64,000 nt of DNA from Methanohalophilus halophilus (GTDB taxonomy: Archaea > Halobacteriota > Methanosarcinia > Methanosarcinales > Methanosarcinaceae): positions 448,057 to 512,056 of the forward strand of contig NZ_CP017921.1 of the NCBI RefSeq assembly GCF_001889405.1. The letters are read 5' to 3'. A model generated the notes under the pieces. It was not told the DNA's origin. It was given only the letters and a program-made list of their open reading frames with translations, and did no database searches. The translations under genes and the position numbers were made by a program. Positions 1-64,000 of the stretch are shown here, in pieces. Position 1 is the first letter of the stretch. Each line of letters begins with the position of its first letter.

Positions 1-199
1 CTTGATTCAACACGTTCGAACAAACTAATACACATCCTTATTTAAGTTAGCCTTTCTAGAAGGCACAAATTAATAAATACACTTCCCCTATATCAAACCT
101 TTGCAAGAAGGAAAAACAGGGGCAGTACCATAAATATATATCATTTGGGAATTTAATAAGATAGACATATCAGTACAACATATTTTCGGGATGAACTAA
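1..199. promoter_or_regulatory. Upstream region of the cdc48 gene
   Basis: No gene is visible in this stretch. A TATA-like run (ATAAATATATATC, about 132-144) lies some 55 bases before the CDC48 start and is the likely promoter. Further upstream, at 50-64, is the inverted repeat GCCTTTCTAGAAGGC with a TTCTAGAA core; it could be an operator or the end of a terminator for a gene outside the window. Confidence 0.4.
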
Positions 200-2431
200 A
201 TGGAAGAGTTACAGATAAAAGTGGAGAAAGCGCATCCTATCGATTTTGGCAGGGGTATAATACGACTTGATCCAAGTACCCTCCTGAGCCTGCAGCTTTC
301 CCCCGGAGACATTGTCCTCATCGAAGGAAAGCGTCAAACTACGGCAAAGGTATGGCGTGCTGACAGGCAGGATTGGGGACAGGGAATTGCCCGTATAGAT
401 GGTTATACACGACAGAATGCAGAAGTGGGGATTGGTGAGAGGATAACGCTTAGTAAGGCAGAGCCAATAGCCGCGGAAAAAGTACTCCTTGCACCTCCCG
501 AGGGAATCGTCATGGAGTTTGGTGACAACACCAGTGCCGTGATCAAACATAACATCCTGAAACGTCCCCTTATAAAAGGTGACATTATTCCTATAATCAG
601 TTCCATGGGGCAAACCACCCCTGGCAGTCAGGCCATTCCTCTAATAGCTGTTGAAACGGAGCCATCTGATGGCATACTTATCATCAATGAAAATACTGAG
701 ATCCAGCTCCAGCAGAAACCTGTAGTGGGTTATGAGGGAGCTGCCAGAGGTATCAACTACGAGGATATCGGCGGACTTAGAACGGAAATTCAACGGGTAC
801 GTGAAATGATAGAACTCCCGTTGAAACATCACGAGCTTTTCCTACGTCTTAATATAGATCCACCAAAGGGTGTTATTCTCTATGGACCACCCGGCACAGG
901 GAAAACCCTGATAGCAAGAGCAGTTGCCAGCGAATCTAATGCCTATTTCATCAACATTGCCGGCCCGGAAATAATGGGTAAATATTACGGGGAAAGTGAG
1001 GAAAGGCTGCGAAAAATATTTGATGAAGCTGCGGAGAATGCCCCTTCAATAATATTTGTTGACGAAGTAGATTCCATTGCCCCAAAAAGGGAAGATGTGA
1101 CCGGAGAAGTAGAAAGAAGGGTTGTAGCCCAGCTTCTCACCCTGATGGACGGAATGGATGAACGTAAACAGGTAGTTGTAATTGCAGCCACAAACAGGCT
1201 TGATTCTATTGACCCGGCCCTGCGCCGCCCTGGCAGATTTGACAGGGAAATCGAAATTGGTGTACCCGATAGTGAAGACCGGCTCGAAATACTCCAGATC
1301 CACACCCGTGGAATGCCACTGAACGAAAATATCGATGAAGAATATTTTGAACACCTGGCAGAATATACCCAGGGTTTTGTGGGAGCCGATTTATTAGCCC
1401 TTGTACAGGAAGCCTCCATGCGGGCACTGAGGAGATTACTTCCCGACATCAATCTCGATGAAGAGGAAATTCCACAGGAAATACTCGAGAAACTGGAAGT
1501 CACGCCCGATGACTTCGAGGAAGCCCTGAAAGAAATTGAGCCCTCGGCAATGAGGGAAGTTATGGTCGAAATACCGTCTGTGGGATGGGATGATGTTGGC
1601 GGGCTGGACCTTGCCAGAGAAGATATCAGCGAAGCAGTCGAGTGGCCTCTTAAATGGCCCGATAAAATAAGCCGGATGGGCATAAAACCTCCCACAGGAA
1701 TACTTTTATATGGCCCTCCGGGAACAGGCAAAACCCTGCTTGCCAAAGCTGTGGCAAACGAAGCTAATGCCAATTTCATAAGTGTCAAAGGACCCCAGAT
1801 ATTGTCCAAATACGTAGGGGAATCTGAAAAAGCAATTCGTGATACTTTCAAAAAAGCACGACAGGTTGCACCCTGCATAATATTCTTTGACGAAATCGAT
1901 GCTATATCTTCGACAAGACAGGGTGGCAGTGATGTAGGCAGCCGGGTTTCCGAACAGGTTGTCAATCAGATGCTTACCGAGATGGATGGACTTGAACCCC
2001 TGAATGAGGTGGTTGTCATTGCGGCCACCAACAGGCCTGACCTTATTGACCCGGCATTACTTCGATCAGGAAGATTTGACAGGCTTGTAATGGTAGGAGC
2101 CGCCTCCGCAGATGGCAGGGAACAAATATTCCGGATTCACACAATGGACATACCCCTGGATAGTGATGTTGACATAAAGGAACTTGCCACAATGACTGAA
2201 GGCTATGTAGGATCAGATATAGAATCCATATGCAGGGAAGCAGCAATGTTATCCCTTAGAGAAAATTTCGATAATGAAAAAGTAAGCAAAAGGCATTTCC
2301 TTTCCGCAATGGAGAAAGTAAAACCAACGGTTAATGAAGACATGATAGATTTCTATAACCGGATACAGGAAAAACTAAAGGGCGGATCTATCCGCAAAAC
2401 GGATGCAGGATCATTTACAGGATATATTTGA
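200..2431 (+). CDS. CDC48/VCP-type AAA ATPase
   Basis: A 743-residue double-ring AAA+ unfoldase. Domains in order are the N-terminal double-psi barrel substrate/adaptor domain (about 1-180), the D1 ATPase with Walker A GPPGTGKT at 229-236 and Walker B FVDEVD near 286-291, and the D2 ATPase with a second GPPGTGKT near 505 and FFDEID near 560. Archaeal CDC48 extracts and unfolds proteins, often feeding the proteasome; that role is family knowledge. Length and both ATPase sites are complete. The C-terminus lacks the long eukaryotic tail. It is followed 16 bases later by a small PRC-barrel gene that may be co-transcribed. Confidence 0.95.
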
Positions 2432-2447
2432 ACAGGAGGCTACTAAT

Positions 2448-2705
2448 ATGCCAAAGGTATTTGCAAAGAACCTATCCAACAAACAGGTCATGACAACAGA
2501 CGGAACAGAAATTGGTATACTGGACAATATAGTAATGGAAGTCAAAACCGGCAAACTTGAAGACCTGATGGTCAAACCCGACATCGGGCTTGACACATCT
2601 AAATATGTTACCGATGGCCAATTTTTGAAGATACCCTTCAAAGCAGTCCGCTCAATCAAGGATTATATCGTTGTGGACAAGCAGATAGCCACCAGTATTG
2701 ATTAA
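2448..2705 (+). CDS. PRC-barrel domain protein
   Basis: A small 85-residue protein starting MPKVFAKNLSNKQ, with the pattern of a single PRC-barrel: a beta-rich fold with GTEIGILDNIV and a later IPFKAVRSIKDYIVV strand pair. The start at 2448 is chosen because AGGAGG sits 8 bases upstream; a longer in-frame start at 2403 would overlap CDC48. PRC-barrel proteins of this size are common in methanogens, where they are related to the RimM C-terminal domain and suspected of RNA or protein binding. The function here is unknown. It is convergent with, and overlaps by 4 bases, the phosphatase gene downstream. Confidence 0.85.
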   Translation: MPKVFAKNLSNKQVMTTDGTEIGILDNIVMEVKTGKLEDLMVKPDIGLDTSKYVTDGQFLKIPFKAVRSIKDYIVVDKQIATSID

Positions 2706-3382
2706 AGGAATTTTTTCCGGTTTAAGATATTCAGGGCCTCCACGGTACCTTCTCCGAAGGACATGGAGGTCACATAATCCGCAATCGACTTCAGGTCTGG
2801 ATCGGCATTGCTTACAGCGATCCCATAGCCTGCTACCTCGAACATTTCCCGGTCATTTGCAGAGTCACCTATCGCAACAAAATCAGAAACATCCAGGTCC
2901 ATAAGAGATGCCATTTTTGCCAGTCCTGTGCCCTTATTGATCTTTCTACTTTTAATATGCAAAGCAAATCTGGTATCAATAACCTCCATATGAAACCCTG
3001 CCCTTTCAAGACTGGACTGTAAAACCTCTGCATCGATATTTCGCCTCAGGGCAATTTCTGTTTTGCGCAGGTCATTATCAAGCCGGATTAAGTCAAAGCG
3101 AGGAGTGAGGTAAGAGAATGCTTTTTCGCATTCCTCCATACTATCGGAGATGTGAGGTTTAGTATCAAATCCTGTGGATATGACACCTCCATTTTCAGAA
3201 ATAACCTTACCTCCAAGTCCTATAAGCTTGGAAGTTGCTGCAGCATAACAGAGTACATTTCCCGTGGCAAGAACTACAGGAATACCCAGATTCCTCAGAT
3301 GTTCTGCTGCCATAAAATGAAGACGGCGGTCACTGTAAGTGATTGTGCCATCAATATCAATTGCAAGTGCTTTAAATTTCAT
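2702..3382 (-). CDS. Phosphoglycolate phosphatase, archaeal HAD type
   Basis: A 226-residue haloacid dehalogenase superfamily phosphatase. The nucleophile motif is present as AIDIDGTITYSD near residues 7-18, motif II as VLATGN near 37-42, and the metal-binding motif IV as VAIGDSANDREMF near 168-180. The cap is of the Cof/TA0175 type. Archaeal members hydrolyse 2-phosphoglycolate, and this assignment follows the family; sugar phosphatase activity cannot be excluded. The gene stands alone between the convergent PRC-barrel gene and radA. Confidence 0.85.
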   Translation of the reverse strand: MKFKALAIDIDGTITYSDRRLHFMAAEHLRNLGIPVVLATGNVLCYAAATSKLIGLGGKVISENGGVISTGFDTKPHISDSMEECEKAFSYLTPRFDLIRLDNDLRKTEIALRRNIDAEVLQSSLERAGFHMEVIDTRFALHIKSRKINKGTGLAKMASLMDLDVSDFVAIGDSANDREMFEVAGYGIAVSNADPDLKSIADYVTSMSFGEGTVEALNILNRKKFL

Positions 3383-3417
3383 TATGGGTAATAGGCGCGT
3401 TTGGTAAATAATTTTTC

Positions 3418-4395
3418 TCAGGCATCACAAAGCCCATCTGTAGTAATACACGCAACAGCTTCTCCATCGGGCAAACAAGGCGAATCCACGAGTTTCACGA
3501 TTCTTTTGTCCCCCTTGGATTTGCGTATATAGAGCCTGAATGTGGCAGTATGTCCCAGAATATGGCCTCCAATCGGACGGGTAGGATCTCCAAAGAATGC
3601 ATCCGGTTTTGACATTACCTGATTGGTAACTATCACAGAGGCATTGTTCAGGTCCCCGAAACGTTGCAGGTCATGCAAGTGTTTGTTCAGTTTCTGCTGC
3701 CTGTCAGCCAGTGTACCCCGGCCTACATACTCGGCCCTGAAATGAGCTGTTAAGGAATCCACTATAACCAATCTGACCGGTTTATCGGTATTTTTGAGTT
3801 TGTTGGCCATTTCCATTGCTGCATCAACCAGAAGGATCTGGTGATTGGAATTGTAAGCCCTTGCAACATGTATATTTTTCAAAAACTCGGCAGGATCAAA
3901 ATCCTGTTCAAATTTTTGCGAAAGACCTGCAACCATCTGCTCAATACGTTCAGGCCGGAACGTATTCTCTGTGTCTATAATTATGACAGAACCGTCAAGT
4001 CCGCCCATTTCCTTTGGCAACTGCGTATTAACCGCCAGCTGATGGGCTATCTGGGTCTTACCCGAACCAAATTCCCCATACATCTCGGTGATTGACTGGG
4101 TCTCTATCCCACCACCCATCAATTCATCGAATTCTTCACAACCGGTGTGGAGTTTGCCTACTTCCATGCGCCTCTGCATCACGAAATCTCCTGTTTCAAA
4201 ACCACCTATATCGGCTGCACTGCGCGCAGCACTTATGATTTTGGCAGCTGTGGATTCACCGATCTCGGCAGTTGCCACAAGCTCAGAAGGGGAAGCAACT
4301 GCAACTGCTTCCACACTGTTATACCCCGCATCATTCAATTTCTGGGCTGTTGCAGGCCCCACATGATCAAGTTCTTCAAGCAAAATTTCACTCAT
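3418..4395 (-). CDS. radA: DNA repair and recombination protein RadA
   Basis: A 325-residue archaeal RecA/Rad51 recombinase. Residues 1-60 form the helix-hairpin-helix DNA-binding domain ([18 protein letters not shown]). Walker A GEFGSGKT is at 107-114 and the Walker B strand [13 protein letters not shown] near 207-219. The L2 region holds VIVTNQV and [13 protein letters not shown], diagnostic for RadA rather than RadB. It forms filaments on single-stranded DNA and performs strand exchange. A TATA-like CTATAAATA on this strand near 4466-4474 is the likely promoter, giving a leader of about 45 bases. Confidence 0.97.
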
Positions 4396-4499
4396 ATCTG
4401 ATACTCCTTTAGGTGCACTGGTTTTCCCTCTTGTACACTGTACTTATGATGCTATCCTGTTGAACGTATTTATAGGTAGCCAAAGCGAATTGAAAGTAT

Positions 4500-5858
4500 T
4501 CAGGAAAACGATGCTCTCCTTTCCAGTAAACTGTATTCTTTCATGAACATATACACTGCAAGCAGAATTGCCAGAAGATCCGAAATCGGAAACGCTATCC
4601 ACACACCGGTAGTACCAAAAAACCAGGGCAAAACAAGTACTAAAGGAAGCAAAAAAACCTGCCTGGCTGTTGAAAGAATGAAAGAAGGCCGTGCCTTACC
4701 AAGTGCCTGATACATACCGCCACTCACAAACTGGATACCAAGCAGGGGAACCGCAAGGACCATTATCTTTGTAGCATCTGTTCCCTCCTTTATAAGAGTT
4801 GCATCTGTTGTAAAGATCGAAAAAAGATAAGATGAGAAAAAGAACAACATTAAAAAACCTGCTACTGCAATCACAGATGAGATTATCACGGAGATGCGCA
4901 ATGTATCTCTTACCCTCTCGAATTTATGTGCCCCATAATTAAATCCAATTATCGGTTGCATACCCTGTAAAAGCCCTATCATAGGCATAAAGGAAAACAT
5001 AAGCATGCGGTTAAAGATACCATAAATTGCAATCGAGACATCCCCCCCATACAATGCCAGGATATTATTCACAACAACCACTATAGCACTTGTGGAAGAA
5101 TTGCGTGCAAAAGGGGATGCGCCTATTGCGACCATTTCTCTTATTATGCCCCTATCCGGTCTCATAAAGCCCGCATGGAATTGCAGGCTACTTTTACCCG
5201 ACAGGAAATAATGTATCAGAAATATTGTTGTGGCAAACTGGGAGATTACCGTTGCAGCCGCAGCCCCCCTTATACCCATGTCAAGACCAAATATCAGGAT
5301 GGGATCAAGTAATATGTTAAGGCCGGCACCTATAAGCATTGTATACATGGCGACTTTAGCATTGCCTTCAGACCTCACCACATTATTGATAGCCTGGGCA
5401 AACGTGATTAAAGGAATTCCATAAAGTATAATTTGTAAATAGTCCCTGGCAAAAGGCAATATCGTCGGTGTTGCTCCAAAGGCTTTGAGAATGGGCACAA
5501 TAAAAATTGAGCCGAAGATAAAGACCAAGAATCCCAGAGAAAGAGACAGACCAACCATATTACCAAAGGTGCGTTCCGCACCTTCCAGATCATCGCCACC
5601 CAGCCGGCGGGAAATTATGGAAGAGCCACCCAAACCGATTGCCAGGGAAACAGCCATCGCTATCATTATTACAGGGAAACTGACAGCAATACCACCAATA
5701 CCCTGGACACTTTCCCCTCCAAGGGCACGACCGACAAAAATCGTATCAACGATATTGTATAGACCCATTACCACCATACCAACTGTGGCCGGTGCCGAAA
5801 GCCTGAAAAGGAGCCTGCCGACACTTTCCGCCCCGAGGGCACGGCTCTGCTCCTTCAC
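4500..5858 (-). CDS. MATE family multidrug/sodium antiporter
   Basis: A 452-residue integral membrane protein with about 12 hydrophobic segments in two homologous halves, opening with MSAPA-like LSAPATVGMVVMGLYNIVDT, typical of the MATE superfamily (NorM/DinF/MepA branch). It would export cationic drugs or metabolites using a sodium or proton gradient. The start is GTG at 5858. It directly follows the MarR-type gene on the same strand; the two are 20 bases apart, which suggests the regulator controls the pump. Confidence 0.9.
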   Translation of the reverse strand: MKEQSRALGAESVGRLLFRLSAPATVGMVVMGLYNIVDTIFVGRALGGESVQGIGGIAVSFPVIMIAMAVSLAIGLGGSSIISRRLGGDDLEGAERTFGNMVGLSLSLGFLVFIFGSIFIVPILKAFGATPTILPFARDYLQIILYGIPLITFAQAINNVVRSEGNAKVAMYTMLIGAGLNILLDPILIFGLDMGIRGAAAATVISQFATTIFLIHYFLSGKSSLQFHAGFMRPDRGIIREMVAIGASPFARNSSTSAIVVVVNNILALYGGDVSIAIYGIFNRMLMFSFMPMIGLLQGMQPIIGFNYGAHKFERVRDTLRISVIISSVIAVAGFLMLFFFSSYLFSIFTTDATLIKEGTDATKIMVLAVPLLGIQFVSGGMYQALGKARPSFILSTARQVFLLPLVLVLPWFFGTTGVWIAFPISDLLAILLAVYMFMKEYSLLERRASFS

Positions 5859-5878
5859 CTACACGCCCTCACGCAATT

Positions 5879-6295
5879 CTAAATGGCTTTTTCCAGCAAA
5901 TTTCTGAATAGGGTTTTTTCCTCTTCTGAAAAACCAGCAAGCATACTTTCACTTCGTTTTTGCGAAAGCTGGCGGATAAAACGATGCATACGATGACCTT
6001 CCTCTGTAAGGTTTACCACCAATGCGCGCCGGTCTTCTGGATCCGGCGTCCGCTGCACATAACCCGCATCCTCAAGTCTTTTCAATGCCCTTGTGACCGT
6101 GGCCCGGTTGACCATCAGCATGCGGGATAATTCCTCAGGACGAATCCCGTCAACATGGTACAGAGCAAGCAAAAACCTGAATTGACCGCCTCCTATCCCA
6201 TATATTTCCAGTTCCTGCGAAAGGTAACGCAGATTATGTCGGTGAAGGCAGGCAATCATTGCTCCCAAACTGTGCACATGTTCATCCTGAATCAT
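5879..6295 (-). CDS. MarR family transcriptional regulator
   Basis: A 138-residue winged-helix protein with the MarR core: DGIRPEELSRMLMVNRATVTRALKRLEDAGYVQRTP (positions about 50-85) followed by the wing motif DPEDRRALVVNLTEEG. It likely represses the adjacent MATE pump and itself. A palindrome TTGCGTATGCAA just upstream fits a MarR operator, and a TATA box (TTATATAAC, 6317-6325) about 25 bases before the ATG implies a nearly leaderless transcript. Odd feature: the stop codon is TAG, the only one I found among the window's genes. Readthrough would add seven more sense codons and end at a TGA that overlaps the GTG start of the MATE gene. Confidence 0.92.
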   Translation of the reverse strand: MIQDEHVHSLGAMIACLHRHNLRYLSQELEIYGIGGGQFRFLLALYHVDGIRPEELSRMLMVNRATVTRALKRLEDAGYVQRTPDPEDRRALVVNLTEEGHRMHRFIRQLSQKRSESMLAGFSEEEKTLFRNLLEKAI

Positions 6296-6326
6296 AGCCG
6301 GAGGATGAAATCGGAGTTATATAATT

Positions 6327-6340
6327 GTTGCGTATGCAAC
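6327..6340. promoter_or_regulatory. Palindromic operator candidate between marR and coaD
   Basis: GTTGCGTATGCAAC is an inverted repeat with 5-bp arms, located just upstream of the TATA box of the MarR-type gene and about 45 bases upstream of coaD. MarR proteins commonly bind TTGC-N4-GCAA-like sites, so autoregulation is a reasonable inference. Confidence 0.45.
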
Positions 6341-6385
6341 TAATATTTACAAATATTTATCAACCGGGAAAACCTCACACAAACC

Positions 6386-6853
6386 ATGCCAAAAACTGCT
6401 GTGGGAGGCACCTTCGAATACCTCCATGATGGCCATCGTAAACTTCTGCGCAGAGCTTTTGAAATCGCGGCAGGAGATTTACTTGACATCGGCCTCACAT
6501 CCGACTCGATGGCAGGGGAAAAGGACAGGAACATACCCTCCTATGCCACCCGTCGCAGCCAGCTTGAAGATTATATTGAAAGCCTTAACATTCCTGATAA
6601 AAATTACCAGATCGAAAAACTGGAAGACCCTTTTGGCACCACCGTCAATGGCGACTACATATATATTGTGGTTTCCCCGGAAACATACACTGTTGCTGAA
6701 AAAATAAACAAACTCCGCAGGCAGGATGGATTGGAACAACTTGAAATTGTCAAAATTGACTATGTCATGGCAGAGGACGAAAAACCCATATCATCAACCC
6801 GGATATCAAATGGTGAGATTGATATACATGGCCACCTGAGAGGAAAGTTTTAA
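6386..6853 (+). CDS. coaD: Phosphopantetheine adenylyltransferase, archaeal type
   Basis: A 155-residue nucleotidyltransferase of the archaeal/eukaryal PPAT family. The ATP-binding HxGH motif is HDGH at 14-17 within GGTFEYLHDGHRKLLRRA, and the second conserved segment ISSTRI is near 138. It makes dephospho-CoA from 4'-phosphopantetheine and ATP. A TATA-like run ATATTTACAAATATTTAT (6344-6361) about 25-40 bases upstream suggests a short or absent leader. It is divergent from the MarR-type gene. Confidence 0.93.
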   Translation: MPKTAVGGTFEYLHDGHRKLLRRAFEIAAGDLLDIGLTSDSMAGEKDRNIPSYATRRSQLEDYIESLNIPDKNYQIEKLEDPFGTTVNGDYIYIVVSPETYTVAEKINKLRRQDGLEQLEIVKIDYVMAEDEKPISSTRISNGEIDIHGHLRGKF

Positions 6854-6877
6854 AGGAAAAATCCCTTATTTCCCTGC

Positions 6878-7207
6878 ATGGGACGGGAATTTACAGACAG
6901 AGACATGGATATTTTTAACAAACTTGCCCCCGAAGCTGGCGGAAACAATATTTCACAGATGGGACATCCCTATCCATTTATTCTCAGGCCGATTTCCCAT
7001 CGTTTTGCCGAGTCAGGAGAAGATTTCCGCAATCGCCTGGAAAAACTGAAACGGGAAGATGTGGAATACCTGGCAGACCTTGCAATTGAGGGAAAAGAGG
7101 ATGTAAGGGGACTGGAAGATGAGGACAGGGATTCTTTTTTCAGCGTTCTTGAAGGTTTTTCACCCGAAAAACTGGAAGAACTCAAGGACAAGTTGGGGAT
7201 GATCTGA
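6878..7207 (+). CDS. Conserved hypothetical protein of methanogens
   Basis: A 109-residue, acidic, mostly helical protein with no signal peptide or membrane segment. The N-terminal half contains the short motif MGHPYPFILRPISHRFA; the C-terminal half is charged helices (EDVEYLADLAIEGKEDV). It lies between coaD and the endonuclease IV-like gene with short gaps on both sides, so it is probably co-transcribed. I do not recognise a function; the fold looks like a small regulatory or adaptor protein, but that is only an impression. Confidence 0.75.
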   Translation: MGREFTDRDMDIFNKLAPEAGGNNISQMGHPYPFILRPISHRFAESGEDFRNRLEKLKREDVEYLADLAIEGKEDVRGLEDEDRDSFFSVLEGFSPEKLEELKDKLGMI

Positions 7208-7208
7208 A

Positions 7209-8036
7209 TTGCCTCTCCTTTTCGGAACTGCAGGGACACCTCTTAGTGCTAAAGGCAGGGGAAGCGAAGGAGGGATCCAACGGGTAAAAGAACTCGGCCT
7301 GGGTTGCATGGAACTGGAATTTGTACGGGGAGTGCGCATGAAGGAACCCACTGCGGAAAAAATAGCAGATACAGCCCACAAAACCGGCATTTCCCTGAGT
7401 GTTCATGCACCCTACTACATAAACCTGAATTCAAAAGAAGAAGAAAAAATCCAGGCCAGCATCAAACGTATCTATGATTCTGCCTATATAGGCAATATCT
7501 GTGGAGCCAGCTCAATAGTGTTCCATCCAGCCTACTATCATGAACAAAGTGGGAACACCGTTTTTTCAAAAGTGGAGGCTCTGCTGGAAAAACTTGCAGG
7601 CCAACTGGAAGATGAAGGGATCAATACTACCCTGCGTCCGGAAACCACAGGTAAACCCAGCCAGTTTGGCAATCTGGAAGAAACCCTTGCTCTTTCAGCA
7701 GGTATTGAAGGTGTCCTGCCATGCATCGATTTTGCCCATTTGCATGCCCGCTCAAAGGGGGAGGAAAACAGCTATGCAGAATTCAGCGCAGTGCTGGAAA
7801 AAGTCGAGGAATACCTGGGCAAGGAAGGTCTGAGGAATATGCACATGCATATTTCGGGAATCGAGTATACCACCAAAGGAGAAAAGAATCATCTTGTGCT
7901 CGAGGAATCAGACCTTAAATTTTCAGAACTCATGCAAGCATTGAAGGACTTCGGGGCACAAGGGCTTGTGATCTGTGAGAGCCCAAATCTAGAAGAGGAC
8001 GCCCTACTGCTACAGAAGACTTATGAAAATAAGTAA
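7209..8036 (+). CDS. Endonuclease IV-like TIM-barrel protein
   Basis: A 275-residue protein of the xylose isomerase-like/AP endonuclease 2 superfamily. Metal-ligand segments typical of endonuclease IV can be seen: SVHAPYYIN (near 62), SSIVFHPAYY (near 103), LRPETTG (near 143), PCIDFAHLHAR (near 174), MHMHISGIEY (near 212) and VICESPN (near 256). It may repair abasic sites, though archaeal paralogs of this short type are poorly characterised. The start is TTG at 7209, two bases after the preceding stop, and is chosen because the conserved LLFGTAG strand begins immediately. Confidence 0.82.
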   Translation: MPLLFGTAGTPLSAKGRGSEGGIQRVKELGLGCMELEFVRGVRMKEPTAEKIADTAHKTGISLSVHAPYYINLNSKEEEKIQASIKRIYDSAYIGNICGASSIVFHPAYYHEQSGNTVFSKVEALLEKLAGQLEDEGINTTLRPETTGKPSQFGNLEETLALSAGIEGVLPCIDFAHLHARSKGEENSYAEFSAVLEKVEEYLGKEGLRNMHMHISGIEYTTKGEKNHLVLEESDLKFSELMQALKDFGAQGLVICESPNLEEDALLLQKTYENK

Positions 8037-8052
8037 AGATCAGGTAGGACCT

Positions 8053-8628
8053 TTATTTGTTATAATTTGCACAAACATCGAAGAAATTCATGAATAATTC
8101 CTCGCCTTTGTCCGTATGTGCAACCTCGGGGTGCCACTGGACACCGTACAGCGGTTTGTCCGGATGTTTCATAGCTTCGATACCGCATATATCAGAGTGG
8201 GCAAGTTTCAGAAAACCCGGTGGTAGTTCTGTAACCTCATCCCCATGTGAAGCCCAGGTAGAAATGCGGGGACCAAGGCCCTTGAGAATATCATCCTCCT
8301 CCACAACCTCTACGTCCACGGCAGCATATCCTCCATGGCTGCCGGCTCCTGTTGACCCCCCATAGGCATGTGCGATAAGCTGGTGACCCAGGCATATACC
8401 AAGTATAGGAATATCCAGTTCTTTTGCGTATTCTTCACATAGACCCCCTCTTTCCAGAGAAGGACCGCCGCTAAATATCAGTCCATCCGGTTTTTCGGCA
8501 AGAATCTCCTCAATCGGGGTTGTGTTGGGAACAATACTTGTATCCATATCAAGATCCCTTACGGTCCTGTGAATAAGGTGACAAAATTGTCCGTGATTAT
8601 TGATTACAAGGATTCTCAACTCTTCCAT
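8053..8628 (-). CDS. guaAA: GMP synthase, glutamine amidotransferase subunit
   Basis: A 191-residue class I glutamine amidotransferase. The nucleophile Cys79 lies in GICLGHQL, and the catalytic His166 and Glu168 lie in VQWHPEVA. In archaea GMP synthase is split, and this subunit supplies ammonia to the separate ATP pyrophosphatase subunit, which is not in this window. The ATG at 8628 is chosen over the longer frame to 8679 because homology begins at [11 protein letters not shown] and a TATA box (TTATATAATG, 8685-8694) sits about 60 bases upstream. Confidence 0.93.
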
Positions 8629-8689
8629 ATCTGCCAGAAGGAGAACTGCATATATAAGCTTATTCCGGCAAATTATCAACTTTCATTAT

Positions 8690-8705
8690 ATAAGCAAACG
8701 CTTAT
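8690..8705. promoter_or_regulatory. Palindrome in the guaAA-aroA' divergent promoter region
   Basis: ATAAGCAAACGCTTAT has perfect 6-bp arms around AAAC. It overlaps the TATA box of the minus-strand amidotransferase gene and lies about 35 bases before the plus-strand TATA (TTATAAATA, 8726-8734) of aroA'. It could be an operator for either side. Confidence 0.35.
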
Positions 8706-8785
8706 AGAAAATAAAAAGGGAAAATTATAAATAGAGTCGAGTGATACCATGTCACATACTAACATGATATTTACGGAGGGGTAAT

Positions 8786-9583
8786 ATGCCAGAAATAGGA
8801 AAACAAATTCGAATAGAAAGAATAATGGACAGAGACAGCAGGAATATGGTTATCATACCTATGGACCACGGAATCACAGATGGACCAATAAAGGGATTGA
8901 TCAACATAGCAGATTCCATAAATAGTGTTGCTGAAGGGGGAGCCAATGCAGTACTTATGCAAAAAGGCATGATCCTCCACGGTCATAGAGGATATGGTCA
9001 TGATGTAGGACTCATACTCCATATGAGTGCATCAACTTCACTGGGCCCCGATCCCAATGACAAAGTGCTGGTGTGTACTGTAGAGGAAGCATCCCGCATG
9101 GGAGCAGATGCCGTATCCGTACACATCAATGTGGGATCGGAAACCGAATCCGAACAACTTAAGATACTGGGTCACATAGGTAGACAGTGTGACTACTGGG
9201 GCATACCCCTGATTGCTATGATGTACCCGCGGGGCAGAAAGGTCACAAACCCGAGGGACCCACAGATGGTAGCCCACGCGGCCCGTGTAGGAGCTGAGCT
9301 TGGAGCTGACGTGATCAAGACTGTCTACACCGGAGACATTGAAAGTTTCTCCAAGGTTGTAGAAGGCTGCCCTGTACCCGTAGTAATCGCAGGTGGACCA
9401 AAGACTAACACTGACAGGGAATTCCTGGAAATGATTCGTGAAGCAATGGATGCGGGTGCCCGTGGTGTTGCCATTGGCAGGAATGTGTTCCAGCACCCAA
9501 GCCCTACACGGATGACCCGGGCAATCACAGAGATCGCACACAAAAACCAAACCGTGGATGAAGCTCTCAAGCAACTTCAGTGA
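8786..9583 (+). CDS. 2-amino-3,7-dideoxy-D-threo-hept-6-ulosonate synthase
   Basis: A 265-residue class I aldolase-fold enzyme (AroA', MJ0400 family). It makes the first intermediate of the archaeal shikimate route from aspartate semialdehyde and 6-deoxy-5-ketofructose phosphate, replacing DAHP synthase. Family signatures are [13 protein letters not shown] near 24-36, LIAMMYPRG near 142, [10 protein letters not shown] (Schiff-base lysine) near 174-183 and VVIAGGPK near 197. A strong RBS (GGAGGGGT) precedes the ATG. It is the first gene of an operon that continues with aroB' nine bases after its stop. Confidence 0.95.
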
Positions 9584-9592
9584 GGATACAAA

Positions 9593-10735
9593 ATGAAAAA
9601 GCAGGTATGGATACGTGCCGACGAAGGCGACTGGGAAGACAAGAAGGAACGTATAACAGGCGGCCTGGAATCAGGTGCCGACTGTGTTCTGGTAGAGGCA
9701 GAGGATGTAGATAAAGCAAAAGAACTCGGAGACATCAAGATTGCTGCATTTACCGATAATGCGGATACTGCCGCAGACATAATCGTTATCGGTCGCGGAG
9801 GAGAAGGCGACGGGACACTTCCATTACCTGTGGACATGAGCAACTCCCGGGATTTTGAACAGCTAGCAACATTGAGACGCCAGAAAAAGAGTATCGCTGC
9901 CCTGGTTGTAATCCAGGACAAAAAATATGAGAAATTTGCCGCTGCAATTGGGACTGAATGTGATTACCTAATAGCTATCGGCACAGACTGGAAAGTCATC
10001 CCTCTGGAAAACCTCATAGCACAACTCCAGGAAAAGGAAGTGAATATAATATCCGGTGTCAGAGACCCCGATGAGGCTAAACTTGCCCTGGAGACCATGG
10101 AACATGGATCCGATGGCGTCCTGCTGGATACCGCAAATCCCGACACCCTCAAAAAAACTGTAAAACTTGCAGAAGAAGCAGGTGTAGAGGGAGTTGATCT
10201 TGTATCTGCCACCATCACCAAAATAGAGCCTGTAGGAATGGGCGACAGGGTTTGCGTGGATACCTGTAACCTGATGGAAAAAGGGGAAGGTATGCTTGTG
10301 GGCTCCCAATCCGCCGGAATGTTCCTTGTACATTCTGAATCCGAAGAAAGTCCCTATGTAGCATCCAGACCTTTCAGGGTAAATGCCGGAGCAGTTCATG
10401 CTTATGTTAAGATAGGAGATAAGACAAGATACCTGTCCGAGCTGGAAGCAGGCGACGAAGTAACTATTGTCAATTCAGAAGGCCAGCAACGTAAAGGAAT
10501 TGTGGGGAGGGTCAAGATCGAACGCCGCCCCCTGATGCTTGTGGAAGCCCAATCCAAAGACGGCAATACAGTGAAAAATATCCTCCAGAATGCAGAAACA
10601 ATAAAACTGGTTTCAAGCAATGGAAAACCAGTATCCATAGCCTCTCTGAAGGAAGGAGACGAGGTGCTGGTGCATATGGAAGACACTGGCAGGCACTTCG
10701 GGATGAAAGTCCAGGAAACAATCATAGAGAAATGA
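9593..10735 (+). CDS. 3-dehydroquinate synthase II
   Basis: A 380-residue enzyme of the archaeal AroB' (DUF2118/dehydroquinate synthase II) family. It oxidatively deaminates and cyclises the AroA' product to 3-dehydroquinate using NAD. The N-terminal half is an alpha/beta domain; the C-terminal half has the conserved segments GMGDRVCVDTCNLM (near 213-226), MLVGSQSAGMFLVHSE (near 234-249) and SRPFRVNAGAVHAYV (near 258-272). The gene overlaps aroD by 4 bases (ATGA), which points to translational coupling. Confidence 0.95.
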   Translation: MKKQVWIRADEGDWEDKKERITGGLESGADCVLVEAEDVDKAKELGDIKIAAFTDNADTAADIIVIGRGGEGDGTLPLPVDMSNSRDFEQLATLRRQKKSIAALVVIQDKKYEKFAAAIGTECDYLIAIGTDWKVIPLENLIAQLQEKEVNIISGVRDPDEAKLALETMEHGSDGVLLDTANPDTLKKTVKLAEEAGVEGVDLVSATITKIEPVGMGDRVCVDTCNLMEKGEGMLVGSQSAGMFLVHSESEESPYVASRPFRVNAGAVHAYVKIGDKTRYLSELEAGDEVTIVNSEGQQRKGIVGRVKIERRPLMLVEAQSKDGNTVKNILQNAETIKLVSSNGKPVSIASLKEGDEVLVHMEDTGRHFGMKVQETIIEK

Positions 10736-11433
10736 ACATGACAGATTTTGTCACCGGAAAAGATGTCAAAATTGTCGCATCCATTGACAGCGACCCTCTT
10801 TTACAGGCACGCATCGCCAAAATGCTTGGTGCGGATATTCTGGAAATCAGGCTGGATTTGCTTGAAATAAAAGAGGCCGTGCAGGCAAAGAAATTGTTCG
10901 ACTTGCTGGATAAGCAGGGCGGATTATCTCGTATTGCAACCAATCGTGTACATTTTGAAGGCGGCAACTGGCAGGGACAAGAAGGGCAAAGAATCACCCT
11001 CCTGGAAGACCTGATTCCTTATGTAGATATGATTGATATAGAACGCAAAAGTACCGATTGCCTTCGAAACCGACTTGTGGAGGAGGCAAAATCACAGGGG
11101 ACAAAGGTAATAATGTCCTCCCATTTCTTTGAGAGCACACCTCCTTTAAAAGAGATGGTTGCTATTCTCAACGAATGCACGGATAAGGGAGCCGATATAG
11201 CCAAACTCGCAGTCATGCCCCAAAAACCCGAAGATATACTGGAGCTTTTCCATGCTGCCTTGCAGGCAAAGGGAGAAGTTTGTGTTATTGCTATGGGGGA
11301 GCTGGGACGTCACAGCAGGGTTGTTGCCTGCAGGTACGGTTCATTACTGACCTACGGCTGCGTGGAAAAACCGGTCGCTCCGGGTCAGATCAGAATAGAC
11401 CAGCTAAAAATAGCTCTGGAGACTATCGTATGA
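10732..11433 (+). CDS. aroD: 3-dehydroquinate dehydratase, type I
   Basis: A 233-residue type I dehydroquinase that forms 3-dehydroshikimate through a Schiff base. The (beta/alpha)8 barrel shows the substrate-binding EIRLDLLE (near 36), the catalytic-histidine region VIMSSHFFEST (near 125) and the Schiff-base lysine in IAKLAVMPQ (near 156). It is the third gene of the operon, overlapping aroB' at its start and aroE (ATGA) at its end. Confidence 0.95.
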   Translation: MNMTDFVTGKDVKIVASIDSDPLLQARIAKMLGADILEIRLDLLEIKEAVQAKKLFDLLDKQGGLSRIATNRVHFEGGNWQGQEGQRITLLEDLIPYVDMIDIERKSTDCLRNRLVEEAKSQGTKVIMSSHFFESTPPLKEMVAILNECTDKGADIAKLAVMPQKPEDILELFHAALQAKGEVCVIAMGELGRHSRVVACRYGSLLTYGCVEKPVAPGQIRIDQLKIALETIV

Positions 11434-12236
11434 AACAGGTATTCGGTGTACTGGGAGACCCTATTGAACACTCCCTTTCCCCTGCAATGCACAATGCAGC
11501 GTTCAGGGAACTGGGGATGGATTGTGAATACCACGCATTCAGGGTAAGGCAAAAAAACCTAAAATATGCTATCTCGGGAGCGCAGGCAATGGGTTTTGGC
11601 GGTCTCAATATAACAGTCCCCCACAAAGAAAAAGCATTAGAATTTACAAACCCCGATACACTGGCACGCAGGATAGGGGCTGTCAACACCGTATCCTTCA
11701 ATGATGAAATACGGGGACACAACACAGATGGGCTGGGAGCTGAAATGGCTCTGCGGGAAGCAGGTGTGGGAATAAATTCCTCTAGCGTAGTTCTTGTCGG
11801 TGCCGGGGGTGCCGCCCGTGCAATTGCCTTTCACTTCGCAGAAAAGGGAGCTTGTGTGACAATCGCAAACCGTACCCCTGAAAAGGCAGAAGCTCTTGCA
11901 AAGGATGTCGGTTGCAGTCATGCAGGGCTAGAGGACCTAAAAGGACTATTGAAAGACAGTGACATACTGATCAATGCCACATCCGTGGGAATGCATCCGC
12001 ATATTGATACAACCATTGCCAGTCGGGAAATCCTGCATCCGGATTTGGCTGTTTTTGACATCGTTTACAATCCCCTGCAGACAAAACTGCTGCGTCAAGC
12101 AGAACTTGCAGGCGCCAAGCCGATCGGTGGGGTTGCAATGCTTGTCCACCAGGGAGCTGAAGCATTCCGTATCTGGACAGGTCAAAAGCCACCTGTGGAA
12201 GTCATGCGCAAGGCGGTACTGGAGGGGCTGGGTTGA
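11430..12236 (+). CDS. aroE: Shikimate dehydrogenase
   Basis: A 268-residue NADP-dependent enzyme reducing 3-dehydroshikimate to shikimate. The substrate-binding motif HSLSPAMHN is at about 13-21, the catalytic Lys in NITVPHKEKA near 60-69, and the Rossmann glycines in LVGAGGAARAI near 124-134. The start at 11430 overlaps the aroD stop as ATGA; the open frame reaches further upstream to 11280 but homology begins only at MKQVFGVLGDP. It overlaps the next gene by 4 bases. Confidence 0.95.
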   Translation: MKQVFGVLGDPIEHSLSPAMHNAAFRELGMDCEYHAFRVRQKNLKYAISGAQAMGFGGLNITVPHKEKALEFTNPDTLARRIGAVNTVSFNDEIRGHNTDGLGAEMALREAGVGINSSSVVLVGAGGAARAIAFHFAEKGACVTIANRTPEKAEALAKDVGCSHAGLEDLKGLLKDSDILINATSVGMHPHIDTTIASREILHPDLAVFDIVYNPLQTKLLRQAELAGAKPIGGVAMLVHQGAEAFRIWTGQKPPVEVMRKAVLEGLG

Positions 12237-13540
12237 AAATACTCATCATTGGCGGCACCGGGGAAATGGGCCAGTGGTTTGCAACCTTTTTCAAAAGCCG
12301 GGGATATGAAGTATGGATCAGTGGGAAAAGTGGAAAAATGGAAGTTGCCGAAAGACTTGGTGTCCATTTTACAGCTGAGCCTGACATTGTAATCCCGACA
12401 TGTGACATTGTGATAGTTTCAGTACCAATCAACATAACACCCACCCTTATAGAACAGACTGGGCCTAAAATGAAAAAGGGAAGTTTGCTCATGGACCTGA
12501 CATCGCTGAAGAAAAAACCTGTTGAGGCCATGAAAAGATATGTTCCTGAAAATGTAGAGTTTCTGGGAACCCATCCAATGTTTGGGCCTTCTATTCCCTC
12601 CCTGCAGGGCCAGACCTTTATCCTCACACCTGTAGATGGCAGATGTGAAAGATGGTTTGACCATATATTCAACCTCTTAAGTGAAGAAGAGGCGAGTATA
12701 GAAGTCATAACTCCCGATGAACATGACCACTTTGTATCCATTGTGCAGGGACTCACCCATTTTGCCTATATTACCATTGGCGCGACCATGCAGAAGCTGG
12801 ATTTTGATGTGAAAGGTTCCCGGCGTTTTATGAGTCCGGTATATGATATAATGTTAGACTTTGTGGGACGTATCCTGGGGCAAAACCCCGAACTTTATGC
12901 CCTGATACAGATGGAAAATCCTGAAGTTATCCGTGTACATGACATATTTATAGAGCGATGCAGACATTTTTCTTCAATGGTACGTTCCCATGACACAGGG
13001 CAATTCTGTGAAGACATGAAAGCAGCAGCCCTCCATTTTGGCGACACGTCCTCTGCCTTACGTCGCTCGGACAAACTCATAAACAGCAAGGTAGCCGAAT
13101 TCGAGGAACTCGTACACTCCACAGGTCATGAAAGGGGACTTTTGCACATATATTCCGGAAAGATGCATGTTGGAATTGTGAAAAAGGTTACTTCAAGTAA
13201 TGTAACCCTTAAAGAAGGGAAAAAGGAACTGCAACTCAAAATCGGTAACATAAGAATCCTGTCAGCAGATGAACTGAATCACTGGAAAGAGAATAAACTC
13301 AAACCAACCCTGCGCGACATCTCTGTTTTCATTCCCCGTTCAGCCAGGCCTTTTACGATACAACAAATCCTGGATTGTCGCATAGATGGTGTAAAAGTCG
13401 AAACTATCGATACCTATCCACACAAAAAGGGTCCGAGTGCAACCTTCCGTTTAAACATACGCGGCGATCTGGACGCCTACGAAATACACAGGGAAATGGA
13501 AGAATTACTGGAAGGCATGGGATGTAGCCTGCGCAAGTAA
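12233..13540 (+). CDS. tyrA: Prephenate dehydrogenase (TyrA) with extra C-terminal domain
   Basis: A 435-residue protein converting prephenate to 4-hydroxyphenylpyruvate. The Rossmann motif GGTGEMGQW is at 7-15, followed by the TyrA helical domain with GTHPMFGPS near 107 and GLTHFAYITIGA near 174. Residues about 345-435 form an extra domain with an ACT-like beta-alpha-beta pattern, a likely tyrosine-sensing module; archaeal TyrA proteins are often longer than bacterial ones. The start is TTG at 12233, overlapping the aroE stop. It closes the aromatic amino acid operon. Confidence 0.9.
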   Translation: MKILIIGGTGEMGQWFATFFKSRGYEVWISGKSGKMEVAERLGVHFTAEPDIVIPTCDIVIVSVPINITPTLIEQTGPKMKKGSLLMDLTSLKKKPVEAMKRYVPENVEFLGTHPMFGPSIPSLQGQTFILTPVDGRCERWFDHIFNLLSEEEASIEVITPDEHDHFVSIVQGLTHFAYITIGATMQKLDFDVKGSRRFMSPVYDIMLDFVGRILGQNPELYALIQMENPEVIRVHDIFIERCRHFSSMVRSHDTGQFCEDMKAAALHFGDTSSALRRSDKLINSKVAEFEELVHSTGHERGLLHIYSGKMHVGIVKKVTSSNVTLKEGKKELQLKIGNIRILSADELNHWKENKLKPTLRDISVFIPRSARPFTIQQILDCRIDGVKVETIDTYPHKKGPSATFRLNIRGDLDAYEIHREMEELLEGMGCSLRK

Positions 13541-13597
13541 AGCAATTATTTATGCCAGCAGTCACATAGCCGATCAAAGACAACACAGGGTGATAGG

Positions 13598-13921
13598 TTG
13601 AAAAAACAAACACAAAAAAGTGGAGTGAAAGCTCTTTTCGGGAAAGATATTACCGAATACCTCAGGTTTTACAAAATGGGACTGCTTCTGATAGCAGGGC
13701 TGGGCATATATCTCGGACTCATGGGATTATACCTGATAATTGTTGATAATAACTACATTCCAGGTATTGCCCTTTTTATTGCAGCCCTTCTCATATCCCC
13801 GCCACCCATCGGGATATCAAATATGATAATCAGGCATTTCAACATAGAACTTTCAATGGGACTAAAATTAGGAATAGCCACCATGCTGATGTTTATTGCA
13901 TGGTGGCAACTGGGATTTTAA
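13598..13921 (+). CDS. Small membrane protein downstream of tyrA
   Basis: A 107-residue protein with three or four hydrophobic segments (about 30-50, 55-72 and 87-105) after a basic, charged N-terminus MKKQTQKSGVKALFGK. The start is TTG at 13598 with GGTGATAGG just upstream. It is the last gene on this strand before a convergent triosephosphate isomerase, whose stop it overlaps by 4 bases. I do not recognise the family; conserved hypothetical membrane proteins of this size are frequent in Methanosarcinales. Confidence 0.7.
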   Translation: MKKQTQKSGVKALFGKDITEYLRFYKMGLLLIAGLGIYLGLMGLYLIIVDNNYIPGIALFIAALLISPPPIGISNMIIRHFNIELSMGLKLGIATMLMFIAWWQLGF

Positions 13922-14586
13922 AGAGGGCTGACAAGATCTTCCAGGGCTGACCTGGGATCTTCTGCCTTTACTATACCTGATGCAAGCAGAACGCCTACAG
14001 AACCAAGATCCATTGCAGCGGTGAGGTCTTCTCCCCGGGAAATACCCGCCCCACACAAAACCTGAACATCAGGATTTATTCTTTTTACAGCTTCAACCGA
14101 GCCTTTCACAACATCCGGGTCAGCCTGAGAAACCGGTACACCCGTGCCAATAAGTTCGGGAGGTTCCACCGCAACATATTCCGGAGCCAGGGCAGCAGCT
14201 GCTGCTGTTGTGGGAATATTATTGGTACACACGATCGTGGTCAGGCCTTCAGCCCGTGCTGCACTCACCGATGCTTCAATATCAGCAAGGTTGAGCCTGC
14301 GTTCGGAATGATTGATAAGACAACCCACAGCCCCTGCCTGTTGTACACAGGAAGCCATTACGTGGCCTGTATTGCTACCCGGTGAAACACCATCCACATG
14401 CTGAGCATAGACAGGTACATCCACCTGAGAAGCAACCCTGTAGATGTCACAAAGTTGGGGAGCAACTCCAATGGTCACTCCCGCTTCTGCGGCTACATCC
14501 CTGCAAGCAGCAGCAATTTTTACTGCTGCCTCACCTGTACCCTGTGAATAGGTTTTGAAGTTCACAACTATCAGGGGCGAGTCCAT
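13918..14586 (-). CDS. tpiA: Triosephosphate isomerase, archaeal type
   Basis: A 222-residue short archaeal TIM. The catalytic Lys lies in IVVNFKTY (near 6-13), the His in LINHSERR (near 90), the catalytic Glu in YVAVEPPELIGTG (near 137-149) and the phosphate-binding glycines in LCGAGISRGED (near 176). It interconverts dihydroxyacetone phosphate and glyceraldehyde 3-phosphate. It lies 10 bases downstream of fae-hps on the same strand, so the two are probably one transcript linking the pentose and triose phosphate pools. Confidence 0.95.
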   Translation of the reverse strand: MDSPLIVVNFKTYSQGTGEAAVKIAAACRDVAAEAGVTIGVAPQLCDIYRVASQVDVPVYAQHVDGVSPGSNTGHVMASCVQQAGAVGCLINHSERRLNLADIEASVSAARAEGLTTIVCTNNIPTTAAAAALAPEYVAVEPPELIGTGVPVSQADPDVVKGSVEAVKRINPDVQVLCGAGISRGEDLTAAMDLGSVGVLLASGIVKAEDPRSALEDLVSPL

Positions 14587-14596
14587 GGGAATCTCC

Positions 14597-15775
14597 TCAG
14601 AAATCAGTCATTACCCTGAATTGGTCTATCTCGGGCTTATTCAGACCTTCGACAAACTGTTCTGCAGACTGGCGTATATCCTTGGAATTGGTAATTGCAC
14701 GTCCGACAACAAGGACATCCGCACCTGCCTTGAGAGCATCAGGGATTGTATGCACACGCACCCCACCGGCGACTGCCACAAGGATCTTAGGCGACAGTTC
14801 CTTGATAGCCTCAATGCTACCCCATGCATAAGCGGTATCCTCTACATCTATGGCGCGGTGAAGCTCCACAACATCAGGAAGCTCATTGAGTTTTTCCAGT
14901 ACATCCATCGGATCCGGATGGTTGAGTGTATCCATTACCGCATAGATTCCCGTCTTGTGAGCCTCGGATATTGCCTTTTCAAGAGTTGGTACCGGTGCAA
15001 GGGCGGAAACCACAATTGCATCAGCTGTGGCATCTGCCACCATACGTGCCTCAAGGTTACCGGTATCCAGTGTCTTCAGGTCAGCCACGATGAAAGCATC
15101 CGGTTTGACTTCACGCAGTTTGGTGATTACATCCACACCGTAACGTTTGATCAGAGGGGTGCCCGCTTCAAGGATGAGGTGGTCACTCTTGGGCAGCTGT
15201 CTTACAACATTGAGCACTGCTTCCAGATTCGGATTATCCAGTGCTACCTGCAGATATGGAGGGTCCCATAGTCTGGAAACCTTGAATCCCATAATTGCAT
15301 GGGAACCCTTGTCCTTTTCATCCAGTACAGTGTCTACGGCAGGGAAATTTTCCATTGCCCTTTTCAGTGCAAGTTTGGTAGCACCGTAATTATACCTGTA
15401 GATGCGGTTGTAATCCAAAGCCTGAGGGTGTATGAACACACTGGCCACGATCACAAGATCATCTGCTTTTTCTTTGGGCACAATTTCTTCTTCCACGGCA
15501 TCTGCAACCGCTTTTGAAACCGCTGCCTGTGCAGGACCAAATATCTGGGATGCCTGGTCCATATTCTTTACAGTTACCTTGGGAACGATGAGGGTGGAAG
15601 GTTTTGTGGGTAGGTTCGGCCTGATCACAGAAAGCAGGGGAGTATGCCCTGCGGATAACTGAGTCATACCGGTGGCAAAGGCCTGCCCAACAGGTCCTTC
15701 CTTATCACCGATCATAAGATCAATATGTGCGAGTTCGGGTTCCTCGCCAATAAGTGCTTCTCCAATTAACATCAT
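14597..15775 (-). CDS. fae-hps: Fae-Hps bifunctional formaldehyde-activating enzyme/hexulose-6-phosphate synthase
   Basis: A 392-residue fusion. Residues 1-160 are Fae ([20 protein letters not shown], with the active-site histidine region), which condenses formaldehyde with tetrahydromethanopterin. Residues about 165-392 are 3-hexulose-6-phosphate synthase ([39 protein letters not shown]), which in archaea runs backwards to make ribulose 5-phosphate from fructose 6-phosphate and releases formaldehyde that Fae then captures. This fusion is characteristic of several methanogens. Both domains look complete. Confidence 0.96.
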
Positions 15776-15882
15776 GCTCGATCAGCTGCTAGATTGGAAT
15801 GAACGTATATATGATTTCTGATGAAATAAACTCAAACCGTATATACATAATTATTTATTTTTTGGGCAACTGATATTGATAT

Positions 15883-16689
15883 GTGCTGCGGAAAACCTAT
15901 TCCATGATATCGGGCGACAAAAGGATTAAAAAATTACATCTGTTGATCGCTTTTGTTGCAACATACTTTGCCATCTGGCTTCCTGACATACAGGGAGTTT
16001 TAGGAATGGAAAATGTGAACATTAGTTCCACACTGGTTTTCGGCACACTGAACGGACTGCTTCTTGGCCCGATATATGGGGCCATTGTATCCCTTGCGGC
16101 TATTTCAGTCCATCGCATAGCACATGTTGATATGCTGCTTAATAATCCATTCTATCTCATAAGCCCTCTATTCCTTGCAAGTGCCTCCTTTGTAGCGGGA
16201 CTGGCAATCGCGGGGAAGAAAAAGAAAGCAATCATTCTCCCGTGCCTATTAATCGCGGCCTGGTTCGCAACAGAGGTAGGCAGAGAGATTTTTTATTACC
16301 CCTGGTTACACATATTATCTATTGCATTTTTCCTTACTTTTACCAGAATAGAAAACAAAATATCCTTTTTTTCCAAAAACAAAGGATATCTGTATCTTTT
16401 TGCATGTTCACTACTTGCCGTCTCCACAGACCATCTTGCAGGAAGCCTGTCAGCACTCTTTATATTCGACCTTGGAAGCAGTATGTATAAAGAGGTAATA
16501 TTTATTTACCCGCTTGAAAGGATATTAATTGCGACTATATCAGCTCTTATATTCTACGCTTTCATCGTGTGGATCAACCTGCTGAAAGCAAATGCCAGTG
16601 TGCTGAACGAAAACGAAGAACACAATGTCAAAGATGTAATGGATTATATCAATAGCGAAGTAAAAGACATAATTGAAAAAGAAAAATGA
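15883..16689 (+). CDS. Multispan membrane protein, ECF S-component-like
   Basis: A 268-residue protein with about six hydrophobic segments. The region LVFGTLNGLLLGPIYGAIVS (about 52-71) resembles the glycine-rich helices of ECF-type substrate-binding S components, but the protein is longer than usual and has a charged helical tail (about 240-268), so the family is only suggested. The start may be GTG at 15883 or ATG at 15904; no clear RBS supports either. It stands alone, convergent with the ParA-like gene. Confidence 0.65.
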   Translation: MLRKTYSMISGDKRIKKLHLLIAFVATYFAIWLPDIQGVLGMENVNISSTLVFGTLNGLLLGPIYGAIVSLAAISVHRIAHVDMLLNNPFYLISPLFLASASFVAGLAIAGKKKKAIILPCLLIAAWFATEVGREIFYYPWLHILSIAFFLTFTRIENKISFFSKNKGYLYLFACSLLAVSTDHLAGSLSALFIFDLGSSMYKEVIFIYPLERILIATISALIFYAFIVWINLLKANASVLNENEEHNVKDVMDYINSEVKDIIEKEK

Positions 16690-16690
16690 A

Positions 16691-17434
16691 TTAATAATTG
16701 ATACTATTCTTCAATCTATCAATAGCACTGGAAAAAGGATGGGAAGGTTCTTTGACAGTAAATACTTTGGAGAGGCCATGCATGGATACCTCACACATGC
16801 ATGGAATCGAAGTAAGCACAGGAACTCCATATTTTTTGCTCATTTGTAATGATTGTTCATTAAGACACATGTTTTCCACAATCCCACATTTTTTGCCCAG
16901 AGGAGTATATATTCCATCAATCGCCTGCTTTATGTTTGTGAGACAGTATTCATTGGGTTTTACTACCATCAGAACGTAATCACTGCTTGCCACAATATTG
17001 GCCGATGTGAAATCCACCCCGGGACTTGTATCCATAATTACAACATCAAAACCTTCCTTTTGAAGATTTTTTTTGGATTGAATCAATGCTTTGAGTGCAT
17101 TTGATTGCCATTTCCTGTCCTTTGAAGAAAATTCCCTGATAGCAGAAATTTCGGGATTGGAGTAACCTACATAAAAACGAGCCTCAGAAGCAATGCTTTT
17201 TGAACTGTCGACTATTACTTCCCGTATGTTTTTCTTGTAATCAAAAATATCATTTATCCACTTATCCGAGGGAGGGAACATACCATTGAATGCGCTGGGA
17301 GATTTCAGGTCCATATCAAGCAAACAAACATCCTTACCTTCTTTTGCATAAGCACACGCAAGATTGATAGCAACACTTGTTTTTCCCGTACCTCCACGTG
17401 GAGAGTGGACTGCAATTGTAAACGTATCTTTCAT
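16691..17434 (-). CDS. ParA/MinD-family P-loop ATPase
   Basis: A 247-residue deviant Walker A ATPase: SPRGGTGKTSVAINLA (11-26), with LLDMDLKSPS (38-47) as switch and VVIMDTSPGVDFTS near 132. ParA/MinD proteins dimerise on ATP and position DNA, membranes or protein complexes. No parB or archaellum gene is adjacent, so the cargo is unknown. A 17-bp palindrome at 17596-17612 lies about 160 bases upstream and a regulator gene lies beyond it on the same strand. Confidence 0.85.
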   Translation of the reverse strand: MKDTFTIAVHSPRGGTGKTSVAINLACAYAKEGKDVCLLDMDLKSPSAFNGMFPPSDKWINDIFDYKKNIREVIVDSSKSIASEARFYVGYSNPEISAIREFSSKDRKWQSNALKALIQSKKNLQKEGFDVVIMDTSPGVDFTSANIVASSDYVLMVVKPNEYCLTNIKQAIDGIYTPLGKKCGIVENMCLNEQSLQMSKKYGVPVLTSIPCMCEVSMHGLSKVFTVKEPSHPFSSAIDRLKNSINY

Positions 17435-17595
17435 TTGATTTGCCCACAGATTAATTGCTTAATTAAATAAACCACCATCAATAATAAATTCGTAACAATT
17501 ATACCAGTTCTTGATGGAAATTTTTTTTGTTTTTAAATGTAGAGACCCATTCTTGAGAATGAAGATGTATTATACATTAATTGCTCTGCTGAATG

Positions 17596-17612
17596 TTAAT
17601 CACAGTGATTAA
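17596..17612. promoter_or_regulatory. 17-bp palindrome upstream of the ParA-like gene
   Basis: TTAATCACAGTGATTAA has perfect 8-bp arms around a central A. It sits in an AT-rich gap (17435-17638) with no gene, between the end of the winged-helix gene and the start of the ParA-like gene. Its geometry matches the palindrome found at the promoter of the winged-helix gene, so it may be a second operator. Confidence 0.4.
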
Positions 17613-17638
17613 TGTAAATTTTTTCCCCGATATATGTA

Positions 17639-17980
17639 TTATGGTAATTGAACTGAAAAAAAGACTTTTCTGCCATTTCTGTACTTATGTACATGACCCA
17701 TGCGCACAAGCTGATTGAGATAATTGCTTTCAACTGCTCTTTCCTTTGATGTTTTTTCCGAAATCTGTGCAGCGGTTGCAGTTCCCATTTCAAATAAGAC
17801 GGTAGCTGTTGTGCGCAAATGATCCGGCAGGGAAAGAAGAGTCATTACATCGAGCTCATTTAAATCATCTTCCTGTGAAACATGAGACGAAGAATCCTGC
17901 TGGAATAACAGCCTGTCGAGCTTATCGTTGATTTCATTCAAAGCTACAAGAATATTGTTCATTTCAACTTCAGAAACCAT
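17639..17980 (-). CDS. Winged-helix transcriptional regulator
   Basis: A 113-residue protein with an N-terminal helical segment (NNILVALNEINDKLDRLLF, about 8-26; likely dimerising coiled coil) followed by a winged helix: LPDHLRTTATVLFEMG, TAAQISEKTSKERAVESNYLNQLVRMGHVHKYR, and a short wing RKVFFSVQ. It resembles small archaeal MarR/ArsR-like regulators. The ATG at 17962 (MNNILV) is an alternative start. A perfect palindrome overlaps its predicted transcription start, so autoregulation is likely. Confidence 0.8.
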   Translation of the reverse strand: MVSEVEMNNILVALNEINDKLDRLLFQQDSSSHVSQEDDLNELDVMTLLSLPDHLRTTATVLFEMGTATAAQISEKTSKERAVESNYLNQLVRMGHVHKYRNGRKVFFSVQLP

Positions 17981-18003
17981 ATGGCCACCATAAATTGTAT
18001 TCT

Positions 18004-18020
18004 AGTATTACAGTAATACT
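18004..18020. promoter_or_regulatory. 17-bp palindromic operator at the winged-helix gene promoter
   Basis: AGTATTACAGTAATACT has perfect 8-bp arms around a central A. On the minus strand a TATA-like sequence (TTTTTATAGTTTTATG, 18026-18041) lies just upstream, putting the expected transcription start inside the palindrome, the position of a repressor site. Confidence 0.5.
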
Positions 18021-18065
18021 GTATTCCATAAAACTATAAAAAAGTACAGTATGCACAGAAAAGAG

Positions 18066-19697
18066 TTACAGATATTTTACCATATACGGACCTTCCAGTA
18101 CATACCCCAGTTTCCGGTAATATTCACGCACTCCAATCCCACTGATAACACTGAGTTTTTCAAAACCGGCATCTTTTGCCATTTTCTCAGCCTCAGAAAT
18201 CAACCTGAGACCATAACCCCTGTGCTGCCAGTCTTGATCCTTTGCAGATCCACCGACGACAACCATTGAACCATAAACATGTAATTCCCGTACAAGAGCC
18301 GAATTATCAAGTTCCGGTCGATGTGGATTGTGCGGAAACCTCAACCTCAAAAATCCAATCAAGATGTCCTGACTGACATCCTCAAAAGAGAGGAAATGTT
18401 CCTGCCCACCACAGGAAGAATAGGATTGCACCATAAATTCAATATCTTCTATTGAAGGTGGCCTTTCTTTCAGGATATTATGGCCAACTTCCCTGCAACG
18501 TATACACCTGCATTTGCCACCTTTTTGTATAAGTCGCTGGCCTGCAAGCTGGCGAATATTACTTTTTTTCACACCGGCCAATATCTGCTGTGCAGGAATA
18601 TCCCGCTGGATACGTTGTAGCCGCACCCACTTGGGAAGTATTGCTTTTATGTCAGCAAGCAGTTCCACAGCTTCTTCATCATAGAGGGGAGCGTACTTGC
18701 CTGCCCTCCACATTTTTTCAAGCTCTGTACCTTCGGTTACAAGAGTGGGATAGATCTTCAGGAAATCCGGCATGAAACGCGAGTCACTGAACAGTTTCTT
18801 AAATGCCCGCAGGTCCCGCTCATTATCCGAACCCGGAAGACGGGGCATTATATGGAAGCCTACTTTCAGGGCACTATCGCGCAATACGCGGTTAGCCTCA
18901 GCGGTGTCGGCAACTGTATGGCCCCGACGCATCCTTGAAAGTACAAAATCGTATACACTTTGCACCCCAATTTCCACTTTTGTAGCACCAAAATCCAGAA
19001 GCCGGTCTACCTCCACAGGAGATGTCCAGTCAGGACGCGTCTCATATGTTATACCTATGTTGCGAACCGCAGAACTTTCATTGGCCTCCTGTACATCTTC
19101 AATAGGAATATAGCCGTAAACATTATGGACGCTATCACGCCATTGATGCCCCTTAAAATCATTCATTGCCTCAAGACAACGTTTGGTGAACCATTCCTGG
19201 TAATCCATATTACGGGAGGTGAACGTACCCCCCATGACTATAAGTTCTGCCTTATCGACTTCGTGCCCGATTTCCTGCAACTGTTTCAGACGTGCGTGCA
19301 CTATCCTGTAGGGGTCATACTCATACTGTATGCCCCTCATGGCAGCAGGTTCCCTTCCCATATAACTCTGGGGAGATTCAAAAGAAGATGCAGGCCCGCC
19401 GGGGCAGGGCACACAGATACCGTGAGGACAGGGTGCGGGAGATGTCATAACCGCAATAACAGCCACCCCGGATATCGTTCTTACAGGCTTACGCCGCAGT
19501 AGGCTGCGCACAAATTCCTTTTCACCTTCAGAGGCAGCGGCTATCACATCGGAATTACGAGGCAGGGTTGACAGACCATATTGCCTGCTAATGTTCAGCT
19601 TTTTCCTGTTGAACTGCACCTTATCCAATGTGGAATCTTCAAGAACCAGCTCAACAAGTTTCCTGCAAGCTTTAGCAAAATCACCCTCATCAGACAT
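18066..19697 (-). CDS. elp3: Elp3: tRNA uridine-34 radical SAM/acetyltransferase
   Basis: A 543-residue enzyme that starts cm5U-type modification of wobble uridine. The radical SAM domain carries the iron-sulfur cysteines in PCPHGICVPCPGG (near 89-101); MGGTFTSRNMDYQEWF is near 155. The C-terminal GNAT acetyltransferase domain contains VVGGSAKDQDWQHRGYGLRL (near 489-508), the acetyl-CoA binding loop. The start at 19697 (MSDEGDFAKACRKL) is favoured over the frame extending to 19757; it overlaps the rfcS2 stop by 8 bases, so the two genes are coupled. Confidence 0.93.
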   Translation of the reverse strand: MSDEGDFAKACRKLVELVLEDSTLDKVQFNRKKLNISRQYGLSTLPRNSDVIAAASEGEKEFVRSLLRRKPVRTISGVAVIAVMTSPAPCPHGICVPCPGGPASSFESPQSYMGREPAAMRGIQYEYDPYRIVHARLKQLQEIGHEVDKAELIVMGGTFTSRNMDYQEWFTKRCLEAMNDFKGHQWRDSVHNVYGYIPIEDVQEANESSAVRNIGITYETRPDWTSPVEVDRLLDFGATKVEIGVQSVYDFVLSRMRRGHTVADTAEANRVLRDSALKVGFHIMPRLPGSDNERDLRAFKKLFSDSRFMPDFLKIYPTLVTEGTELEKMWRAGKYAPLYDEEAVELLADIKAILPKWVRLQRIQRDIPAQQILAGVKKSNIRQLAGQRLIQKGGKCRCIRCREVGHNILKERPPSIEDIEFMVQSYSSCGGQEHFLSFEDVSQDILIGFLRLRFPHNPHRPELDNSALVRELHVYGSMVVVGGSAKDQDWQHRGYGLRLISEAEKMAKDAGFEKLSVISGIGVREYYRKLGYVLEGPYMVKYL

Positions 19698-20721
19698 TGG
19701 CCATCTCCGTGACCAATCGTTCAAGATGTATCCTGTCGTTAGCAGAATTCCTGACATTCAGGTCAGCATCTGCAATCTTCAACAGGATCTGGGCAAGGAT
19801 TGCGGGAGATTCACCGGTATCACTCACAACCCGATACAAATGCCTGACAATTTCCACTCCGGACATACCTTCTTCAATAAGCATTTTATCAATCGCTTTA
19901 CGTGCCAGGGGGAAATCCGCAGCTGAGATAGCTTCCTGAAGGGAAGAAATGCCCTCGGGGACATCTTCCATTACTACTTCAAAGATTATGTCTGCAGATA
20001 GTTTTTCGCCGGCGTATTGGAGAGCTGCAGACTGGAGAAGCCGCAGGGCACAATCCACATTGCCCTTACAATGACGTGCAAGACCTCCAAGGGCTTCTCG
20101 GTCATAAGCAAGACCCTCACTACCAGCAACATCACCAAGGAAACCTACTAGTTCTTCATCCGACACGTAGGTGAAAAATAATTGCAATCCACGGGAGCGC
20201 AGGGGAGAAATGAGTCTTGAGGGCTGAGTTGTGGAAAAAATGAACCTGCAGGTGCGACTGTAGCGTTCCATGATCCGGCGCAAAGCATGCTGGGCGCTTT
20301 CGTTGAGGGATTCCGCACTATCGACAAATATAATCTTATAATCCGCATCGATTGAACCCATACTGGCATATTCATTTACCAGGTCCTTAAATATCGAAAT
20401 AACACTTGACCTGATCTTTTTGGGATCATCCGTCCCCAGAAAACGCACAAAACGTTTGTCCCTTACAAGATAACGTTTACCCTGATCGAAAAAATCTGAG
20501 GCATTGAAATAGGTGAAGTTGTGCTCAAAATTATCACCATAGATGCCTCTTGCAAGGGCAAATACAGCAGAGGCCTTCCCACTTCCTGCAGGACCGTGGA
20601 CTACAAGATGAGGCAATTTCCCGGAAGAAGCCAGATGTTGCATTACCGATATTGCCTTTTCATTTCCTACAAAATCATCCAGATCCTGTGGCCTGTATTT
20701 CAATGTCCAGAGATCTTTCAT
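19690..20721 (-). CDS. Replication factor C small subunit 2
   Basis: A 343-residue AAA+ clamp-loader subunit of the second small type (RfcS2) found in Methanosarcinales and haloarchaea. It opens LWTLKYRPQDLDDFVGNEKA. Walker A is GPAGSGKAS near 44-52 (Ala where Ser/Thr normally follows the Lys), and Walker B is IIFVDSAE near 128-135 instead of DEAD. The arginine-finger motif SRTCRF near 155-160 is intact. It therefore probably donates its finger to a neighbour in the RFC ring while binding ATP poorly itself. It overlaps secD by 4 bases. Confidence 0.88.
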   Translation of the reverse strand: MKDLWTLKYRPQDLDDFVGNEKAISVMQHLASSGKLPHLVVHGPAGSGKASAVFALARGIYGDNFEHNFTYFNASDFFDQGKRYLVRDKRFVRFLGTDDPKKIRSSVISIFKDLVNEYASMGSIDADYKIIFVDSAESLNESAQHALRRIMERYSRTCRFIFSTTQPSRLISPLRSRGLQLFFTYVSDEELVGFLGDVAGSEGLAYDREALGGLARHCKGNVDCALRLLQSAALQYAGEKLSADIIFEVVMEDVPEGISSLQEAISAADFPLARKAIDKMLIEEGMSGVEIVRHLYRVVSDTGESPAILAQILLKIADADLNVRNSANDRIHLERLVTEMANV

Positions 20722-22406
20722 TGCACCTCTCCGTCTTCCTGAAGTACTTCTTTTATCACCTTACCGTATACCGGACGGGCAATAAGTACACCGATCAATA
20801 CACCGACAATGGTGGTTATGGCGAAACCCTTCAGGGCCCCAAAGCCCATGACAACCAGAGGCGACATTGCAATAATAGTGGTTGCAGCGGCTGCAAAGAT
20901 TATGCTGAAAGCCCGGGTAATCCTCGAAAGGTAAACCTTTGTCGGGGGTAATTTACCCTCATAGAGCACCTCGTCGGTAATTATCACAAGGTGATCGATA
21001 CCCGTACCTATCACTGCTATTATACCGGCAATGCTTGGAAGATCAAGTTGCCATCCCACAGCTGCAGCAAACCCGAGGATCATGAGTACTTCACTAACAG
21101 AAGTGGCCACCATAGGCACAAGAATCTGTTTTTTACCATAACGACGGTAGACTACACCGGCAACTGCAAGCATAGAAAGTAATCCTGCAATAATCGCCTG
21201 CAGTTTAAACTGATCTCCCAGGGAGGCATCGACCTGTCCGGAGCCTACGAGCTCCACATTGACCGGCAGGGCTCCTGCACGCAGGTGAATTTGGAGTTGC
21301 TCGGCCTGTGTCTTGCTATCTTCATCAACACCAGTGGATGCCTGCCAGGAAGCAATTGGAGTAGTACGTAGAGAGGAAGCAGCTGATGGGCTGAGAGGTG
21401 CACCATACACTTCTTCGTCATCCAGATACATATAAAGCCAATGGGAGTTAGGATCATTCACTGCGCCTGTTTCTATCGCTACCTGCTGCAGGGCCACTGC
21501 ACCTTCCCTGCTAAGTGTGAATGGAGTATACCACTGACCGTCTTGTTGAGAAGGAATACCCACACTGGATATGGAATCACCATAAAGTACATGCCTTGTA
21601 TTATTACCCTCAACCTGCATTCTTATTTCAAATTTACCTGGCTGCTGTGCAATTTCTTTAGCAGTTGTCAGGTCCACACCTGCAAAATCGATCAGTATGT
21701 AGTCATCGCCAACAGTGCGCACTGGTATGTCTCTCAGACCCAGGGCATTGAATTTTTCACTGAGTATATCCACCGTAAGATCTCTTGTCTCTGTACGTAC
21801 ACCCTGCCGGTAGATTTTATTACCGTTTTCATCAGTAAGCAGGAAACCATTGACATCTTCAAGCAAACTTTCAACCGTTTCCTGGTCTGCTTTGGTTCTT
21901 ATTTCATACTCAATCCCATCAGGAGTCGCATAAGGTACCACTTCAGAACCAAATTCCTCAGAAAGATAGGTGGATATTAATTGCTGTTTGGTTGTGTAAA
22001 TTGTAATTTCATAGGTGTCACCTCTCTGCGTTATAGACGAATCACTAAATCCCAGTAAGTTCAGGTATGATTGAGTGATTTCCCCTTCTGTTTCTAATGC
22101 AATAGATAACCTAGATCGATCCGAAGTTTGCACTACATTTTTGACTGTTACAGGAGAACCTATAGCTTTTTCGATAATTGCACTGGCTGTCAGGCCTTCA
22201 TCCACATCTGCCTGAATAACAGCTCCCTGCAGGCTTACCTGAAGCCAGGAGCCGCCTTCCAGATCAAGACCGTAATTAAGATTGGAGTTAAAACCATCAT
22301 CAGATGAGTACCATGGCTGGATTGCAACAAGCGAAATCAAAATTGCAAGGATAAAGATGCGTATTCTCCAATCACTTAAGAGACCTTTTGGCTTTTCTTC
22401 ACTCAT
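20718..22406 (-). CDS. secD: Protein export protein SecD
   Basis: A 562-residue archaeal SecD. After a first membrane helix (about 13-30) comes a long extracytoplasmic domain containing the P1 head (GLDLEGGSWLQVSL near 47), then five C-terminal membrane helices from about residue 400, with the family motif GTGIDHLVIITDEVL near 478. With SecF it aids secretion using the ion gradient. The ATG at 22406 (MSEEKPKG) overlaps the secF stop as ATGA and is chosen over an upstream in-frame ATG at 22442 inside secF. Confidence 0.93.
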   Translation of the reverse strand: MSEEKPKGLLSDWRIRIFILAILISLVAIQPWYSSDDGFNSNLNYGLDLEGGSWLQVSLQGAVIQADVDEGLTASAIIEKAIGSPVTVKNVVQTSDRSRLSIALETEGEITQSYLNLLGFSDSSITQRGDTYEITIYTTKQQLISTYLSEEFGSEVVPYATPDGIEYEIRTKADQETVESLLEDVNGFLLTDENGNKIYRQGVRTETRDLTVDILSEKFNALGLRDIPVRTVGDDYILIDFAGVDLTTAKEIAQQPGKFEIRMQVEGNNTRHVLYGDSISSVGIPSQQDGQWYTPFTLSREGAVALQQVAIETGAVNDPNSHWLYMYLDDEEVYGAPLSPSAASSLRTTPIASWQASTGVDEDSKTQAEQLQIHLRAGALPVNVELVGSGQVDASLGDQFKLQAIIAGLLSMLAVAGVVYRRYGKKQILVPMVATSVSEVLMILGFAAAVGWQLDLPSIAGIIAVIGTGIDHLVIITDEVLYEGKLPPTKVYLSRITRAFSIIFAAAATTIIAMSPLVVMGFGALKGFAITTIVGVLIGVLIARPVYGKVIKEVLQEDGEVQ

Positions 22407-23299
22407 GACTTCACCACCTTTGGGTTTCTCTTTGAATACCACCGTATAATACCTGTGTTTAGAAGCCAGGTGTTTATGATATCGGCAAGCAGACCGAATA
22501 TCAATACAATCGAAATGTCAGAAAGGAGAGTCATTTGCGATAATGAGGGAATCAATACATAGGAATAAGTCGAAACCATATACATTGCAACAACCGCAGC
22601 AAGGGTTGTGGAAGTCATTGTAAGTCCAGTATGCATGGCGAGAGATATTTTTTCATTTGCAGAACCACGGCGTTTAAACATACGTGTCGTGAGTAAAACA
22701 TCACTATCCACAGAATAACCAATTATCATCAAAAGTGCTGCCACTGTTCCCAGGGAAAGTTCAACTCCTGCAAGGGTCATCAATGCAGCTGCTATACAAA
22801 TGTCAGATATTGAAGATATAACCACTGCTAAAGAAGGTATAAAATTGCGAAAGACCAAAAAAATCACTACTGACATACCAAGTAGTGAAAGGAGTAAAGC
22901 CTGAAGAGCTTGTAACTGCAAATCTTCCCCGTAGATAGCTCCGACCTGCTGGATTTCTACAGAGGAATACGCAGAAATTATGTCTTTTTCAACTTCCAAT
23001 TGAAGATTCTTTTCCATAGGTCCAAATTGAAGAACTGCTCTATCACCGGTTTTGCGGATATCTACAAGAGGATAGTCCATGTAATTTGACTCCAGTTCCC
23101 CAGTGCTTTCATCAGTCTGGAAGGAGATCATTGTTCCACCCTTAAACTCCATACCCAAGTTTACAGGAGTCCCCGACGTGGAATAAGTAAAACCCATAAT
23201 GAGTAAAGCAATCACAAATATTGCAATTGGTATTGCCACAATTTGCCTGTCAGTATGGCTTTTTATGAAATTGTCAAATTTACCAATAATTAATGACAT
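22403..23299 (-). CDS. secF: Protein export protein SecF
   Basis: A 298-residue SecF with a first membrane helix (about 20-42), the motif LGMEFKGGTMISF near 50, and a five-helix C-terminal part including GYSVDSDVLLTTRMFKRRG near 190. It pairs with SecD. The start at 23299 (MSLIIGKFDNF) fits the family; the open frame runs upstream to 23440 but through promoter sequence, where a TATA box (TTTATATAATATTAT, about 23363-23377) is read on this strand. Confidence 0.93.
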   Translation of the reverse strand: MSLIIGKFDNFIKSHTDRQIVAIPIAIFVIALLIMGFTYSTSGTPVNLGMEFKGGTMISFQTDESTGELESNYMDYPLVDIRKTGDRAVLQFGPMEKNLQLEVEKDIISAYSSVEIQQVGAIYGEDLQLQALQALLLSLLGMSVVIFLVFRNFIPSLAVVISSISDICIAAALMTLAGVELSLGTVAALLMIIGYSVDSDVLLTTRMFKRRGSANEKISLAMHTGLTMTSTTLAAVVAMYMVSTYSYVLIPSLSQMTLLSDISIVLIFGLLADIINTWLLNTGIIRWYSKRNPKVVKS

Positions 23300-23457
23300 G
23301 ATTTTTATGCTCCAATGATGTGAAATTAAATGCCGTTGTGAATGTGAGCTTGCATCAATGCATACTATAATATTATATAAACTGTTTTCTTGCAAACGTG
23401 TTTTTATAGATAAAGCGCAATTTTTCAGAATCTTTAACACAGGAGAGGTATACAGTT

Positions 23458-23565
23458 GTGAACTACCCTCTAAATAAAAACCATCTGGAGTCCTGCTTCA
23501 ATTATGAGGGAGAAAGATCCCTCGTACATATAATAAAAATGTTTTTTCACACGTATAATTGGTAA
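23458..23565 (+). CDS. Possible small protein of 35 residues
   Basis: In the 300-base gap between secF and the dCMP deaminase gene, a GTG-started frame encodes 35 residues beginning MNYPLNKNHLESC and ending FFHTYNW. AGGAGAGG lies about 10 bases before the GTG and a TATA-like TTTTTATAGATAAA (23401-23414) about 45 bases before it, so promoter, RBS and frame are in order. Inside it, GAGGGA and TCCCTC (23506-23523) can form a hairpin, so the segment could instead be a small RNA. No similarity is recognised. Confidence 0.35.
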   Translation: MNYPLNKNHLESCFNYEGERSLVHIIKMFFHTYNW

Positions 23566-23598
23566 TTAATATATATCCCCCTAACCAACTTTACAGGT

Positions 23599-24069
23599 AT
23601 GCCATATAGACCATCCGTTGACGAATATTTTCTTGAAATAGCCACCGTTATAGCCAAAAGATCCACATGTCTTCGCAACCGGGTGGGAGCGGTTATCGTA
23701 CGGGATAAACAGATCCTTTCCACCGGTTACAACGGAGCCCCGAGTAATATGGAACACTGTCTGGATATCGGATGTATCCGGCAAAAAAACAATATCGAAT
23801 CAGGCACACGTCATGAGAAATGCCGGGCAGTGCATGCCGAACAGAATGCCATTATACAGGCAGCATTGCATGGAGCTGGAATCGAAGGGGCAACTCTCTA
23901 CTGTACACACCAACCCTGCATCCTGTGTACCAAAATGATAATCAATTCCCGAATAAACCGGGTGGTTTACCTGACATCATATCCGGATACTGATGCTCTG
24001 GATTTCTTTAATGATGCGGGAGTGGAGATAATAAATCTGCCAGTATCAAGACTTCTTGGAAATGCGTAA
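23599..24069 (+). CDS. Deoxycytidylate deaminase family protein
   Basis: A 156-residue zinc deaminase of the dCMP deaminase/ComE family. The catalytic zinc site is HAEQNAI (near 76-82) with the paired cysteines in CTHQPCILCTK (near 98-108); the extra NGAPSNMEHC segment is typical of dCMP deaminases. It would convert dCMP to dUMP for thymidylate synthesis. A TATA box (TTAATATATATCC, 23566-23578) about 25-30 bases before the ATG implies a leaderless mRNA. Its 3' end overlaps cofE convergently by 24 bases. Confidence 0.9.
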   Translation: MPYRPSVDEYFLEIATVIAKRSTCLRNRVGAVIVRDKQILSTGYNGAPSNMEHCLDIGCIRQKNNIESGTRHEKCRAVHAEQNAIIQAALHGAGIEGATLYCTHQPCILCTKMIINSRINRVVYLTSYPDTDALDFFNDAGVEIINLPVSRLLGNA

Positions 24070-24801
24070 AGCTTTCTTAATGAGATCCATATTGTCCGGC
24101 CGGTACAACTGGCGTGCAGATGTTTTTTCCTCGGTAAACAGGGGTATACCCCGTACAACAACTACCGGATTACCTCCACTACCCTCTCCCATCAGCAGGT
24201 TTGCAGCCGCTGCCACTTCATCGGCAACCGCTTCCTCACTGATCTGCATTTCATAGCCGAAAAGATCCTTCGTACCCTTCCAGTGATAAATGGGAGCAGC
24301 ATGGTACAACCCTATTGCAACACCTGTCTGACCCAGTCTGAAAGCCCTGCCATTGGTATCAGTTACCACAACAGCAATCCTGCAACCTGTAATCTCTTCA
24401 ACACTCTCACCTATACTTCTGGCACTGGCATCCCCGTCCCGGGGAAGATCGGCAAGTAAATCGTTCTCGACATTGGAATCATCCACTCCCGCATTGATGC
24501 ATACATGTGCCCTGTCGGATTGAACAAGCATCACAGGAGATTCAACAAAACACTCGCTGCACCTGTCAAGTACCGCCTGTACAAGCCGTGGATCCTTATC
24601 ATCCTTTCTGCCAATCGCAATTGCCTGGGCAGAGGGGTTAATATTGTCAAGGGAAAACAGTTCATTTTCGGCTTTTGCAATGATGGTAGAAGCAATAACC
24701 AGCACATCACCATCTTCCAGCACGGCATGCTCACATATAATGGCCGCAATATCGTCACCGGGTTTTATCAGAGGTATATCATCAACAGTAAAGGCTTCCA
24801 T
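24046..24801 (-). CDS. cofE: Coenzyme F420-0:L-glutamate ligase
   Basis: A 251-residue CofE, which adds gamma-linked glutamates to F420-0 using GTP. Typical segments are VLVIASTIIAKAENE near 33, VCINAGVDDSNVE near 104-116 and VVVTDTNGRAFRLGQTGVAIG near 144-164. The ATG at 24801 is preferred (AAGGTG just upstream); an in-frame GTG two codons earlier is possible. The promoter TATA lies near 24855-24866 on this strand. It overlaps the dCMP deaminase gene tail to tail. Confidence 0.94.
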   Translation of the reverse strand: MEAFTVDDIPLIKPGDDIAAIICEHAVLEDGDVLVIASTIIAKAENELFSLDNINPSAQAIAIGRKDDKDPRLVQAVLDRCSECFVESPVMLVQSDRAHVCINAGVDDSNVENDLLADLPRDGDASARSIGESVEEITGCRIAVVVTDTNGRAFRLGQTGVAIGLYHAAPIYHWKGTKDLFGYEMQISEEAVADEVAAAANLLMGEGSGGNPVVVVRGIPLFTEEKTSARQLYRPDNMDLIKKALRISKKS

Positions 24802-24870
24802 CTTCACCTTTTTTCAACTCCACAGGAAAATACAGCAGCTCATAAATAATACTAGCCCTATATATTAACC

Positions 24871-24935
24871 TGCGGCGATGATGAGAGTTACCCCCACCGA
24901 GCAAAGTATGAGGACAAAACTTAACTGATGCCGCA
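24871..24935 (+). ncRNA. C/D box methylation-guide sRNA
   Basis: All elements of an archaeal C/D sRNA are present. The terminal stem is TGCGGC (24871-24876) paired with GCCGCA (24930-24935). The C box is ATGATGA (24878-24884), D' CCGA (24897-24900), C' ATGAGGA (24908-24914, one mismatch) and D CTGA (24925-24928). Guides are 12 nt (GAGTTACCCCCA) before D' and 10 nt (CAAAACTTAA) before D, and the D'-C' gap is 7 nt. A TATA-like ATAAATA (24842-24848) lies about 26 bases upstream of the first stem base. It would direct 2'-O-methylation of rRNA or tRNA. The strand follows from box order. Confidence 0.8.
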
Positions 24936-24968
24936 AAAAATGAAACCTCCCTGCAAACTGCAGAGAGG
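24935..24968 (-). terminator. Terminator of hsp20
   Basis: On the minus strand, CCTCTCTGCA and TGCAGGGAGG form a 10-bp stem with one G-U pair around a 3-base loop, followed by TTTCATTTTTT. It begins 20 bases after the hsp20 stop. The T-tract end abuts the sRNA 3' end. Confidence 0.65.
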
Positions 24969-24988
24969 TAATATCACATTTAATTAAC

Positions 24989-25453
24989 TTATTCGATTGA
25001 GATCTTCGGTTTTTCAGCTTCTTTGGTTTTTGGTAATGTGACTGTCAGCACCCCTTCCTCAAGTTTGGCCGTGGCGCCTTCCTCAGTCACAGAAGCCGGC
25101 AAAGAAACCGCCCTGGAGAAACTTGAATACCTGCGCTCTTTCTGGAAGTAACCTTCTTCCTCTTTCTCTTCTTCCTTTTTACATTCTGCACTGATCTCAA
25201 TCATGCCCTCGGATACACGGATGTCCACATCCTCCTTATTGACACCTGGCAGATCTGTGGTAACCACTACTGAATCATCCTTCTCCTGGACATCCACAAG
25301 AGGAGCCATCGTTTCGCCACCCTTCCATTGCACCGAAGGTAAGAATTCCCTGAAAAGGTCGTTTAGGTAATCCTGTGTCTGTTTGATCTCATCGAATGGA
25401 TCCCATCTACTTACTGAAGGTGAATTTCCCCTGCGTATTAATCCTCTTTTCAT
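24989..25453 (-). CDS. Small heat shock protein, Hsp20 family
   Basis: A 154-residue alpha-crystallin-type chaperone. The N-terminal arm has SRWDPFDEIKQTQDYLNDLF. The crystallin domain runs from about 45 to 145 and includes VVTTDLPGVNKEDVDIRV and the A-x-x-x-n-G-v-L-like signature AKLEEGVLTVTLPK (about 129-142). The C-terminal anchor is IxI-like (PKISIE). It holds unfolding proteins. Its leader contains a hairpin that overlaps the RBS and may sense temperature. A good terminator follows. Confidence 0.95.
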   Translation of the reverse strand: MKRGLIRRGNSPSVSRWDPFDEIKQTQDYLNDLFREFLPSVQWKGGETMAPLVDVQEKDDSVVVTTDLPGVNKEDVDIRVSEGMIEISAECKKEEEKEEEGYFQKERRYSSFSRAVSLPASVTEEGATAKLEEGVLTVTLPKTKEAEKPKISIE

Positions 25454-25464
25454 ATTATACCACT

Positions 25465-25493
25465 CCTGTTATTCCTGTTGTGGAAATAACAGG
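25465..25493 (-). promoter_or_regulatory. Hairpin in the hsp20 leader overlapping the RBS
   Basis: On the minus strand CCTGTTATTTCC and GGAATAACAGG pair over 11 bp (one bulge) around a 6-base loop. The 3' arm ends in AGG of the hsp20 ribosome binding site AGGAG, which lies 8 bases before the ATG. It could be a temperature-sensitive RNA switch, a DNA operator, or a terminator of the upstream apgM gene whose stop is 41 bases away. Confidence 0.45.
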
Positions 25494-25533
25494 ACATCAT
25501 TATGTGATTACATCTTTAAGTGCTTTTCGAAAC

Positions 25534-26718
25534 TCAAAGGGAAAGCAGGGTATGTATCAGTTCGCAACCTTTGACAGTTGAAAGTATACCATCTGTTGCT
25601 GCATCTTCTGAGTAAGTTTTGACGATATCGGCATCCTGATTGAAAGAGGGATAGATCACAAAGGGTACAGGATCTGGAGTATGGGTTCTTACTGCAATTG
25701 GTGTAGGGTGGTCGGGAAGGACAAGTACGTTACACTCTTCTGGCAGTTTTTCTATTCCTTTAAGAATGGTACCCACAACTTTGGAATCAAAATCCTCTAC
25801 TGCCTGTATCTTGGCTTCCAAACTACCCATATGTCCGGCTTCATCGGGAGCTTCCACATGAACAAAAACAATGTCATGATCTTTCAGAGATTCAAGGGCA
25901 TATTCTGCCTTGCCTATATAATTTGTATCAAGATATCCTGTAGCTCCGGGAACTTCAATTACATCCATTCCTTCACAGATGCCCAGGCCCTTGATAAGGT
26001 CCACTGCAGATATTACAGCTGCTTTTAATCCGTACATTTCTTCAAAAGAAGGCATCGAAGGAGCATAACCCTGACCCCAGAACCATATGGAATTGGCAGG
26101 CCTCTTACCTTCTTCAATGCGTTTTTTATTAACAGGATGCTCGGAAAGAATATCCCAGGATGCCCTAATCAATTCTTCCAGTTTTTCTGCAGAATCACCC
26201 CGCGGCATGTGATCTGAAGCCGGGTCCTCAACCACATCGTGAGGAGGGGTACAGACAGCATCCGCACCAAATTGGGCAACCATAAGATGGCGATAACTGA
26301 TCCCCGGATAAAAATGGACGTCCCCACCCAGTTCATCCTCAATCGCCTGCATGAGTTGACTTGCTTCTTCGGTGGAAATATGACCGGCACTGTGATCCAG
26401 TATATTGCCATTTTCAATTGTTATCAGGTTACAACGGAAAGCAACATCATTTTTATTCAGCTCAATCCCCATACTTGCCGCCTCTAAGGGAGCACGTCCC
26501 GAATAATATTTGGCAGGGTCATAACCCAGAATGGACATATTAGCCACATCGCTGCCTGCGGGCATTCCATCCGGAACATTGGTAGCCAGACCATTTATTC
26601 CCTCCAGCGCCATACGGTCCATGTGGGGAATATCCGCAGCTTCTAATACAGTTTTGTCTCCCAACTCCCTAATAGGATAATCTGCCATTCCGTCACCAAT
26701 TAATACAATATGTTTCAT
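25534..26718 (-). CDS. apgM: Cofactor-independent phosphoglycerate mutase, archaeal type
   Basis: A 394-residue alkaline-phosphatase superfamily enzyme converting 3- to 2-phosphoglycerate. Metal and catalytic motifs are VLIGDGMAD (near 4-12), the nucleophile serine in [17 protein letters not shown] (near 52-68), [10 protein letters not shown] (near 276-285) and VLPDHPTP (near 322-329). The ATG at 26718 ([10 protein letters not shown]) is chosen; five extra codons upstream are possible. It works with the phosphatase and aldolase genes of central carbon metabolism elsewhere in the window. Confidence 0.94.
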
Positions 26719-26803
26719 ACAAACACCTGCCATCTTTTTAAATACAAAACTGTCAATTATTCATAAGACAATCAAAAATATAAGCATACGAGGGTGAGGA
26801 CTA

Positions 26804-27976
26804 ATGAAATATATACGTTTTGCAATTGCCGTCATTTGTGTATTCACATTCTTCTGTGGTTTTGCCAGTGCTGCAGAAGAAATGGAGGAACAAATCCAGC
26901 ATGCTGAAACCATAGTTTCAATCGGAGATGAAATCGAATTGGAGCAGGGATACACAGCTGACATTGTCGATGTGAACATTGACAATGGGGAACTCTGGCT
27001 CAAGCTCTACCTGGACGGGGAAAAGGTCGAGGAGGGTTTTGTCAAAAAGAATAATCCGTTCAGGTACGTGAGGACCATAGAGGAAGAAGACGATGAAGAA
27101 ACTGACTACCTGATATTCAATTTCAGCCTGCAGGGCACCAAAAAAGGAAATGGGGAAACATCCTCTGAAATCCTGATTAAACAATATCGTGACCCGGAGA
27201 TTGACCTGGATAAATACTTGGTGTTGGATAAAACCGTCTCCTTAGATATCGGGTCGGAAGTGGACCTCAAAGAAGATTACACCATTGAAGCTTCCGAACT
27301 TGACGAAAATACGGTTACTATTACACTCAGGAAAAACGGGAATGTCGTAAAAGAAGAGGAATATATGGAGGAAGGGGATGTTTTTGTTTATACCCGTACA
27401 AAAGGCGACCGGATAATGACAATTTTTATGGGAAAAGTCGGAAGCATATTTGAAGGTGAAGATACAGATGTTGTATTTCTGGAAAACGTGGTCCAGAGAA
27501 CTGATACAGACATAGGGGAAGGAATACAAATCGAGATCGATGTTCCAGCAGAGAATCCAGAGAACGAAAAAATAATCATACACTACACGTTAAATGATGA
27601 TGCAGACACTGTGGAAGTGTATATGGAAGGAGACCTCATTGACACAAGACAGAACCTGGATGAAGGTACCTATCCTGCAATCATAGAAGAATTATCCAAC
27701 GGTGAATACAACATAGAAGTAAAGGCAATTACTTCCGACGGATCAGTAGTCACTGAATCTGCAATATTAAAAGTGGGGGAAAGGCTGGGAGAAAGGGAGG
27801 ATGGAGAGCAGGGTGAAGATATTATTGAAAAGGCACAGAATATAACCTCTGCTGCTGAGAATGCTGCCAATAAGATCAATGAAACTGCCAATGTACTGGA
27901 AAAAGTTCCCGCACCGGGTGCATTTTTTGTTATATTCATACTACTGGGAGCATGGATGTGGTGCAGGAGGAGGTGA
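26804..27976 (+). CDS. Secreted S-layer-related surface protein with C-terminal anchor
   Basis: A 390-residue acidic protein with a signal peptide (about 1-24, ending GFASA), then two tandem domains (about 44-138 and 147-240) that share the pattern IGxEVxLxxxYTxxxxxxD...VTLxLxxDGxxVxEExxxxxxxFxY. This resembles the duplicated beta domains of methanosarcinal S-layer-family proteins. A third beta domain (about 245-330), a helical linker and the end VPAPGAFFVIFILLGAWMWC plus basic residues follow; the last is a membrane/sorting signal of archaeosortase type or a plain anchor. RBS GGGTGAGGA is clear. The exact role is unknown. Confidence 0.8.
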   Translation: MKYIRFAIAVICVFTFFCGFASAAEEMEEQIQHAETIVSIGDEIELEQGYTADIVDVNIDNGELWLKLYLDGEKVEEGFVKKNNPFRYVRTIEEEDDEETDYLIFNFSLQGTKKGNGETSSEILIKQYRDPEIDLDKYLVLDKTVSLDIGSEVDLKEDYTIEASELDENTVTITLRKNGNVVKEEEYMEEGDVFVYTRTKGDRIMTIFMGKVGSIFEGEDTDVVFLENVVQRTDTDIGEGIQIEIDVPAENPENEKIIIHYTLNDDADTVEVYMEGDLIDTRQNLDEGTYPAIIEELSNGEYNIEVKAITSDGSVVTESAILKVGERLGEREDGEQGEDIIEKAQNITSAAENAANKINETANVLEKVPAPGAFFVIFILLGAWMWCRRR

Positions 27977-28045
27977 CAATATTTATATGCGCCTCTTCCC
28001 TATAACAGCCAGAATTCACAAATCATCCAATAACGTGATACTAAT

Positions 28046-29440
28046 ATGAGATATGTAATGAAATTCGGCGGGACATCCATTGAAAATGGAGAAAAAATCC
28101 GCCATGTAGCAGAATTACTGAAAGACTACAGGGTTCAGGGCCACGAAATTGTGGCAGTGACCTCGGCCCTTGGTGGAGTCACCGACGGGCTGATGGAAAT
28201 AGGTATTGATGCGTCCCATAAAGGCAAGGTTTCCCGGGTAAAGGAATTTATGGCAGACCTTGCCAAAAAACACTACGATGCAATTGAGATTGCCATTGAT
28301 GATGCCAGGATTGCCGATGAAACAATCCGCACGATCGATGCTCTTATCGATGAACTCGAAAAAGCACTCATCGGCATCTGCTATTTGGGAGAACTCTCCC
28401 CGCGTTCCATAGATTACATATCCTCCTATGGGGAAAGACTTGCAGCTCCTGTTGTTAGCGGAGCTGTGCAAAGTCAGGGAATTAATTCCAGTTCATTTAC
28501 CGGTGGGGAGGCCGGCATTGTAACCAACAGTGAATTTGGTTGTGCCAGACCCTTCGAAAAAACCTATGAAAATGTTGGCAATATCCTAAAAAGAGTCGTT
28601 GCGACACATGTTCCTATAGTTACCGGTTTTATCGCAGAGAATGAAGAAGGAATCATTACGACCCTGGGACGCAGTGGGTCAGATTTCACTGCTTCGATCA
28701 TAGGAGCTGCTATAGAGGCTGACGAGATCTGGTTATGGAAAGAGGTTCACGGCATAATGACCAGTGACCCCCGAATTGTCCCGGATGCACGTCCGATACC
28801 CCAGATATCCTATATTGAAGCAATGGAACTGTCCTATTTCGGTGCAAAGGTACTCCATCCCCGTACAATTGAACCTGCGATCAAACATGGAATACCCGTG
28901 CGGGTGAAAAATACATTTGACCCTGAATTTGAAGGAACATTGATTGTTTCAGACCAGCGACTTCGCAAGGATGTAGTAAAAGCCGTGACCCTGATACGGT
29001 CGGTAGCCGCAATAAACATCTCCGGGGCCGGTATGGTAGGTGCGATCGGTACAGCCGCCAGGGTATTTTCCACACTTGCCAATGCAGGGGTGAACATTAT
29101 AATGATAAGTCAGAGTTCCTCGGAAGCAAACATGTCGTTCGTTGTGGATGAGGCTCATCTGGAAGATGCTGTAGCTGCCCTGAAATCCGAGATGAACCGG
29201 GATGTAATAGGAGAGGTGGCCTGCGACAGGAATATCTGTGTGGTAGCGGTTGTAGGTGCCGGTATGGATGGTATCCCCGGTGTGGCAGGCAGGGTATTCA
29301 GCACACTGGGCAAGGAAAAAATAAATGTTATCATGATCAGTCAGGGATCTTCCCAGCACAACATTTCATTCGTTGTCAGCTCCGATGAAGCCGAAGAGGC
29401 AGTACGCCTGTTAAACCATGAATTTGAACTTGGAAATTAA
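28046..29440 (+). CDS. lysC: Aspartate kinase
   Basis: A 464-residue monofunctional aspartokinase. The kinase domain begins with VMKFGGTSIENG and includes FTGGEAG (near 149) and LGRSGSDFTASIIG (near 210). Two ACT domains follow (from about 318 and 400; NVIMISQGSSQHNISFVV), which bind feedback amino acids. It makes aspartyl phosphate, the source of aspartate semialdehyde used both for lysine/threonine/methionine and, in this organism, for the AroA' step of shikimate synthesis. purM follows after 13 bases. Confidence 0.95.
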   Translation: MRYVMKFGGTSIENGEKIRHVAELLKDYRVQGHEIVAVTSALGGVTDGLMEIGIDASHKGKVSRVKEFMADLAKKHYDAIEIAIDDARIADETIRTIDALIDELEKALIGICYLGELSPRSIDYISSYGERLAAPVVSGAVQSQGINSSSFTGGEAGIVTNSEFGCARPFEKTYENVGNILKRVVATHVPIVTGFIAENEEGIITTLGRSGSDFTASIIGAAIEADEIWLWKEVHGIMTSDPRIVPDARPIPQISYIEAMELSYFGAKVLHPRTIEPAIKHGIPVRVKNTFDPEFEGTLIVSDQRLRKDVVKAVTLIRSVAAINISGAGMVGAIGTAARVFSTLANAGVNIIMISQSSSEANMSFVVDEAHLEDAVAALKSEMNRDVIGEVACDRNICVVAVVGAGMDGIPGVAGRVFSTLGKEKINVIMISQGSSQHNISFVVSSDEAEEAVRLLNHEFELGN

Positions 29441-29453
29441 ACAGAGGGATTAA

Positions 29454-30452
29454 ATGGACAAAAAACTTACCTACGCCGATTCAGGAGTTGACATTCATCA
29501 GGAAGAGTCCACCATAGGCAATCTCACAGGAGGTATGACTTATAGCAGGGAGGGATTGGGTGCTCCCATGACAAGCATCGGGCATTACGCAGGCCTGATG
29601 GATTTCGGGGATTTTGCGCTTGCAATGGCCACCGATGGCGTGGGCTCCAAGGTGCTGATTGCAAATGAGATGAAAAAATGGGACACCGTGGGGATTGACT
29701 GTATTGCCATGAATGTCAATGACCTGATCGCCATTGGTGCCGAACCTGTCAGTTTTGTGGATTACCTGGCAATCGAGAAACACTCTGATGAATTCGCACG
29801 CCAGATAGGCAAGGGGCTTGCAAAGGGAGCCGAGATCTCCCGAATGTCCATTTTGGGCGGAGAGACCGCAACCCTTCCCGAAATAATAAAAGGGTTCGAC
29901 CTTGCAGGCACATGCCTGGGGAAGGTGGACAAGGATGCGATCATTACGGGAGAGGAGGTCGCAGAAGGCGACGTGCTTGTAGGTGTACCCAGCAGCGGAG
30001 TCCACAGCAATGGATATACCCTTGTGAGAAAGATTATCGAGAATTCCAAATATTCCTATCATGACCCTCTGCCCTATGACAGCTCCCGCACCATCGGCGA
30101 GGAACTGCTGACCCCCACACGTATCTACATGGAAGTGCTCGATGCAATCCGTAAGTGCGAGGTACACGGCCTGGCACATATTACCGGCAGCGGCCTGCTG
30201 AAGTTGCGCAGGGTAAGCGAACTTGGATTTGATTTCACCGACCCTATCGAGCCCCCAGAGATTTTCCGTTTCCTGCAGAAGCAAGGCAATGTAGAGGAAC
30301 TGGAAATGTATCGCACCTTCAATATGGGAATGGGATTTTTGCTTATTGTCCCGCCACATGAGGCTAAAAAGGTTGCAGAGATAGTCGACGGGAAAATTGT
30401 GGGCAGGATTACGGAAAAAGATATCCGTGTAAAAGACATAATTATTGAATGA
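29454..30452 (+). CDS. purM: Phosphoribosylformylglycinamidine cyclo-ligase
   Basis: A 332-residue AIR synthetase of purine biosynthesis. The ATP-grasp-like PurM fold shows TYADSGVDIHQEE near 4-16, ATDGVGSKVLIANEM near 59-73, DCIAMNVNDLIAIGAEP near 81-97 and GVPSSGVHSNGYTLVRK near 180-196. It closes the imidazole ring of AIR. It shares an ATGA overlap with the small gene that follows, so the two are co-translated. Confidence 0.96.
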   Translation: MDKKLTYADSGVDIHQEESTIGNLTGGMTYSREGLGAPMTSIGHYAGLMDFGDFALAMATDGVGSKVLIANEMKKWDTVGIDCIAMNVNDLIAIGAEPVSFVDYLAIEKHSDEFARQIGKGLAKGAEISRMSILGGETATLPEIIKGFDLAGTCLGKVDKDAIITGEEVAEGDVLVGVPSSGVHSNGYTLVRKIIENSKYSYHDPLPYDSSRTIGEELLTPTRIYMEVLDAIRKCEVHGLAHITGSGLLKLRRVSELGFDFTDPIEPPEIFRFLQKQGNVEELEMYRTFNMGMGFLLIVPPHEAKKVAEIVDGKIVGRITEKDIRVKDIIIE

Positions 30453-30739
30453 TCAACATGGCATGTATCAGTGACCTTCCCTATGAGATCCTGCTAAAGG
30501 GCGCATCCGTCAAAAAAAGTGAGGAGTTTATTCGCGAAAACTGTGATGAGGTCTACCACGTCCCTGGTGGCTACAGTCTGGCCGGAGTGATGCTTAAAGG
30601 CGGCAAGACCATACCCATAGGCGTCAAGGGCAATTCCATTTATTTCCAGTACGTCAAACCCTGCAAGGGACTGTTCGTACTTAAACTGGATGATGCAGAG
30701 GAAGAAATTGAAAAATTGAGGCAGGGAAACTACCAGTAA
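30449..30739 (+). CDS. Conserved hypothetical protein co-translated with purM
   Basis: A 96-residue soluble protein with a mixed alpha/beta pattern: SDLPYEILLKGASVKKSEEFIR, CDEVYHVPGGYSLAGVMLKGGK and IPIGVKGNSIYFQYVKPCKG. There is no membrane segment. The first ATG overlaps the purM stop; an ATG three codons later is an alternative. The pairing hints at a role near purine synthesis, but I do not recognise the family. It converges with the gene on the other strand, their ends touching. Confidence 0.75.
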   Translation: MINMACISDLPYEILLKGASVKKSEEFIRENCDEVYHVPGGYSLAGVMLKGGKTIPIGVKGNSIYFQYVKPCKGLFVLKLDDAEEEIEKLRQGNYQ

Positions 30740-31303
30740 TTACAACCTGGTACTCTTGCCTTTATCCACAGCACACCCCAGGAAATCCGCAGAAGGGAAT
30801 TCATGGACCGTCGTGGCAATGACCAAGCCCTCACCAAACTCTTTTTTCACCATCACAGCCCGACCCTGATCATCTTTCAGGAGCACTTCTCCATCGGTAC
30901 TTGAAAAGTAACCATCACATTCCACCGGCTCCTGCGGCTCTGCTACGATACAGGGCATCCCCTCATCCACAACCTCCAGCAGGGATTGCATGTGCTCTTC
31001 CACATAGGACAGTTTAAAGGGCAGCCAGTCATACTCATACTCCGCCACACAGGCCCCGAATACCACTAGCACACCGCCCCTTTTCACAAAATTGGCTATC
31101 TTGCGTCCCTTATTCTCAATACCTTTCGCCACCTTCGTATAGGCCGGATTTGCAAAACCCGTGGGCACCATCAGGCACTTTGATGAAGGCAAAAAAGGTG
31201 TACCCAGCGAGTTGCCGTCCACCCGCAGGCATTCGTAGCCATGTTCCTTGAACAGCTTTTCAAAAAGGATGGGAGTATCCCAGAGCAACATTACGTCGGT
31301 CAT
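30740..31303 (-). CDS. Class I glutamine amidotransferase-like protein
   Basis: A 187-residue protein with the flavodoxin-like layout of GATase1/ThuA-like proteins: DVMLLWDTPILFEKLFKEHG, a CLMVPTGFANPAYTK strand, and GGVLVVFGACVAEYEYDW, where the Cys sits at the nucleophile-elbow position (near 84). A late VIATTVHEFPSADFLG segment may carry the histidine. No classical GxCxGxQ motif is present, so enzymatic glutaminase activity is doubtful. The function is unknown. Confidence 0.7.
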   Translation of the reverse strand: MTDVMLLWDTPILFEKLFKEHGYECLRVDGNSLGTPFLPSSKCLMVPTGFANPAYTKVAKGIENKGRKIANFVKRGGVLVVFGACVAEYEYDWLPFKLSYVEEHMQSLLEVVDEGMPCIVAEPQEPVECDGYFSSTDGEVLLKDDQGRAVMVKKEFGEGLVIATTVHEFPSADFLGCAVDKGKSTRL

Positions 31304-31404
31304 GATTGAGGATTCTCAATCAGATATTATAATTGTGGCGGGTGCTTGGAAAAGGCGAAAAACTGAACATGTAAGAGTAACGATTCGTCAACCCGTAAAG
31401 TTGT

Positions 31405-33342
31405 TCAGATGTCGTCTATTGTGACGGTCACCTGACGGCCATCTGTCATTCCAAATGTCACGTATATGGTATCACCAGATACCCAAACTTCATTGCCTCC
31501 ATTATTAACAAAATCACGAAGTACGACATTCACATCACTCGATGCATCAACCTGAGCGTTGATGTCCAACGAAGCCACATCTCCCAGCTGGAACTGACCA
31601 TTCCTGTAACCTAAGGTAGTACCACCATATATCAAGACTTCGCTGGCCCAGCCCGAATTGTCGATGCGCCTCGCCGCACTGTCGGTCGTTGTCACCGAAA
31701 TATTCTGAATCGTAACAGGAGAATCTTCGTTATTCGAGATTTCGAACTCTAAACTACCCTTTCCATAAAAGGCATCTGGTAGCCCTGATCCCTGAATATA
31801 GCTTATTGCAGGAACATCGAGGTCATTAACGGTCACTTCCACCACATCGGAAGCCTTAACCCCATCATCATTGGTCACCGTTAAAGTCACTTCAACCACC
31901 TGATCTCCATCGACATCTGCACCGGAGGCATCAAAGGTCGCTGTTGGGTCCGTATTGTCCGCATCTGTAATACTTACAGAGGCACCACCTGGATTGTCCG
32001 TTATAGTCCACTCATAAGTCACTATATTGCCGCCTGGGTCGGAACTTCCACTGCCATCGAGCATTCCAGTAGTGCCTTCATCAATAGTAAAGTCACCGCC
32101 GGCGTCTGCCTGAGGAGGTCCAGAAGGTTTAATAGTAAAATTATAAGAAGAACCGTCTGCCATTATTAATGTAATATCAACTGATTCACCTGCAATGTCT
32201 ATAGGGGCCCCTGAACTTGTTCCTCCTCCACTGCCATCAGTAAACTGGTAGAGTGAAAAGGTTGCATTCGAATTTGCAGCAAGTACAGGTTCATCATTTG
32301 CATTATTTGCTTCACTCAAATCAAAAGTATAGGGAAGGGTTTCACCATACCCAAAATCGGTAGTATATCCAAAACCATCACTCTCAACATAGAATTCACT
32401 CTCCCACTGACCTATACCCCCTTCGGGATCATTAAGACCTCCAACAGTTGCATTCTCAGGAGTGATATTTATAGAAACTACTGTTAGATCCTCATCACCA
32501 TAATTCCTAACATTGAACTGGACACCCGATGGAGTTCCATCACTATCAATATCAAGTGCAATTGCATCATTTAGATAGACCAAAGGACCAATAACTACAA
32601 CTGTTTCCGAAGTTGTTGCAGTCTCTCCATCATCATCGGCCACCCTGAGTTTAACATCATAAGAACCCGGAGTGGAATATGAATGAGTTGCAGTGACACC
32701 TGTTGCATCATACGACCCATCATTTGTCCAGTCCCACTCATAACTAGTAATGGAACCATCCGGATCATAAGAGGCACTTGCATCGAATGTAATAGATTGT
32801 CCCATTGGCGTAAGTGAAGGAGAATAGGAAAAACTTGCTACTGGTGGTTGGTTCTGTGGACCACTACCGCCATTACCACTGTCACCACTATCCCCAATTG
32901 AACCATAGGCATCATAGATTACCAGACTGGAAGCGGTATGTACCAATTTAGAAGGAACATTATCTTCGTCGATATCGTAATTGAACTGTGAAGAAGTATT
33001 AATCTCTATTACATCCCCCAAAGCCCATTCATCCGAATCGTAATTCGCCCGGATCTGCCCGGAGGTGAAGGTCTCATAGGAGCCATTGACATAGACCAAA
33101 ATTTCAAGGTCTTCTACCTCAACTGTTTCCCCTCCGCTGTGACGGAAATAGAGAGTGTCGGTTTCGTTATCGACCCAGTGGTCAATATCCACCCTGACAT
33201 TATCGGGCTCGTCAAGAGAAGATAAAACAAAAGCAGCGGCTGCCGCTATTGCAAGTACGATGATGCCGGTCAGCAGTATTTCACTGAAAACCTCAATGAC
33301 CGCATCATCTTTTCTGGCAAAATCGCGGAGCCGTTTTATCAT
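31405..33342 (-). CDS. Type IV pilin-like secreted protein with PKD domains
   Basis: A 645-residue surface protein. The N-terminus RKDDAVIEVFSEILLTGIIV (about 9-28) matches the archaeal class III pilin signal, where a prepilin peptidase cuts before the hydrophobic helix. A small beta domain follows (to about 155), then a Ser/Gly-rich linker, a PKD domain (PPVASFSYSPS to TVVVIG, about 168-250), a CARDB/TasA-like middle region, a second PKD-like domain (about 410-500) and a C-terminal beta domain. Likely an adhesin or pilus-tip protein. It is the only long secreted repeat protein on this strand here. Confidence 0.82.
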   Translation of the reverse strand: MIKRLRDFARKDDAVIEVFSEILLTGIIVLAIAAAAAFVLSSLDEPDNVRVDIDHWVDNETDTLYFRHSGGETVEVEDLEILVYVNGSYETFTSGQIRANYDSDEWALGDVIEINTSSQFNYDIDEDNVPSKLVHTASSLVIYDAYGSIGDSGDSGNGGSGPQNQPPVASFSYSPSLTPMGQSITFDASASYDPDGSITSYEWDWTNDGSYDATGVTATHSYSTPGSYDVKLRVADDDGETATTSETVVVIGPLVYLNDAIALDIDSDGTPSGVQFNVRNYGDEDLTVVSINITPENATVGGLNDPEGGIGQWESEFYVESDGFGYTTDFGYGETLPYTFDLSEANNANDEPVLAANSNATFSLYQFTDGSGGGTSSGAPIDIAGESVDITLIMADGSSYNFTIKPSGPPQADAGGDFTIDEGTTGMLDGSGSSDPGGNIVTYEWTITDNPGGASVSITDADNTDPTATFDASGADVDGDQVVEVTLTVTNDDGVKASDVVEVTVNDLDVPAISYIQGSGLPDAFYGKGSLEFEISNNEDSPVTIQNISVTTTDSAARRIDNSGWASEVLIYGGTTLGYRNGQFQLGDVASLDINAQVDASSDVNVVLRDFVNNGGNEVWVSGDTIYVTFGMTDGRQVTVTIDDI

Positions 33343-33386
33343 GATATGCTTTATGATATCATGAATATATTAATTTATCTTATATA

Positions 33387-34715
33387 TTATACTGCATTGA
33401 GATACCGGTTGGTTTCCCAGTCATGCACCTGTAATTTGTAGGCATCCCATTCGGCATAGGCAATCCGCAGCAGGTTATCATGCACATGTGCACCCAATGC
33501 ATCCCTGAGGAAATCGTCCTTTGCCAGATGATTGGCTGCATCCAGCAGGGTTGGGGGCAAGGTTTCAATGTTCCTGTCAGCAAGACCCTTGGGAGTGAGA
33601 TCATAAATATTCACATCGGTGCCTTCACCTGGATCGATCTGTTCCTTGATACCTTTCAAACCTGCAGCCAGGATTGCCGCAAAGGTCAGATAGGGATTAC
33701 AGGACGGATCGGGACTTCTAAGTTCCACACGGGTACTCTGACCCCTGGCAGCAGGAATCCTGACAAGGGAACTGCGGTTTGGACCGGACCAGGTGATATA
33801 CACCGGTGCTTCATAACCCGGCACCAGACGTTTATATGAATTGATCAATGGATTGGAAATTGCAGTGATACCTTTGATGTGTTCCAGGACCCCGCCAATG
33901 AAATGATAGGCCATTTGATCCACTTCTTCCTCATCCTGCGGATCATAGAAAGCATTCTTGCCATCTTTGGAAAGAGAAAGGTTGACATGCATTCCTGAAC
34001 CGTTTTCAGAAGTAAGGGGTTTGGGCATGAAAGTGGCATGCAGACCGTTAAGTTTTGCTATCGTACGGGTAACATACCTGAAGGTTACCACGTTGTCAGC
34101 AGTCGAGAGAGCATCGTCATACTTGAAATCGATCTCATGCTGGCCGAAAGCGACTTCGTGGTGGGCGGCCTCGATATTGAAGCCCAGATCGATCAAACCG
34201 AGAACAATCTCCCTGCGTATATCCTCTGCAAGGTCTGCAGGTGCAAATTCAAAGTAGCGTCCGAAATCATGGGGTTTGGTGGTTGCCTTGCCGTTTTCGA
34301 CCTGGAAAAGGAAAAATTCCAGTTCAGGACCCACATTGAAAGAAAATCCCATGTCATGGGCCTCCTTCAGAACCCTGCGCAGGACATACCTGGGATCTCC
34401 TTCAAAGGGAGAGCCATCCGGCTTGCAGATATCACAAACCATACGGGCTACAACTCCCTTTCCCTGATCCCAGGGGAGCAGGGCAAAAGACCTTACATCT
34501 GGTCTCAGTACCATATCGGATTCGTCTATTCTCACAAATCCTTCGATTGATGAACCGTCAAAGGAAATACCTGTTTCAAGGGCTTTTTTAACCTGCGTGA
34601 CAGGAATTTCCACATCTTTGACTACTCCCTGAATATCGGTGAATTGTAGTCTGATGAATTTGACATTGTTGTTCTCTATCTCGTTGTATACGTCTTCCTT
34701 GCTCTTAATGTTCAT
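33387..34715 (-). CDS. glnA: Glutamine synthetase, type I
   Basis: A 442-residue GSI. Residues carrying the active site are visible: FDGSSIEGFVRIDESDMVLRP near 52, the metal-binding NVGPELEFFLF near 128, EAAHHEVAFGQHEIDF near 191, NGSGMHVNLSL near 244 and the PGYEAPVYITWSGPNRS segment near 303. The adenylylation tyrosine loop of GSI-beta is not evident, so it is probably the GSI-alpha type, controlled by 2-oxoglutarate and PII-like proteins. I found no NrpR-type operator upstream. The nearby glutamate synthase-like gene supports a nitrogen-assimilation locus. Confidence 0.96.
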   Translation of the reverse strand: MNIKSKEDVYNEIENNNVKFIRLQFTDIQGVVKDVEIPVTQVKKALETGISFDGSSIEGFVRIDESDMVLRPDVRSFALLPWDQGKGVVARMVCDICKPDGSPFEGDPRYVLRRVLKEAHDMGFSFNVGPELEFFLFQVENGKATTKPHDFGRYFEFAPADLAEDIRREIVLGLIDLGFNIEAAHHEVAFGQHEIDFKYDDALSTADNVVTFRYVTRTIAKLNGLHATFMPKPLTSENGSGMHVNLSLSKDGKNAFYDPQDEEEVDQMAYHFIGGVLEHIKGITAISNPLINSYKRLVPGYEAPVYITWSGPNRSSLVRIPAARGQSTRVELRSPDPSCNPYLTFAAILAAGLKGIKEQIDPGEGTDVNIYDLTPKGLADRNIETLPPTLLDAANHLAKDDFLRDALGAHVHDNLLRIAYAEWDAYKLQVHDWETNRYLNAV

Positions 34716-34984
34716 TAAATCGCCTTAATAGCTTTGTACGAACTATATGAATGTGTTTTTTAGGATTAGTATTGTATATCATGTTTTTGGTAGGAAAAAG
34801 CGTCTAATCCTGATATAATCAGTTTTACTCTATATCGCCATCCTCAAAAATAAGAAATACAATCCCCATCAAACTGGTTATATTTAATGATAGTATTCCA
34901 TAAAATTTTTTAGACATACAAGTGATTTACATATTGAAATGCTTGAACAATATACAATACATTATGTAGCAAAAACATGCCTTT
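34716..34984. other. AT-rich gap between glnA and the DUF2178 gene
   Basis: These 269 bases hold the divergent promoters of glnA and the DUF2178 gene. On the plus strand CAATATACAATAC (34948-34960) lies about 25-35 bases before the DUF2178 start. I see no gene, repeat or strong palindrome. Confidence 0.5.
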
Positions 34985-35428
34985 ATGAAAAGATATATAT
35001 ACATAATGTCAATTATAGTTTACATGGTGATTTACGTGCAAACCAAAGATATAGGCATGTTAGTTGTAGGGATTTTATTAACCCTGATTGGAGTAGCAAT
35101 TTACATCCTAGAACCAGGATGGATCATAAATCCAAGCGGAACTGGTGGCGCATTCCTAGGTGCAGGTGTTGCACTTATTTTAATCAGTATCCGTAGCATT
35201 CGACTCCAGAAAAAAGGAACTGTAGTTGAAGATGAAAGAATATTTCATATAGCTGAGAAAGCCAGTCACAAAACATTGACGATTCTTATAATCCTCGAAG
35301 GTATATTGATGGCATTTCTTGGAGTTACAGCATTCGATGTCCAGGCATACCCGATTGTGTCCCTGTTGTTTGCTATAACAATGCTGTCCTATGCTGGATT
35401 TTACTACTGGTACAAAAGACAAATGTGA
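34985..35428 (+). CDS. DUF2178-type membrane protein
   Basis: A 147-residue protein with four membrane segments in two pairs (about 8-24, 27-47, 53-68 and 91-142 in two helices) and the family signature DERIFHIAEKASHKT (about 79-93) between them. Such proteins are almost always encoded beside a small XRE-type regulator, as here, 17 bases upstream of it. A later in-frame ATG at 35024 would fit a leaderless start behind the TATATATAC run at 34990-34998. The function is unknown; a sensor or immunity-type partner of the regulator is possible. Confidence 0.82.
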   Translation: MKRYIYIMSIIVYMVIYVQTKDIGMLVVGILLTLIGVAIYILEPGWIINPSGTGGAFLGAGVALILISIRSIRLQKKGTVVEDERIFHIAEKASHKTLTILIILEGILMAFLGVTAFDVQAYPIVSLLFAITMLSYAGFYYWYKRQM

Positions 35429-35445
35429 TCCAGGATGGATATTGA

Positions 35446-35640
35446 ATGAAGAACACACTAAAAGTCTGGAGAGCAAAGAAAGATATTACTCAGGAAGATC
35501 TGGCCAATGAAATGGAAGTGACAAGGCAAACTATCAATGCTATAGAACGTGGCAAATACGATCCAAGTATAAAATTGGCGTTCAAGATGGCACGATTCTT
35601 CGAATGTTCAATTGAAGATATTTTTCTCTATGAAAAATGA
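35446..35640 (+). CDS. Small XRE-type helix-turn-helix regulator
   Basis: A 64-residue single-domain Cro/cI-like DNA-binding protein: LKVWRAKKDITQEDLANEMEVTRQTINAIERGKYDPSIKLAFKMARFFECSIEDIF. The helix-turn-helix is about 16-36. It belongs to the YozG-like class found beside DUF2178 membrane proteins, and the gene pair probably forms a transcription unit. It may repress its own operon. Confidence 0.92.
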   Translation: MKNTLKVWRAKKDITQEDLANEMEVTRQTINAIERGKYDPSIKLAFKMARFFECSIEDIFLYEK

Positions 35641-35674
35641 TGTTAACGCCTAGGTTTACATCATATTCTTCCGA

Positions 35675-35884
35675 TTATAATACACGTATCAAATTTGCCT
35701 GTCCCATTGGTGGATATCTTGCAGTCATCACGGGACCATAGAATACCTGTATTTCCATACCTTCTTCCAGATCATCGGGATCCAGGATCTTTCCGACATT
35801 GTCCTCAATCGTAGTATTAGTTGTTAGAGTATACCGTATTCCTTTATCATGTCCATCAGCACGGAGTTCATCACCTTCAAACAT
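35675..35884 (-). pseudogene. DUF3221-like gene fragment
   Basis: Sixty-nine codons beginning MFEGDELRADGHDKG resemble the C-terminal half of DUF3221/YobA-like proteins: a strand pair RYTLTTNTTIEDNVG followed by DLEEGMEIQVFYGPVMTARYPP and a final QANLIRVL. No signal peptide is encoded, and the open frame continues upstream without an ATG to about 35937, where an in-frame TAG stands. The 5' part is missing or degraded. A free-standing small protein is the alternative. Confidence 0.5.
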
Positions 35885-36020
35885 GATGGTGGCATGATCA
35901 TCAGACTTTAGAAAGGATGATAGATTGGCTCTGTAGAAATTCTATACTAAGTTACACAAAAAATATATGATATAGACAGGAGGTATACAGCGCAGTATCT
36001 TCCACATCTAATGGAATCAA

Positions 36021-36464
36021 TCATTTTACGACATCAGGAAACGTTTTTTCAAACCTTTCCCCATCCTCTTGCCAGGTTACTTTTACTTCAATCAGAGTTG
36101 CCCATTCGTCAATATCATTTTTGCTTATATTGGATGCATCAAACGTTGCATTGCCTTTGAAACCCCTCCAGGAATCAGTTCCTAAGTTTCCAATATGCAT
36201 TTTATTTCCTTCAAGAGAAATCAATCTTGATGACACTTCAGGATGAAGTATAATTTCGCAGCTAACATTTTTTGCCGATATATCTCCATTATTTCCAACA
36301 CTGGTTGTTCATTGGATTTGTTGGATATCGGTTCGATAATCATTAATGGCACCTACAGAATACCCAATATCTCCAGTAATTTCAGCCCCTTCTGTTTCGT
36401 CCTGTATACAGCCCGAGAGAAGAATTAAAGGTAGTGATATCAGAAATATAAATGATATTTTCAA
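36021..36464 (-). pseudogene. Lipoprotein gene broken by an in-frame TGA
   Basis: Read from a TTG at 36464, the frame encodes a lipoprotein signal (MKISFIFLISLPLILLSGC) and continues DETEGAEITGDIGYSVGA up to an in-frame TGA at 36309-36311. The same frame then continues without another stop for 95 codons (TTSVGNNGDISAKNVSCEII through to TFPDVVK). The downstream part is a beta domain of the type found in methanosarcinal FxLyD-like lipoproteins (GN.GD..AKNV...). A single nonsense change, for instance from TGG or CGA, explains the break. The product would be a 147-codon surface lipoprotein. Confidence 0.6.
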
Positions 36465-36574
36465 CTTATTATTTCCAGATAACTAAATACTTCTTTTATT
36501 TTGTGTATGAATATTCATGATATCACATTCATATATTGCACTTAGGGTTTCCGAATAATAATTTTGTGATATAT

Positions 36575-36699
36575 TTGAAGTGACCCATAAAGTGGATGCT
36601 TTGAATATAATGTGCCTCTTTGAACATAAAGTAAGCCACTTGACTCTAAAGTCGGTTAGTTGACGATAAAGTAGGGTACTTTATGGGCAAGCCCTTCAA
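36575..36699 (+). repeat. Tandem 20-bp operator-like repeats upstream of the glutamate synthase gene
   Basis: Five direct copies of a unit with consensus TTGA(A/C)NATAAAGT plus 7 variable bases. The ATAAAGT cores start at 36587, 36607 (ATAATGT), 36626, 36646 (CTAAAGT) and 36666, spaced 20, 19, 20 and 20 bases, about two helical turns. An inverted copy follows: ACTTTAT at 36678-36684, then GGGCAAGCCC and CTTCAA (36695-36700 region), mirroring TTGAAG and CCCATAAAGT of the first unit. The array ends about 12 bases before the TATA box. It is best read as a multi-site regulator-binding array. Confidence 0.8.
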
Positions 36700-36708
36700 A
36701 TAAGCAAA

Positions 36709-36760
36709 CTATAAATACAACCGATGCGGTAAACGATTAGTTACTAGTGACTAAAGTCAC
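36709..36760 (+). promoter_or_regulatory. Promoter and start-site palindrome of the glutamate synthase gene
   Basis: CTATAAATACAA (36709-36720) is a good archaeal TATA box. The expected transcription start is near 36740. Just downstream, GTGACTAAAGTCAC (36747-36760) is an inverted repeat with 6-bp arms and again contains TAAAGT, so a repressor bound there would block initiation. The leader to the ATG is about 50 bases. Confidence 0.6.
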
Positions 36761-36791
36761 GTTTATACATTAAACATTAGGAGTAATTAAG

Positions 36792-38384
36792 ATGGGCAAT
36801 CTTAGACAACCAAATGCAAATGAAGCAACAAGGACCTTCAACAGGTCCAAAAGTGTTGCCCCGATGTCCGGAATCTGCACACGCTGTGTGGACGGATGCC
36901 GTGGTAACTGTGAAATATTCAAATCATCATTCAGAGGACGTGAAGTCCTGTACCCGGGACCTTTCGGCGAAGTGACAGCCGGAGCAGACAAGGACTATCC
37001 TGTAGACTATTCTCACCTCAACATCCAGGGATATGCAGTCGGTGCAGTCGGCCTTCCTGATGGAATAGAAGCCAGCCCCGAAACCGCAAGATTCCCCAAC
37101 GTAGACACCGAAACCGAATATGGATGGAACAAGAAAGTGAAAATGAGGCTGCCTGCATTCACCGGTGCCCTCGGTTCCACCGATATCGCAAGGAAAAACT
37201 GGAACGAGTTCGCCGTTGGTGCAGCAATCACCGGAATCACCCTTGTATGTGGCGAAAACGTGTGCGGAATCGACCCGGAACTCAAACGTGACAACAACGG
37301 CCTGGTCACCGAATCGCCGGAAATGGACAGAAGGATCGCAGCCTACAATAAATATCACGAAGGCTACGGTGAAATGCTTGTCCAGATGAATGTAGAAGAC
37401 ACAAAACTCGGTGTTGCAGAATACATCTCCAGCAAACACGAAATGGACACCCTTGAACTCAAATGGGGACAGGGCGCCAAATGTATCGGTGGAGAAATCA
37501 AGGTACGTGACCTAGACCGTGCACTTGAACTCAAGAGGCGTGGATACATTGTAACCCCGGACCCCGAAAACGCAGCCGTCCAGGAAGCTTACAAGGTCGG
37601 TGCAATCAGGGAATTTGAACGTCACTCCAGACTTGGTTTTGTTGACAAGGAAGGCTTCCTCGAAGAAGTTGACCGTCTCAGGTCCATAGGCTATGACCGT
37701 ATCACCTTAAAGACCGGTGCATACTCCATGGTTGAAGCCGCAATGGCACTCAAATACTCCTCCGAAGCAAAGATCGACCTGTTAACCTTCGATGGTGCAC
37801 CAGGTGGTACAGGTATGAGCCCCTGGCCAATGATGGAAGAATGGGGTATCCCGACATTCTATCTACAGTCCCTTGTCTATGAGTTCGCAGAAAAACTCAA
37901 CAACAAAGGTGAAAGAGTACCTGATCTCGCAATGGCCGGTGGGTTCTCCAGCGAAGACGGTATCTACAAAGCACTTGCAATGGGCTCCCCATACTTCAAG
38001 GCAGTATGCATGGGCCGTGGTCTCATGATACCAGGCATGGTCGGTAAGAACATCGGCAAATGGCTCGATGAAGACAACCTGCCAAAAACCGTCTCCGAAT
38101 TCGGCCACCGTCCAGAAGAAATCTTTGTCCACTACGAAGACCTGGAAGAACGCTATGGAGAAGATGTCAAGAACATCCCACTGGGCGCAATGGGTATCTA
38201 CTCCTACGGAGAGAAACTCAAAGTCGGTCTGCAGCAGCTCATGGCCGGTTCACGCAGATTCAACATCAACACACTGTCCCGCAAAGACGTAATGGCCCTC
38301 ACCGAGGAAGCCGCAGAAGTTTCAGGCATCGATTATGTCATGAATGCCTACAGGGACGTAGCAGAACAGATTCTGGACGAATAA
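36792..38384 (+). CDS. Glutamate synthase-like FMN-binding protein
   Basis: A 530-residue archaeal GltS-type flavoprotein equivalent to the FMN/synthase domain of the large subunit of glutamate synthase. A cysteine cluster near the N-terminus (C29, C32, C36 and C40 in SGICTRCVDGCRGNC) may bind an iron-sulfur centre. The barrel has KWGQGAKCIGGEIKV (near 226-240), LLTFDGAPGGTGMSPWPMME (near 332-351) and PDLAMAGGFSSEDGIYKALA (near 376-395), typical of the FMN-binding family. There is no amidotransferase domain. The RBS TTAGGAG is 9 bases upstream. With glnA nearby it suggests ammonium assimilation, though the electron donor is unknown. Confidence 0.88.
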   Translation: MGNLRQPNANEATRTFNRSKSVAPMSGICTRCVDGCRGNCEIFKSSFRGREVLYPGPFGEVTAGADKDYPVDYSHLNIQGYAVGAVGLPDGIEASPETARFPNVDTETEYGWNKKVKMRLPAFTGALGSTDIARKNWNEFAVGAAITGITLVCGENVCGIDPELKRDNNGLVTESPEMDRRIAAYNKYHEGYGEMLVQMNVEDTKLGVAEYISSKHEMDTLELKWGQGAKCIGGEIKVRDLDRALELKRRGYIVTPDPENAAVQEAYKVGAIREFERHSRLGFVDKEGFLEEVDRLRSIGYDRITLKTGAYSMVEAAMALKYSSEAKIDLLTFDGAPGGTGMSPWPMMEEWGIPTFYLQSLVYEFAEKLNNKGERVPDLAMAGGFSSEDGIYKALAMGSPYFKAVCMGRGLMIPGMVGKNIGKWLDEDNLPKTVSEFGHRPEEIFVHYEDLEERYGEDVKNIPLGAMGIYSYGEKLKVGLQQLMAGSRRFNINTLSRKDVMALTEEAAEVSGIDYVMNAYRDVAEQILDE

Positions 38385-38415
38385 GGGGATTCCCCCTTAT
38401 TTTACTTCCTTTTTA
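38383..38415 (+). terminator. Terminator of the glutamate synthase-like gene
   Basis: AAGGGG and CCCCCTT (38383-38398) form a stem that starts in the stop codon, followed by ATTTTACTTCCTTTTT. It fits an intrinsic terminator. Confidence 0.55.
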
Positions 38416-38451
38416 AAATAGATCAGAGAGCAGCTTTGCATGCTGCCAGCT

Positions 38452-39171
38452 TCAAATGAACTTTACTCCCACATCATCCATTTTGTTCCTGGCTGCTATG
38501 TTTATCAGCAGGGGGGTAAGGGATTCGATCATGGAAGAGGCCTGTAAGGGACCTGCATCCAATGGTCGCAAGTTTGGTATATCATCTGTGAGTTTGCAGA
38601 CAACTTCTTTTGAAGCCATATCATTCCCACAGACAGCAATATCATAATCCAGCGCAAGAGAGAGATCTTCAAGATGTTTGGCAGGAACATTGTGAAAACC
38701 CGATACCAGTCGAATGTGTGGAGGAAGGAGTTGTGCAATTTCCTCGGCGGCACTCCCACCAACAGGTTGTGTATAACAGAAATATTCCGCATTGTATGCA
38801 GAATCCCGTACATCAATTTCCATATGTTTTGCATCCGGAATGATGTAACAGCTGTCCTTTTCCATAGGAACAACCACAGAAACAACAATCTGGTCCTTAA
38901 GCACAGGAGTAATAGTTTCAATAACAGATGAAACATGACGATACTTTATTGCAAGCAATACGACATCGGCCATTTGTGCAGCTGTTTTATTATCTACACC
39001 TTCAAAGGATCCTTTCTTTCCAAGATCTTCCAGCATACACCTGTACTCTTTTGCCGCTGAAGATGCTCTTTCTGCATTTCTTGAGCCAATGATGATATCA
39101 TGAAGACTGCCCCACCGCAGAGCAAAGCCTTTACCGATATGTCCCGTGCCGCCCAGTATCGCTATTTTCAT
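38452..39171 (-). CDS. NADPH-dependent F420 reductase family protein
   Basis: A 239-residue member of the Fno family (NADP:F420 oxidoreductase). The N-terminal Rossmann motif is ILGGTGHIGKGFALRWG (about 4-20) and the NADP phosphate pocket is IIGSRNAERA (about 27-36). The C-terminal part holds GFHNVPAKHLEDL and MIESLTPLLINIA. It transfers hydride between F420H2 and NADP. The ATG at 39171 is chosen over 39189 because homology starts at MKIAILGG. It may supply NADPH for biosynthesis. Confidence 0.85.
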   Translation of the reverse strand: MKIAILGGTGHIGKGFALRWGSLHDIIIGSRNAERASSAAKEYRCMLEDLGKKGSFEGVDNKTAAQMADVVLLAIKYRHVSSVIETITPVLKDQIVVSVVVPMEKDSCYIIPDAKHMEIDVRDSAYNAEYFCYTQPVGGSAAEEIAQLLPPHIRLVSGFHNVPAKHLEDLSLALDYDIAVCGNDMASKEVVCKLTDDIPNLRPLDAGPLQASSMIESLTPLLINIAARNKMDDVGVKFI

Positions 39172-39224
39172 GAACCTTCCATCTCTCATAATAACGTTTA
39201 TACCTATTGGTTGTCAGACGTCAG

Positions 39225-39443
39225 GTATATAAAGTAGAATCCCGGTACTCCTATTTGCGTATTGTAAGGTCCTTGCACAAGAATATGGCACAAGCCATTC
39301 GATGAGTGTACAGACAACCTCAGTACGCTACAGCAGGAGGCGATGTGACATTACGCCTGTCACGAGGGTAACCGGGATGGACAGCGGATATTCCATAGGA
39401 TGATATCCTGGAGTTAGTGCGTCGGGATACAGCATCGTTCTCC
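39225..39443 (+). ncRNA. Candidate structured RNA
   Basis: A GC-richer block in an AT-rich intergenic region, with a strong TATA box GTATATAAAG (39225-39234) at its left edge. Successive complementary pairs can be drawn: ATGGC/GCCAT (39285-39298), TGTAC/GTACG (39307-39327), AGGCG/CGCCT (39338-39358), CTGTC/GACAG (39357-39384, competing), GGATAT/ATATCC (39386-39408) and GGAG/CTCC (39410-39443). No frame encodes a convincing protein. It matches neither RNase P nor SRP RNA signatures. Untranslated leader of the DUF167 gene is an alternative. Confidence 0.35.
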
Positions 39444-39467
39444 ACAAAATATAATTGATGGAATAAT

Positions 39468-39779
39468 ATGCCTATCCGGGATGCCATACACACAAAGGGG
39501 AATGGTTGTATAATTGATTTTGAAATTAATCCCGGCTCCAGCAAACTGGTAGTTCCTTCAGGTTACAATATATGGCGCAACAGGGTTGAGGGCAAATTAA
39601 CCGAACCCGCACAGAAAGGAAAAGCCAACGACCAGCTTATACAACAGCTAAGTCATATATTTCAAATAAACAGCTCCTCAATAACCATTGTATCCGGTGC
39701 AAAAACTACCAAAAAATCGGTACATCTCGAAAACATGGGTCCAAAAAAAGCAGAAGATGTCCTGGAGCAATACCTGTGA
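39468..39779 (+). CDS. DUF167 (YggU) family protein
   Basis: A 103-residue protein of the universal DUF167 family: GCIIDFEINPGSSKLVVP, a WRNRVEGKLTEPAQKGKANDQLIQQLS segment (the PA..GKAN..L signature) and SSITIVSGAKTTKKSVHLE. The biochemical role of the family is unresolved. It lies 9 bases upstream of a DsrE-like gene on the same strand, so they are probably co-transcribed. Confidence 0.92.
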   Translation: MPIRDAIHTKGNGCIIDFEINPGSSKLVVPSGYNIWRNRVEGKLTEPAQKGKANDQLIQQLSHIFQINSSSITIVSGAKTTKKSVHLENMGPKKAEDVLEQYL

Positions 39780-39788
39780 GAAGATAAT

Positions 39789-40154
39789 ATGCACAAAGTC
39801 ACAAATGTCCTTATCCTGCTCAAAAGCATGATTTACGAAAGTACCGGTCCACTGGAGACCCTGAGATTTGCAAAACACTACAGTGAACAGGGCCTGAATG
39901 TAAATATAGTCCTCTTTGGCCCCATGGGAGTAATGCTTGCCAAAAAGGATAAAGCAGGAGCCCTGGAATACGACCAGAAAATCGATGAATGTATGAATCT
40001 GGGTGTGAACTTTATGTGTTGCAAACTGGGTTCTTCACTTGTAGGGCTCAAATATGAAGAAATGATACCGGGGATTGAGATGGTCGAACCCGAAGCTATT
40101 GCAGATACCATTCTGGAATTTAGCCAGAAACAACAACTTATAATTACGCTTTAA
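39789..40154 (+). CDS. DsrE family protein
   Basis: A 121-residue DsrE/TusD-fold protein: TNVLILLKSMIYESTGPLETLRFAKHYSEQGLNVNIVLFGPMGVML, then a cysteine pair in NLGVNFMCCKLGSS (about 70-83). The conserved position for sulfur transfer in DsrE/TusD is a single cysteine in a similar loop, so C77 or C78 may serve. Archaeal DsrE-like proteins are suspected of sulfur relay. Its gene ends 6 bases before the convergent aldolase gene. Confidence 0.85.
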   Translation: MHKVTNVLILLKSMIYESTGPLETLRFAKHYSEQGLNVNIVLFGPMGVMLAKKDKAGALEYDQKIDECMNLGVNFMCCKLGSSLVGLKYEEMIPGIEMVEPEAIADTILEFSQKQQLIITL

Positions 40155-40160
40155 AAAATA

Positions 40161-41306
40161 TTACAGGGATTTGATATAATCCCTGACCTGCTGTGCAGTA
40201 CCTTCAGCCTTGAAAGCCCCGAGGAACATAAGAGTCTCAGCATAGACCTTTGCATCAATTGCACGCCTTGTATTCTCACCAACAGCATCTATGCGGTCAA
40301 AGAACTGCCTTACTGCATACTTGCTGAATTTGCCGAATATCTCATTATCACTCTTTTCGGGAGCTTTACTGCGGAAATTCTCAATAGTCCATTTCCGGAT
40401 GTCACTGAAAAGCTCGGGTTCATATATCCTGAACACTTCCCATACTATATTCTGGAAAAATGTGGCAACGTTGCCCTTCAGGATATCCCCATGAGGGAAA
40501 TGCTCGTAAATGAGTTCCCTGGGAGTACCTGTAATCCCGTGCTGGGCGATCCTGACACTAAAGCCATTCTCTTTCAGGGCATCAGCAACCGCAATGGTCT
40601 GCTCTATATCAACTGAAACCTGCTGTATGAGATTTCCATTTGTATCATAGGTGTTCCCATGAGCACTACCGTTTGCGATTGCGATAACATGTGGATACAC
40701 ATTATTTTCATTAAGCGCTTTGATGAAGGTTACTGCTTCTTCGGGTTTGGTAAGTACCCTTCCGTTTTCATCCTCCCTGCCTATTTCACCAACCTCAACT
40801 TCAAGTCCATATTTACGACCACCCATTTTATCCTGGATGTGATGGGCGATCTCTGTAGTTGCATCAATATTCTGGGATAATTCTTCCCGGAGATTGCCTC
40901 CCTGGAAATTGAAAAGATGAGAAGCATCGATTGCAAAAGAGGTATATCCCGCATCAATCTGCCCACTTACAAGTTCCTTTGTGGATTCAATATCCTCAGG
41001 AGTACCTTTCTTGATCCCAATATGGTCGGCATGCAGAGACCATACATCCAGACCAACTTCATTGGCTGTTTTCTTGCACCTTTTTGAAAATTCAGCCGGG
41101 GTCATACCTGAATAACCACCGTCCAGATCGGATTCAGAACGGGCGAGTTCTACCATCAGGGGAGCATCTGCATCTTTGGCTGCTTTCATAATTCCACGCA
41201 TAACAAGAGAGATACGCGGATTTGCAGCAAGGATTATGGTATCTTTATCCAGCAAACTGTTAAATAAATAGGAACTTGGCAACGGTTCGAATTTGGATTC
41301 ACTCAT
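40161..41306 (-). CDS. Class II fructose-bisphosphate aldolase-like protein
   Basis: A 381-residue zinc-dependent class II aldolase family member. Metal-binding histidines appear in WSLHADHIGI (near 93-102) and NGSAHGNTY (near 212-220) with the carboxylate in EVEVGEIGRE (near 163-172); RIAQHGITGTP near 249 completes the pattern. The C-terminal 100 residues are an extension. Methanosarcinales use this long variant for fructose 1,6-bisphosphate cleavage or formation; tagatose-type specificity is the alternative. It complements tpiA and apgM of this window. Confidence 0.8.
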   Translation of the reverse strand: MSESKFEPLPSSYLFNSLLDKDTIILAANPRISLVMRGIMKAAKDADAPLMVELARSESDLDGGYSGMTPAEFSKRCKKTANEVGLDVWSLHADHIGIKKGTPEDIESTKELVSGQIDAGYTSFAIDASHLFNFQGGNLREELSQNIDATTEIAHHIQDKMGGRKYGLEVEVGEIGREDENGRVLTKPEEAVTFIKALNENNVYPHVIAIANGSAHGNTYDTNGNLIQQVSVDIEQTIAVADALKENGFSVRIAQHGITGTPRELIYEHFPHGDILKGNVATFFQNIVWEVFRIYEPELFSDIRKWTIENFRSKAPEKSDNEIFGKFSKYAVRQFFDRIDAVGENTRRAIDAKVYAETLMFLGAFKAEGTAQQVRDYIKSL

Positions 41307-41445
41307 AGCTTTTAAACCTCATTCTGTTTATATGATACCTACATGTAACTTGCAATTCATAATGATTTCTGTCTGGTAATGCAAACACCAGAAGGAATAA
41401 ATACAAAAACTAGAATTTCTCACAAAAAACGACAGGAGGAGAAAG

Positions 41446-41613
41446 ATGGAAGAATTGCTTAAACTCAAGGACAAACTTGAAAAAATGACGTCTGCCGAAC
41501 TCTATGAATATGTAAAGGAGAACTATCCGGAAAATCCCGATGCGGGCCTGGGAAAGAAAAAACTGGTAATCCGCAGGGTCTTGAACCTGGAAAGGGAAAA
41601 AATGAATCAGTAA
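41446..41613 (+). CDS. Small conserved-looking helical protein, 55 residues
   Basis: A short gene encoding 55 residues: MEELLKLKDKLEKMTSAEL, then YEYVKENYPENPDAGLGKK and a basic KLVIRRVLNLEREKMNQ end. AGGAGGAG lies 5-12 bases before the ATG, and a TATA-like GAATAAATAC (41393-41402) about 45-50 bases before it. The protein is helical, charged and soluble. I do not recognise the family. It converges with a tiny membrane protein gene whose stop is 12 bases away. Confidence 0.65.
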   Translation: MEELLKLKDKLEKMTSAELYEYVKENYPENPDAGLGKKKLVIRRVLNLEREKMNQ

Positions 41614-41624
41614 GAGCACACCTC

Positions 41625-41762
41625 TCAGAAACCACCGAGCATAGGCTGGATCACCAGCTTATATATTGCAAATCCGAAAAGGAAGATAACAATCAAAACA
41701 AGAACTGCGACCAAAAAGCATTCCCTGTTCAATTTCTCATTTTTATCTTTGCAAAAATGCAT
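41625..41762 (-). CDS. Very small single-span membrane protein
   Basis: Forty-five codons from ATG 41762: MHFCKDKNEKLNRE, then a hydrophobic helix FLVAVLVLIVIFLFGFAIY and a short tail ending LGGF. An in-frame ATG two codons earlier (41768) is possible, but AGGGGT sits 6-7 bases before 41762. A TATA-like TTGATATATTATTGG (41797-41811) precedes it on this strand. A plausible membrane micro-protein of unknown role. Confidence 0.5.
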   Translation of the reverse strand: MHFCKDKNEKLNRECFLVAVLVLIVIFLFGFAIYKLVIQPMLGGF

Positions 41763-41834
41763 AGCCATACCCCTGATAAAAGGGTAGTATCCAATAATAT
41801 ATCAACCTTCTGAAGAAGAAAAAGAGAGACCTTT

Positions 41835-43766
41835 TCAGGCCTCTTCATCTATCAGGCGGGTACCAACTCCCATAATCCTGATTTTGGTTTCCATTGGGAA
41901 ATCCCAACCTTCCGGCACAATCTCATCCTTCTTGACGTCAATTTCCACATGATCCGGGTCCAAACCGGCGTCTTCCATGTATTGCATGACCATGGATTGT
42001 CCTGTTTCCCTGGCGTATTTTATAGCATCTTTATATTCATAGAAACTCTGTCGCCCTTTTTCGGAAAATACATAGTATTCCCAATCAGGGGCTGCCATAG
42101 AAGCAGGCCTTATAAGGAAATCAACCCTCCTTACACCTTTGGCTGCAAGGGCACCTGTGGCATTCCCGACATCGGAATATTTTGGTACAATAATCTCGGC
42201 ATCAATAATATTTCCAAGTATGTCCTTATAAGCAACCACGGGGCCACCGATAAGAACAACCGGGATATCAACCTTAAACTTTGTAGGACAATCTATATCG
42301 AATATTTTACGAATCTCTTCCCTTGGAATACCTTCCAGGAAAAAGGAAATCAGGTCTGAGGCCATATTCTTGGCAAAGGTTTCCTTGACATACCTGGCAA
42401 ATTCCTCGCCGGTTCTCTTACACAGGGAGCCCAGGTATTCAGCACCTACCTCCGCTGCCTCCACATTGCGGGCGGTGTAATCCCCCAGTACATGCAGAGC
42501 GTCCGTGGGTGTAAAACCAATACACTGCACAAGCCTTTTCTGAATAAGGCTGTCCAGAATCCTGGTTGAGGGATACCTGCCCATGCGGCTGCGTAATTCC
42601 CTCAGCGAAGTGGGACTACTAGAGATGGAATCAAGCAATTCCTGCTCCAGATCATTAAGACCCATGGCTTCATATTCAGTACGTGTAAAGAAGGTCGTGG
42701 GCTGGAAATTCATGCCGATCAAAGTTTTGGTGGGCATGGGATTGATCTTGAGAAGTTCCAGAAAATCGGGATAGAGATCCGCTGCTCTGCAAAGGGGAAT
42801 TACACGTCGCGGCCCAACATTCAATTTGCCGTCCTTTACCCATATGTGACTGTCACCACCCATTGCAGATGTTTCCATCTTTATGGCCTTGACACGAGTT
42901 TTCCAGCCACCGACAACCGCCCCCATCTCACTCATTTCAGGAACGCCGTCTTTTATAACGGAAATATCGGTACTTGTACCGCCCACATCAATAACTGCGC
43001 ATGAATCATTTCCTGTCAAAAAGGAAGCTCCTACAAGGCTTCCCGCAGGGCCAGAAAAAATAGATTCAATGGGCTTTTCCAGTGCACTTTTGATACCGAT
43101 AACAGAGCCATCGCATTTGAGCATGAATATCTTCGGACTGATTCCCCTGGAAGTTACATCCTTTTCCACAGTGGACATGAACCTTTCTGTAATGGGCAAC
43201 AGCTGAGCATTGAAAAAGGCAGTCGTTGCTCTTTCAAAGGCACCAAGGTCCTGAGAGAGCTCGTGTGCACATACCACAGGAAGACCTGTAGCCTCGCGGA
43301 TTATCTGCTTGGCCCGGATTTCATGGTCCGGGTTACGAATACTGAAAAAGGAAGAGATTGCAAAAGCTGCAACCTTGTCCTTTATTTTCACCGCAAAATC
43401 CCTGACTGCTTCCTCATCCAGGGGTTCTTTCTCCCCACCATTATATGTATGACCACCGGCAACTTTTACGTAATGGGGAGTCGGAAGTTTTTCCTTGAGA
43501 TCATAATTTCCGATCAAAAACAAGCCAACGGGGAAACCCGTACCTTCAAGAATCGTGTTTGTCGAAAGGGTTGTTGATACGGAAACAATCTTTACTTTCT
43601 TGAGTTTTTCCTGGTCGAGACCATCAATTGAGTTTTTTATCCCATTCAGTGGATCGGGATATGTTGTAAGTGCTTTATTTGAATCAAGAATACTATCAGT
43701 GTCATCATCCAGAAGAACAGAATCAGTATAAGTTCCTCCAGCATCAATTCCCAAACTGTATACCAT
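41835..43766 (-). CDS. Hydantoinase/oxoprolinase family protein
   Basis: A 643-residue protein of the HyuA/5-oxoprolinase A superfamily, an ASKHA-fold ATPase. The phosphate 1 motif SLGIDAGGTYTDSVLLDDD is at about 4-22, and VIDVGGTSTDISVI is near 260-273 (phosphate 2). A further C-terminal region (about 560-643) is linked by a beta-rich segment. Substrates in the family include hydantoins, 5-oxoproline and acetone-type compounds, and methanogen members are uncharacterised. The ATG at 43766 has GGAGGTG 7 bases upstream. No HyuB partner is adjacent. Confidence 0.85.
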   Translation of the reverse strand: MVYSLGIDAGGTYTDSVLLDDDTDSILDSNKALTTYPDPLNGIKNSIDGLDQEKLKKVKIVSVSTTLSTNTILEGTGFPVGLFLIGNYDLKEKLPTPHYVKVAGGHTYNGGEKEPLDEEAVRDFAVKIKDKVAAFAISSFFSIRNPDHEIRAKQIIREATGLPVVCAHELSQDLGAFERATTAFFNAQLLPITERFMSTVEKDVTSRGISPKIFMLKCDGSVIGIKSALEKPIESIFSGPAGSLVGASFLTGNDSCAVIDVGGTSTDISVIKDGVPEMSEMGAVVGGWKTRVKAIKMETSAMGGDSHIWVKDGKLNVGPRRVIPLCRAADLYPDFLELLKINPMPTKTLIGMNFQPTTFFTRTEYEAMGLNDLEQELLDSISSSPTSLRELRSRMGRYPSTRILDSLIQKRLVQCIGFTPTDALHVLGDYTARNVEAAEVGAEYLGSLCKRTGEEFARYVKETFAKNMASDLISFFLEGIPREEIRKIFDIDCPTKFKVDIPVVLIGGPVVAYKDILGNIIDAEIIVPKYSDVGNATGALAAKGVRRVDFLIRPASMAAPDWEYYVFSEKGRQSFYEYKDAIKYARETGQSMVMQYMEDAGLDPDHVEIDVKKDEIVPEGWDFPMETKIRIMGVGTRLIDEEA

Positions 43767-44038
43767 GCCGGAACACCTCCAATATATTAGCAATTTATAT
43801 GTACAAATAGGCTAAATTGAGTTATAAAAGGTTCCATAAATTCACGGCTACATAAAGATACCGCATTATCCTATCAGCGTGAACATTCTAAAAAGAGGCG
43901 CATGGTATCTAAAATCAAAGCGAGAGGCACAGATAAGGAGCCAAATATCTAAAACAAGAAATAACCTGCCAAAATGTATAAATCTTTGTCTATATATAGA
44001 TAAAACTGCAAACCATTTAACAAAGTGAGGGACGGGGC
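43767..44038. other. Intergenic region between the hydantoinase gene and the amber-containing gene
   Basis: It holds the minus-strand promoter of the hydantoinase gene (ACATATAAATTG near 43793-43804) and the plus-strand TATA (CTATATATAGATAA, 43990-44003) of the next small gene. A 49-codon GTG frame (43879-44028) lies between but lacks an RBS and is not called. Confidence 0.45.
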
Positions 44039-44233
44039 ATGAATAAAAAAGAGGATTTTTAGTGGGAAAAATCACCTGTTTCCGAAAGGGAAAAGGAAAA
44101 AATCATACCGATCCCACTTAAATCCAATCACTGGACAGAAGAGAAACCAAATATGGATGATGCAGATATTGTTGTAGATGAATTTAAGGAAAGAATTGCC
44201 CGCATTATATCTGATAAGAGGGCAAAAGAGTGA
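44039..44233 (+). CDS. Small protein with an in-frame TAG (candidate pyrrolysine protein)
   Basis: From ATG 44039, with GTGAGG 8-13 bases upstream and a TATA box about 40-50 bases upstream, the frame reads MNKKEDF, an amber TAG at 44060-44062, then WEKSPVSEREKEK, IIPIPLKSNHWTEEKPN and MDDADIVVDEFKERIARIIS before TGA at 44231-44233. If TAG is read as pyrrolysine the product has 64 residues. The part after TAG is 56 stop-free codons of typical composition (charged, helical C-terminus). No start codon follows TAG until ATG 44153. The 3' end overlaps the convergent ecfT gene by 29 bases. Confidence 0.55.
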
Positions 44234-45002
44234 TACTCAAATTCCAGAAGGCAAGCAACAATATAAAAACCAACATAAGGACTACCCAATCATATTTTTC
44301 CATTTTTAATTCAAAAAGGGATGTCCTGTAGTTACCCTGATAACACCTGCTCTCCATTCCCAGGGATATATCGTCCATCATCCTGAAGGCTCCTCTGAGC
44401 AAGGGTACTGCCAGTGAAACCAATCCTGAAATCCTTTTTTGTCTTCCCAGACCCCTGCACAGCTGTGCCTGATACACTTCTTTCAGGAACCTGTTCAAGA
44501 CAGGAACCAGATGGATGGAGAGGGACATCATGGTGGCAATTTCAAAAGAACTCACTCCTAAGATCTTGCCTGGCAGGGGACGAAGTAGCCTTTCAACTCC
44601 CGCCGTCATGTGAGCAGGAGAAGTCGTAGCCGCCAACAGGGAGGCAAATTGTATCAAAAGAATAAAACGCCCTACAATCCTCAGGCCCTCATAAAAGCCT
44701 TCTGAGGTGGCAGAAAATCCATACAAATCCATAAAACTATTCCCCGGTATCAGGAATAGCTGGAATATAAAAATTAAGATTAAGAAGGGGGCAATTGGAC
44801 GAAGGTTTCGTAGCATCGCAATACGCACAGAAGAAAGATAGTATAAAACTATGAATAATGCAAATATCAGGACCAAACCTGTAACATGCAACCTGAAGAT
44901 CAAAATGCTGATCAGCATCGTAGCTATTAGTTTTGTGCGGGGATCAAGCTTGTGCAAGAAGGAATCTCCAGGGACAAAACCCAAAAAATAATCAGGCATC
45001 AT
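44205..45002 (-). CDS. ecfT: ECF transporter transmembrane subunit EcfT
   Basis: A 265-residue EcfT/CbiQ membrane subunit with about five helices. The family coupling motifs that contact the two ATPases appear as EVYQAQLCRGLGR (A-R-G-like, near 189) and DISLGMESRCYQGNYRTSLF (near 219-238). FVPGDSFLHKLDPRTKL near 10-26 is the usual N-terminal signature. The start at 45002 is chosen because GGAG lies 6 bases before it; ATGs at 45008 and 44999 are alternatives. It completes the bioY-ecfA-ecfA'-ecfT operon. Confidence 0.92.
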   Translation of the reverse strand: MMPDYFLGFVPGDSFLHKLDPRTKLIATMLISILIFRLHVTGLVLIFALFIVLYYLSSVRIAMLRNLRPIAPFLILIFIFQLFLIPGNSFMDLYGFSATSEGFYEGLRIVGRFILLIQFASLLAATTSPAHMTAGVERLLRPLPGKILGVSSFEIATMMSLSIHLVPVLNRFLKEVYQAQLCRGLGRQKRISGLVSLAVPLLRGAFRMMDDISLGMESRCYQGNYRTSLFELKMEKYDWVVLMLVFILLLAFWNLSITLLPSYQI

Positions 45003-45783
45003 CCACATCTCCGATTTCTAATTTTTCCAATTGCCTGATTGCACTTTCCACTGTAAACGTATCCGGGTTCACTGGTAAACCCCTTGAATGCAGCCTCTTC
45101 ATCAAAGCGGTTACAGGCGGCAGAGGGAGACTATCATCCAAAATGTAATGTTGCCTTTGACCATCAAAACAAATTATTCCATCCCGCAGGTAGATAATTC
45201 GCGGAGCTACTTCAAGCAGTTTATCTAGGTGATGGGAAATTACGATAACCCCTACTCCCATATTCTGCAAGGTCTGTATAATATGAGGGAGGTGCGTTTT
45301 TCCTTTTGTATCAAGCCCTGCAAAAGGTTCATCGAGCACCATATATCTGGGAGACTGGGCAATTATTCCTGCCAAAGACACCAATTTCTGTTCCCCTCCA
45401 CTGATCCCGAAGGGAGATACTTCAAGGAGGGATTTATCCAGACCCACTATATCTACTGCCTTGTTGACCTGCCTTTCAATATCCCTTCTATCAAAACCAA
45501 AATTAGAAGGACCAAAGGCAATGTCATCATAAACCGTTTTTTCAAAGAGTTGTCTGGAAGAATGCTGAAATAGGACACCTATCATTTCCCTGACTTTTTT
45601 AGCATGGTATGGATAACCATCAATTTGCACAATGCCGTTGTCTGGTTCGAGCAGACCAACAAGAAGACGCAACAAGGTTGATTTGCCCGCGCCTACAGGC
45701 CCCGTCAAGCCCACAATCTCACCGGGCTTTATGTACATGGATACATTTTGCAAAACTAAATTTTGCCCGTATGAAAATTTCAA
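44992..45783 (-). CDS. ECF transporter ATPase EcfA'
   Basis: A 263-residue ABC ATPase. Walker A is GPVGAGKST (near 29-37), Q-loop LFQHSSRQLF (near 72-81), signature GISGGEQKL (near 125-133) and Walker B VLDEPFAGLD (near 149-158), followed by the switch His in VISHHLDK. The C-terminal 40 residues are the ECF-specific extension. With its partner it powers biotin uptake. The TTG start overlaps the preceding stop by 4 bases, so the pair is translationally coupled; the N-terminus is slightly short. Confidence 0.92.
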   Translation of the reverse strand: MKFSYGQNLVLQNVSMYIKPGEIVGLTGPVGAGKSTLLRLLVGLLEPDNGIVQIDGYPYHAKKVREMIGVLFQHSSRQLFEKTVYDDIAFGPSNFGFDRRDIERQVNKAVDIVGLDKSLLEVSPFGISGGEQKLVSLAGIIAQSPRYMVLDEPFAGLDTKGKTHLPHIIQTLQNMGVGVIVISHHLDKLLEVAPRIIYLRDGIICFDGQRQHYILDDSLPLPPVTALMKRLHSRGLPVNPDTFTVESAIRQLEKLEIGDVDDA

Positions 45784-46604
45784 ATTCTTGACTTCAATTG
45801 CCAGATAGATTCCTCCAGTGTATTAACATCAGGGTTTGAAACATCAATCTCTTTGAGACCGTTATCCCGCAGCCACAGGGCAAGTTCAGTAAGAGGAGGA
45901 ATTGAAATACCGGGGTTTGACACAGCAGGGGAATCAAAAAACAAAGAGGATTTGCCATCATAAACGACCCTCCCCTTTTCAAAAGCTATAACCCTTTCAG
46001 CAAGATGTACTTCCTCCAGGTTGTGGGTGACCATTATTATCGTCTTGCCCTTTTCATGAAGCCTGGTGATGGTTGCAAGTACCTGTTGTTTTGAGAAAGA
46101 ATCCAGCATGGAGGTTACCTCGTCAAATATCACACATTCAGGCTCCATGACAAGGACACCTGCAAGGGCTGCAAGTTGCATCTGTCCGCCGCTTAGTTCC
46201 AAAGGAGATTTGCCGGCCAGATGGGATATCCCCAGATCTGAAAGAGAACTATCCGTTTTGTTGCGGATTACTGATGGAGGACAGGCCAGGTTTTCAAGAC
46301 CAAAAGCCACGTCTTCCTCTACAGTGGCACCTACGAACTGGGTTAAAGGGTTCTGGAAAACCATACCAATTTTCCTGCGTATAGCAATTAGATTGGAAAT
46401 AGTGCATGTATCCATATCCCAAATTTTCACCATTCCTTCATCCGGCAGCAGTAAACCGTTCAGATGTCTGACAAAGGTAGACTTACCACTACCATTACCT
46501 CCTACTATGACTACGAATTCACCGCTGTCAATCGACACATTGATGCCGTCAAGAACACGTTGATTTTCCTTGAAACCAAAGCTTAAATCTTCAATCTCTA
46601 TCAT
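45780..46604 (-). CDS. ECF transporter ATPase EcfA
   Basis: A 274-residue ABC ATPase. Walker A is GGNGSGKST (near 35-43), Q-loop VFQNPLTQFVGATVEEDVAFG (near 82-102), signature LSGGQMQLAALAG (near 136-148) and Walker B CVIFDEVTSML (near 157-167). It forms a heterodimer with EcfA' in the energising module. The start ATG overlaps the bioY stop by 4 bases. Confidence 0.93.
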   Translation of the reverse strand: MIEIEDLSFGFKENQRVLDGINVSIDSGEFVVIVGGNGSGKSTFVRHLNGLLLPDEGMVKIWDMDTCTISNLIAIRRKIGMVFQNPLTQFVGATVEEDVAFGLENLACPPSVIRNKTDSSLSDLGISHLAGKSPLELSGGQMQLAALAGVLVMEPECVIFDEVTSMLDSFSKQQVLATITRLHEKGKTIIMVTHNLEEVHLAERVIAFEKGRVVYDGKSSLFFDSPAVSNPGISIPPLTELALWLRDNGLKEIDVSNPDVNTLEESIWQLKSRI

Positions 46605-47149
46605 ACCAAAGATTCCGTCTTGAGGTAGCGATAAATAATGGTCGCGGCTGCAATCTTGATGGCAGCTCCCGGGATAAATGGAGCAACACCTAATGCAAGT
46701 GTTTCGTGCGCCCCCAGGGATGCCACATACATCAGCTGGAAATAGCCGGGAACGTAGATAGCAATCATACCTATAAGGAATATAGCCACCATACCGGCAA
46801 TTGATCCGTTCTGGAATTTTTCAAAGAGATAACCAATTACAAGAGCTGCCAGAATAAAACCGATGATATAGCCCCCTGTGGGACCCAGCAGCACACCAAG
46901 TCCGGAGCTACCACCTGAAAATACAGGTAAACCGACAATACCGAGCAAAACATAGATGAACATACTCAGCATGCCCCATCGAGCACCCAGCACCGCCCCT
47001 GCAAGAATTACAAATAATGTCTGCAGGGTAACAGGTACCAACCCCACGGGGACACTGATATAAGCACCCACCGCAGTCATGGAAGCAAAAAGGGCAGCAT
47101 AAACCATTTTCCTGACGGAAGAATCGGATAAACCATTGTTGTTAACCAT
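46601..47149 (-). CDS. bioY: Biotin transporter BioY
   Basis: A 182-residue ECF S component with six membrane helices. The BioY signatures are visible: ISVPVGLVPVTLQTLFVILAG (about 31-51), SGGSSGLGVLLGPTGGYIIGF (near 77-97) and GVAPFIPGAAIKI near 154-166. It binds biotin for the EcfA/EcfA'/EcfT module encoded directly downstream. The ATG lies inside a biotin-repressor-like palindrome, and a TATA-like TTTAAAAATA (47168-47177) about 20-28 bases upstream implies a leaderless mRNA. Confidence 0.94.
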   Translation of the reverse strand: MVNNNGLSDSSVRKMVYAALFASMTAVGAYISVPVGLVPVTLQTLFVILAGAVLGARWGMLSMFIYVLLGIVGLPVFSGGSSGLGVLLGPTGGYIIGFILAALVIGYLFEKFQNGSIAGMVAIFLIGMIAIYVPGYFQLMYVASLGAHETLALGVAPFIPGAAIKIAAATIIYRYLKTESLV

Positions 47150-47167
47150 GAAAAATAAATGGTTAAC
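47141..47167. promoter_or_regulatory. BirA-type operator over the bioY start codon
   Basis: GTTAACCAT (47141-47149) and ATGGTTAAC (47159-47167) form a perfect 9-bp inverted repeat with a 9-base spacer. The AACC...GGTT half sites and their spacing match the known biotin-repressor operator pattern (GTTAACC-N13-GGTTAAC). It spans the expected transcription start and the first codon of bioY, where repression by a biotin-bound BirA would be effective. Confidence 0.7.
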
Positions 47168-47208
47168 GGTATTTTTAAATTTTACCCTGAAAAGAAATCA
47201 CATTCAAA

Positions 47209-47235
47209 AAAATAGAAGGTGGTATAATCCACCTT
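47209..47235 (-). terminator. Terminator of the thermosome gene
   Basis: On the minus strand AAGGTGG and CCACCTT pair (7 bp, 6-base loop), followed by CTATTTTTTTG. It starts 3 bases after the thermosome stop. Confidence 0.7.
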
Positions 47236-47238
47236 ATC

Positions 47239-48858
47239 TTACATATCCATGTCCATATCAGGCATTTCAGGTGCTGCCTGATTGGAGTGAGGGGATGCTG
47301 CAACAACGTCATCAATTCTAAGAACCATGACAGCTGCTTCTGTTCCGGCGTTAATTGCCTGTGTCTTGGCACGGAGTGGTTCGATTACATCGTTTTCCCA
47401 CATGTCAACAATCTCACCGGTATATACATTAAGCCCCATCCTCTTGTTGCCTTCTTCGTGCTTGGAACGCAGTTCAACAAGTTTGTTTATTGGGTCATAG
47501 CCTGAATTTTCAGCAAGGGTTTCAGGAATTACTTCAAATGCTTCTGCGAATTTGGCAACTGCAAGCTGTTCCCTGCCACTGAGGGAAGATGCATATTCAC
47601 CCAGACGCATGGAGAGTTCTACTTCCGGAGATCCGCCGCCTGCAACTACTTTACCATCTTCCAGAGCCACAGCGACTACGTGAAGAGCGTCGTCTATTGC
47701 ATGCTGGAGAGAATCTACAACGTGCTGTGTACCACCATGAAGGATTATTGAAACTGCTTTCTTTTCCCTGCATCCTGTGATATAGGTCATCTTGTTGCCT
47801 TTTATGTCACGTTCTTCTACAAGATTTGCAGAACCCAGGTCATTGGCAGTGATTTCATCGATATCCTGAATGTTGGTTGCACCAGTCGCTTCACAGATAC
47901 GATCCAGATCACTCTTTTTAAGCCTCTTGGCGGCATAGACGCCAGCCTTTTCGAGATAATATTGTGCAAGGTCATCAATTCCCTTCTGGCAGAAGACAAC
48001 ATTTGCACCGGAATCCAGAATCTTGTCGGTCATCTGTTTGACCATCTTTTCTTCCTGGTCCAAAAACATCTGCATCTGGTCCGGGGAAGATATCTTGATC
48101 TCGGCATCCATCTCGGTCTTTTTGAATTCAACCGGGATACTGAGAACAAGGATTTTTGCATCCTCTATCTTTTCAGGCATGTTGGGATGTGTGCGGGCTT
48201 TATCAAGAACAAGGCCTTTTACAAGTTTGGACTCACCAACACTTTCACCGGCCTGTTTTTCTATTTTGATGTCACTTACATCTGCAACATAGCCATCATC
48301 CGTTTCTTCTCCTATGAGAGATACGGCTTCAACGGTAAGCTCTGCAAGCATTTCCTTGTGAGATTCTGCACCTTTTCCGGTAATTGCGGTTTTTGCCACT
48401 TTTTTGAGGGCTTCAGTATCGTCACGTGAAATATCTATACTTATACTTTTTACGATTTCAACCGCCTTTTTGGATGCCTGCCTGTAACCTGTTGCAATAA
48501 TTGTGGGGTGTACACCTTTCTTGAGAAGTTCCTCTGCCTTGGAAAGGAATTCACCGGCCAGTACGGCTGCTGTGGTCGTACCGTCTCCGACTTCATCATC
48601 CTGGGTCTTGGCCACCTCAACGATCATTTTGGCTGTAGGATGTTCAATGTCCATTTCCTTGAGAATGGTTGCACCGTCATTGGTGATTACCACATCACCC
48701 ATTGAATCCACAAGCATCTTGTCCATACCCTTGGGACCAAGGGTAGTACGGACTGCGTTGGCAACTGCCTTGCCTGCCAGAATGTTGTTGCTCTGGGCAT
48801 CTCTGCCCCTTGTTACCTGACTTCCGTCTGCTAAAATGTATATCGGCTGTCCTGCCAA
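47239..48858 (-). CDS. Thermosome subunit (group II chaperonin)
   Basis: A 539-residue TCP-1-like chaperonin subunit. ATP-binding motifs are [10 protein letters not shown] (near 41-50), the [10 protein letters not shown] segment (near 59-68) and [13 protein letters not shown] (near 92-104); [16 protein letters not shown] is near 400. The C-terminal tail is methionine/aspartate-rich ([10 protein letters not shown]), as usual for archaeal thermosomes. It folds proteins in a lidded double ring. The start is TTG at 48858 with GGAGGTC 6 bases upstream. A TATA box (CGTTTATATAG, about 48952-48962) gives a leader of roughly 70 bases. A hairpin terminator follows. Confidence 0.96.
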
Positions 48859-49050
48859 ACTTTGACCTCCTTATATAATTATGATCCAGTAAATTGCATC
48901 ACGAAAAGAGCACTATGTACTCTCAACCTGTTCGTTCTAGATGATTGAACTTCTATATAAACGTTGCTTGAACGAGTTAGAAAAAGAGTAAGACATTTAC
49001 AGTCGACAGGCACAGATAAAGTAGTATCCTATAAAAAAGGAAGGGGTCAA

Positions 49051-50589
49051 TCAGCGGCGACCCCGGAGAATGTTCACAACAAGAAGCATGCCTATCCCCA
49101 GGAAAATGCCAAACCCTGGTACAGCTTCAGACGATTCTTCTCCAGCTTCGGGTGCTTCCTGCTCCACAGATTGCCTTACATCTTCAACCTCTTCAGCAAA
49201 ACGCTCTCCTACAAGCATTGGATCTCCTTCATAACCAAGAGTTTCGAAATCCATCATACCGGTCTCGAGGTGACAATCACTACAATCAAGAGAGTTCTCA
49301 GCTGGTGGAACCTCATGGTTAATGCTCTCATAAAGGGATGTTTCAACGAATTCATATTCACCACTATAAGACACATCTACATACTCCATTCCAGAAGCTG
49401 AAGCCTTATCCCAATCATATGTGGCCCAATAGGAATTTTCGCCACCAAACAAATCAGGTACTATCAGGTATTTATACTCAGCATCACTGATTTGTTTTGC
49501 CCTGTGAATCTTGAAGGGATAAATCTGTGAATCTGCATCATTCCTTGAACCCAGAGGTGCATTCATGACAGTCACTCCATCAGTGTTGATTTTATCTCCC
49601 AACTTATAGAGAGCTGAAGATCCATTGTACCAGGCATAACTTGGTGTCACATTCTTTTCCCAAACAAAGGAACCTTTTTTCTTGTTATAGGTAGCTTTAC
49701 CATATTCATCCGTTGGTACAGGATCGATATCCTGCCCTGCCTGAGACCAATCCCAGTACATCTTGGTAGGCACCTCACGTGCATATTGAGGAATATGACA
49801 TGTCTGGCAGGCAATTGCATCAACGTGGCCGTCCAGACGTTCCTTATATTCACCAGTATGAGGAGTCTGGCCGTGACAGTCGGAACATTCCACACGACAT
49901 TCACTATCTGGCAGTCCGGCAAACCGTCCGGCTACATTATGGTCGCTTGTTTCATGGCAATTCTGGCATTTGAAATCCAGAAGACCCATGTGTACATCCA
50001 GTTCCACAGATGGATTACTTAGTGCAGAAGACATGTCACCATGTTTCACATTATCGCCGCCACCACCATAAAAATGACAGTTGCCTCCACATGTATCCCT
50101 GGTGGGAGAACCTACACTTTGAGCGACCTCTGCAAGATCAACGGAAGCGTCTACGGCACCTGCACCTGTTGGAATCTTATTATACGTTCCTGTATTATCA
50201 TGGCACACCAGGCAATCTATATTTGATGCATTGTTAAAATCAAAAGTGTCGTCTTCCCAGCCATAACCGGCATGACACGAAGTACATCGTGGTTCATTGG
50301 AAGCAATGGCCACACAGAAATTATTTATAACCGTTCTTTTACCCATATCCTTATAAGCTTCTATCTCTCCACATTCACAATCACCGCAGCTGGTCCATAA
50401 CCAATGGGTTGAATTGAGCATGTCCTTTGCCTGTGGTTCATGGCAACCTATACACTCCTCAGTCACCTCAGGCCCGCTATCGTAGGGTCCTGTAAGAAAA
50501 CTATGGTTAATTTCAGTTGCACAGGCAATACCAGAGAGACAAACAATTGATATAAACAGAATTAAAATAACCTGCCCTCTCATATACAT
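49051..50589 (-). CDS. Octaheme c-type cytochrome, tetrathionate reductase family, with PGF-CTERM-like anchor
   Basis: A 512-residue secreted cytochrome. After a signal peptide (about 1-24) there are seven CXXCH heme sites (CIGCH, CTSCH, CLVCH, CQNCH, CSDCH, CQTCH, CSDCH) and one CX3CH (CGGNCH). Segments such as INNFCVAIASNEPRCTSCHA, FYGGGGDNVKHGD and WYNGSSALYKLGDKI match the octaheme tetrathionate reductase (OTR) family. The C-terminus AVPGFGIFLGIGMLLVVNIL plus basic residues is a PGF-CTERM sorting signal for lipid anchoring. ATG 50589 follows GGAGG at 5 bases. It may move electrons at the cell surface; the substrate is unknown. Confidence 0.9.
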   Translation of the reverse strand: MYMRGQVILILFISIVCLSGIACATEINHSFLTGPYDSGPEVTEECIGCHEPQAKDMLNSTHWLWTSCGDCECGEIEAYKDMGKRTVINNFCVAIASNEPRCTSCHAGYGWEDDTFDFNNASNIDCLVCHDNTGTYNKIPTGAGAVDASVDLAEVAQSVGSPTRDTCGGNCHFYGGGGDNVKHGDMSSALSNPSVELDVHMGLLDFKCQNCHETSDHNVAGRFAGLPDSECRVECSDCHGQTPHTGEYKERLDGHVDAIACQTCHIPQYAREVPTKMYWDWSQAGQDIDPVPTDEYGKATYNKKKGSFVWEKNVTPSYAWYNGSSALYKLGDKINTDGVTVMNAPLGSRNDADSQIYPFKIHRAKQISDAEYKYLIVPDLFGGENSYWATYDWDKASASGMEYVDVSYSGEYEFVETSLYESINHEVPPAENSLDCSDCHLETGMMDFETLGYEGDPMLVGERFAEEVEDVRQSVEQEAPEAGEESSEAVPGFGIFLGIGMLLVVNILRGRR

Positions 50590-50613
50590 ACAAACCTCCT
50601 TCATATATTGCAA

Positions 50614-51053
50614 TATAGATATGCTATAAAATAAATTGAGACTGATTCTATATAAAGACTAAGAACTGCGGATGAAAAACTACTATTTAAAAATAAATAA
50701 AAATAGTTAGAGGGCGACTGTGCAAATATCAGAATTCAATCCTTCATTCCCTGCGAATAAACTGTCTCCACAACCTTGAGATTTTTACAGTTACAGAAAT
50801 TGTGGCAGTATCAATAACACCGGGACCTTTTGCAGAAATAAGATCAAAACTCATAGGTGAACGACCAGCAAATTGAACAGTCCAGTTTTTTGGTCATAAG
50901 GACAAGTAGGATATATAGAATTATAAAATCATAAAATTATTGATTAGAATATTATTAGAAAGGACAATATCAAAAAAAGATACTCATAAGAGGCACCACC
51001 GTGAGGGGTTAATTAACTCCACACGAAAAAAGTGCCTCCGAAAAGTACAATGA
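50614..51053. other. Intergenic region between the octaheme cytochrome gene and tRNA-Arg
   Basis: This 440-base region contains the cytochrome promoter on the minus strand (TATA-like CTTTATATAGAATC near 50646-50659), a frameshifted small frame (50744-50897) and AT-rich sequence. Nothing else is recognisable. Confidence 0.5.
50744..50897 (-). pseudogene. Small gene with a homopolymer frameshift
   Basis: An ATG at 50897 opens MTKK and then hits an A6 run (50886-50891). One base fewer would join it to the frame NWTVQFAGRSPMSFDL, ISAKGPGVIDTATISVTVK, ISRLWRQFIRRE, ending at TGA 50744-50746, a coherent 50-residue protein of beta character. A TATA-like TATATATCC lies about 14-22 bases before the ATG. 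It could be a sequencing error, a decayed gene, or a site of programmed slippage. No family recognised. Confidence 0.4.
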
Positions 51054-51125
51054 CGTCCCGACTGAGACTTGAACTCAGGTCTAAGGCTCCGCAGGCCCCA
51101 AGGATATCCGCTACCCTACCGGGAC
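51054..51125 (-). tRNA. tRNA-Arg (anticodon GCG)
   Basis: A 72-base cloverleaf on the minus strand. The acceptor GTCCCGG pairs with TCGGGAC (one G-U), the D stem GGGT with ATCC, the T stem CTGAG with CTCAG around TTCAAGT. The anticodon loop CTGCGGA gives anticodon GCG (arginine, codon CGC) with a stem GGGGC/GCCTT that includes G-U pairs. The discriminator is G. CCA is not encoded and no intron is seen. Confidence 0.9.
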
Positions 51126-51232
51126 ACTCACTGACTTGGGTTCCTAATTATCTTCTCGAATATAAATGTTTGGTGGTAAAGCGTTAAACCACCAACAAAA
51201 GTTAAATCCATCAAGCATGTGATTGATAGAAC

Positions 51233-52417
51233 ATGACAATGACTATAGGCCTTGCAGGAAAGCCAAATGCAGGCAAATCAACATTCTTCAAAGCCGCAAC
51301 TATGGCAGAGGTGGATATTGCCAATTATCCATTCACCACCATTGATGCCAATCGCGGGGTTACCTATGTTCGTACCACCTGCCCGTGCATCGAGCGGGAC
51401 AAGAGATGTGGCAACTGTGAAGACGGGATACGCTTTGTACCAATCGAGATCATTGATGTGGCCGGCCTTGTGCCCGATGCCCATCAGGGCCGCGGGCTGG
51501 GAAATGCCTTTCTGGACGAACTGAGCCAGGCCCAGGCAATCATTCACGTAATTGACGCCTCCGGCGCCACAGATATAGAGGGTAATCCGGGCGACATCGC
51601 CAGCCATGATCCCCTGGAAGATATCGACTTCCTCAACCGGGAAATAACCATGTGGATGAAAGGCATCCTGTGTCGCAACTGGGAACGCCTGGCACGCAAA
51701 ATAAAAGCAGAGAATCTAAAGGTAGAAGAGGCAATTGCAAACCAGCTCATGGGAGCCGGGGTCTGTGAAGAACACGTGAACATAGCAATAGACCAGCTCG
51801 ACAAACGCGAATATATCAAATGGGAAGATGAAGATATGTGCCAGCTCTGCGAGTACATCCGCCTGCTCAGTAAACCTGTCATCATCGCCGCGAACAAACT
51901 AGATATAGCCCCGCCGGAAAATGTCGAAAACCTTGAAAAACTTGAGATGATAGTCGTACCCACAAGTGCTGCAGCAGAGTTGGCCATCCGAAATGCGGCC
52001 AGTACCGGAGCAATTGATTACAAACCTGGGGATGAGGACTTTGCCATAGAGGAAAGCGACCTGAGTGAAAAACAGATAAAGGGTCTGGAAAAGCTTAAAA
52101 GTTTCGTGGTATCCCGCAAACCCCACGGGTGTGGAGTACAGGAATGTATCAACAGGGCAGTATTTGACCAGCTCAACCTCATTGTAGTCTACCCTGTCGA
52201 AGATGAAGGCCACTGGACCGACAAAAAAGGTCGCATGCTTCCCGATGCCTACCTGGTCAAAAAAGGTTCCACTGCGCATGAACTTGCATACAAGGTGCAC
52301 ACCGACATCGGAGATCGTTTCCTATATGCTGTAGACGGGCGTACCCGCATGAGACTCGGAGACAAATACGAACTCAAGGACGGAGATGTTATAAAGATCG
52401 TCTCAACCGCCAAATGA
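51233..52417 (+). CDS. ychF: YchF-type (Obg-related) GTPase/ATPase
   Basis: A 394-residue archaeal YchF. G1 is GKPNAGKST (near 9-17), G3 region EIIDVAGLVPDAHQGRGLG (near 75-93), G4-like AANKLD (near 221-226), and a C-terminal TGS domain (about 300-394; AHELAYKVHTDIGDRFLYA). A cysteine-rich insertion CPCIERDKRCGNCE near 53-66 is characteristic of archaeal members. YchF proteins bind ribosomes and prefer ATP. It shares an ATGA overlap with the cis-prenyltransferase gene. Confidence 0.94.
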   Translation: MTMTIGLAGKPNAGKSTFFKAATMAEVDIANYPFTTIDANRGVTYVRTTCPCIERDKRCGNCEDGIRFVPIEIIDVAGLVPDAHQGRGLGNAFLDELSQAQAIIHVIDASGATDIEGNPGDIASHDPLEDIDFLNREITMWMKGILCRNWERLARKIKAENLKVEEAIANQLMGAGVCEEHVNIAIDQLDKREYIKWEDEDMCQLCEYIRLLSKPVIIAANKLDIAPPENVENLEKLEMIVVPTSAAAELAIRNAASTGAIDYKPGDEDFAIEESDLSEKQIKGLEKLKSFVVSRKPHGCGVQECINRAVFDQLNLIVVYPVEDEGHWTDKKGRMLPDAYLVKKGSTAHELAYKVHTDIGDRFLYAVDGRTRMRLGDKYELKDGDVIKIVSTAK

Positions 52418-53100
52418 CATCTCAGAAGGAGGGCTTTGGATTGCTACATAAATTATATGAAAAACGTCTCCTGAATAAAATACAACAGGGACAGCAAAAT
52501 CCACCTTCCTCTCTTGCCATAGTCCTGCCTGAAACAGATCTACTCCAAAAGAATAGTAGCCAAAAAACACTCCAATTCATAAACTGGTGCCAGGATTTTG
52601 GCATCAAGAAAATCTATTTTAATGTGGACATTCTGGATGAAAAAGCCGATCTCAAAAATAAGATGGTTTACAGATTAGTTCAGTTTATTGAAAGAATATG
52701 CGCCAAACTGCCCCCTAAAACCGGCTATGACGTATATGGAGATGACGGCAGTACATTACTCACAAAACCCGGAAAAGACCCCAGTATCATTTTTGTACTG
52801 GGATACGGCGGAAAAAAAGAGATTACCTCTTCTGTCAGGACCATTCTCTGTGATGTAGAAAAAGGAAACATAGAACCGGAAGATATTGATGAAAATATTC
52901 TGGAATCCCATCTGACAATAGAAGGAGAACCGGATTTGATAATACGTTCGGGGGGAAGACATCTTTCAGATTTTCTTATATGGCAATCCGTCTATTCAGA
53001 ACTGTATTTCACAGATATTAACTGGAACAGCTTCAGAAGGATTGATTTTTTGCGTATCATCAGGGATTTCCAGAAAAGGAAACGCCGCTATGGAAAGTAA
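52414..53100 (+). CDS. Cis-prenyltransferase-like protein lacking the catalytic aspartate (NgBR/Nus1-type subunit)
   Basis: A 228-residue member of the UPP/dehydrodolichyl synthase family. The C-terminal region has the conserved LIIRSGGRHLSDFLIWQSVYSELYF pattern (about 173-197), including the RxG-type substrate motif. The N-terminal DGNxRWA motif that holds the catalytic Asp is replaced by SLAIVLPETDLLQKN. This is the pattern of the non-catalytic partner subunit of heteromeric cis-prenyltransferases. It likely pairs with an active synthase encoded elsewhere to make glycosyl carrier lipids. Confidence 0.8.
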   Translation: MTSQKEGFGLLHKLYEKRLLNKIQQGQQNPPSSLAIVLPETDLLQKNSSQKTLQFINWCQDFGIKKIYFNVDILDEKADLKNKMVYRLVQFIERICAKLPPKTGYDVYGDDGSTLLTKPGKDPSIIFVLGYGGKKEITSSVRTILCDVEKGNIEPEDIDENILESHLTIEGEPDLIIRSGGRHLSDFLIWQSVYSELYFTDINWNSFRRIDFLRIIRDFQKRKRRYGK

Positions 53101-53112
53101 GGAAGTGTTTAC

Positions 53113-53577
53113 ATGGTAGCCTATGCTGTAATTATTTGCACCAAATGCCGCTTGCAATGCCAGGTTATAGAAGACCGGAGCCAAAAAACCATAAAATGCC
53201 AGAGATGTGGTGCAACCTTGCAGTTTCGTAAATTGAGGAAATTCCACAGGACAGAAATACTCGATGAAGCAATAGCGGCACGAACCGCTCTTCAGGCAAA
53301 GATACAGGGATCCGATTCAAAAAAAGTCAGCCAGATCCTAGCAGATGCAAGCGTTGATCAGCTCCAGCCAAGCCCGCCTAATCAAAAAAGATCTGCAAAT
53401 CCTTCTAAATATATCATAAATGCTCTTGAAAACCAGGAAAAAATTCAGATCAGACAGCTATTCCAAATGGCTGAAGATGCAGGTTTTGAGAGGGAAAAAA
53501 TTGAGAAAGCCCTTGAAAACCTGAAAAATTCGGGAGACATCTACACTCCCGGCAAAGGATATCTTAAACTTGCCTGA
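53113..53577 (+). CDS. Zinc-ribbon and winged-helix protein (DUF5817-like)
   Basis: A 154-residue protein. Residues 1-35 form a zinc ribbon (C9, C12 then C29, C32: ICTKCR ... CQRCGA), followed by FRKLRKFHRTEILDEAIAART, typical of DUF5817-type archaeal proteins. The C-terminal part (about 105-154; IQIRQLFQMAEDAGFEREKI to IYTPGKGYLKL) is a winged helix resembling the MCM C-terminal domain. It likely binds nucleic acid. It lies 12 bases after the cis-prenyltransferase gene. Confidence 0.85.
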   Translation: MVAYAVIICTKCRLQCQVIEDRSQKTIKCQRCGATLQFRKLRKFHRTEILDEAIAARTALQAKIQGSDSKKVSQILADASVDQLQPSPPNQKRSANPSKYIINALENQEKIQIRQLFQMAEDAGFEREKIEKALENLKNSGDIYTPGKGYLKLA

Positions 53578-53696
53578 ATTAGAACCTGCAAACAAGGTAG
53601 CATAAGTTATATTTAGGGAAAATACATAATAAGGTGGTTCAGACAAACCGTTTTCGACCTGCACTTAAATAAAAATCCTGGATGTAAGGTATCAAA

Positions 53697-54983
53697 ATGT
53701 CCGACAATACACTTGATATAATAGAACTTTTGTTGACGGCCCAGATATACAACCAGAACCAAGTATTGGATGTCAACGATCTTCCAAAACCCATAAGGAA
53801 GCACTACTGGAAAAAAGAGGCCAAAGGAGTACCACGACCCATTCATGTTTCACTCACTGACGTGAATAAACTGTATGGAGAAAGTGAAACTAAAAAGGTA
53901 TTAAAGGGCCTTCCCTTCGTAGAAATCGATGAAGTTGGTTACAAGATCAAATTAACTTCTCTTGACATGGCCATTAGCTGGTTCGAAAAACAGGACACCT
54001 CCAGTCGTATCGAAGAAAACCCCGCATTGGCCTATTACTTTGAGAAAGCAGAAAAAGAAGGAGTCAGCTACAGTAAAGTACGGGACAGTACCAAACCCAA
54101 GGAAGTCGACAGGGAATGGATAGAATCCCTCAAAGCCGAAGTAATGGAGGAAGAAGGCGGAGAAGATATGCTCAAACTGGCACAACTCCTGGCCCCGGAA
54201 GATATACAGCAGGGGATGTCCGAACTAATCCTCACAAAAAAACAGGAATCCGAAGTTGACAAGATAGTCAAAGCCATCAAGTTCCGGGATTACCTGAAGG
54301 AAATCGGGCTGTACGATGTGGGCAAGATTTTGCTGGTTGGACCCCCGGGTACAGGGAAAACATCAGTTGCAAGAGCACTATCCGAAATGTTATCCATTCC
54401 TTTTGTTGAAGTAAAATTATCCATGATTACAGATCAGTATCTTGGTGAAACTGCAAAAAACATTGACAGGGTATTTGAACTGGCAAAAAAACTCAATCCA
54501 TGCATTCTTTTTGTGGATGAATTCGACTTTATTGCAAAAACCCGGACCTCGGATGAACATGCAGCCCTGAAAAGAGCTGTCAACACTCTCCTCAAGGCAA
54601 TCGATGAAATAAGTCTCACAAGGGATGGAGTACTCCTGATCGCTGCTACCAACCATCCCCACATGCTGGACTCAGCTGCATGGAGGAGATTTGATGAAAT
54701 ACTTGAATTCCCCTTTCCGGATTATGACATGAGGAAAAATATTCTTGACATCGTCACAAGGCATATCGAAGGAGACTTTGACACTGCAGCGATTGCTGAA
54801 ATTACAGAAGGTTACAGTGGATCCGACCTGAGAGTGGTGATCCGGGAGGGTGTTCTGGATGCCCTGCTGGAGGAGCGTCGGGAGCTCTGTAACAAAGATC
54901 TTCTTAATGCGGTGGAATCATTCAATAATCGTTCACATATAAAATCCGAAAAATACCTCCAGCGGTATGACAGGGTGTCTTAA
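53697..54983 (+). CDS. AAA ATPase with a methanogen-type N-terminal domain
   Basis: A 428-residue single-ring AAA protein. The first 190 residues are a helical N-terminal domain (SLTDVNKLYGESETKKVLKG) unlike proteasome or CDC48 N-domains. Walker [10 protein letters not shown] is at about 214-222, Walker B ILFVDEFDFIA near 269-279, sensor 1 LLIAATNHP near 313 and the second arginine in AAWRRFDEI. It ends with a CDC48-like C-terminal helical subdomain. The substrate is unknown. The promoter region (53578-53696) is AT-rich. It abuts the next gene (TAA followed directly by GTG). Confidence 0.85.
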   Translation: MSDNTLDIIELLLTAQIYNQNQVLDVNDLPKPIRKHYWKKEAKGVPRPIHVSLTDVNKLYGESETKKVLKGLPFVEIDEVGYKIKLTSLDMAISWFEKQDTSSRIEENPALAYYFEKAEKEGVSYSKVRDSTKPKEVDREWIESLKAEVMEEEGGEDMLKLAQLLAPEDIQQGMSELILTKKQESEVDKIVKAIKFRDYLKEIGLYDVGKILLVGPPGTGKTSVARALSEMLSIPFVEVKLSMITDQYLGETAKNIDRVFELAKKLNPCILFVDEFDFIAKTRTSDEHAALKRAVNTLLKAIDEISLTRDGVLLIAATNHPHMLDSAAWRRFDEILEFPFPDYDMRKNILDIVTRHIEGDFDTAAIAEITEGYSGSDLRVVIREGVLDALLEERRELCNKDLLNAVESFNNRSHIKSEKYLQRYDRVS

Positions 54984-55730
54984 GTGAAAGTGACATTACT
55001 GGGCACAGGAGATGCGCCCGGTACACCGGTAATCGGTTGTAACTGTCCCACCTGCCAGGATGGACAAAAAGGGGGGAAAAGCAACCGTCTCAGATGTTCT
55101 ATTCTTGTAGAAGCCGAGAAAGGTACAATTTTGCTGGACACCGGCCCCGACCTGCGCCAGCAATTGCTTGAGCACAATATAAAGCATGTGGACGGAGTGA
55201 TATGGACCCACGGCCATTATGATCATTTTACCGGTTTTGGAGAATTCCACAGGGTGCAAAGAAAGGTAGATGTATACGGCCTTGCTGAAACCCTTGATTA
55301 CATCCTGGAATACCTGGCCTTTTTGAAACCCAGAAGAAACAATGTGAAAATCAATGAAACCTTTGAAATTATAGGGCTCAGGATTACTCTTTTTGAAGTC
55401 AAGCACCGACCGGTAAGCAATCCGGTAGGCATACTTATAGAAGAAGATGGTAAAAAAGTGGTATTCACAGGAGATTGCGAAAAGGAAATCCCACAAAAGA
55501 GTCTTGAAATGATTGACAGTCCTGACCTTTTAATTGCCGATGCGATTGTACCGGATTCAGATGTTTTGCATATCAAAAAACATATGGATGCAAAGGATGC
55601 AATGGAACTTGCCCAAAAAATAAAGGCAAAAGAGGTCGTTTTTACCCACATAAGCCACTTTTTCAAACCCCATTCCATCGCAGCACAGAAATTTCCAATG
55701 GGATATGATGGAATGCAATTTGTGATATAA
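54984..55730 (+). CDS. Metallo-beta-lactamase-fold phosphodiesterase, PhnP-like
   Basis: A 248-residue MBL-fold hydrolase. The metal-binding motif is THGHYDHFTGF (about 73-83), with further ligands in VFTGDCE (near 154) and VFTHISHFFKPH (near 213). An extra zinc site CNCPTCQDG near 19-27 is typical of the PhnP/cyclic phosphodiesterase branch. The start is GTG at 54984 immediately after the AAA gene stop. In this branch PhnP acts on cyclic phosphates; no phn genes are nearby, so the substrate is open. Confidence 0.85.
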   Translation: MKVTLLGTGDAPGTPVIGCNCPTCQDGQKGGKSNRLRCSILVEAEKGTILLDTGPDLRQQLLEHNIKHVDGVIWTHGHYDHFTGFGEFHRVQRKVDVYGLAETLDYILEYLAFLKPRRNNVKINETFEIIGLRITLFEVKHRPVSNPVGILIEEDGKKVVFTGDCEKEIPQKSLEMIDSPDLLIADAIVPDSDVLHIKKHMDAKDAMELAQKIKAKEVVFTHISHFFKPHSIAAQKFPMGYDGMQFVI

Positions 55731-55733
55731 CCT

Positions 55734-56651
55734 TCAACGTTCTTTATCCTTTTTCCAGTCTTCTTCTGCCATCCGTATCGTTTCATTCAGTTTTCTACGG
55801 TTTCGCAGGAAATTCCCAATGACCAGAAGCACGCCTGCGCCAAGTATTGATGTACCGATCAGCAGGCTACGGGGCGCATTTTCTGAGTAAAATTTGAGAT
55901 AGAGAGTCTTAAACTTAATTTCTTCTTCCTCTTCTCCCCCATTATCGGAAGGCAAGAAGCCTTTTGCAATAGAAGACAATGATGAAGAAGTATCCTGACG
56001 CAGATCATTCCAGACAAGTACTTCCCTGCCCTGTCCATCGATATACCTGGAATCGGGTGCTGGTTCAACCTTCCCTATAAACTGGTTGCCTGTTGTATAC
56101 CCTTCTGGAAGGACCACCCTGACAGTGGAAAGGTGTGATGGCACATACATGAAATCCTGCCCCATAGGCACTTCCATTGTATAGGCCACAAATCCTGTAA
56201 GGCTTTGATTGAAGGAAATTACCTGTTTGGTCTGCCCGGACTCGGATTCTTCAGAAAGGGTATAGTCTATCGAATCCATTGGCCCTGAGGCAGATAACTG
56301 TCTGACTGTTGCAGCTGGATTACCGTTATTTCCACCGGGTTTGGCCACAATTACAATGTTTGAAAGTACATCAGAACCTGGATTTGTAATATCTTCCAGG
56401 GGAACTACCTCAAGAAGATTTACATTCTCAAATACATAAACCGCTTTTACAGGCGAATCGGGGAAAAGGTAAAAAGTAGTCGTATTAATGCCACACTCAC
56501 ATGAATCGTTAGCAATGAACGGATCCAGTGTATACTCCGATGCATTGGTTGTTTCAGCGGCTTCATCAACAGGTATAATGTCATCGATGCAACCACTAAG
56601 ATAGATGGCTGAAGTGAGTATCAGAAATAGGACTACCACTTGTTTTCGCAT
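55734..56651 (-). CDS. Membrane-anchored lipoprotein, DUF5803-like
   Basis: A 305-residue protein with a lipoprotein signal (MRKQVVVLFLILTSAIYLSG then Cys21), a beta-rich extracellular domain (about 40-225) with NDLRQDTSSSLSSIAKG, and a C-terminal membrane helix (SLLIGTSILGAGVLLVIGNFL, about 263-283) followed by a basic cytoplasmic tail. This layout is that of DUF5803 in haloarchaea and methanogens. The ATG at 56651 is chosen because the signal begins there. Function unknown. Confidence 0.8.
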   Translation of the reverse strand: MRKQVVVLFLILTSAIYLSGCIDDIIPVDEAAETTNASEYTLDPFIANDSCECGINTTTFYLFPDSPVKAVYVFENVNLLEVVPLEDITNPGSDVLSNIVIVAKPGGNNGNPAATVRQLSASGPMDSIDYTLSEESESGQTKQVISFNQSLTGFVAYTMEVPMGQDFMYVPSHLSTVRVVLPEGYTTGNQFIGKVEPAPDSRYIDGQGREVLVWNDLRQDTSSSLSSIAKGFLPSDNGGEEEEEIKFKTLYLKFYSENAPRSLLIGTSILGAGVLLVIGNFLRNRRKLNETIRMAEEDWKKDKER

Positions 56652-56721
56652 TATACTATCCACCGATCGATTATTTAAAAAAGTTATCGGTGTCCAAGAA
56701 GGGAAGGGATTGCCCCTTCAC

Positions 56722-58638
56722 TCATTCTTCGACTACCGTAAGGAAAACACCCATGCTTTCAAGAGCTGCAGCAACCTCGTTATAGGCTACATAGAGTTCC
56801 TTCTTCTGATCACCCATTTCCGAGGCAGGAGGTTCCGAGGCAAACCAGATCTCTTTATCTGTGGTACCGCGTGTTATGGATACGCAGGAAAGCATATCCG
56901 ACTGCACAAGACGATATACAGAATCCACCCCGGTAGGAGTTACCCAGGCAACATAGGAAGATCGCAGGGATTCAACGAACCTGTGCCAGTTCACGGAAGC
57001 AGAACTTTCCAGCCTTACATGCAGATGTGCTCTTTCACCGGCAAGTTGTTCATCGATTCTCTTGAGGAATTTCTGGAATTTGGGATCGTCGTCCTCAACT
57101 GTAACTGCTGCTTCAGCTGCCAGGTTCTTTGCCTCTTCCTTGAAGAAAGGAGCAAGGTTGACAGCACTTGATGGTTTCGTAAACAGAGACACTCCGAAAA
57201 AGGCAACTGCGCTAAGTCCCATACCAGCAATGACACCGTGGTTCATCAGTATCGGGTGAACTGTCTGGAGATATGCAGGAGCCATTGGAGCTGTCATGTA
57301 AATATCATACACAATCAGGCTTATCTGAACAACTGCACCCACAATAAGACCTGCCATGGCACCTTCCTTGGTAGCACGCTTCCAGTAAAGACCTCCCATC
57401 AATGGGAAGAAGTAGGAAGCACTGGCAATGTATGTGGCTATATGAATAGCCTCAAGGATACTGGTAATGAAAAACGAACCCACAGTAGCTGCAAGGACTA
57501 TGAAAAGTACACTGAGCCTGTTGACCGCAAGCATCTGTTTCATGGTGGCATCCGGTTTAATGAAACGCTGGTAGATATCACGGGACACACAGGATGCCCC
57601 GGAAGTTGCAAAGGTATCCGTGCAGGACATAGCAGCAGCAGCCAGGCCTATCGCACTCAGGGCAATAACGAGCGGGGAAAAGTTTTCAAGCACAAAAACA
57701 AGCAATGCCGGTTCTGCCTGAGCCATTCCCATAGGGAAACCTGCAGCCGGTATTTCCGGGTAAATGGAACTCAGAGCGATAGCAATTACCGCACAACCTG
57801 CAAATACAATTGTTATCAGGAGGGAACCCAGAAGCAGCCCATTACGTGCGGACTTGGAATCACGTGCAGCCCATACTTTCTGCCAGGGGTCCTGCTCGGT
57901 GATCCAGCCGGGAACGATTGCAAACAAAAATATCAATACCATCGGGATTCCAATGGACAGCGGGTTCCACCAGCCAGAAGAGACATTGGAAAATAACTCA
58001 CCTGCGTTGGCAGGAGTATCGACAGCACCACCTGTAGCTGCTCCTACAGCAACAATTGCAATGACTATCGTGAACACGGAGAGGAAAAGGAACTGCACCA
58101 CATCAGTCCAGACAACCGCACTGAGACCTCCTAAAGTCACATAAACAGAGACTGCCAGAGCAACAATCAGGGCTGCATACAATGGATCAAACCCATAGAA
58201 TATCTCAAGTACCAGAGCAAAACCTTTGATATCAGCCACTGCAAAAAGAATCATGACGATGGTAATTATAATACCTATCGGCGCCCTGATTGCTGCACTG
58301 TAACGTTGTTCAAGTAATTCTGCCTGGGTTATTGCGGGCAGATTCTTTATCTTTTTTACAAATATAGCAATTATAAGAAGAGCAAGAATGTTGGGAGCCA
58401 CGAATCCCCATATTGAACCCATTCCCTGCAGCATAAAGAATGCAATAACTGCAAGCAGGCCTCCTGCCGTCAACCAGGACGCTGCTGAGGAGAATCCTAC
58501 CCCAATCGTCCCGATACGTCTGCCGGCAAGCCAGAAATCGGTTACGGTGTTTTGTTTTTTGGTAAAATACCAGCCTATACCAATCAGTCCAGCTAAGTAG
58601 ACTGCCAATAAAATCAAGAATAATTGAGAACTTTCCAT
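56722..58638 (-). CDS. Sodium:solute symporter with cytoplasmic C-terminal domain
   Basis: A 638-residue SSS-family transporter with about 13 membrane helices to residue 500. The sodium-site segments ADIKGFALVLEIFYGFDP (near 140) and GLAAAAMSCTDTFATSGAS (near 330) are typical. A soluble C-terminal domain of about 130 residues follows (HLHVRLESSASVNWHRFVES to LTVVEE). RBS GGAGG is 7 bases before the ATG. Substrates could be proline/betaine-like osmolytes, useful in a halophile, or pantothenate; the sequence does not decide. Confidence 0.9.
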   Translation of the reverse strand: MESSQLFLILLAVYLAGLIGIGWYFTKKQNTVTDFWLAGRRIGTIGVGFSSAASWLTAGGLLAVIAFFMLQGMGSIWGFVAPNILALLIIAIFVKKIKNLPAITQAELLEQRYSAAIRAPIGIIITIVMILFAVADIKGFALVLEIFYGFDPLYAALIVALAVSVYVTLGGLSAVVWTDVVQFLFLSVFTIVIAIVAVGAATGGAVDTPANAGELFSNVSSGWWNPLSIGIPMVLIFLFAIVPGWITEQDPWQKVWAARDSKSARNGLLLGSLLITIVFAGCAVIAIALSSIYPEIPAAGFPMGMAQAEPALLVFVLENFSPLVIALSAIGLAAAAMSCTDTFATSGASCVSRDIYQRFIKPDATMKQMLAVNRLSVLFIVLAATVGSFFITSILEAIHIATYIASASYFFPLMGGLYWKRATKEGAMAGLIVGAVVQISLIVYDIYMTAPMAPAYLQTVHPILMNHGVIAGMGLSAVAFFGVSLFTKPSSAVNLAPFFKEEAKNLAAEAAVTVEDDDPKFQKFLKRIDEQLAGERAHLHVRLESSASVNWHRFVESLRSSYVAWVTPTGVDSVYRLVQSDMLSCVSITRGTTDKEIWFASEPPASEMGDQKKELYVAYNEVAAALESMGVFLTVVEE

Positions 58639-58775
58639 AATAATACCTCCAATCTTATGAAGATTTACTAAATAGCATCGGCTTATTGGTGATACATAGA
58701 TGAATTAGTATATAAAACTTTTAAAAAAAGCCTGCTGGCGACATCCATATAAGTTTCCTTTCAAAACAGAATGTT

Positions 58776-59543
58776 ATGAAAATAATTACCCTTACAACAG
58801 ATTTCAAGGATCTCTATCCTGCCTCCATGAAAGCGGTTATCCTGAACATGTGCGAAGATCCGATATTCATCGACCTGACACATGATATAAAACAGGGAGA
58901 TATATTATCTGCGGCTTTTGCCCTTTACACCACCACACATTTTTTCCCTTCAGGTACAATCCATCTGGCTGTGGTGGACCCGGGGGTCGGCACCAGCAGA
59001 AAAGCCATTATTGTACGCGCAGCAAATCAGTACTTTGTTGGACCGGATAACGGACTGCTTATCCCTGCTGCACGCAGGATTGGCGATATTGAGGTTTTCG
59101 AGATTGGAGAAAAAGCCATGCTGGACAGGGTATCCAATACATTTCATGGCAGGGATATATTCGCTCCTGTAGCCGGTTTGCTGGCATCTGGCCATGAAGC
59201 AGAGGATATAGGCCAACCCATAGAAGCCTTTGAAGAAATTAGTTTCGGAGAAGCCAATGCAGCTGTGGACAAACTTTATGGAAGAGTGCTGTACATCGAC
59301 AGTTTTGGAAATGTAATAACAAATATTCCGGCAAAGATGCTGGAAGATTTTGCAAAACCCGCAGAAAAGTTAGTCGTGCAGGGAAATGTAGCGTCTTATT
59401 CCCCGACATATGGCAAAGTACAAAAGGATGAATTGCTGATCCTTACAGGCAGCCACGACTTTCTGGAAATAGCTGTCAATGGTGGGAATGCTGCGCAAAG
59501 ACTGAATATTACAGGTCATCCGGAAATTTGGATAGAAAAATGA
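58776..59543 (+). CDS. S-adenosylmethionine hydroxide adenosyltransferase (DUF62)
   Basis: A 255-residue DUF62 enzyme that hydrolyses SAM to adenosine and methionine. The N-terminal domain has ITLTTDFKDLYPASMK, IDLTHDIKQGDILSAAF and VVDPGVGTSRKAI; the C-terminal domain has VLYIDSFGNVITNIPA. The conserved Asp-Arg-His side triad of the family appears to be present. Its physiological role in archaea is uncertain. Its stop is directly followed by the convergent radical SAM gene. Confidence 0.93.
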   Translation: MKIITLTTDFKDLYPASMKAVILNMCEDPIFIDLTHDIKQGDILSAAFALYTTTHFFPSGTIHLAVVDPGVGTSRKAIIVRAANQYFVGPDNGLLIPAARRIGDIEVFEIGEKAMLDRVSNTFHGRDIFAPVAGLLASGHEAEDIGQPIEAFEEISFGEANAAVDKLYGRVLYIDSFGNVITNIPAKMLEDFAKPAEKLVVQGNVASYSPTYGKVQKDELLILTGSHDFLEIAVNGGNAAQRLNITGHPEIWIEK

Positions 59544-60518
59544 TCACATCCATTCGTAATGGCGCAACGCCTCCAGATTGTAATTATACAGTAAGCTGTT
59601 TTCAGCATAACCGAAGAAAAGGCATTTATCGCATTCATTCACGGTTTTGGCCATGGTCGATTTACTTGCCTCCCAGGCATTTTCCACACCCTTTCTGATA
59701 TCAGCAAGAGGTTGGCGATGAACCCTGCATGTTTCCACCATACCATCACAACCCACATTCAGTATAATATCAGGAGCATGGCATTTGAAAGACGGTTTTC
59801 TGTTACGTACCATTTTGAGATAGGTGAGAGAATTAATAATTGGATAGCCCTGTGATTTCATCCCTATCAGTGAATCCAGAGCTCTGCGATATGCCTCACG
59901 GTCTTTGACCTCCATATTCTCCCATACATCATCCTTGATATTTTCAAATTCATACAGAGGTTCAAAAGAAATCCTGGCACCAATCTCTGCTGCAAAGTAC
60001 ACAAGATCGGTTAGTTCATCCACGTTTTTAGAGCTTATAACACAATTCAACAGGACAGGACGTTCCATTATTTCAACACTTTTCTTGATTCCGGGAAGGA
60101 TGCGGGAAATATCGATACCCCTTATCTCCCTGTAACTTTCCAGGCCGTCTACTGAAATCGAAAGGAAATCAAGGTTTGAAAGATCTGGCAAGCGTTTTTC
60201 CAGAAGTAGACCATTGGTTACCAGTGAGGTCATTATGCCTTTTGAATGAGCATGTTCCAGAATAGCAGGAAGGTCTTCTCGAAGCAGAGGTTCCGTTGTC
60301 CAGGCATTGTAGACACCTATACCAAAATCTGCAGCCTCGTCAAGCATTTGAGCAATCTCCTCAAATGACATATCCGATTTTTCTTCCTGCCAGTATTCAC
60401 AGAAAGGACATTGCATATTGCAACGGGAATTTACACCGTGTGACAGAACATAGGGACGCCTACGCATTTTCATTTGCCATATCGGACGCAGGGCAGATAC
60501 AATTGAGAAACGGGACAT
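59544..60518 (-). CDS. Radical SAM protein with SPASM-like C-terminus
   Basis: A 324-residue radical SAM enzyme. The cluster motif is CNMQCPFC (CxxxCxxC, about 33-40). The C-terminal region has a set of cysteines (KCHAPDIILNVGCDG, ETCRVHRQ, ECDKCLF) that could bind an auxiliary iron-sulfur cluster, as in SPASM/Twitch or HpnH-like enzymes. ATG 60518 is preferred (GGATG 9 bases upstream). The substrate is unknown; lipid or peptide modification are both possible. Confidence 0.85.
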   Translation of the reverse strand: MSRFSIVSALRPIWQMKMRRRPYVLSHGVNSRCNMQCPFCEYWQEEKSDMSFEEIAQMLDEAADFGIGVYNAWTTEPLLREDLPAILEHAHSKGIMTSLVTNGLLLEKRLPDLSNLDFLSISVDGLESYREIRGIDISRILPGIKKSVEIMERPVLLNCVISSKNVDELTDLVYFAAEIGARISFEPLYEFENIKDDVWENMEVKDREAYRRALDSLIGMKSQGYPIINSLTYLKMVRNRKPSFKCHAPDIILNVGCDGMVETCRVHRQPLADIRKGVENAWEASKSTMAKTVNECDKCLFFGYAENSLLYNYNLEALRHYEWM

Positions 60519-60562
60519 TGACCACATCCTTGTTGGTCAATACAGATAAAGTCGACTGTTTA

Positions 60563-60600
60563 TTTTAAAAAAAGTAAAAAGGTGTCCGCCGTAGCGGACA
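60563..60600 (-). terminator. Terminator of the ribosomal operon
   Basis: On the minus strand TGTCCGC and GCGGACA form a 7-bp stem with a 4-base TACG loop, followed by CCTTTTTACTTTTTTT. It lies 11 bases after the L12 stop. Confidence 0.75.
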
Positions 60601-60611
60601 AAGTGAGGGAA

Positions 60612-60923
60612 TTATCCAAAGAGTGCACCAAGACCGGCCATTCCGCTCTCTTCTGATTCGTCTTCTTCCTCTTCTTCCTCAGCTTCAGCTGCCTCTTCTG
60701 TAGCTTCAGCAGGTGCTGCTGCTGGTGCTGCTGCAGGTGCTGCTGCAACTGCTGCGGTGCTCATAGCTTCTTCGATGTCTACATCTTCAAGAGCTGCAAT
60801 GAGAGCTTTTGCACGTGCTTCGTCTACATCGGTACCTGCTGCCTCAAGGACAGCTTTTACTGCATCTTCAGTAACATCTTTTCCAGCGTTGTGGAGTAAA
60901 AGTGCTGCATATATATATTCCAT
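60612..60923 (-). CDS. rpl12: Ribosomal protein P1 (L12)
   Basis: A 103-residue stalk protein. The N-terminal dimerisation domain ([26 protein letters not shown]) is followed by an alanine-rich hinge and an acidic tail ending [10 protein letters not shown], the conserved translation-factor-binding end shared with the L10 tail. It recruits elongation factors. Last gene of the L11-L1-L10-L12 order. Confidence 0.96.
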
Positions 60924-60952
60924 TGTGAATCACCTGTAATTAATCTTAAATC

Positions 60953-61990
60953 TCATCCGAAAAGTGCTCCAAGACCGGCCATTCCGCCCTCTTCTGCATC
61001 CTCTTCTTCCTCTTCTACTTCTTCCTCAGCTGCTTCTTCAGCAGGCTGTTCCTCAACTGTTGCAGCTGCACTTTGTGCTGCTGCACCCAGAACAGATTTG
61101 AGATCCTCGTCCACTGCATCTTCATTGTTTGCAGATACAGCAGATGCGAGTGAAATCATCTGGGAATGTGCTTTTCCAAGCAGGGAATCCATGATCTCTG
61201 GTTCCAGTACTGTTGCATTGATACCAAGGTTCATTGCTTCGGAAGATGCCTTGGAGATCAAAGTGCTGATCGTAGCGGTTGTTGGATATGCTACATTGAC
61301 TGCCAGATTGAAAGCCTGTCTGGACGCTGCGGCAATATCGGAGAAGTATTTATCATTGTCAATTGCCAGTACATCGGGAGTAAAGATAGAACCATCTTCG
61401 AAAACTGCATGAAGGTCAAGTCCCACTTCTATAGGGAATATCTCAAGCCTTGCAAGCATTGAAGCAAGGTTCTGGGATACTACATTACCTTCTTCTGTAA
61501 CAACCTTGTTTTCGCTGACTACAACTTTACCGCCATCGATAGATGCCGGGATACCAGCACTCTGGAGATCTCCGAGAATGGGGCCCGGCGGGAAACTGGT
61601 TGGACCTTTTTCCACCTTAATATCCTGGGGAGCAATTGCACCTGCCTTTATTGGTGAAGGTGTCTTGCTCTGCTCAAGCAACTTATAGAGTTTGAAAGGA
61701 TTCTCATTGGTGAAAATTAGTGCACACTGTTGATTAAGATAATCAATCATTTCAGAACAATCTTTAGAGGAGCCTTCCAGTGCCCTGTTGACAAGAGTGT
61801 TCCTGGATACTTTGAGGACTGCCACATCTTTCAGTTCACGTCTCATAGCCTGGAGTTGTTTGGCCGGGATACCTCCCACACCTACAATACCAAACAATGG
61901 ATATTTTTCTATGAGAGCCTTTATATCCTCTATTTCCTGTTTTTTCCATTGAGGGATATGTTCACTGTGGTGAAGCTCTTCTTCCATCAT
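60953..61990 (-). CDS. rplP0: Ribosomal protein P0 (L10)
   Basis: A 345-residue archaeal P0/L10. The rRNA-binding domain (about 1-110; HIPQWKKQEIEDIKALIEKY, KVSRNTLVNRALE) is followed by an insertion domain (KAGAIAPQDIKV ... PTSFPPGP) and a C-terminal spine that binds P1 dimers, ending [10 protein letters not shown]. It anchors the stalk on 23S rRNA. Its ATG overlaps the L1 stop as ATGA. Confidence 0.96.
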   Translation of the reverse strand: MMEEELHHSEHIPQWKKQEIEDIKALIEKYPLFGIVGVGGIPAKQLQAMRRELKDVAVLKVSRNTLVNRALEGSSKDCSEMIDYLNQQCALIFTNENPFKLYKLLEQSKTPSPIKAGAIAPQDIKVEKGPTSFPPGPILGDLQSAGIPASIDGGKVVVSENKVVTEEGNVVSQNLASMLARLEIFPIEVGLDLHAVFEDGSIFTPDVLAIDNDKYFSDIAAASRQAFNLAVNVAYPTTATISTLISKASSEAMNLGINATVLEPEIMDSLLGKAHSQMISLASAVSANNEDAVDEDLKSVLGAAAQSAAATVEEQPAEEAAEEEVEEEEEDAEEGGMAGLGALFG

Positions 61991-62628
61991 ACCACCCTCA
62001 AAGATTTGCCCATTGTGGTTGTAACATATATGGACTTGAGATTCTGTTTTCCTTTATCAAGTACAGACTCAACCCTGTTCACAATGCTTTCAATGTTCTC
62101 TGCAATTCTTTCTGCATCCATATCCCTTCTTCCCACTGCAACATGGAAAGTGAGTTTATCCTTGGAACGAATGCGAATAGAATTCTTAGAGGATTTTATC
62201 ATGTCCGCCACGTTTTTATCTGGCGTAAGTGGGACAGGCATCTTACCTCTGGGACCGAGAATTGCACCAAGGGTTTTACCGATAAGTGGCATGTACTGCA
62301 CTTCGGCAATGAAGAAGTCACATTCATTAGCAATGGCACGTGCGCGACTTTTGTCATCTGCGAGGTCATTAATATCTTCCTCGGTGAAAACATAGTCACA
62401 GCCCGCTTCCTTTGCCTGAAGGCCTACTTCACCCTTTGCAAAAACAGCGATCTTAAGGTCCTTGCCAAGGCCATTGGGGAGATAAATTTCTTCATCCACA
62501 CGATATTTGGGCTGGCTCATGTCAAGGTTTTTTAAATTGATGGCAAGATCCACACTTTCCGCAAAATTGCGCTGTGGGGATTCCTCAAATAACCTTTCGA
62601 CTGTGTTTAATATAGATTCTTCTACCAT
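61987..62628 (-). CDS. rpl1: Ribosomal protein L1
   Basis: A 213-residue archaeal L1 with the two-domain fold: VDLAINLKNLDMSQPKYRVDEEIYLP, GKTLGAILGPRGKMPVPLTP in the second domain, and a C-terminal IYVTTTMGKSLRV strand. L1 shapes the ribosome E-site stalk. In methanogens L1 also represses its own operon by binding a hairpin in the early coding region, and such a hairpin can be drawn here at 62548-62581. Confidence 0.96.
   Translation of the reverse strand: MVEESILNTVERLFEESPQRNFAESVDLAINLKNLDMSQPKYRVDEEIYLPNGLGKDLKIAVFAKGEVGLQAKEAGCDYVFTEEDINDLADDKSRARAIANECDFFIAEVQYMPLIGKTLGAILGPRGKMPVPLTPDKNVADMIKSSKNSIRIRSKDKLTFHVAVGRRDMDAERIAENIESIVNRVESVLDKGKQNLKSIYVTTTMGKSLRVV
62548..62581 (-). promoter_or_regulatory. 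Candidate L1 autoregulatory hairpin in the L1 mRNA
   Basis: On the minus strand, ATCCCCAC near 62581 pairs with GTGTGGAT near 62548, and CGCAA pairs with TTGCG inside. An asymmetric internal loop (AG opposite GAAA) separates the helices. The element lies about 47 bases into the L1 gene, like the methanogen L1 mRNA target described in the literature. Confidence 0.4.
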
Positions 62629-62754
62629 ACTGTACCTCCCGTAGTGATCATCAGCCGCAAAGGCCTCCTACGGAACGATTTATTGTCATCTATACGGGCT
62701 CACCAATATAGGACAATTATTTTTAAACCTATCGGTCAAATGAAAAGCATGGGG

Positions 62755-63243
62755 TTACCATGCTTCAGAGGCAAGTGCCTCATCAAATTTACCTTCATCA
62801 ACTGCCTTTTGGCAATCCCGGGGATCCATTCCTTCACCGGTAACTCCCATTGGCACACATGTACCTAGAACTTCCTTGATGCCTGCTTTCATTTCATAGG
62901 AAAGAAGGTCGTCCTTTTTCATACGGGCTATCTTGGCAAGCTGGGTGATATTGAGATTTCCTACAATTTCACTGCTACCTTCTTCACCTGCGCCTTTGCC
63001 TATACCGGCTTCCTGGAGGACAAGAGCGGCTGTTGGAGGAGTACCTACTTCGATCTCCACACTTTTATCATCGCCCACAATGACCTTTACAGGAACCTGC
63101 ATTCCATTGTAATCACTGGTCTTTTCATTTATAGTGTCAACAACTTCCTTTATGTTCACACCCAATGGTCCGAGCGCCGGACCCAGTGGAGGACCCGGGT
63201 TTGCTTTACCGCCGGCAACCAATGCTTCAACAACACTTGACAT
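62755..63243 (-). CDS. rpl11: Ribosomal protein L11
   Basis: A 162-residue L11. VEALVAGGKANPGPPLGPALGPLGVN is the N-terminal switch region (about 4-29), and the C-terminal rRNA-binding domain has IARMKKDDLLSYEMKAGIKEVLGTC. It binds the GTPase-associated centre of 23S rRNA. It is separated from L1 by 126 bases in which I see an AT-rich promoter-like stretch (TTTAAAAATAATT near 62716-62728, minus strand). Confidence 0.96.
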   Translation of the reverse strand: MSSVVEALVAGGKANPGPPLGPALGPLGVNIKEVVDTINEKTSDYNGMQVPVKVIVGDDKSVEIEVGTPPTAALVLQEAGIGKGAGEEGSSEIVGNLNITQLAKIARMKKDDLLSYEMKAGIKEVLGTCVPMGVTGEGMDPRDCQKAVDEGKFDEALASEAW

Positions 63244-63291
63244 TAATCATCACCTTTTAATTTTGATTGAAATAATTATTTTTAATTGGCT

Positions 63292-63750
63292 TTACTCCTC
63301 TTCTTTGCGGAGTATTCTCACTGTATCCCCACGAATAGTGATGGGGATAGGTACCACAGCATCGAAAAGCTCGACAGTGATTTCTTCATGTCCTTCATCA
63401 ACACGCTTGACACGTGCTTTTTCTCCCTTGAAAGGACCTGAAGTAACCTCTATGATCGCGCCTTCCGTGATTCCTGTAACCGTCGGTTTGGGAGTCAGGA
63501 AATGCATGATTTCTTCCATGCTCGATTGACCCTTCACAACAGCCCTTGCATGTGGAACTGTCTGAATAGCCTGTTCGACCTCACCTGAATTGGAAGATTC
63601 CACAAGTACATAACCCTTAAGCTCATCCGGTGCAAGAAGAGCCCTTATATCCAGATTCTCCTTTTTAGCCACTTTGGCCAGCATTCCGGCAACTGAGCGT
63701 TCCTGATTTGCAGTCGTCTTAATCACGAATATAGAGCTATCTTCACTCAT
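63292..63750 (-). CDS. spt5: Transcription elongation factor Spt5 (NusG homolog)
   Basis: A 152-residue archaeal Spt5. The NGN domain occupies about 1-88 (FVIKTTANQERSVAGMLAKVAKKENLD, LKGYVLVESSNSGEVEQAIQ), followed by one KOW domain (about 95-150; GAIIEVTSGPFKGEKARVKRVDEGHEEITVELFD). It forms the Spt4/5 elongation factor that closes the RNA polymerase clamp. It lies 4 bases after the secE stop. Confidence 0.96.
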   Translation of the reverse strand: MSEDSSIFVIKTTANQERSVAGMLAKVAKKENLDIRALLAPDELKGYVLVESSNSGEVEQAIQTVPHARAVVKGQSSMEEIMHFLTPKPTVTGITEGAIIEVTSGPFKGEKARVKRVDEGHEEITVELFDAVVPIPITIRGDTVRILRKEEE

Positions 63751-63754
63751 AGAG

Positions 63755-63937
63755 TTACACCCATGTCGGCAATTCGGTCAGCAATATATAGACCACAAAG
63801 CCAACAAAGCCGATTGCTACAATCCCTGCACCTGCAACCTTTGAGATCATGAGGAACTCTTCCCGGGCAGGCTTTCTGGAAAGTTTCAGCACCCTGTAAT
63901 AGGACTTCAGGATCTGGCTGACACTGCGATTGTTCAT
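63755..63937 (-). CDS. secE: Preprotein translocase subunit SecE
   Basis: A 60-residue SecE (Sec61-gamma). The amphipathic helix YYRVLKLSRKPAREEFLMIS precedes one membrane helix (about 36-57, VAGAGIVAIGFVGFVVYILL). The ATG at 63937 places the usual short arm before the amphipathic helix; the frame continues to an ATG at 63973, which may belong to the upstream gene. It is the gene usually found before spt5 in archaea. Confidence 0.88.
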   Translation of the reverse strand: MNNRSVSQILKSYYRVLKLSRKPAREEFLMISKVAGAGIVAIGFVGFVVYILLTELPTWV

Positions 63938-64000
63938 TGCTGATTTTAATATGTTCTCTGCCAAAATATCCACAACCGATAAACGTTGAATAATTGGTAT

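Follow-up and report, generated by a model that had tools for sequence, protein, structure and literature searches.

The short open reading frame at 44039-44233 of the window (the whole 64,000-nucleotide stretch analysed, part of a 2,022,959-base genome of the genus Methanohalophilus) is a genuine gene of a small protein family. The explanation that we strongly favor is that a Ser codon of this family has become TAG here and is decoded as pyrrolysine (Pyl), giving a 64-residue protein, and we therefore regard the gene as a new candidate for a Pyl protein, with good support. The original prediction, made from the letters of the window, described an ATG, seven codons (MNKKEDF), an in-frame TAG, 56 sense codons and a TGA, which matches the sequence exactly (Table 1). 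The proposed ribosome-binding site GTGAGG is present as well, and the TATA box placed at about 43990-44003 corresponds to the AT-rich element of the candidate promoter region, with a further TATAAAT upstream of it. No in-frame ATG, GTG or TTG was found between the TAG and ATG 44153, in agreement with the prediction. A TAG this early, at the eighth of 64 codons, leaves an ordinary gene caller with nothing to report, which explains how the gene escaped annotation.

Table 1. Features of the small gene, its neighbors and the TPR gene (positions in the window unless a locus is named).
Feature	Position	Strand	Basis
Candidate promoter region	43977-44004	+	TATAAAT at 43977-43983 plus conserved AT-rich element TATATATAGATAAA at 43991-44004; putative promoter role
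GTGAGG, candidate ribosome-binding site	44025-44030	+	sequence; kept in four genomes
First seven codons, MNKKEDF	44039-44059	+	homologous to the family N-terminus (M..K.DF)
In-frame TAG, codon 8	44060-44062	+	kept in four genomes; putatively read as pyrrolysine
Codons 9-64, protein body with IIPIP motif	44063-44230	+	family homology, low divergence, structure model
TGA stop codon	44231-44233	+	sequence; identical in four genomes
Weak predicted hairpin from the TAG, AGUGGGA with UCCCACU	44061-44119	+	z -1.56
Hydantoinase/oxoprolinase-like protein, divergent neighbor	41835-43766	-	NCBIfam caprolactamase/acetophenone carboxylase subunits, below cut-off; synteny in G002 and genus g7
CbiQ-like ECF transporter T component, convergent neighbor	44205-45008	-	TIGR02454, E 2.6e-15, below cut-off
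TPR protein, 208 codons	L050 18701-19327 (G000:C1:1368701-1369327)	+	in-frame TAGs at codons 91 and 94

The shape of the reading frame alone is within chance. The window holds fourteen open reading frames in which an ATG and a single TAG are followed by more than 50 codons, and in many real genes a false start lies upstream with a TAG behind it. Since a shape with an in-frame TAG is not rare, the case rests on the comparison between genomes, and the significance of the frame comes from its conservation.

A search of the order at E 0.01 found homologs in 43 of 186 genomes, every one in the same taxonomic family. The window copy is a full-length homolog of this small DFSW..IP..DEFK family of Methanosarcinaceae, which appears to be unnamed; three members tested against Pfam and NCBIfam gave no match up to E 1. 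In a single-sequence search, residues 1-60 of the window copy matched a homolog that has a sense codon (E 1.3e-7), and the profile search gave E 3e-23 for the window copy, which is itself part of the profile. The family alignment spans the TAG and contains the D-F-S-W motif, the IP motif and the C-terminal D-FK region. Codon 8 of the 39 distinct family sequences that have the motif encodes Ser 31 times, Thr twice and Met twice and is TAG in the other four, so the homologs without TAG read straight through this position with a sense codon. They share the same start, and none begins downstream of the TAG. Orthologs in genus g7 adjoin the same hydantoinase gene and carry Ser at codon 8. A structure model built from three sequences (mean pLDDT 70.7, pTM 0.31) predicted a C-terminal helix at residues 39-63, with pLDDT 82-91 across residues 41-60, and this helix is the only feature that the model shows.

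Within the genus, the TAG at codon 8, the intact frame and the TGA are common to the window genome, M. portucalensis FDF-1, M. profundi SLHTYRO and strain RSK, and a profile search found no second copy in these four genomes. In G002, which belongs to the same genus, the ortholog is likewise flanked by cbiQ and the hydantoinase gene, and its frame is open, with TCT (Ser) at codon 8. The copy in M. mahii lacks its 5' end, codon 8 with it, and what remains is broken by a TGA; judged by this sequence, the gene is dead there. The frame after the TAG, which the original prediction expected to be preserved in close relatives, is thus intact in all four TAG carriers and wrecked in M. mahii. The locus holds unrelated sequence in G001, and no copy of the gene was found in G007. 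Given M. mahii, G001 and G007, the gene is dispensable in places.

Variation was counted among the four TAG genomes for 44039-44204, the part of the small gene outside the cbiQ overlap. Nine of 166 sites vary in this part vs 32 of 115 in the upstream spacer (Fisher p 2.3e-7). The small gene also varies less than cbiQ (107 of 775 sites, p 0.0017), and its variation does not differ from that of the hydantoinase gene (110 of 1158 sites, p 0.11). None of the 21 sites of the MNKKEDF codons varies, and neither do the 29 bases that overlap cbiQ. The stretch from the TAG to ATG 44153, taken alone, is constrained compared with the spacer (p 7e-4). The dN/dS among the four copies is 0.27, a value that rests on few changes. 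The small gene is under purifying constraint. Its dS of 0.06, over about 34 synonymous sites, is below the 0.20 of both neighbors in the same genomes, which may reflect chance, RNA-level constraint or recombination.

These data bear directly on the possibility that the gene is an early pseudogene, in which the TAG was a true nonsense mutation in a Methanohalophilus ancestor and the remainder has been decaying ever since. The broken copy in M. mahii and the absence in two further genomes are consistent with such a history, for which the decaying citrate synthase described below is a precedent in the genus. However, the frame is unbroken in four genomes, its divergence is well under that of the spacer and of cbiQ, and the promoter region shows hardly any change across these genomes, which makes the pseudogene improbable.

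The original prediction also offered a regulated leader, in which MNKKEDF followed by termination would be the usual product and Pyl supply would decide read-through, so that the TAG would act as a switch for methylamine or Pyl status. The TAG is indeed very early, termination there would abolish the protein, and the weak predicted hairpin begins at the TAG. However, there is no co-directional gene downstream to control: the next gene is the convergent cbiQ, the 3' end of which runs 29 bases into the small gene. Beyond the TAG lies the body of the protein family, relatives encode the same protein without a TAG, and the hairpin pairs are not conserved, with pairing bases altered in M. profundi and RSK. 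A leader function is therefore very unlikely. The hairpin had a z of -1.56 for 106 nt, and 14 of 200 shuffles were equally good; with this z and the unconserved pairs, a PYLIS-like element after the TAG was rejected. Least likely of all is a restart at the in-frame ATG 44153 to yield a 26-residue peptide, since, although the stretch after this ATG varies least (1 of 52 sites), every homolog begins at the family N-terminus and the constrained stretch between the TAG and ATG 44153 contains the family IP motif.

The hydantoinase/oxoprolinase-like gene marks the conserved locus of the small gene. A hydantoinase/oxoprolinase paralogue in genome G007 (G007:C9:212114-214039) carries one in-frame TAG. 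In genera g7 and g10 the family gene faces an SO_0444 Cu/Zn efflux transporter in convergent orientation. A function suggested by this transporter was considered and set aside; because cbiQ takes its place at the locus in the window genome, we claim no function from the neighbors.

Decoding of UAG as Pyl depends on the pyl genes, whose presence in the genome was one of the checks attached to the original prediction. A tRNA-Pyl(CTA) was found at 5819-5890 in locus L042, followed by reading frames for PylS, PylB, PylC and PylD in this order, and this complete pylT-S-B-C-D set stands about 25 kb before the window. PylC was identified by TIGR03909 above its cut-off, and PylS, PylB and PylD by gene order and recognizable sequence; a search of the genome with PF21360 did not find PylC. 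The rarity of TAG as a stop, also part of the original prediction, was borne out. A simple gene caller gave no TAG-ended gene of at least 60 aa in the window, and in a sample of 321 kb, about 16% of the genome, the stops of 234 called genes were TGA in 125, TAA in 103 and TAG in 6. Three of these six genes have long, well-scoring extensions and look like read-through genes of the methylamine-methyltransferase type. The remaining three are pylB, a TPR gene with two TAGs, and one gene with a second stop two codons on. The pylB gene (L042 7201-8262) ends in TAG with 39 more codons before the next stop, and pylB is also known to stop at TAG in M. mazei, M. acetivorans and M. burtonii (PMC2933860). 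Mass spectrometry found Pyl in MttB of M. portucalensis (PMC4928046), and in an M. acetivorans reporter the decoding of UAG was partial, at 20-30% (PMC2933860).

The TPR gene is a stronger Pyl-protein candidate than the 64-codon gene. Its two TAGs are kept in six Methanohalophilus genomes; G007 has two TAGs and G002 has one, placed elsewhere in the gene. Outside the genus, the homologs found are free of in-frame TAGs, with a single exception in genus g7 (L134, G029:C72:19823-20422), which has one. Past the TAGs, the dN/dS was 0.20 at a dS of 0.22, indicating purifying selection. Therefore, the sequence beyond UAG is translated, and read-through of UAG in this genus is not limited to the methyltransferases.

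Citrate synthase was compared at loci L119, L120 and L121-L124. The gene has one in-frame TAG in M. mahii (L120, G003:C1:499583-500647) and is intact in M. portucalensis and G002, the M. portucalensis copy being without TAG. In the window genome, M. profundi, RSK and G001, only C-terminal fragments were matched. Citrate synthase shows a TAG arising in a gene that decays in several species.

Taken with the sense codons of the relatives, the presence of Ser in G002 suggests how the TAG of the small gene may have arisen. The Ser codon at position 8, most simply TCG, would have mutated to TAG once G002 had split off, in the ancestor shared by several Methanohalophilus species. The tRNA-Pyl charged by PylRS would then decode codon 8, yielding a protein of 64 residues whose eighth, pyrrolysine, lies in a DF-O-W motif. 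The homologs that extend through codon 8, the intact frames and pylTSBCD all support the 64-residue Pyl-containing protein that was originally proposed, and from them we infer Pyl as the inserted residue. The change from Ser to TAG was presumably neutral. Relatives tolerate Ser, Thr or Met at this position, so Pyl there is probably tolerated and not recruited for catalysis. With a relative of the same genus that retains the ancestral Ser at the same locus, the origin of a Pyl site can be given its place in the tree and put to the test.

The small gene and the TPR gene together provide concrete cases on which to ask whether Methanohalophilus treats UAG as a plain sense codon. We lean slightly toward the view that UAG is one essentially genome-wide, that TAGs drift in ordinary genes, and that these two genes are the visible traces of this drift.

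To our knowledge, few native Pyl proteins exist beyond the methylamine methyltransferases. In those enzymes (MtmB, MtbB and MttB), Pyl is catalytic and conserved across the family. Like the small gene, they carry an in-frame TAG alongside the same pylTSBCD system in the genome; in contrast, the TAG of the small gene replaces Ser, Thr or Met in one subclade. Kivenson and colleagues (Science, 2025) reportedly describe an archaeal 'Pyl code' that reads every TAG as sense, and the scarce use of TAG as a stop and the ordinary genes carrying TAG seen here are similar to such a code. No earlier description of the small gene was found in the literature covered, to which this 2025 report did not belong. 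An earlier screen took M. mahii as its Methanohalophilus genome (PMC3639795) and could not detect the small gene, because M. mahii has lost codon 8. The citrate synthase of M. mahii, for whose amber codon the authors suggest Pyl (PMC3017947), is likewise a non-methyltransferase gene of the same genus; it differs in being intact without TAG in M. portucalensis and matched in several other genomes by fragments only.

The nearest likeness is to Thg1 (tRNA-His guanylyltransferase), an ordinary protein and not a methyltransferase, in which we take the TAG to be confined to one lineage, with a sense codon in the homologs, as at codon 8 here. The two proteins are unrelated, and the TAG of the small gene sits at codon 8 and is common to at least four species. 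In the accounts of Heinemann et al. 2009 given by later papers (PMC8211752, PMC2933860), Pyl in Thg1 of Methanosarcina is described as neutral evolution. By analogy, the small gene resembles a neutral acquisition of Pyl of the Thg1 type.
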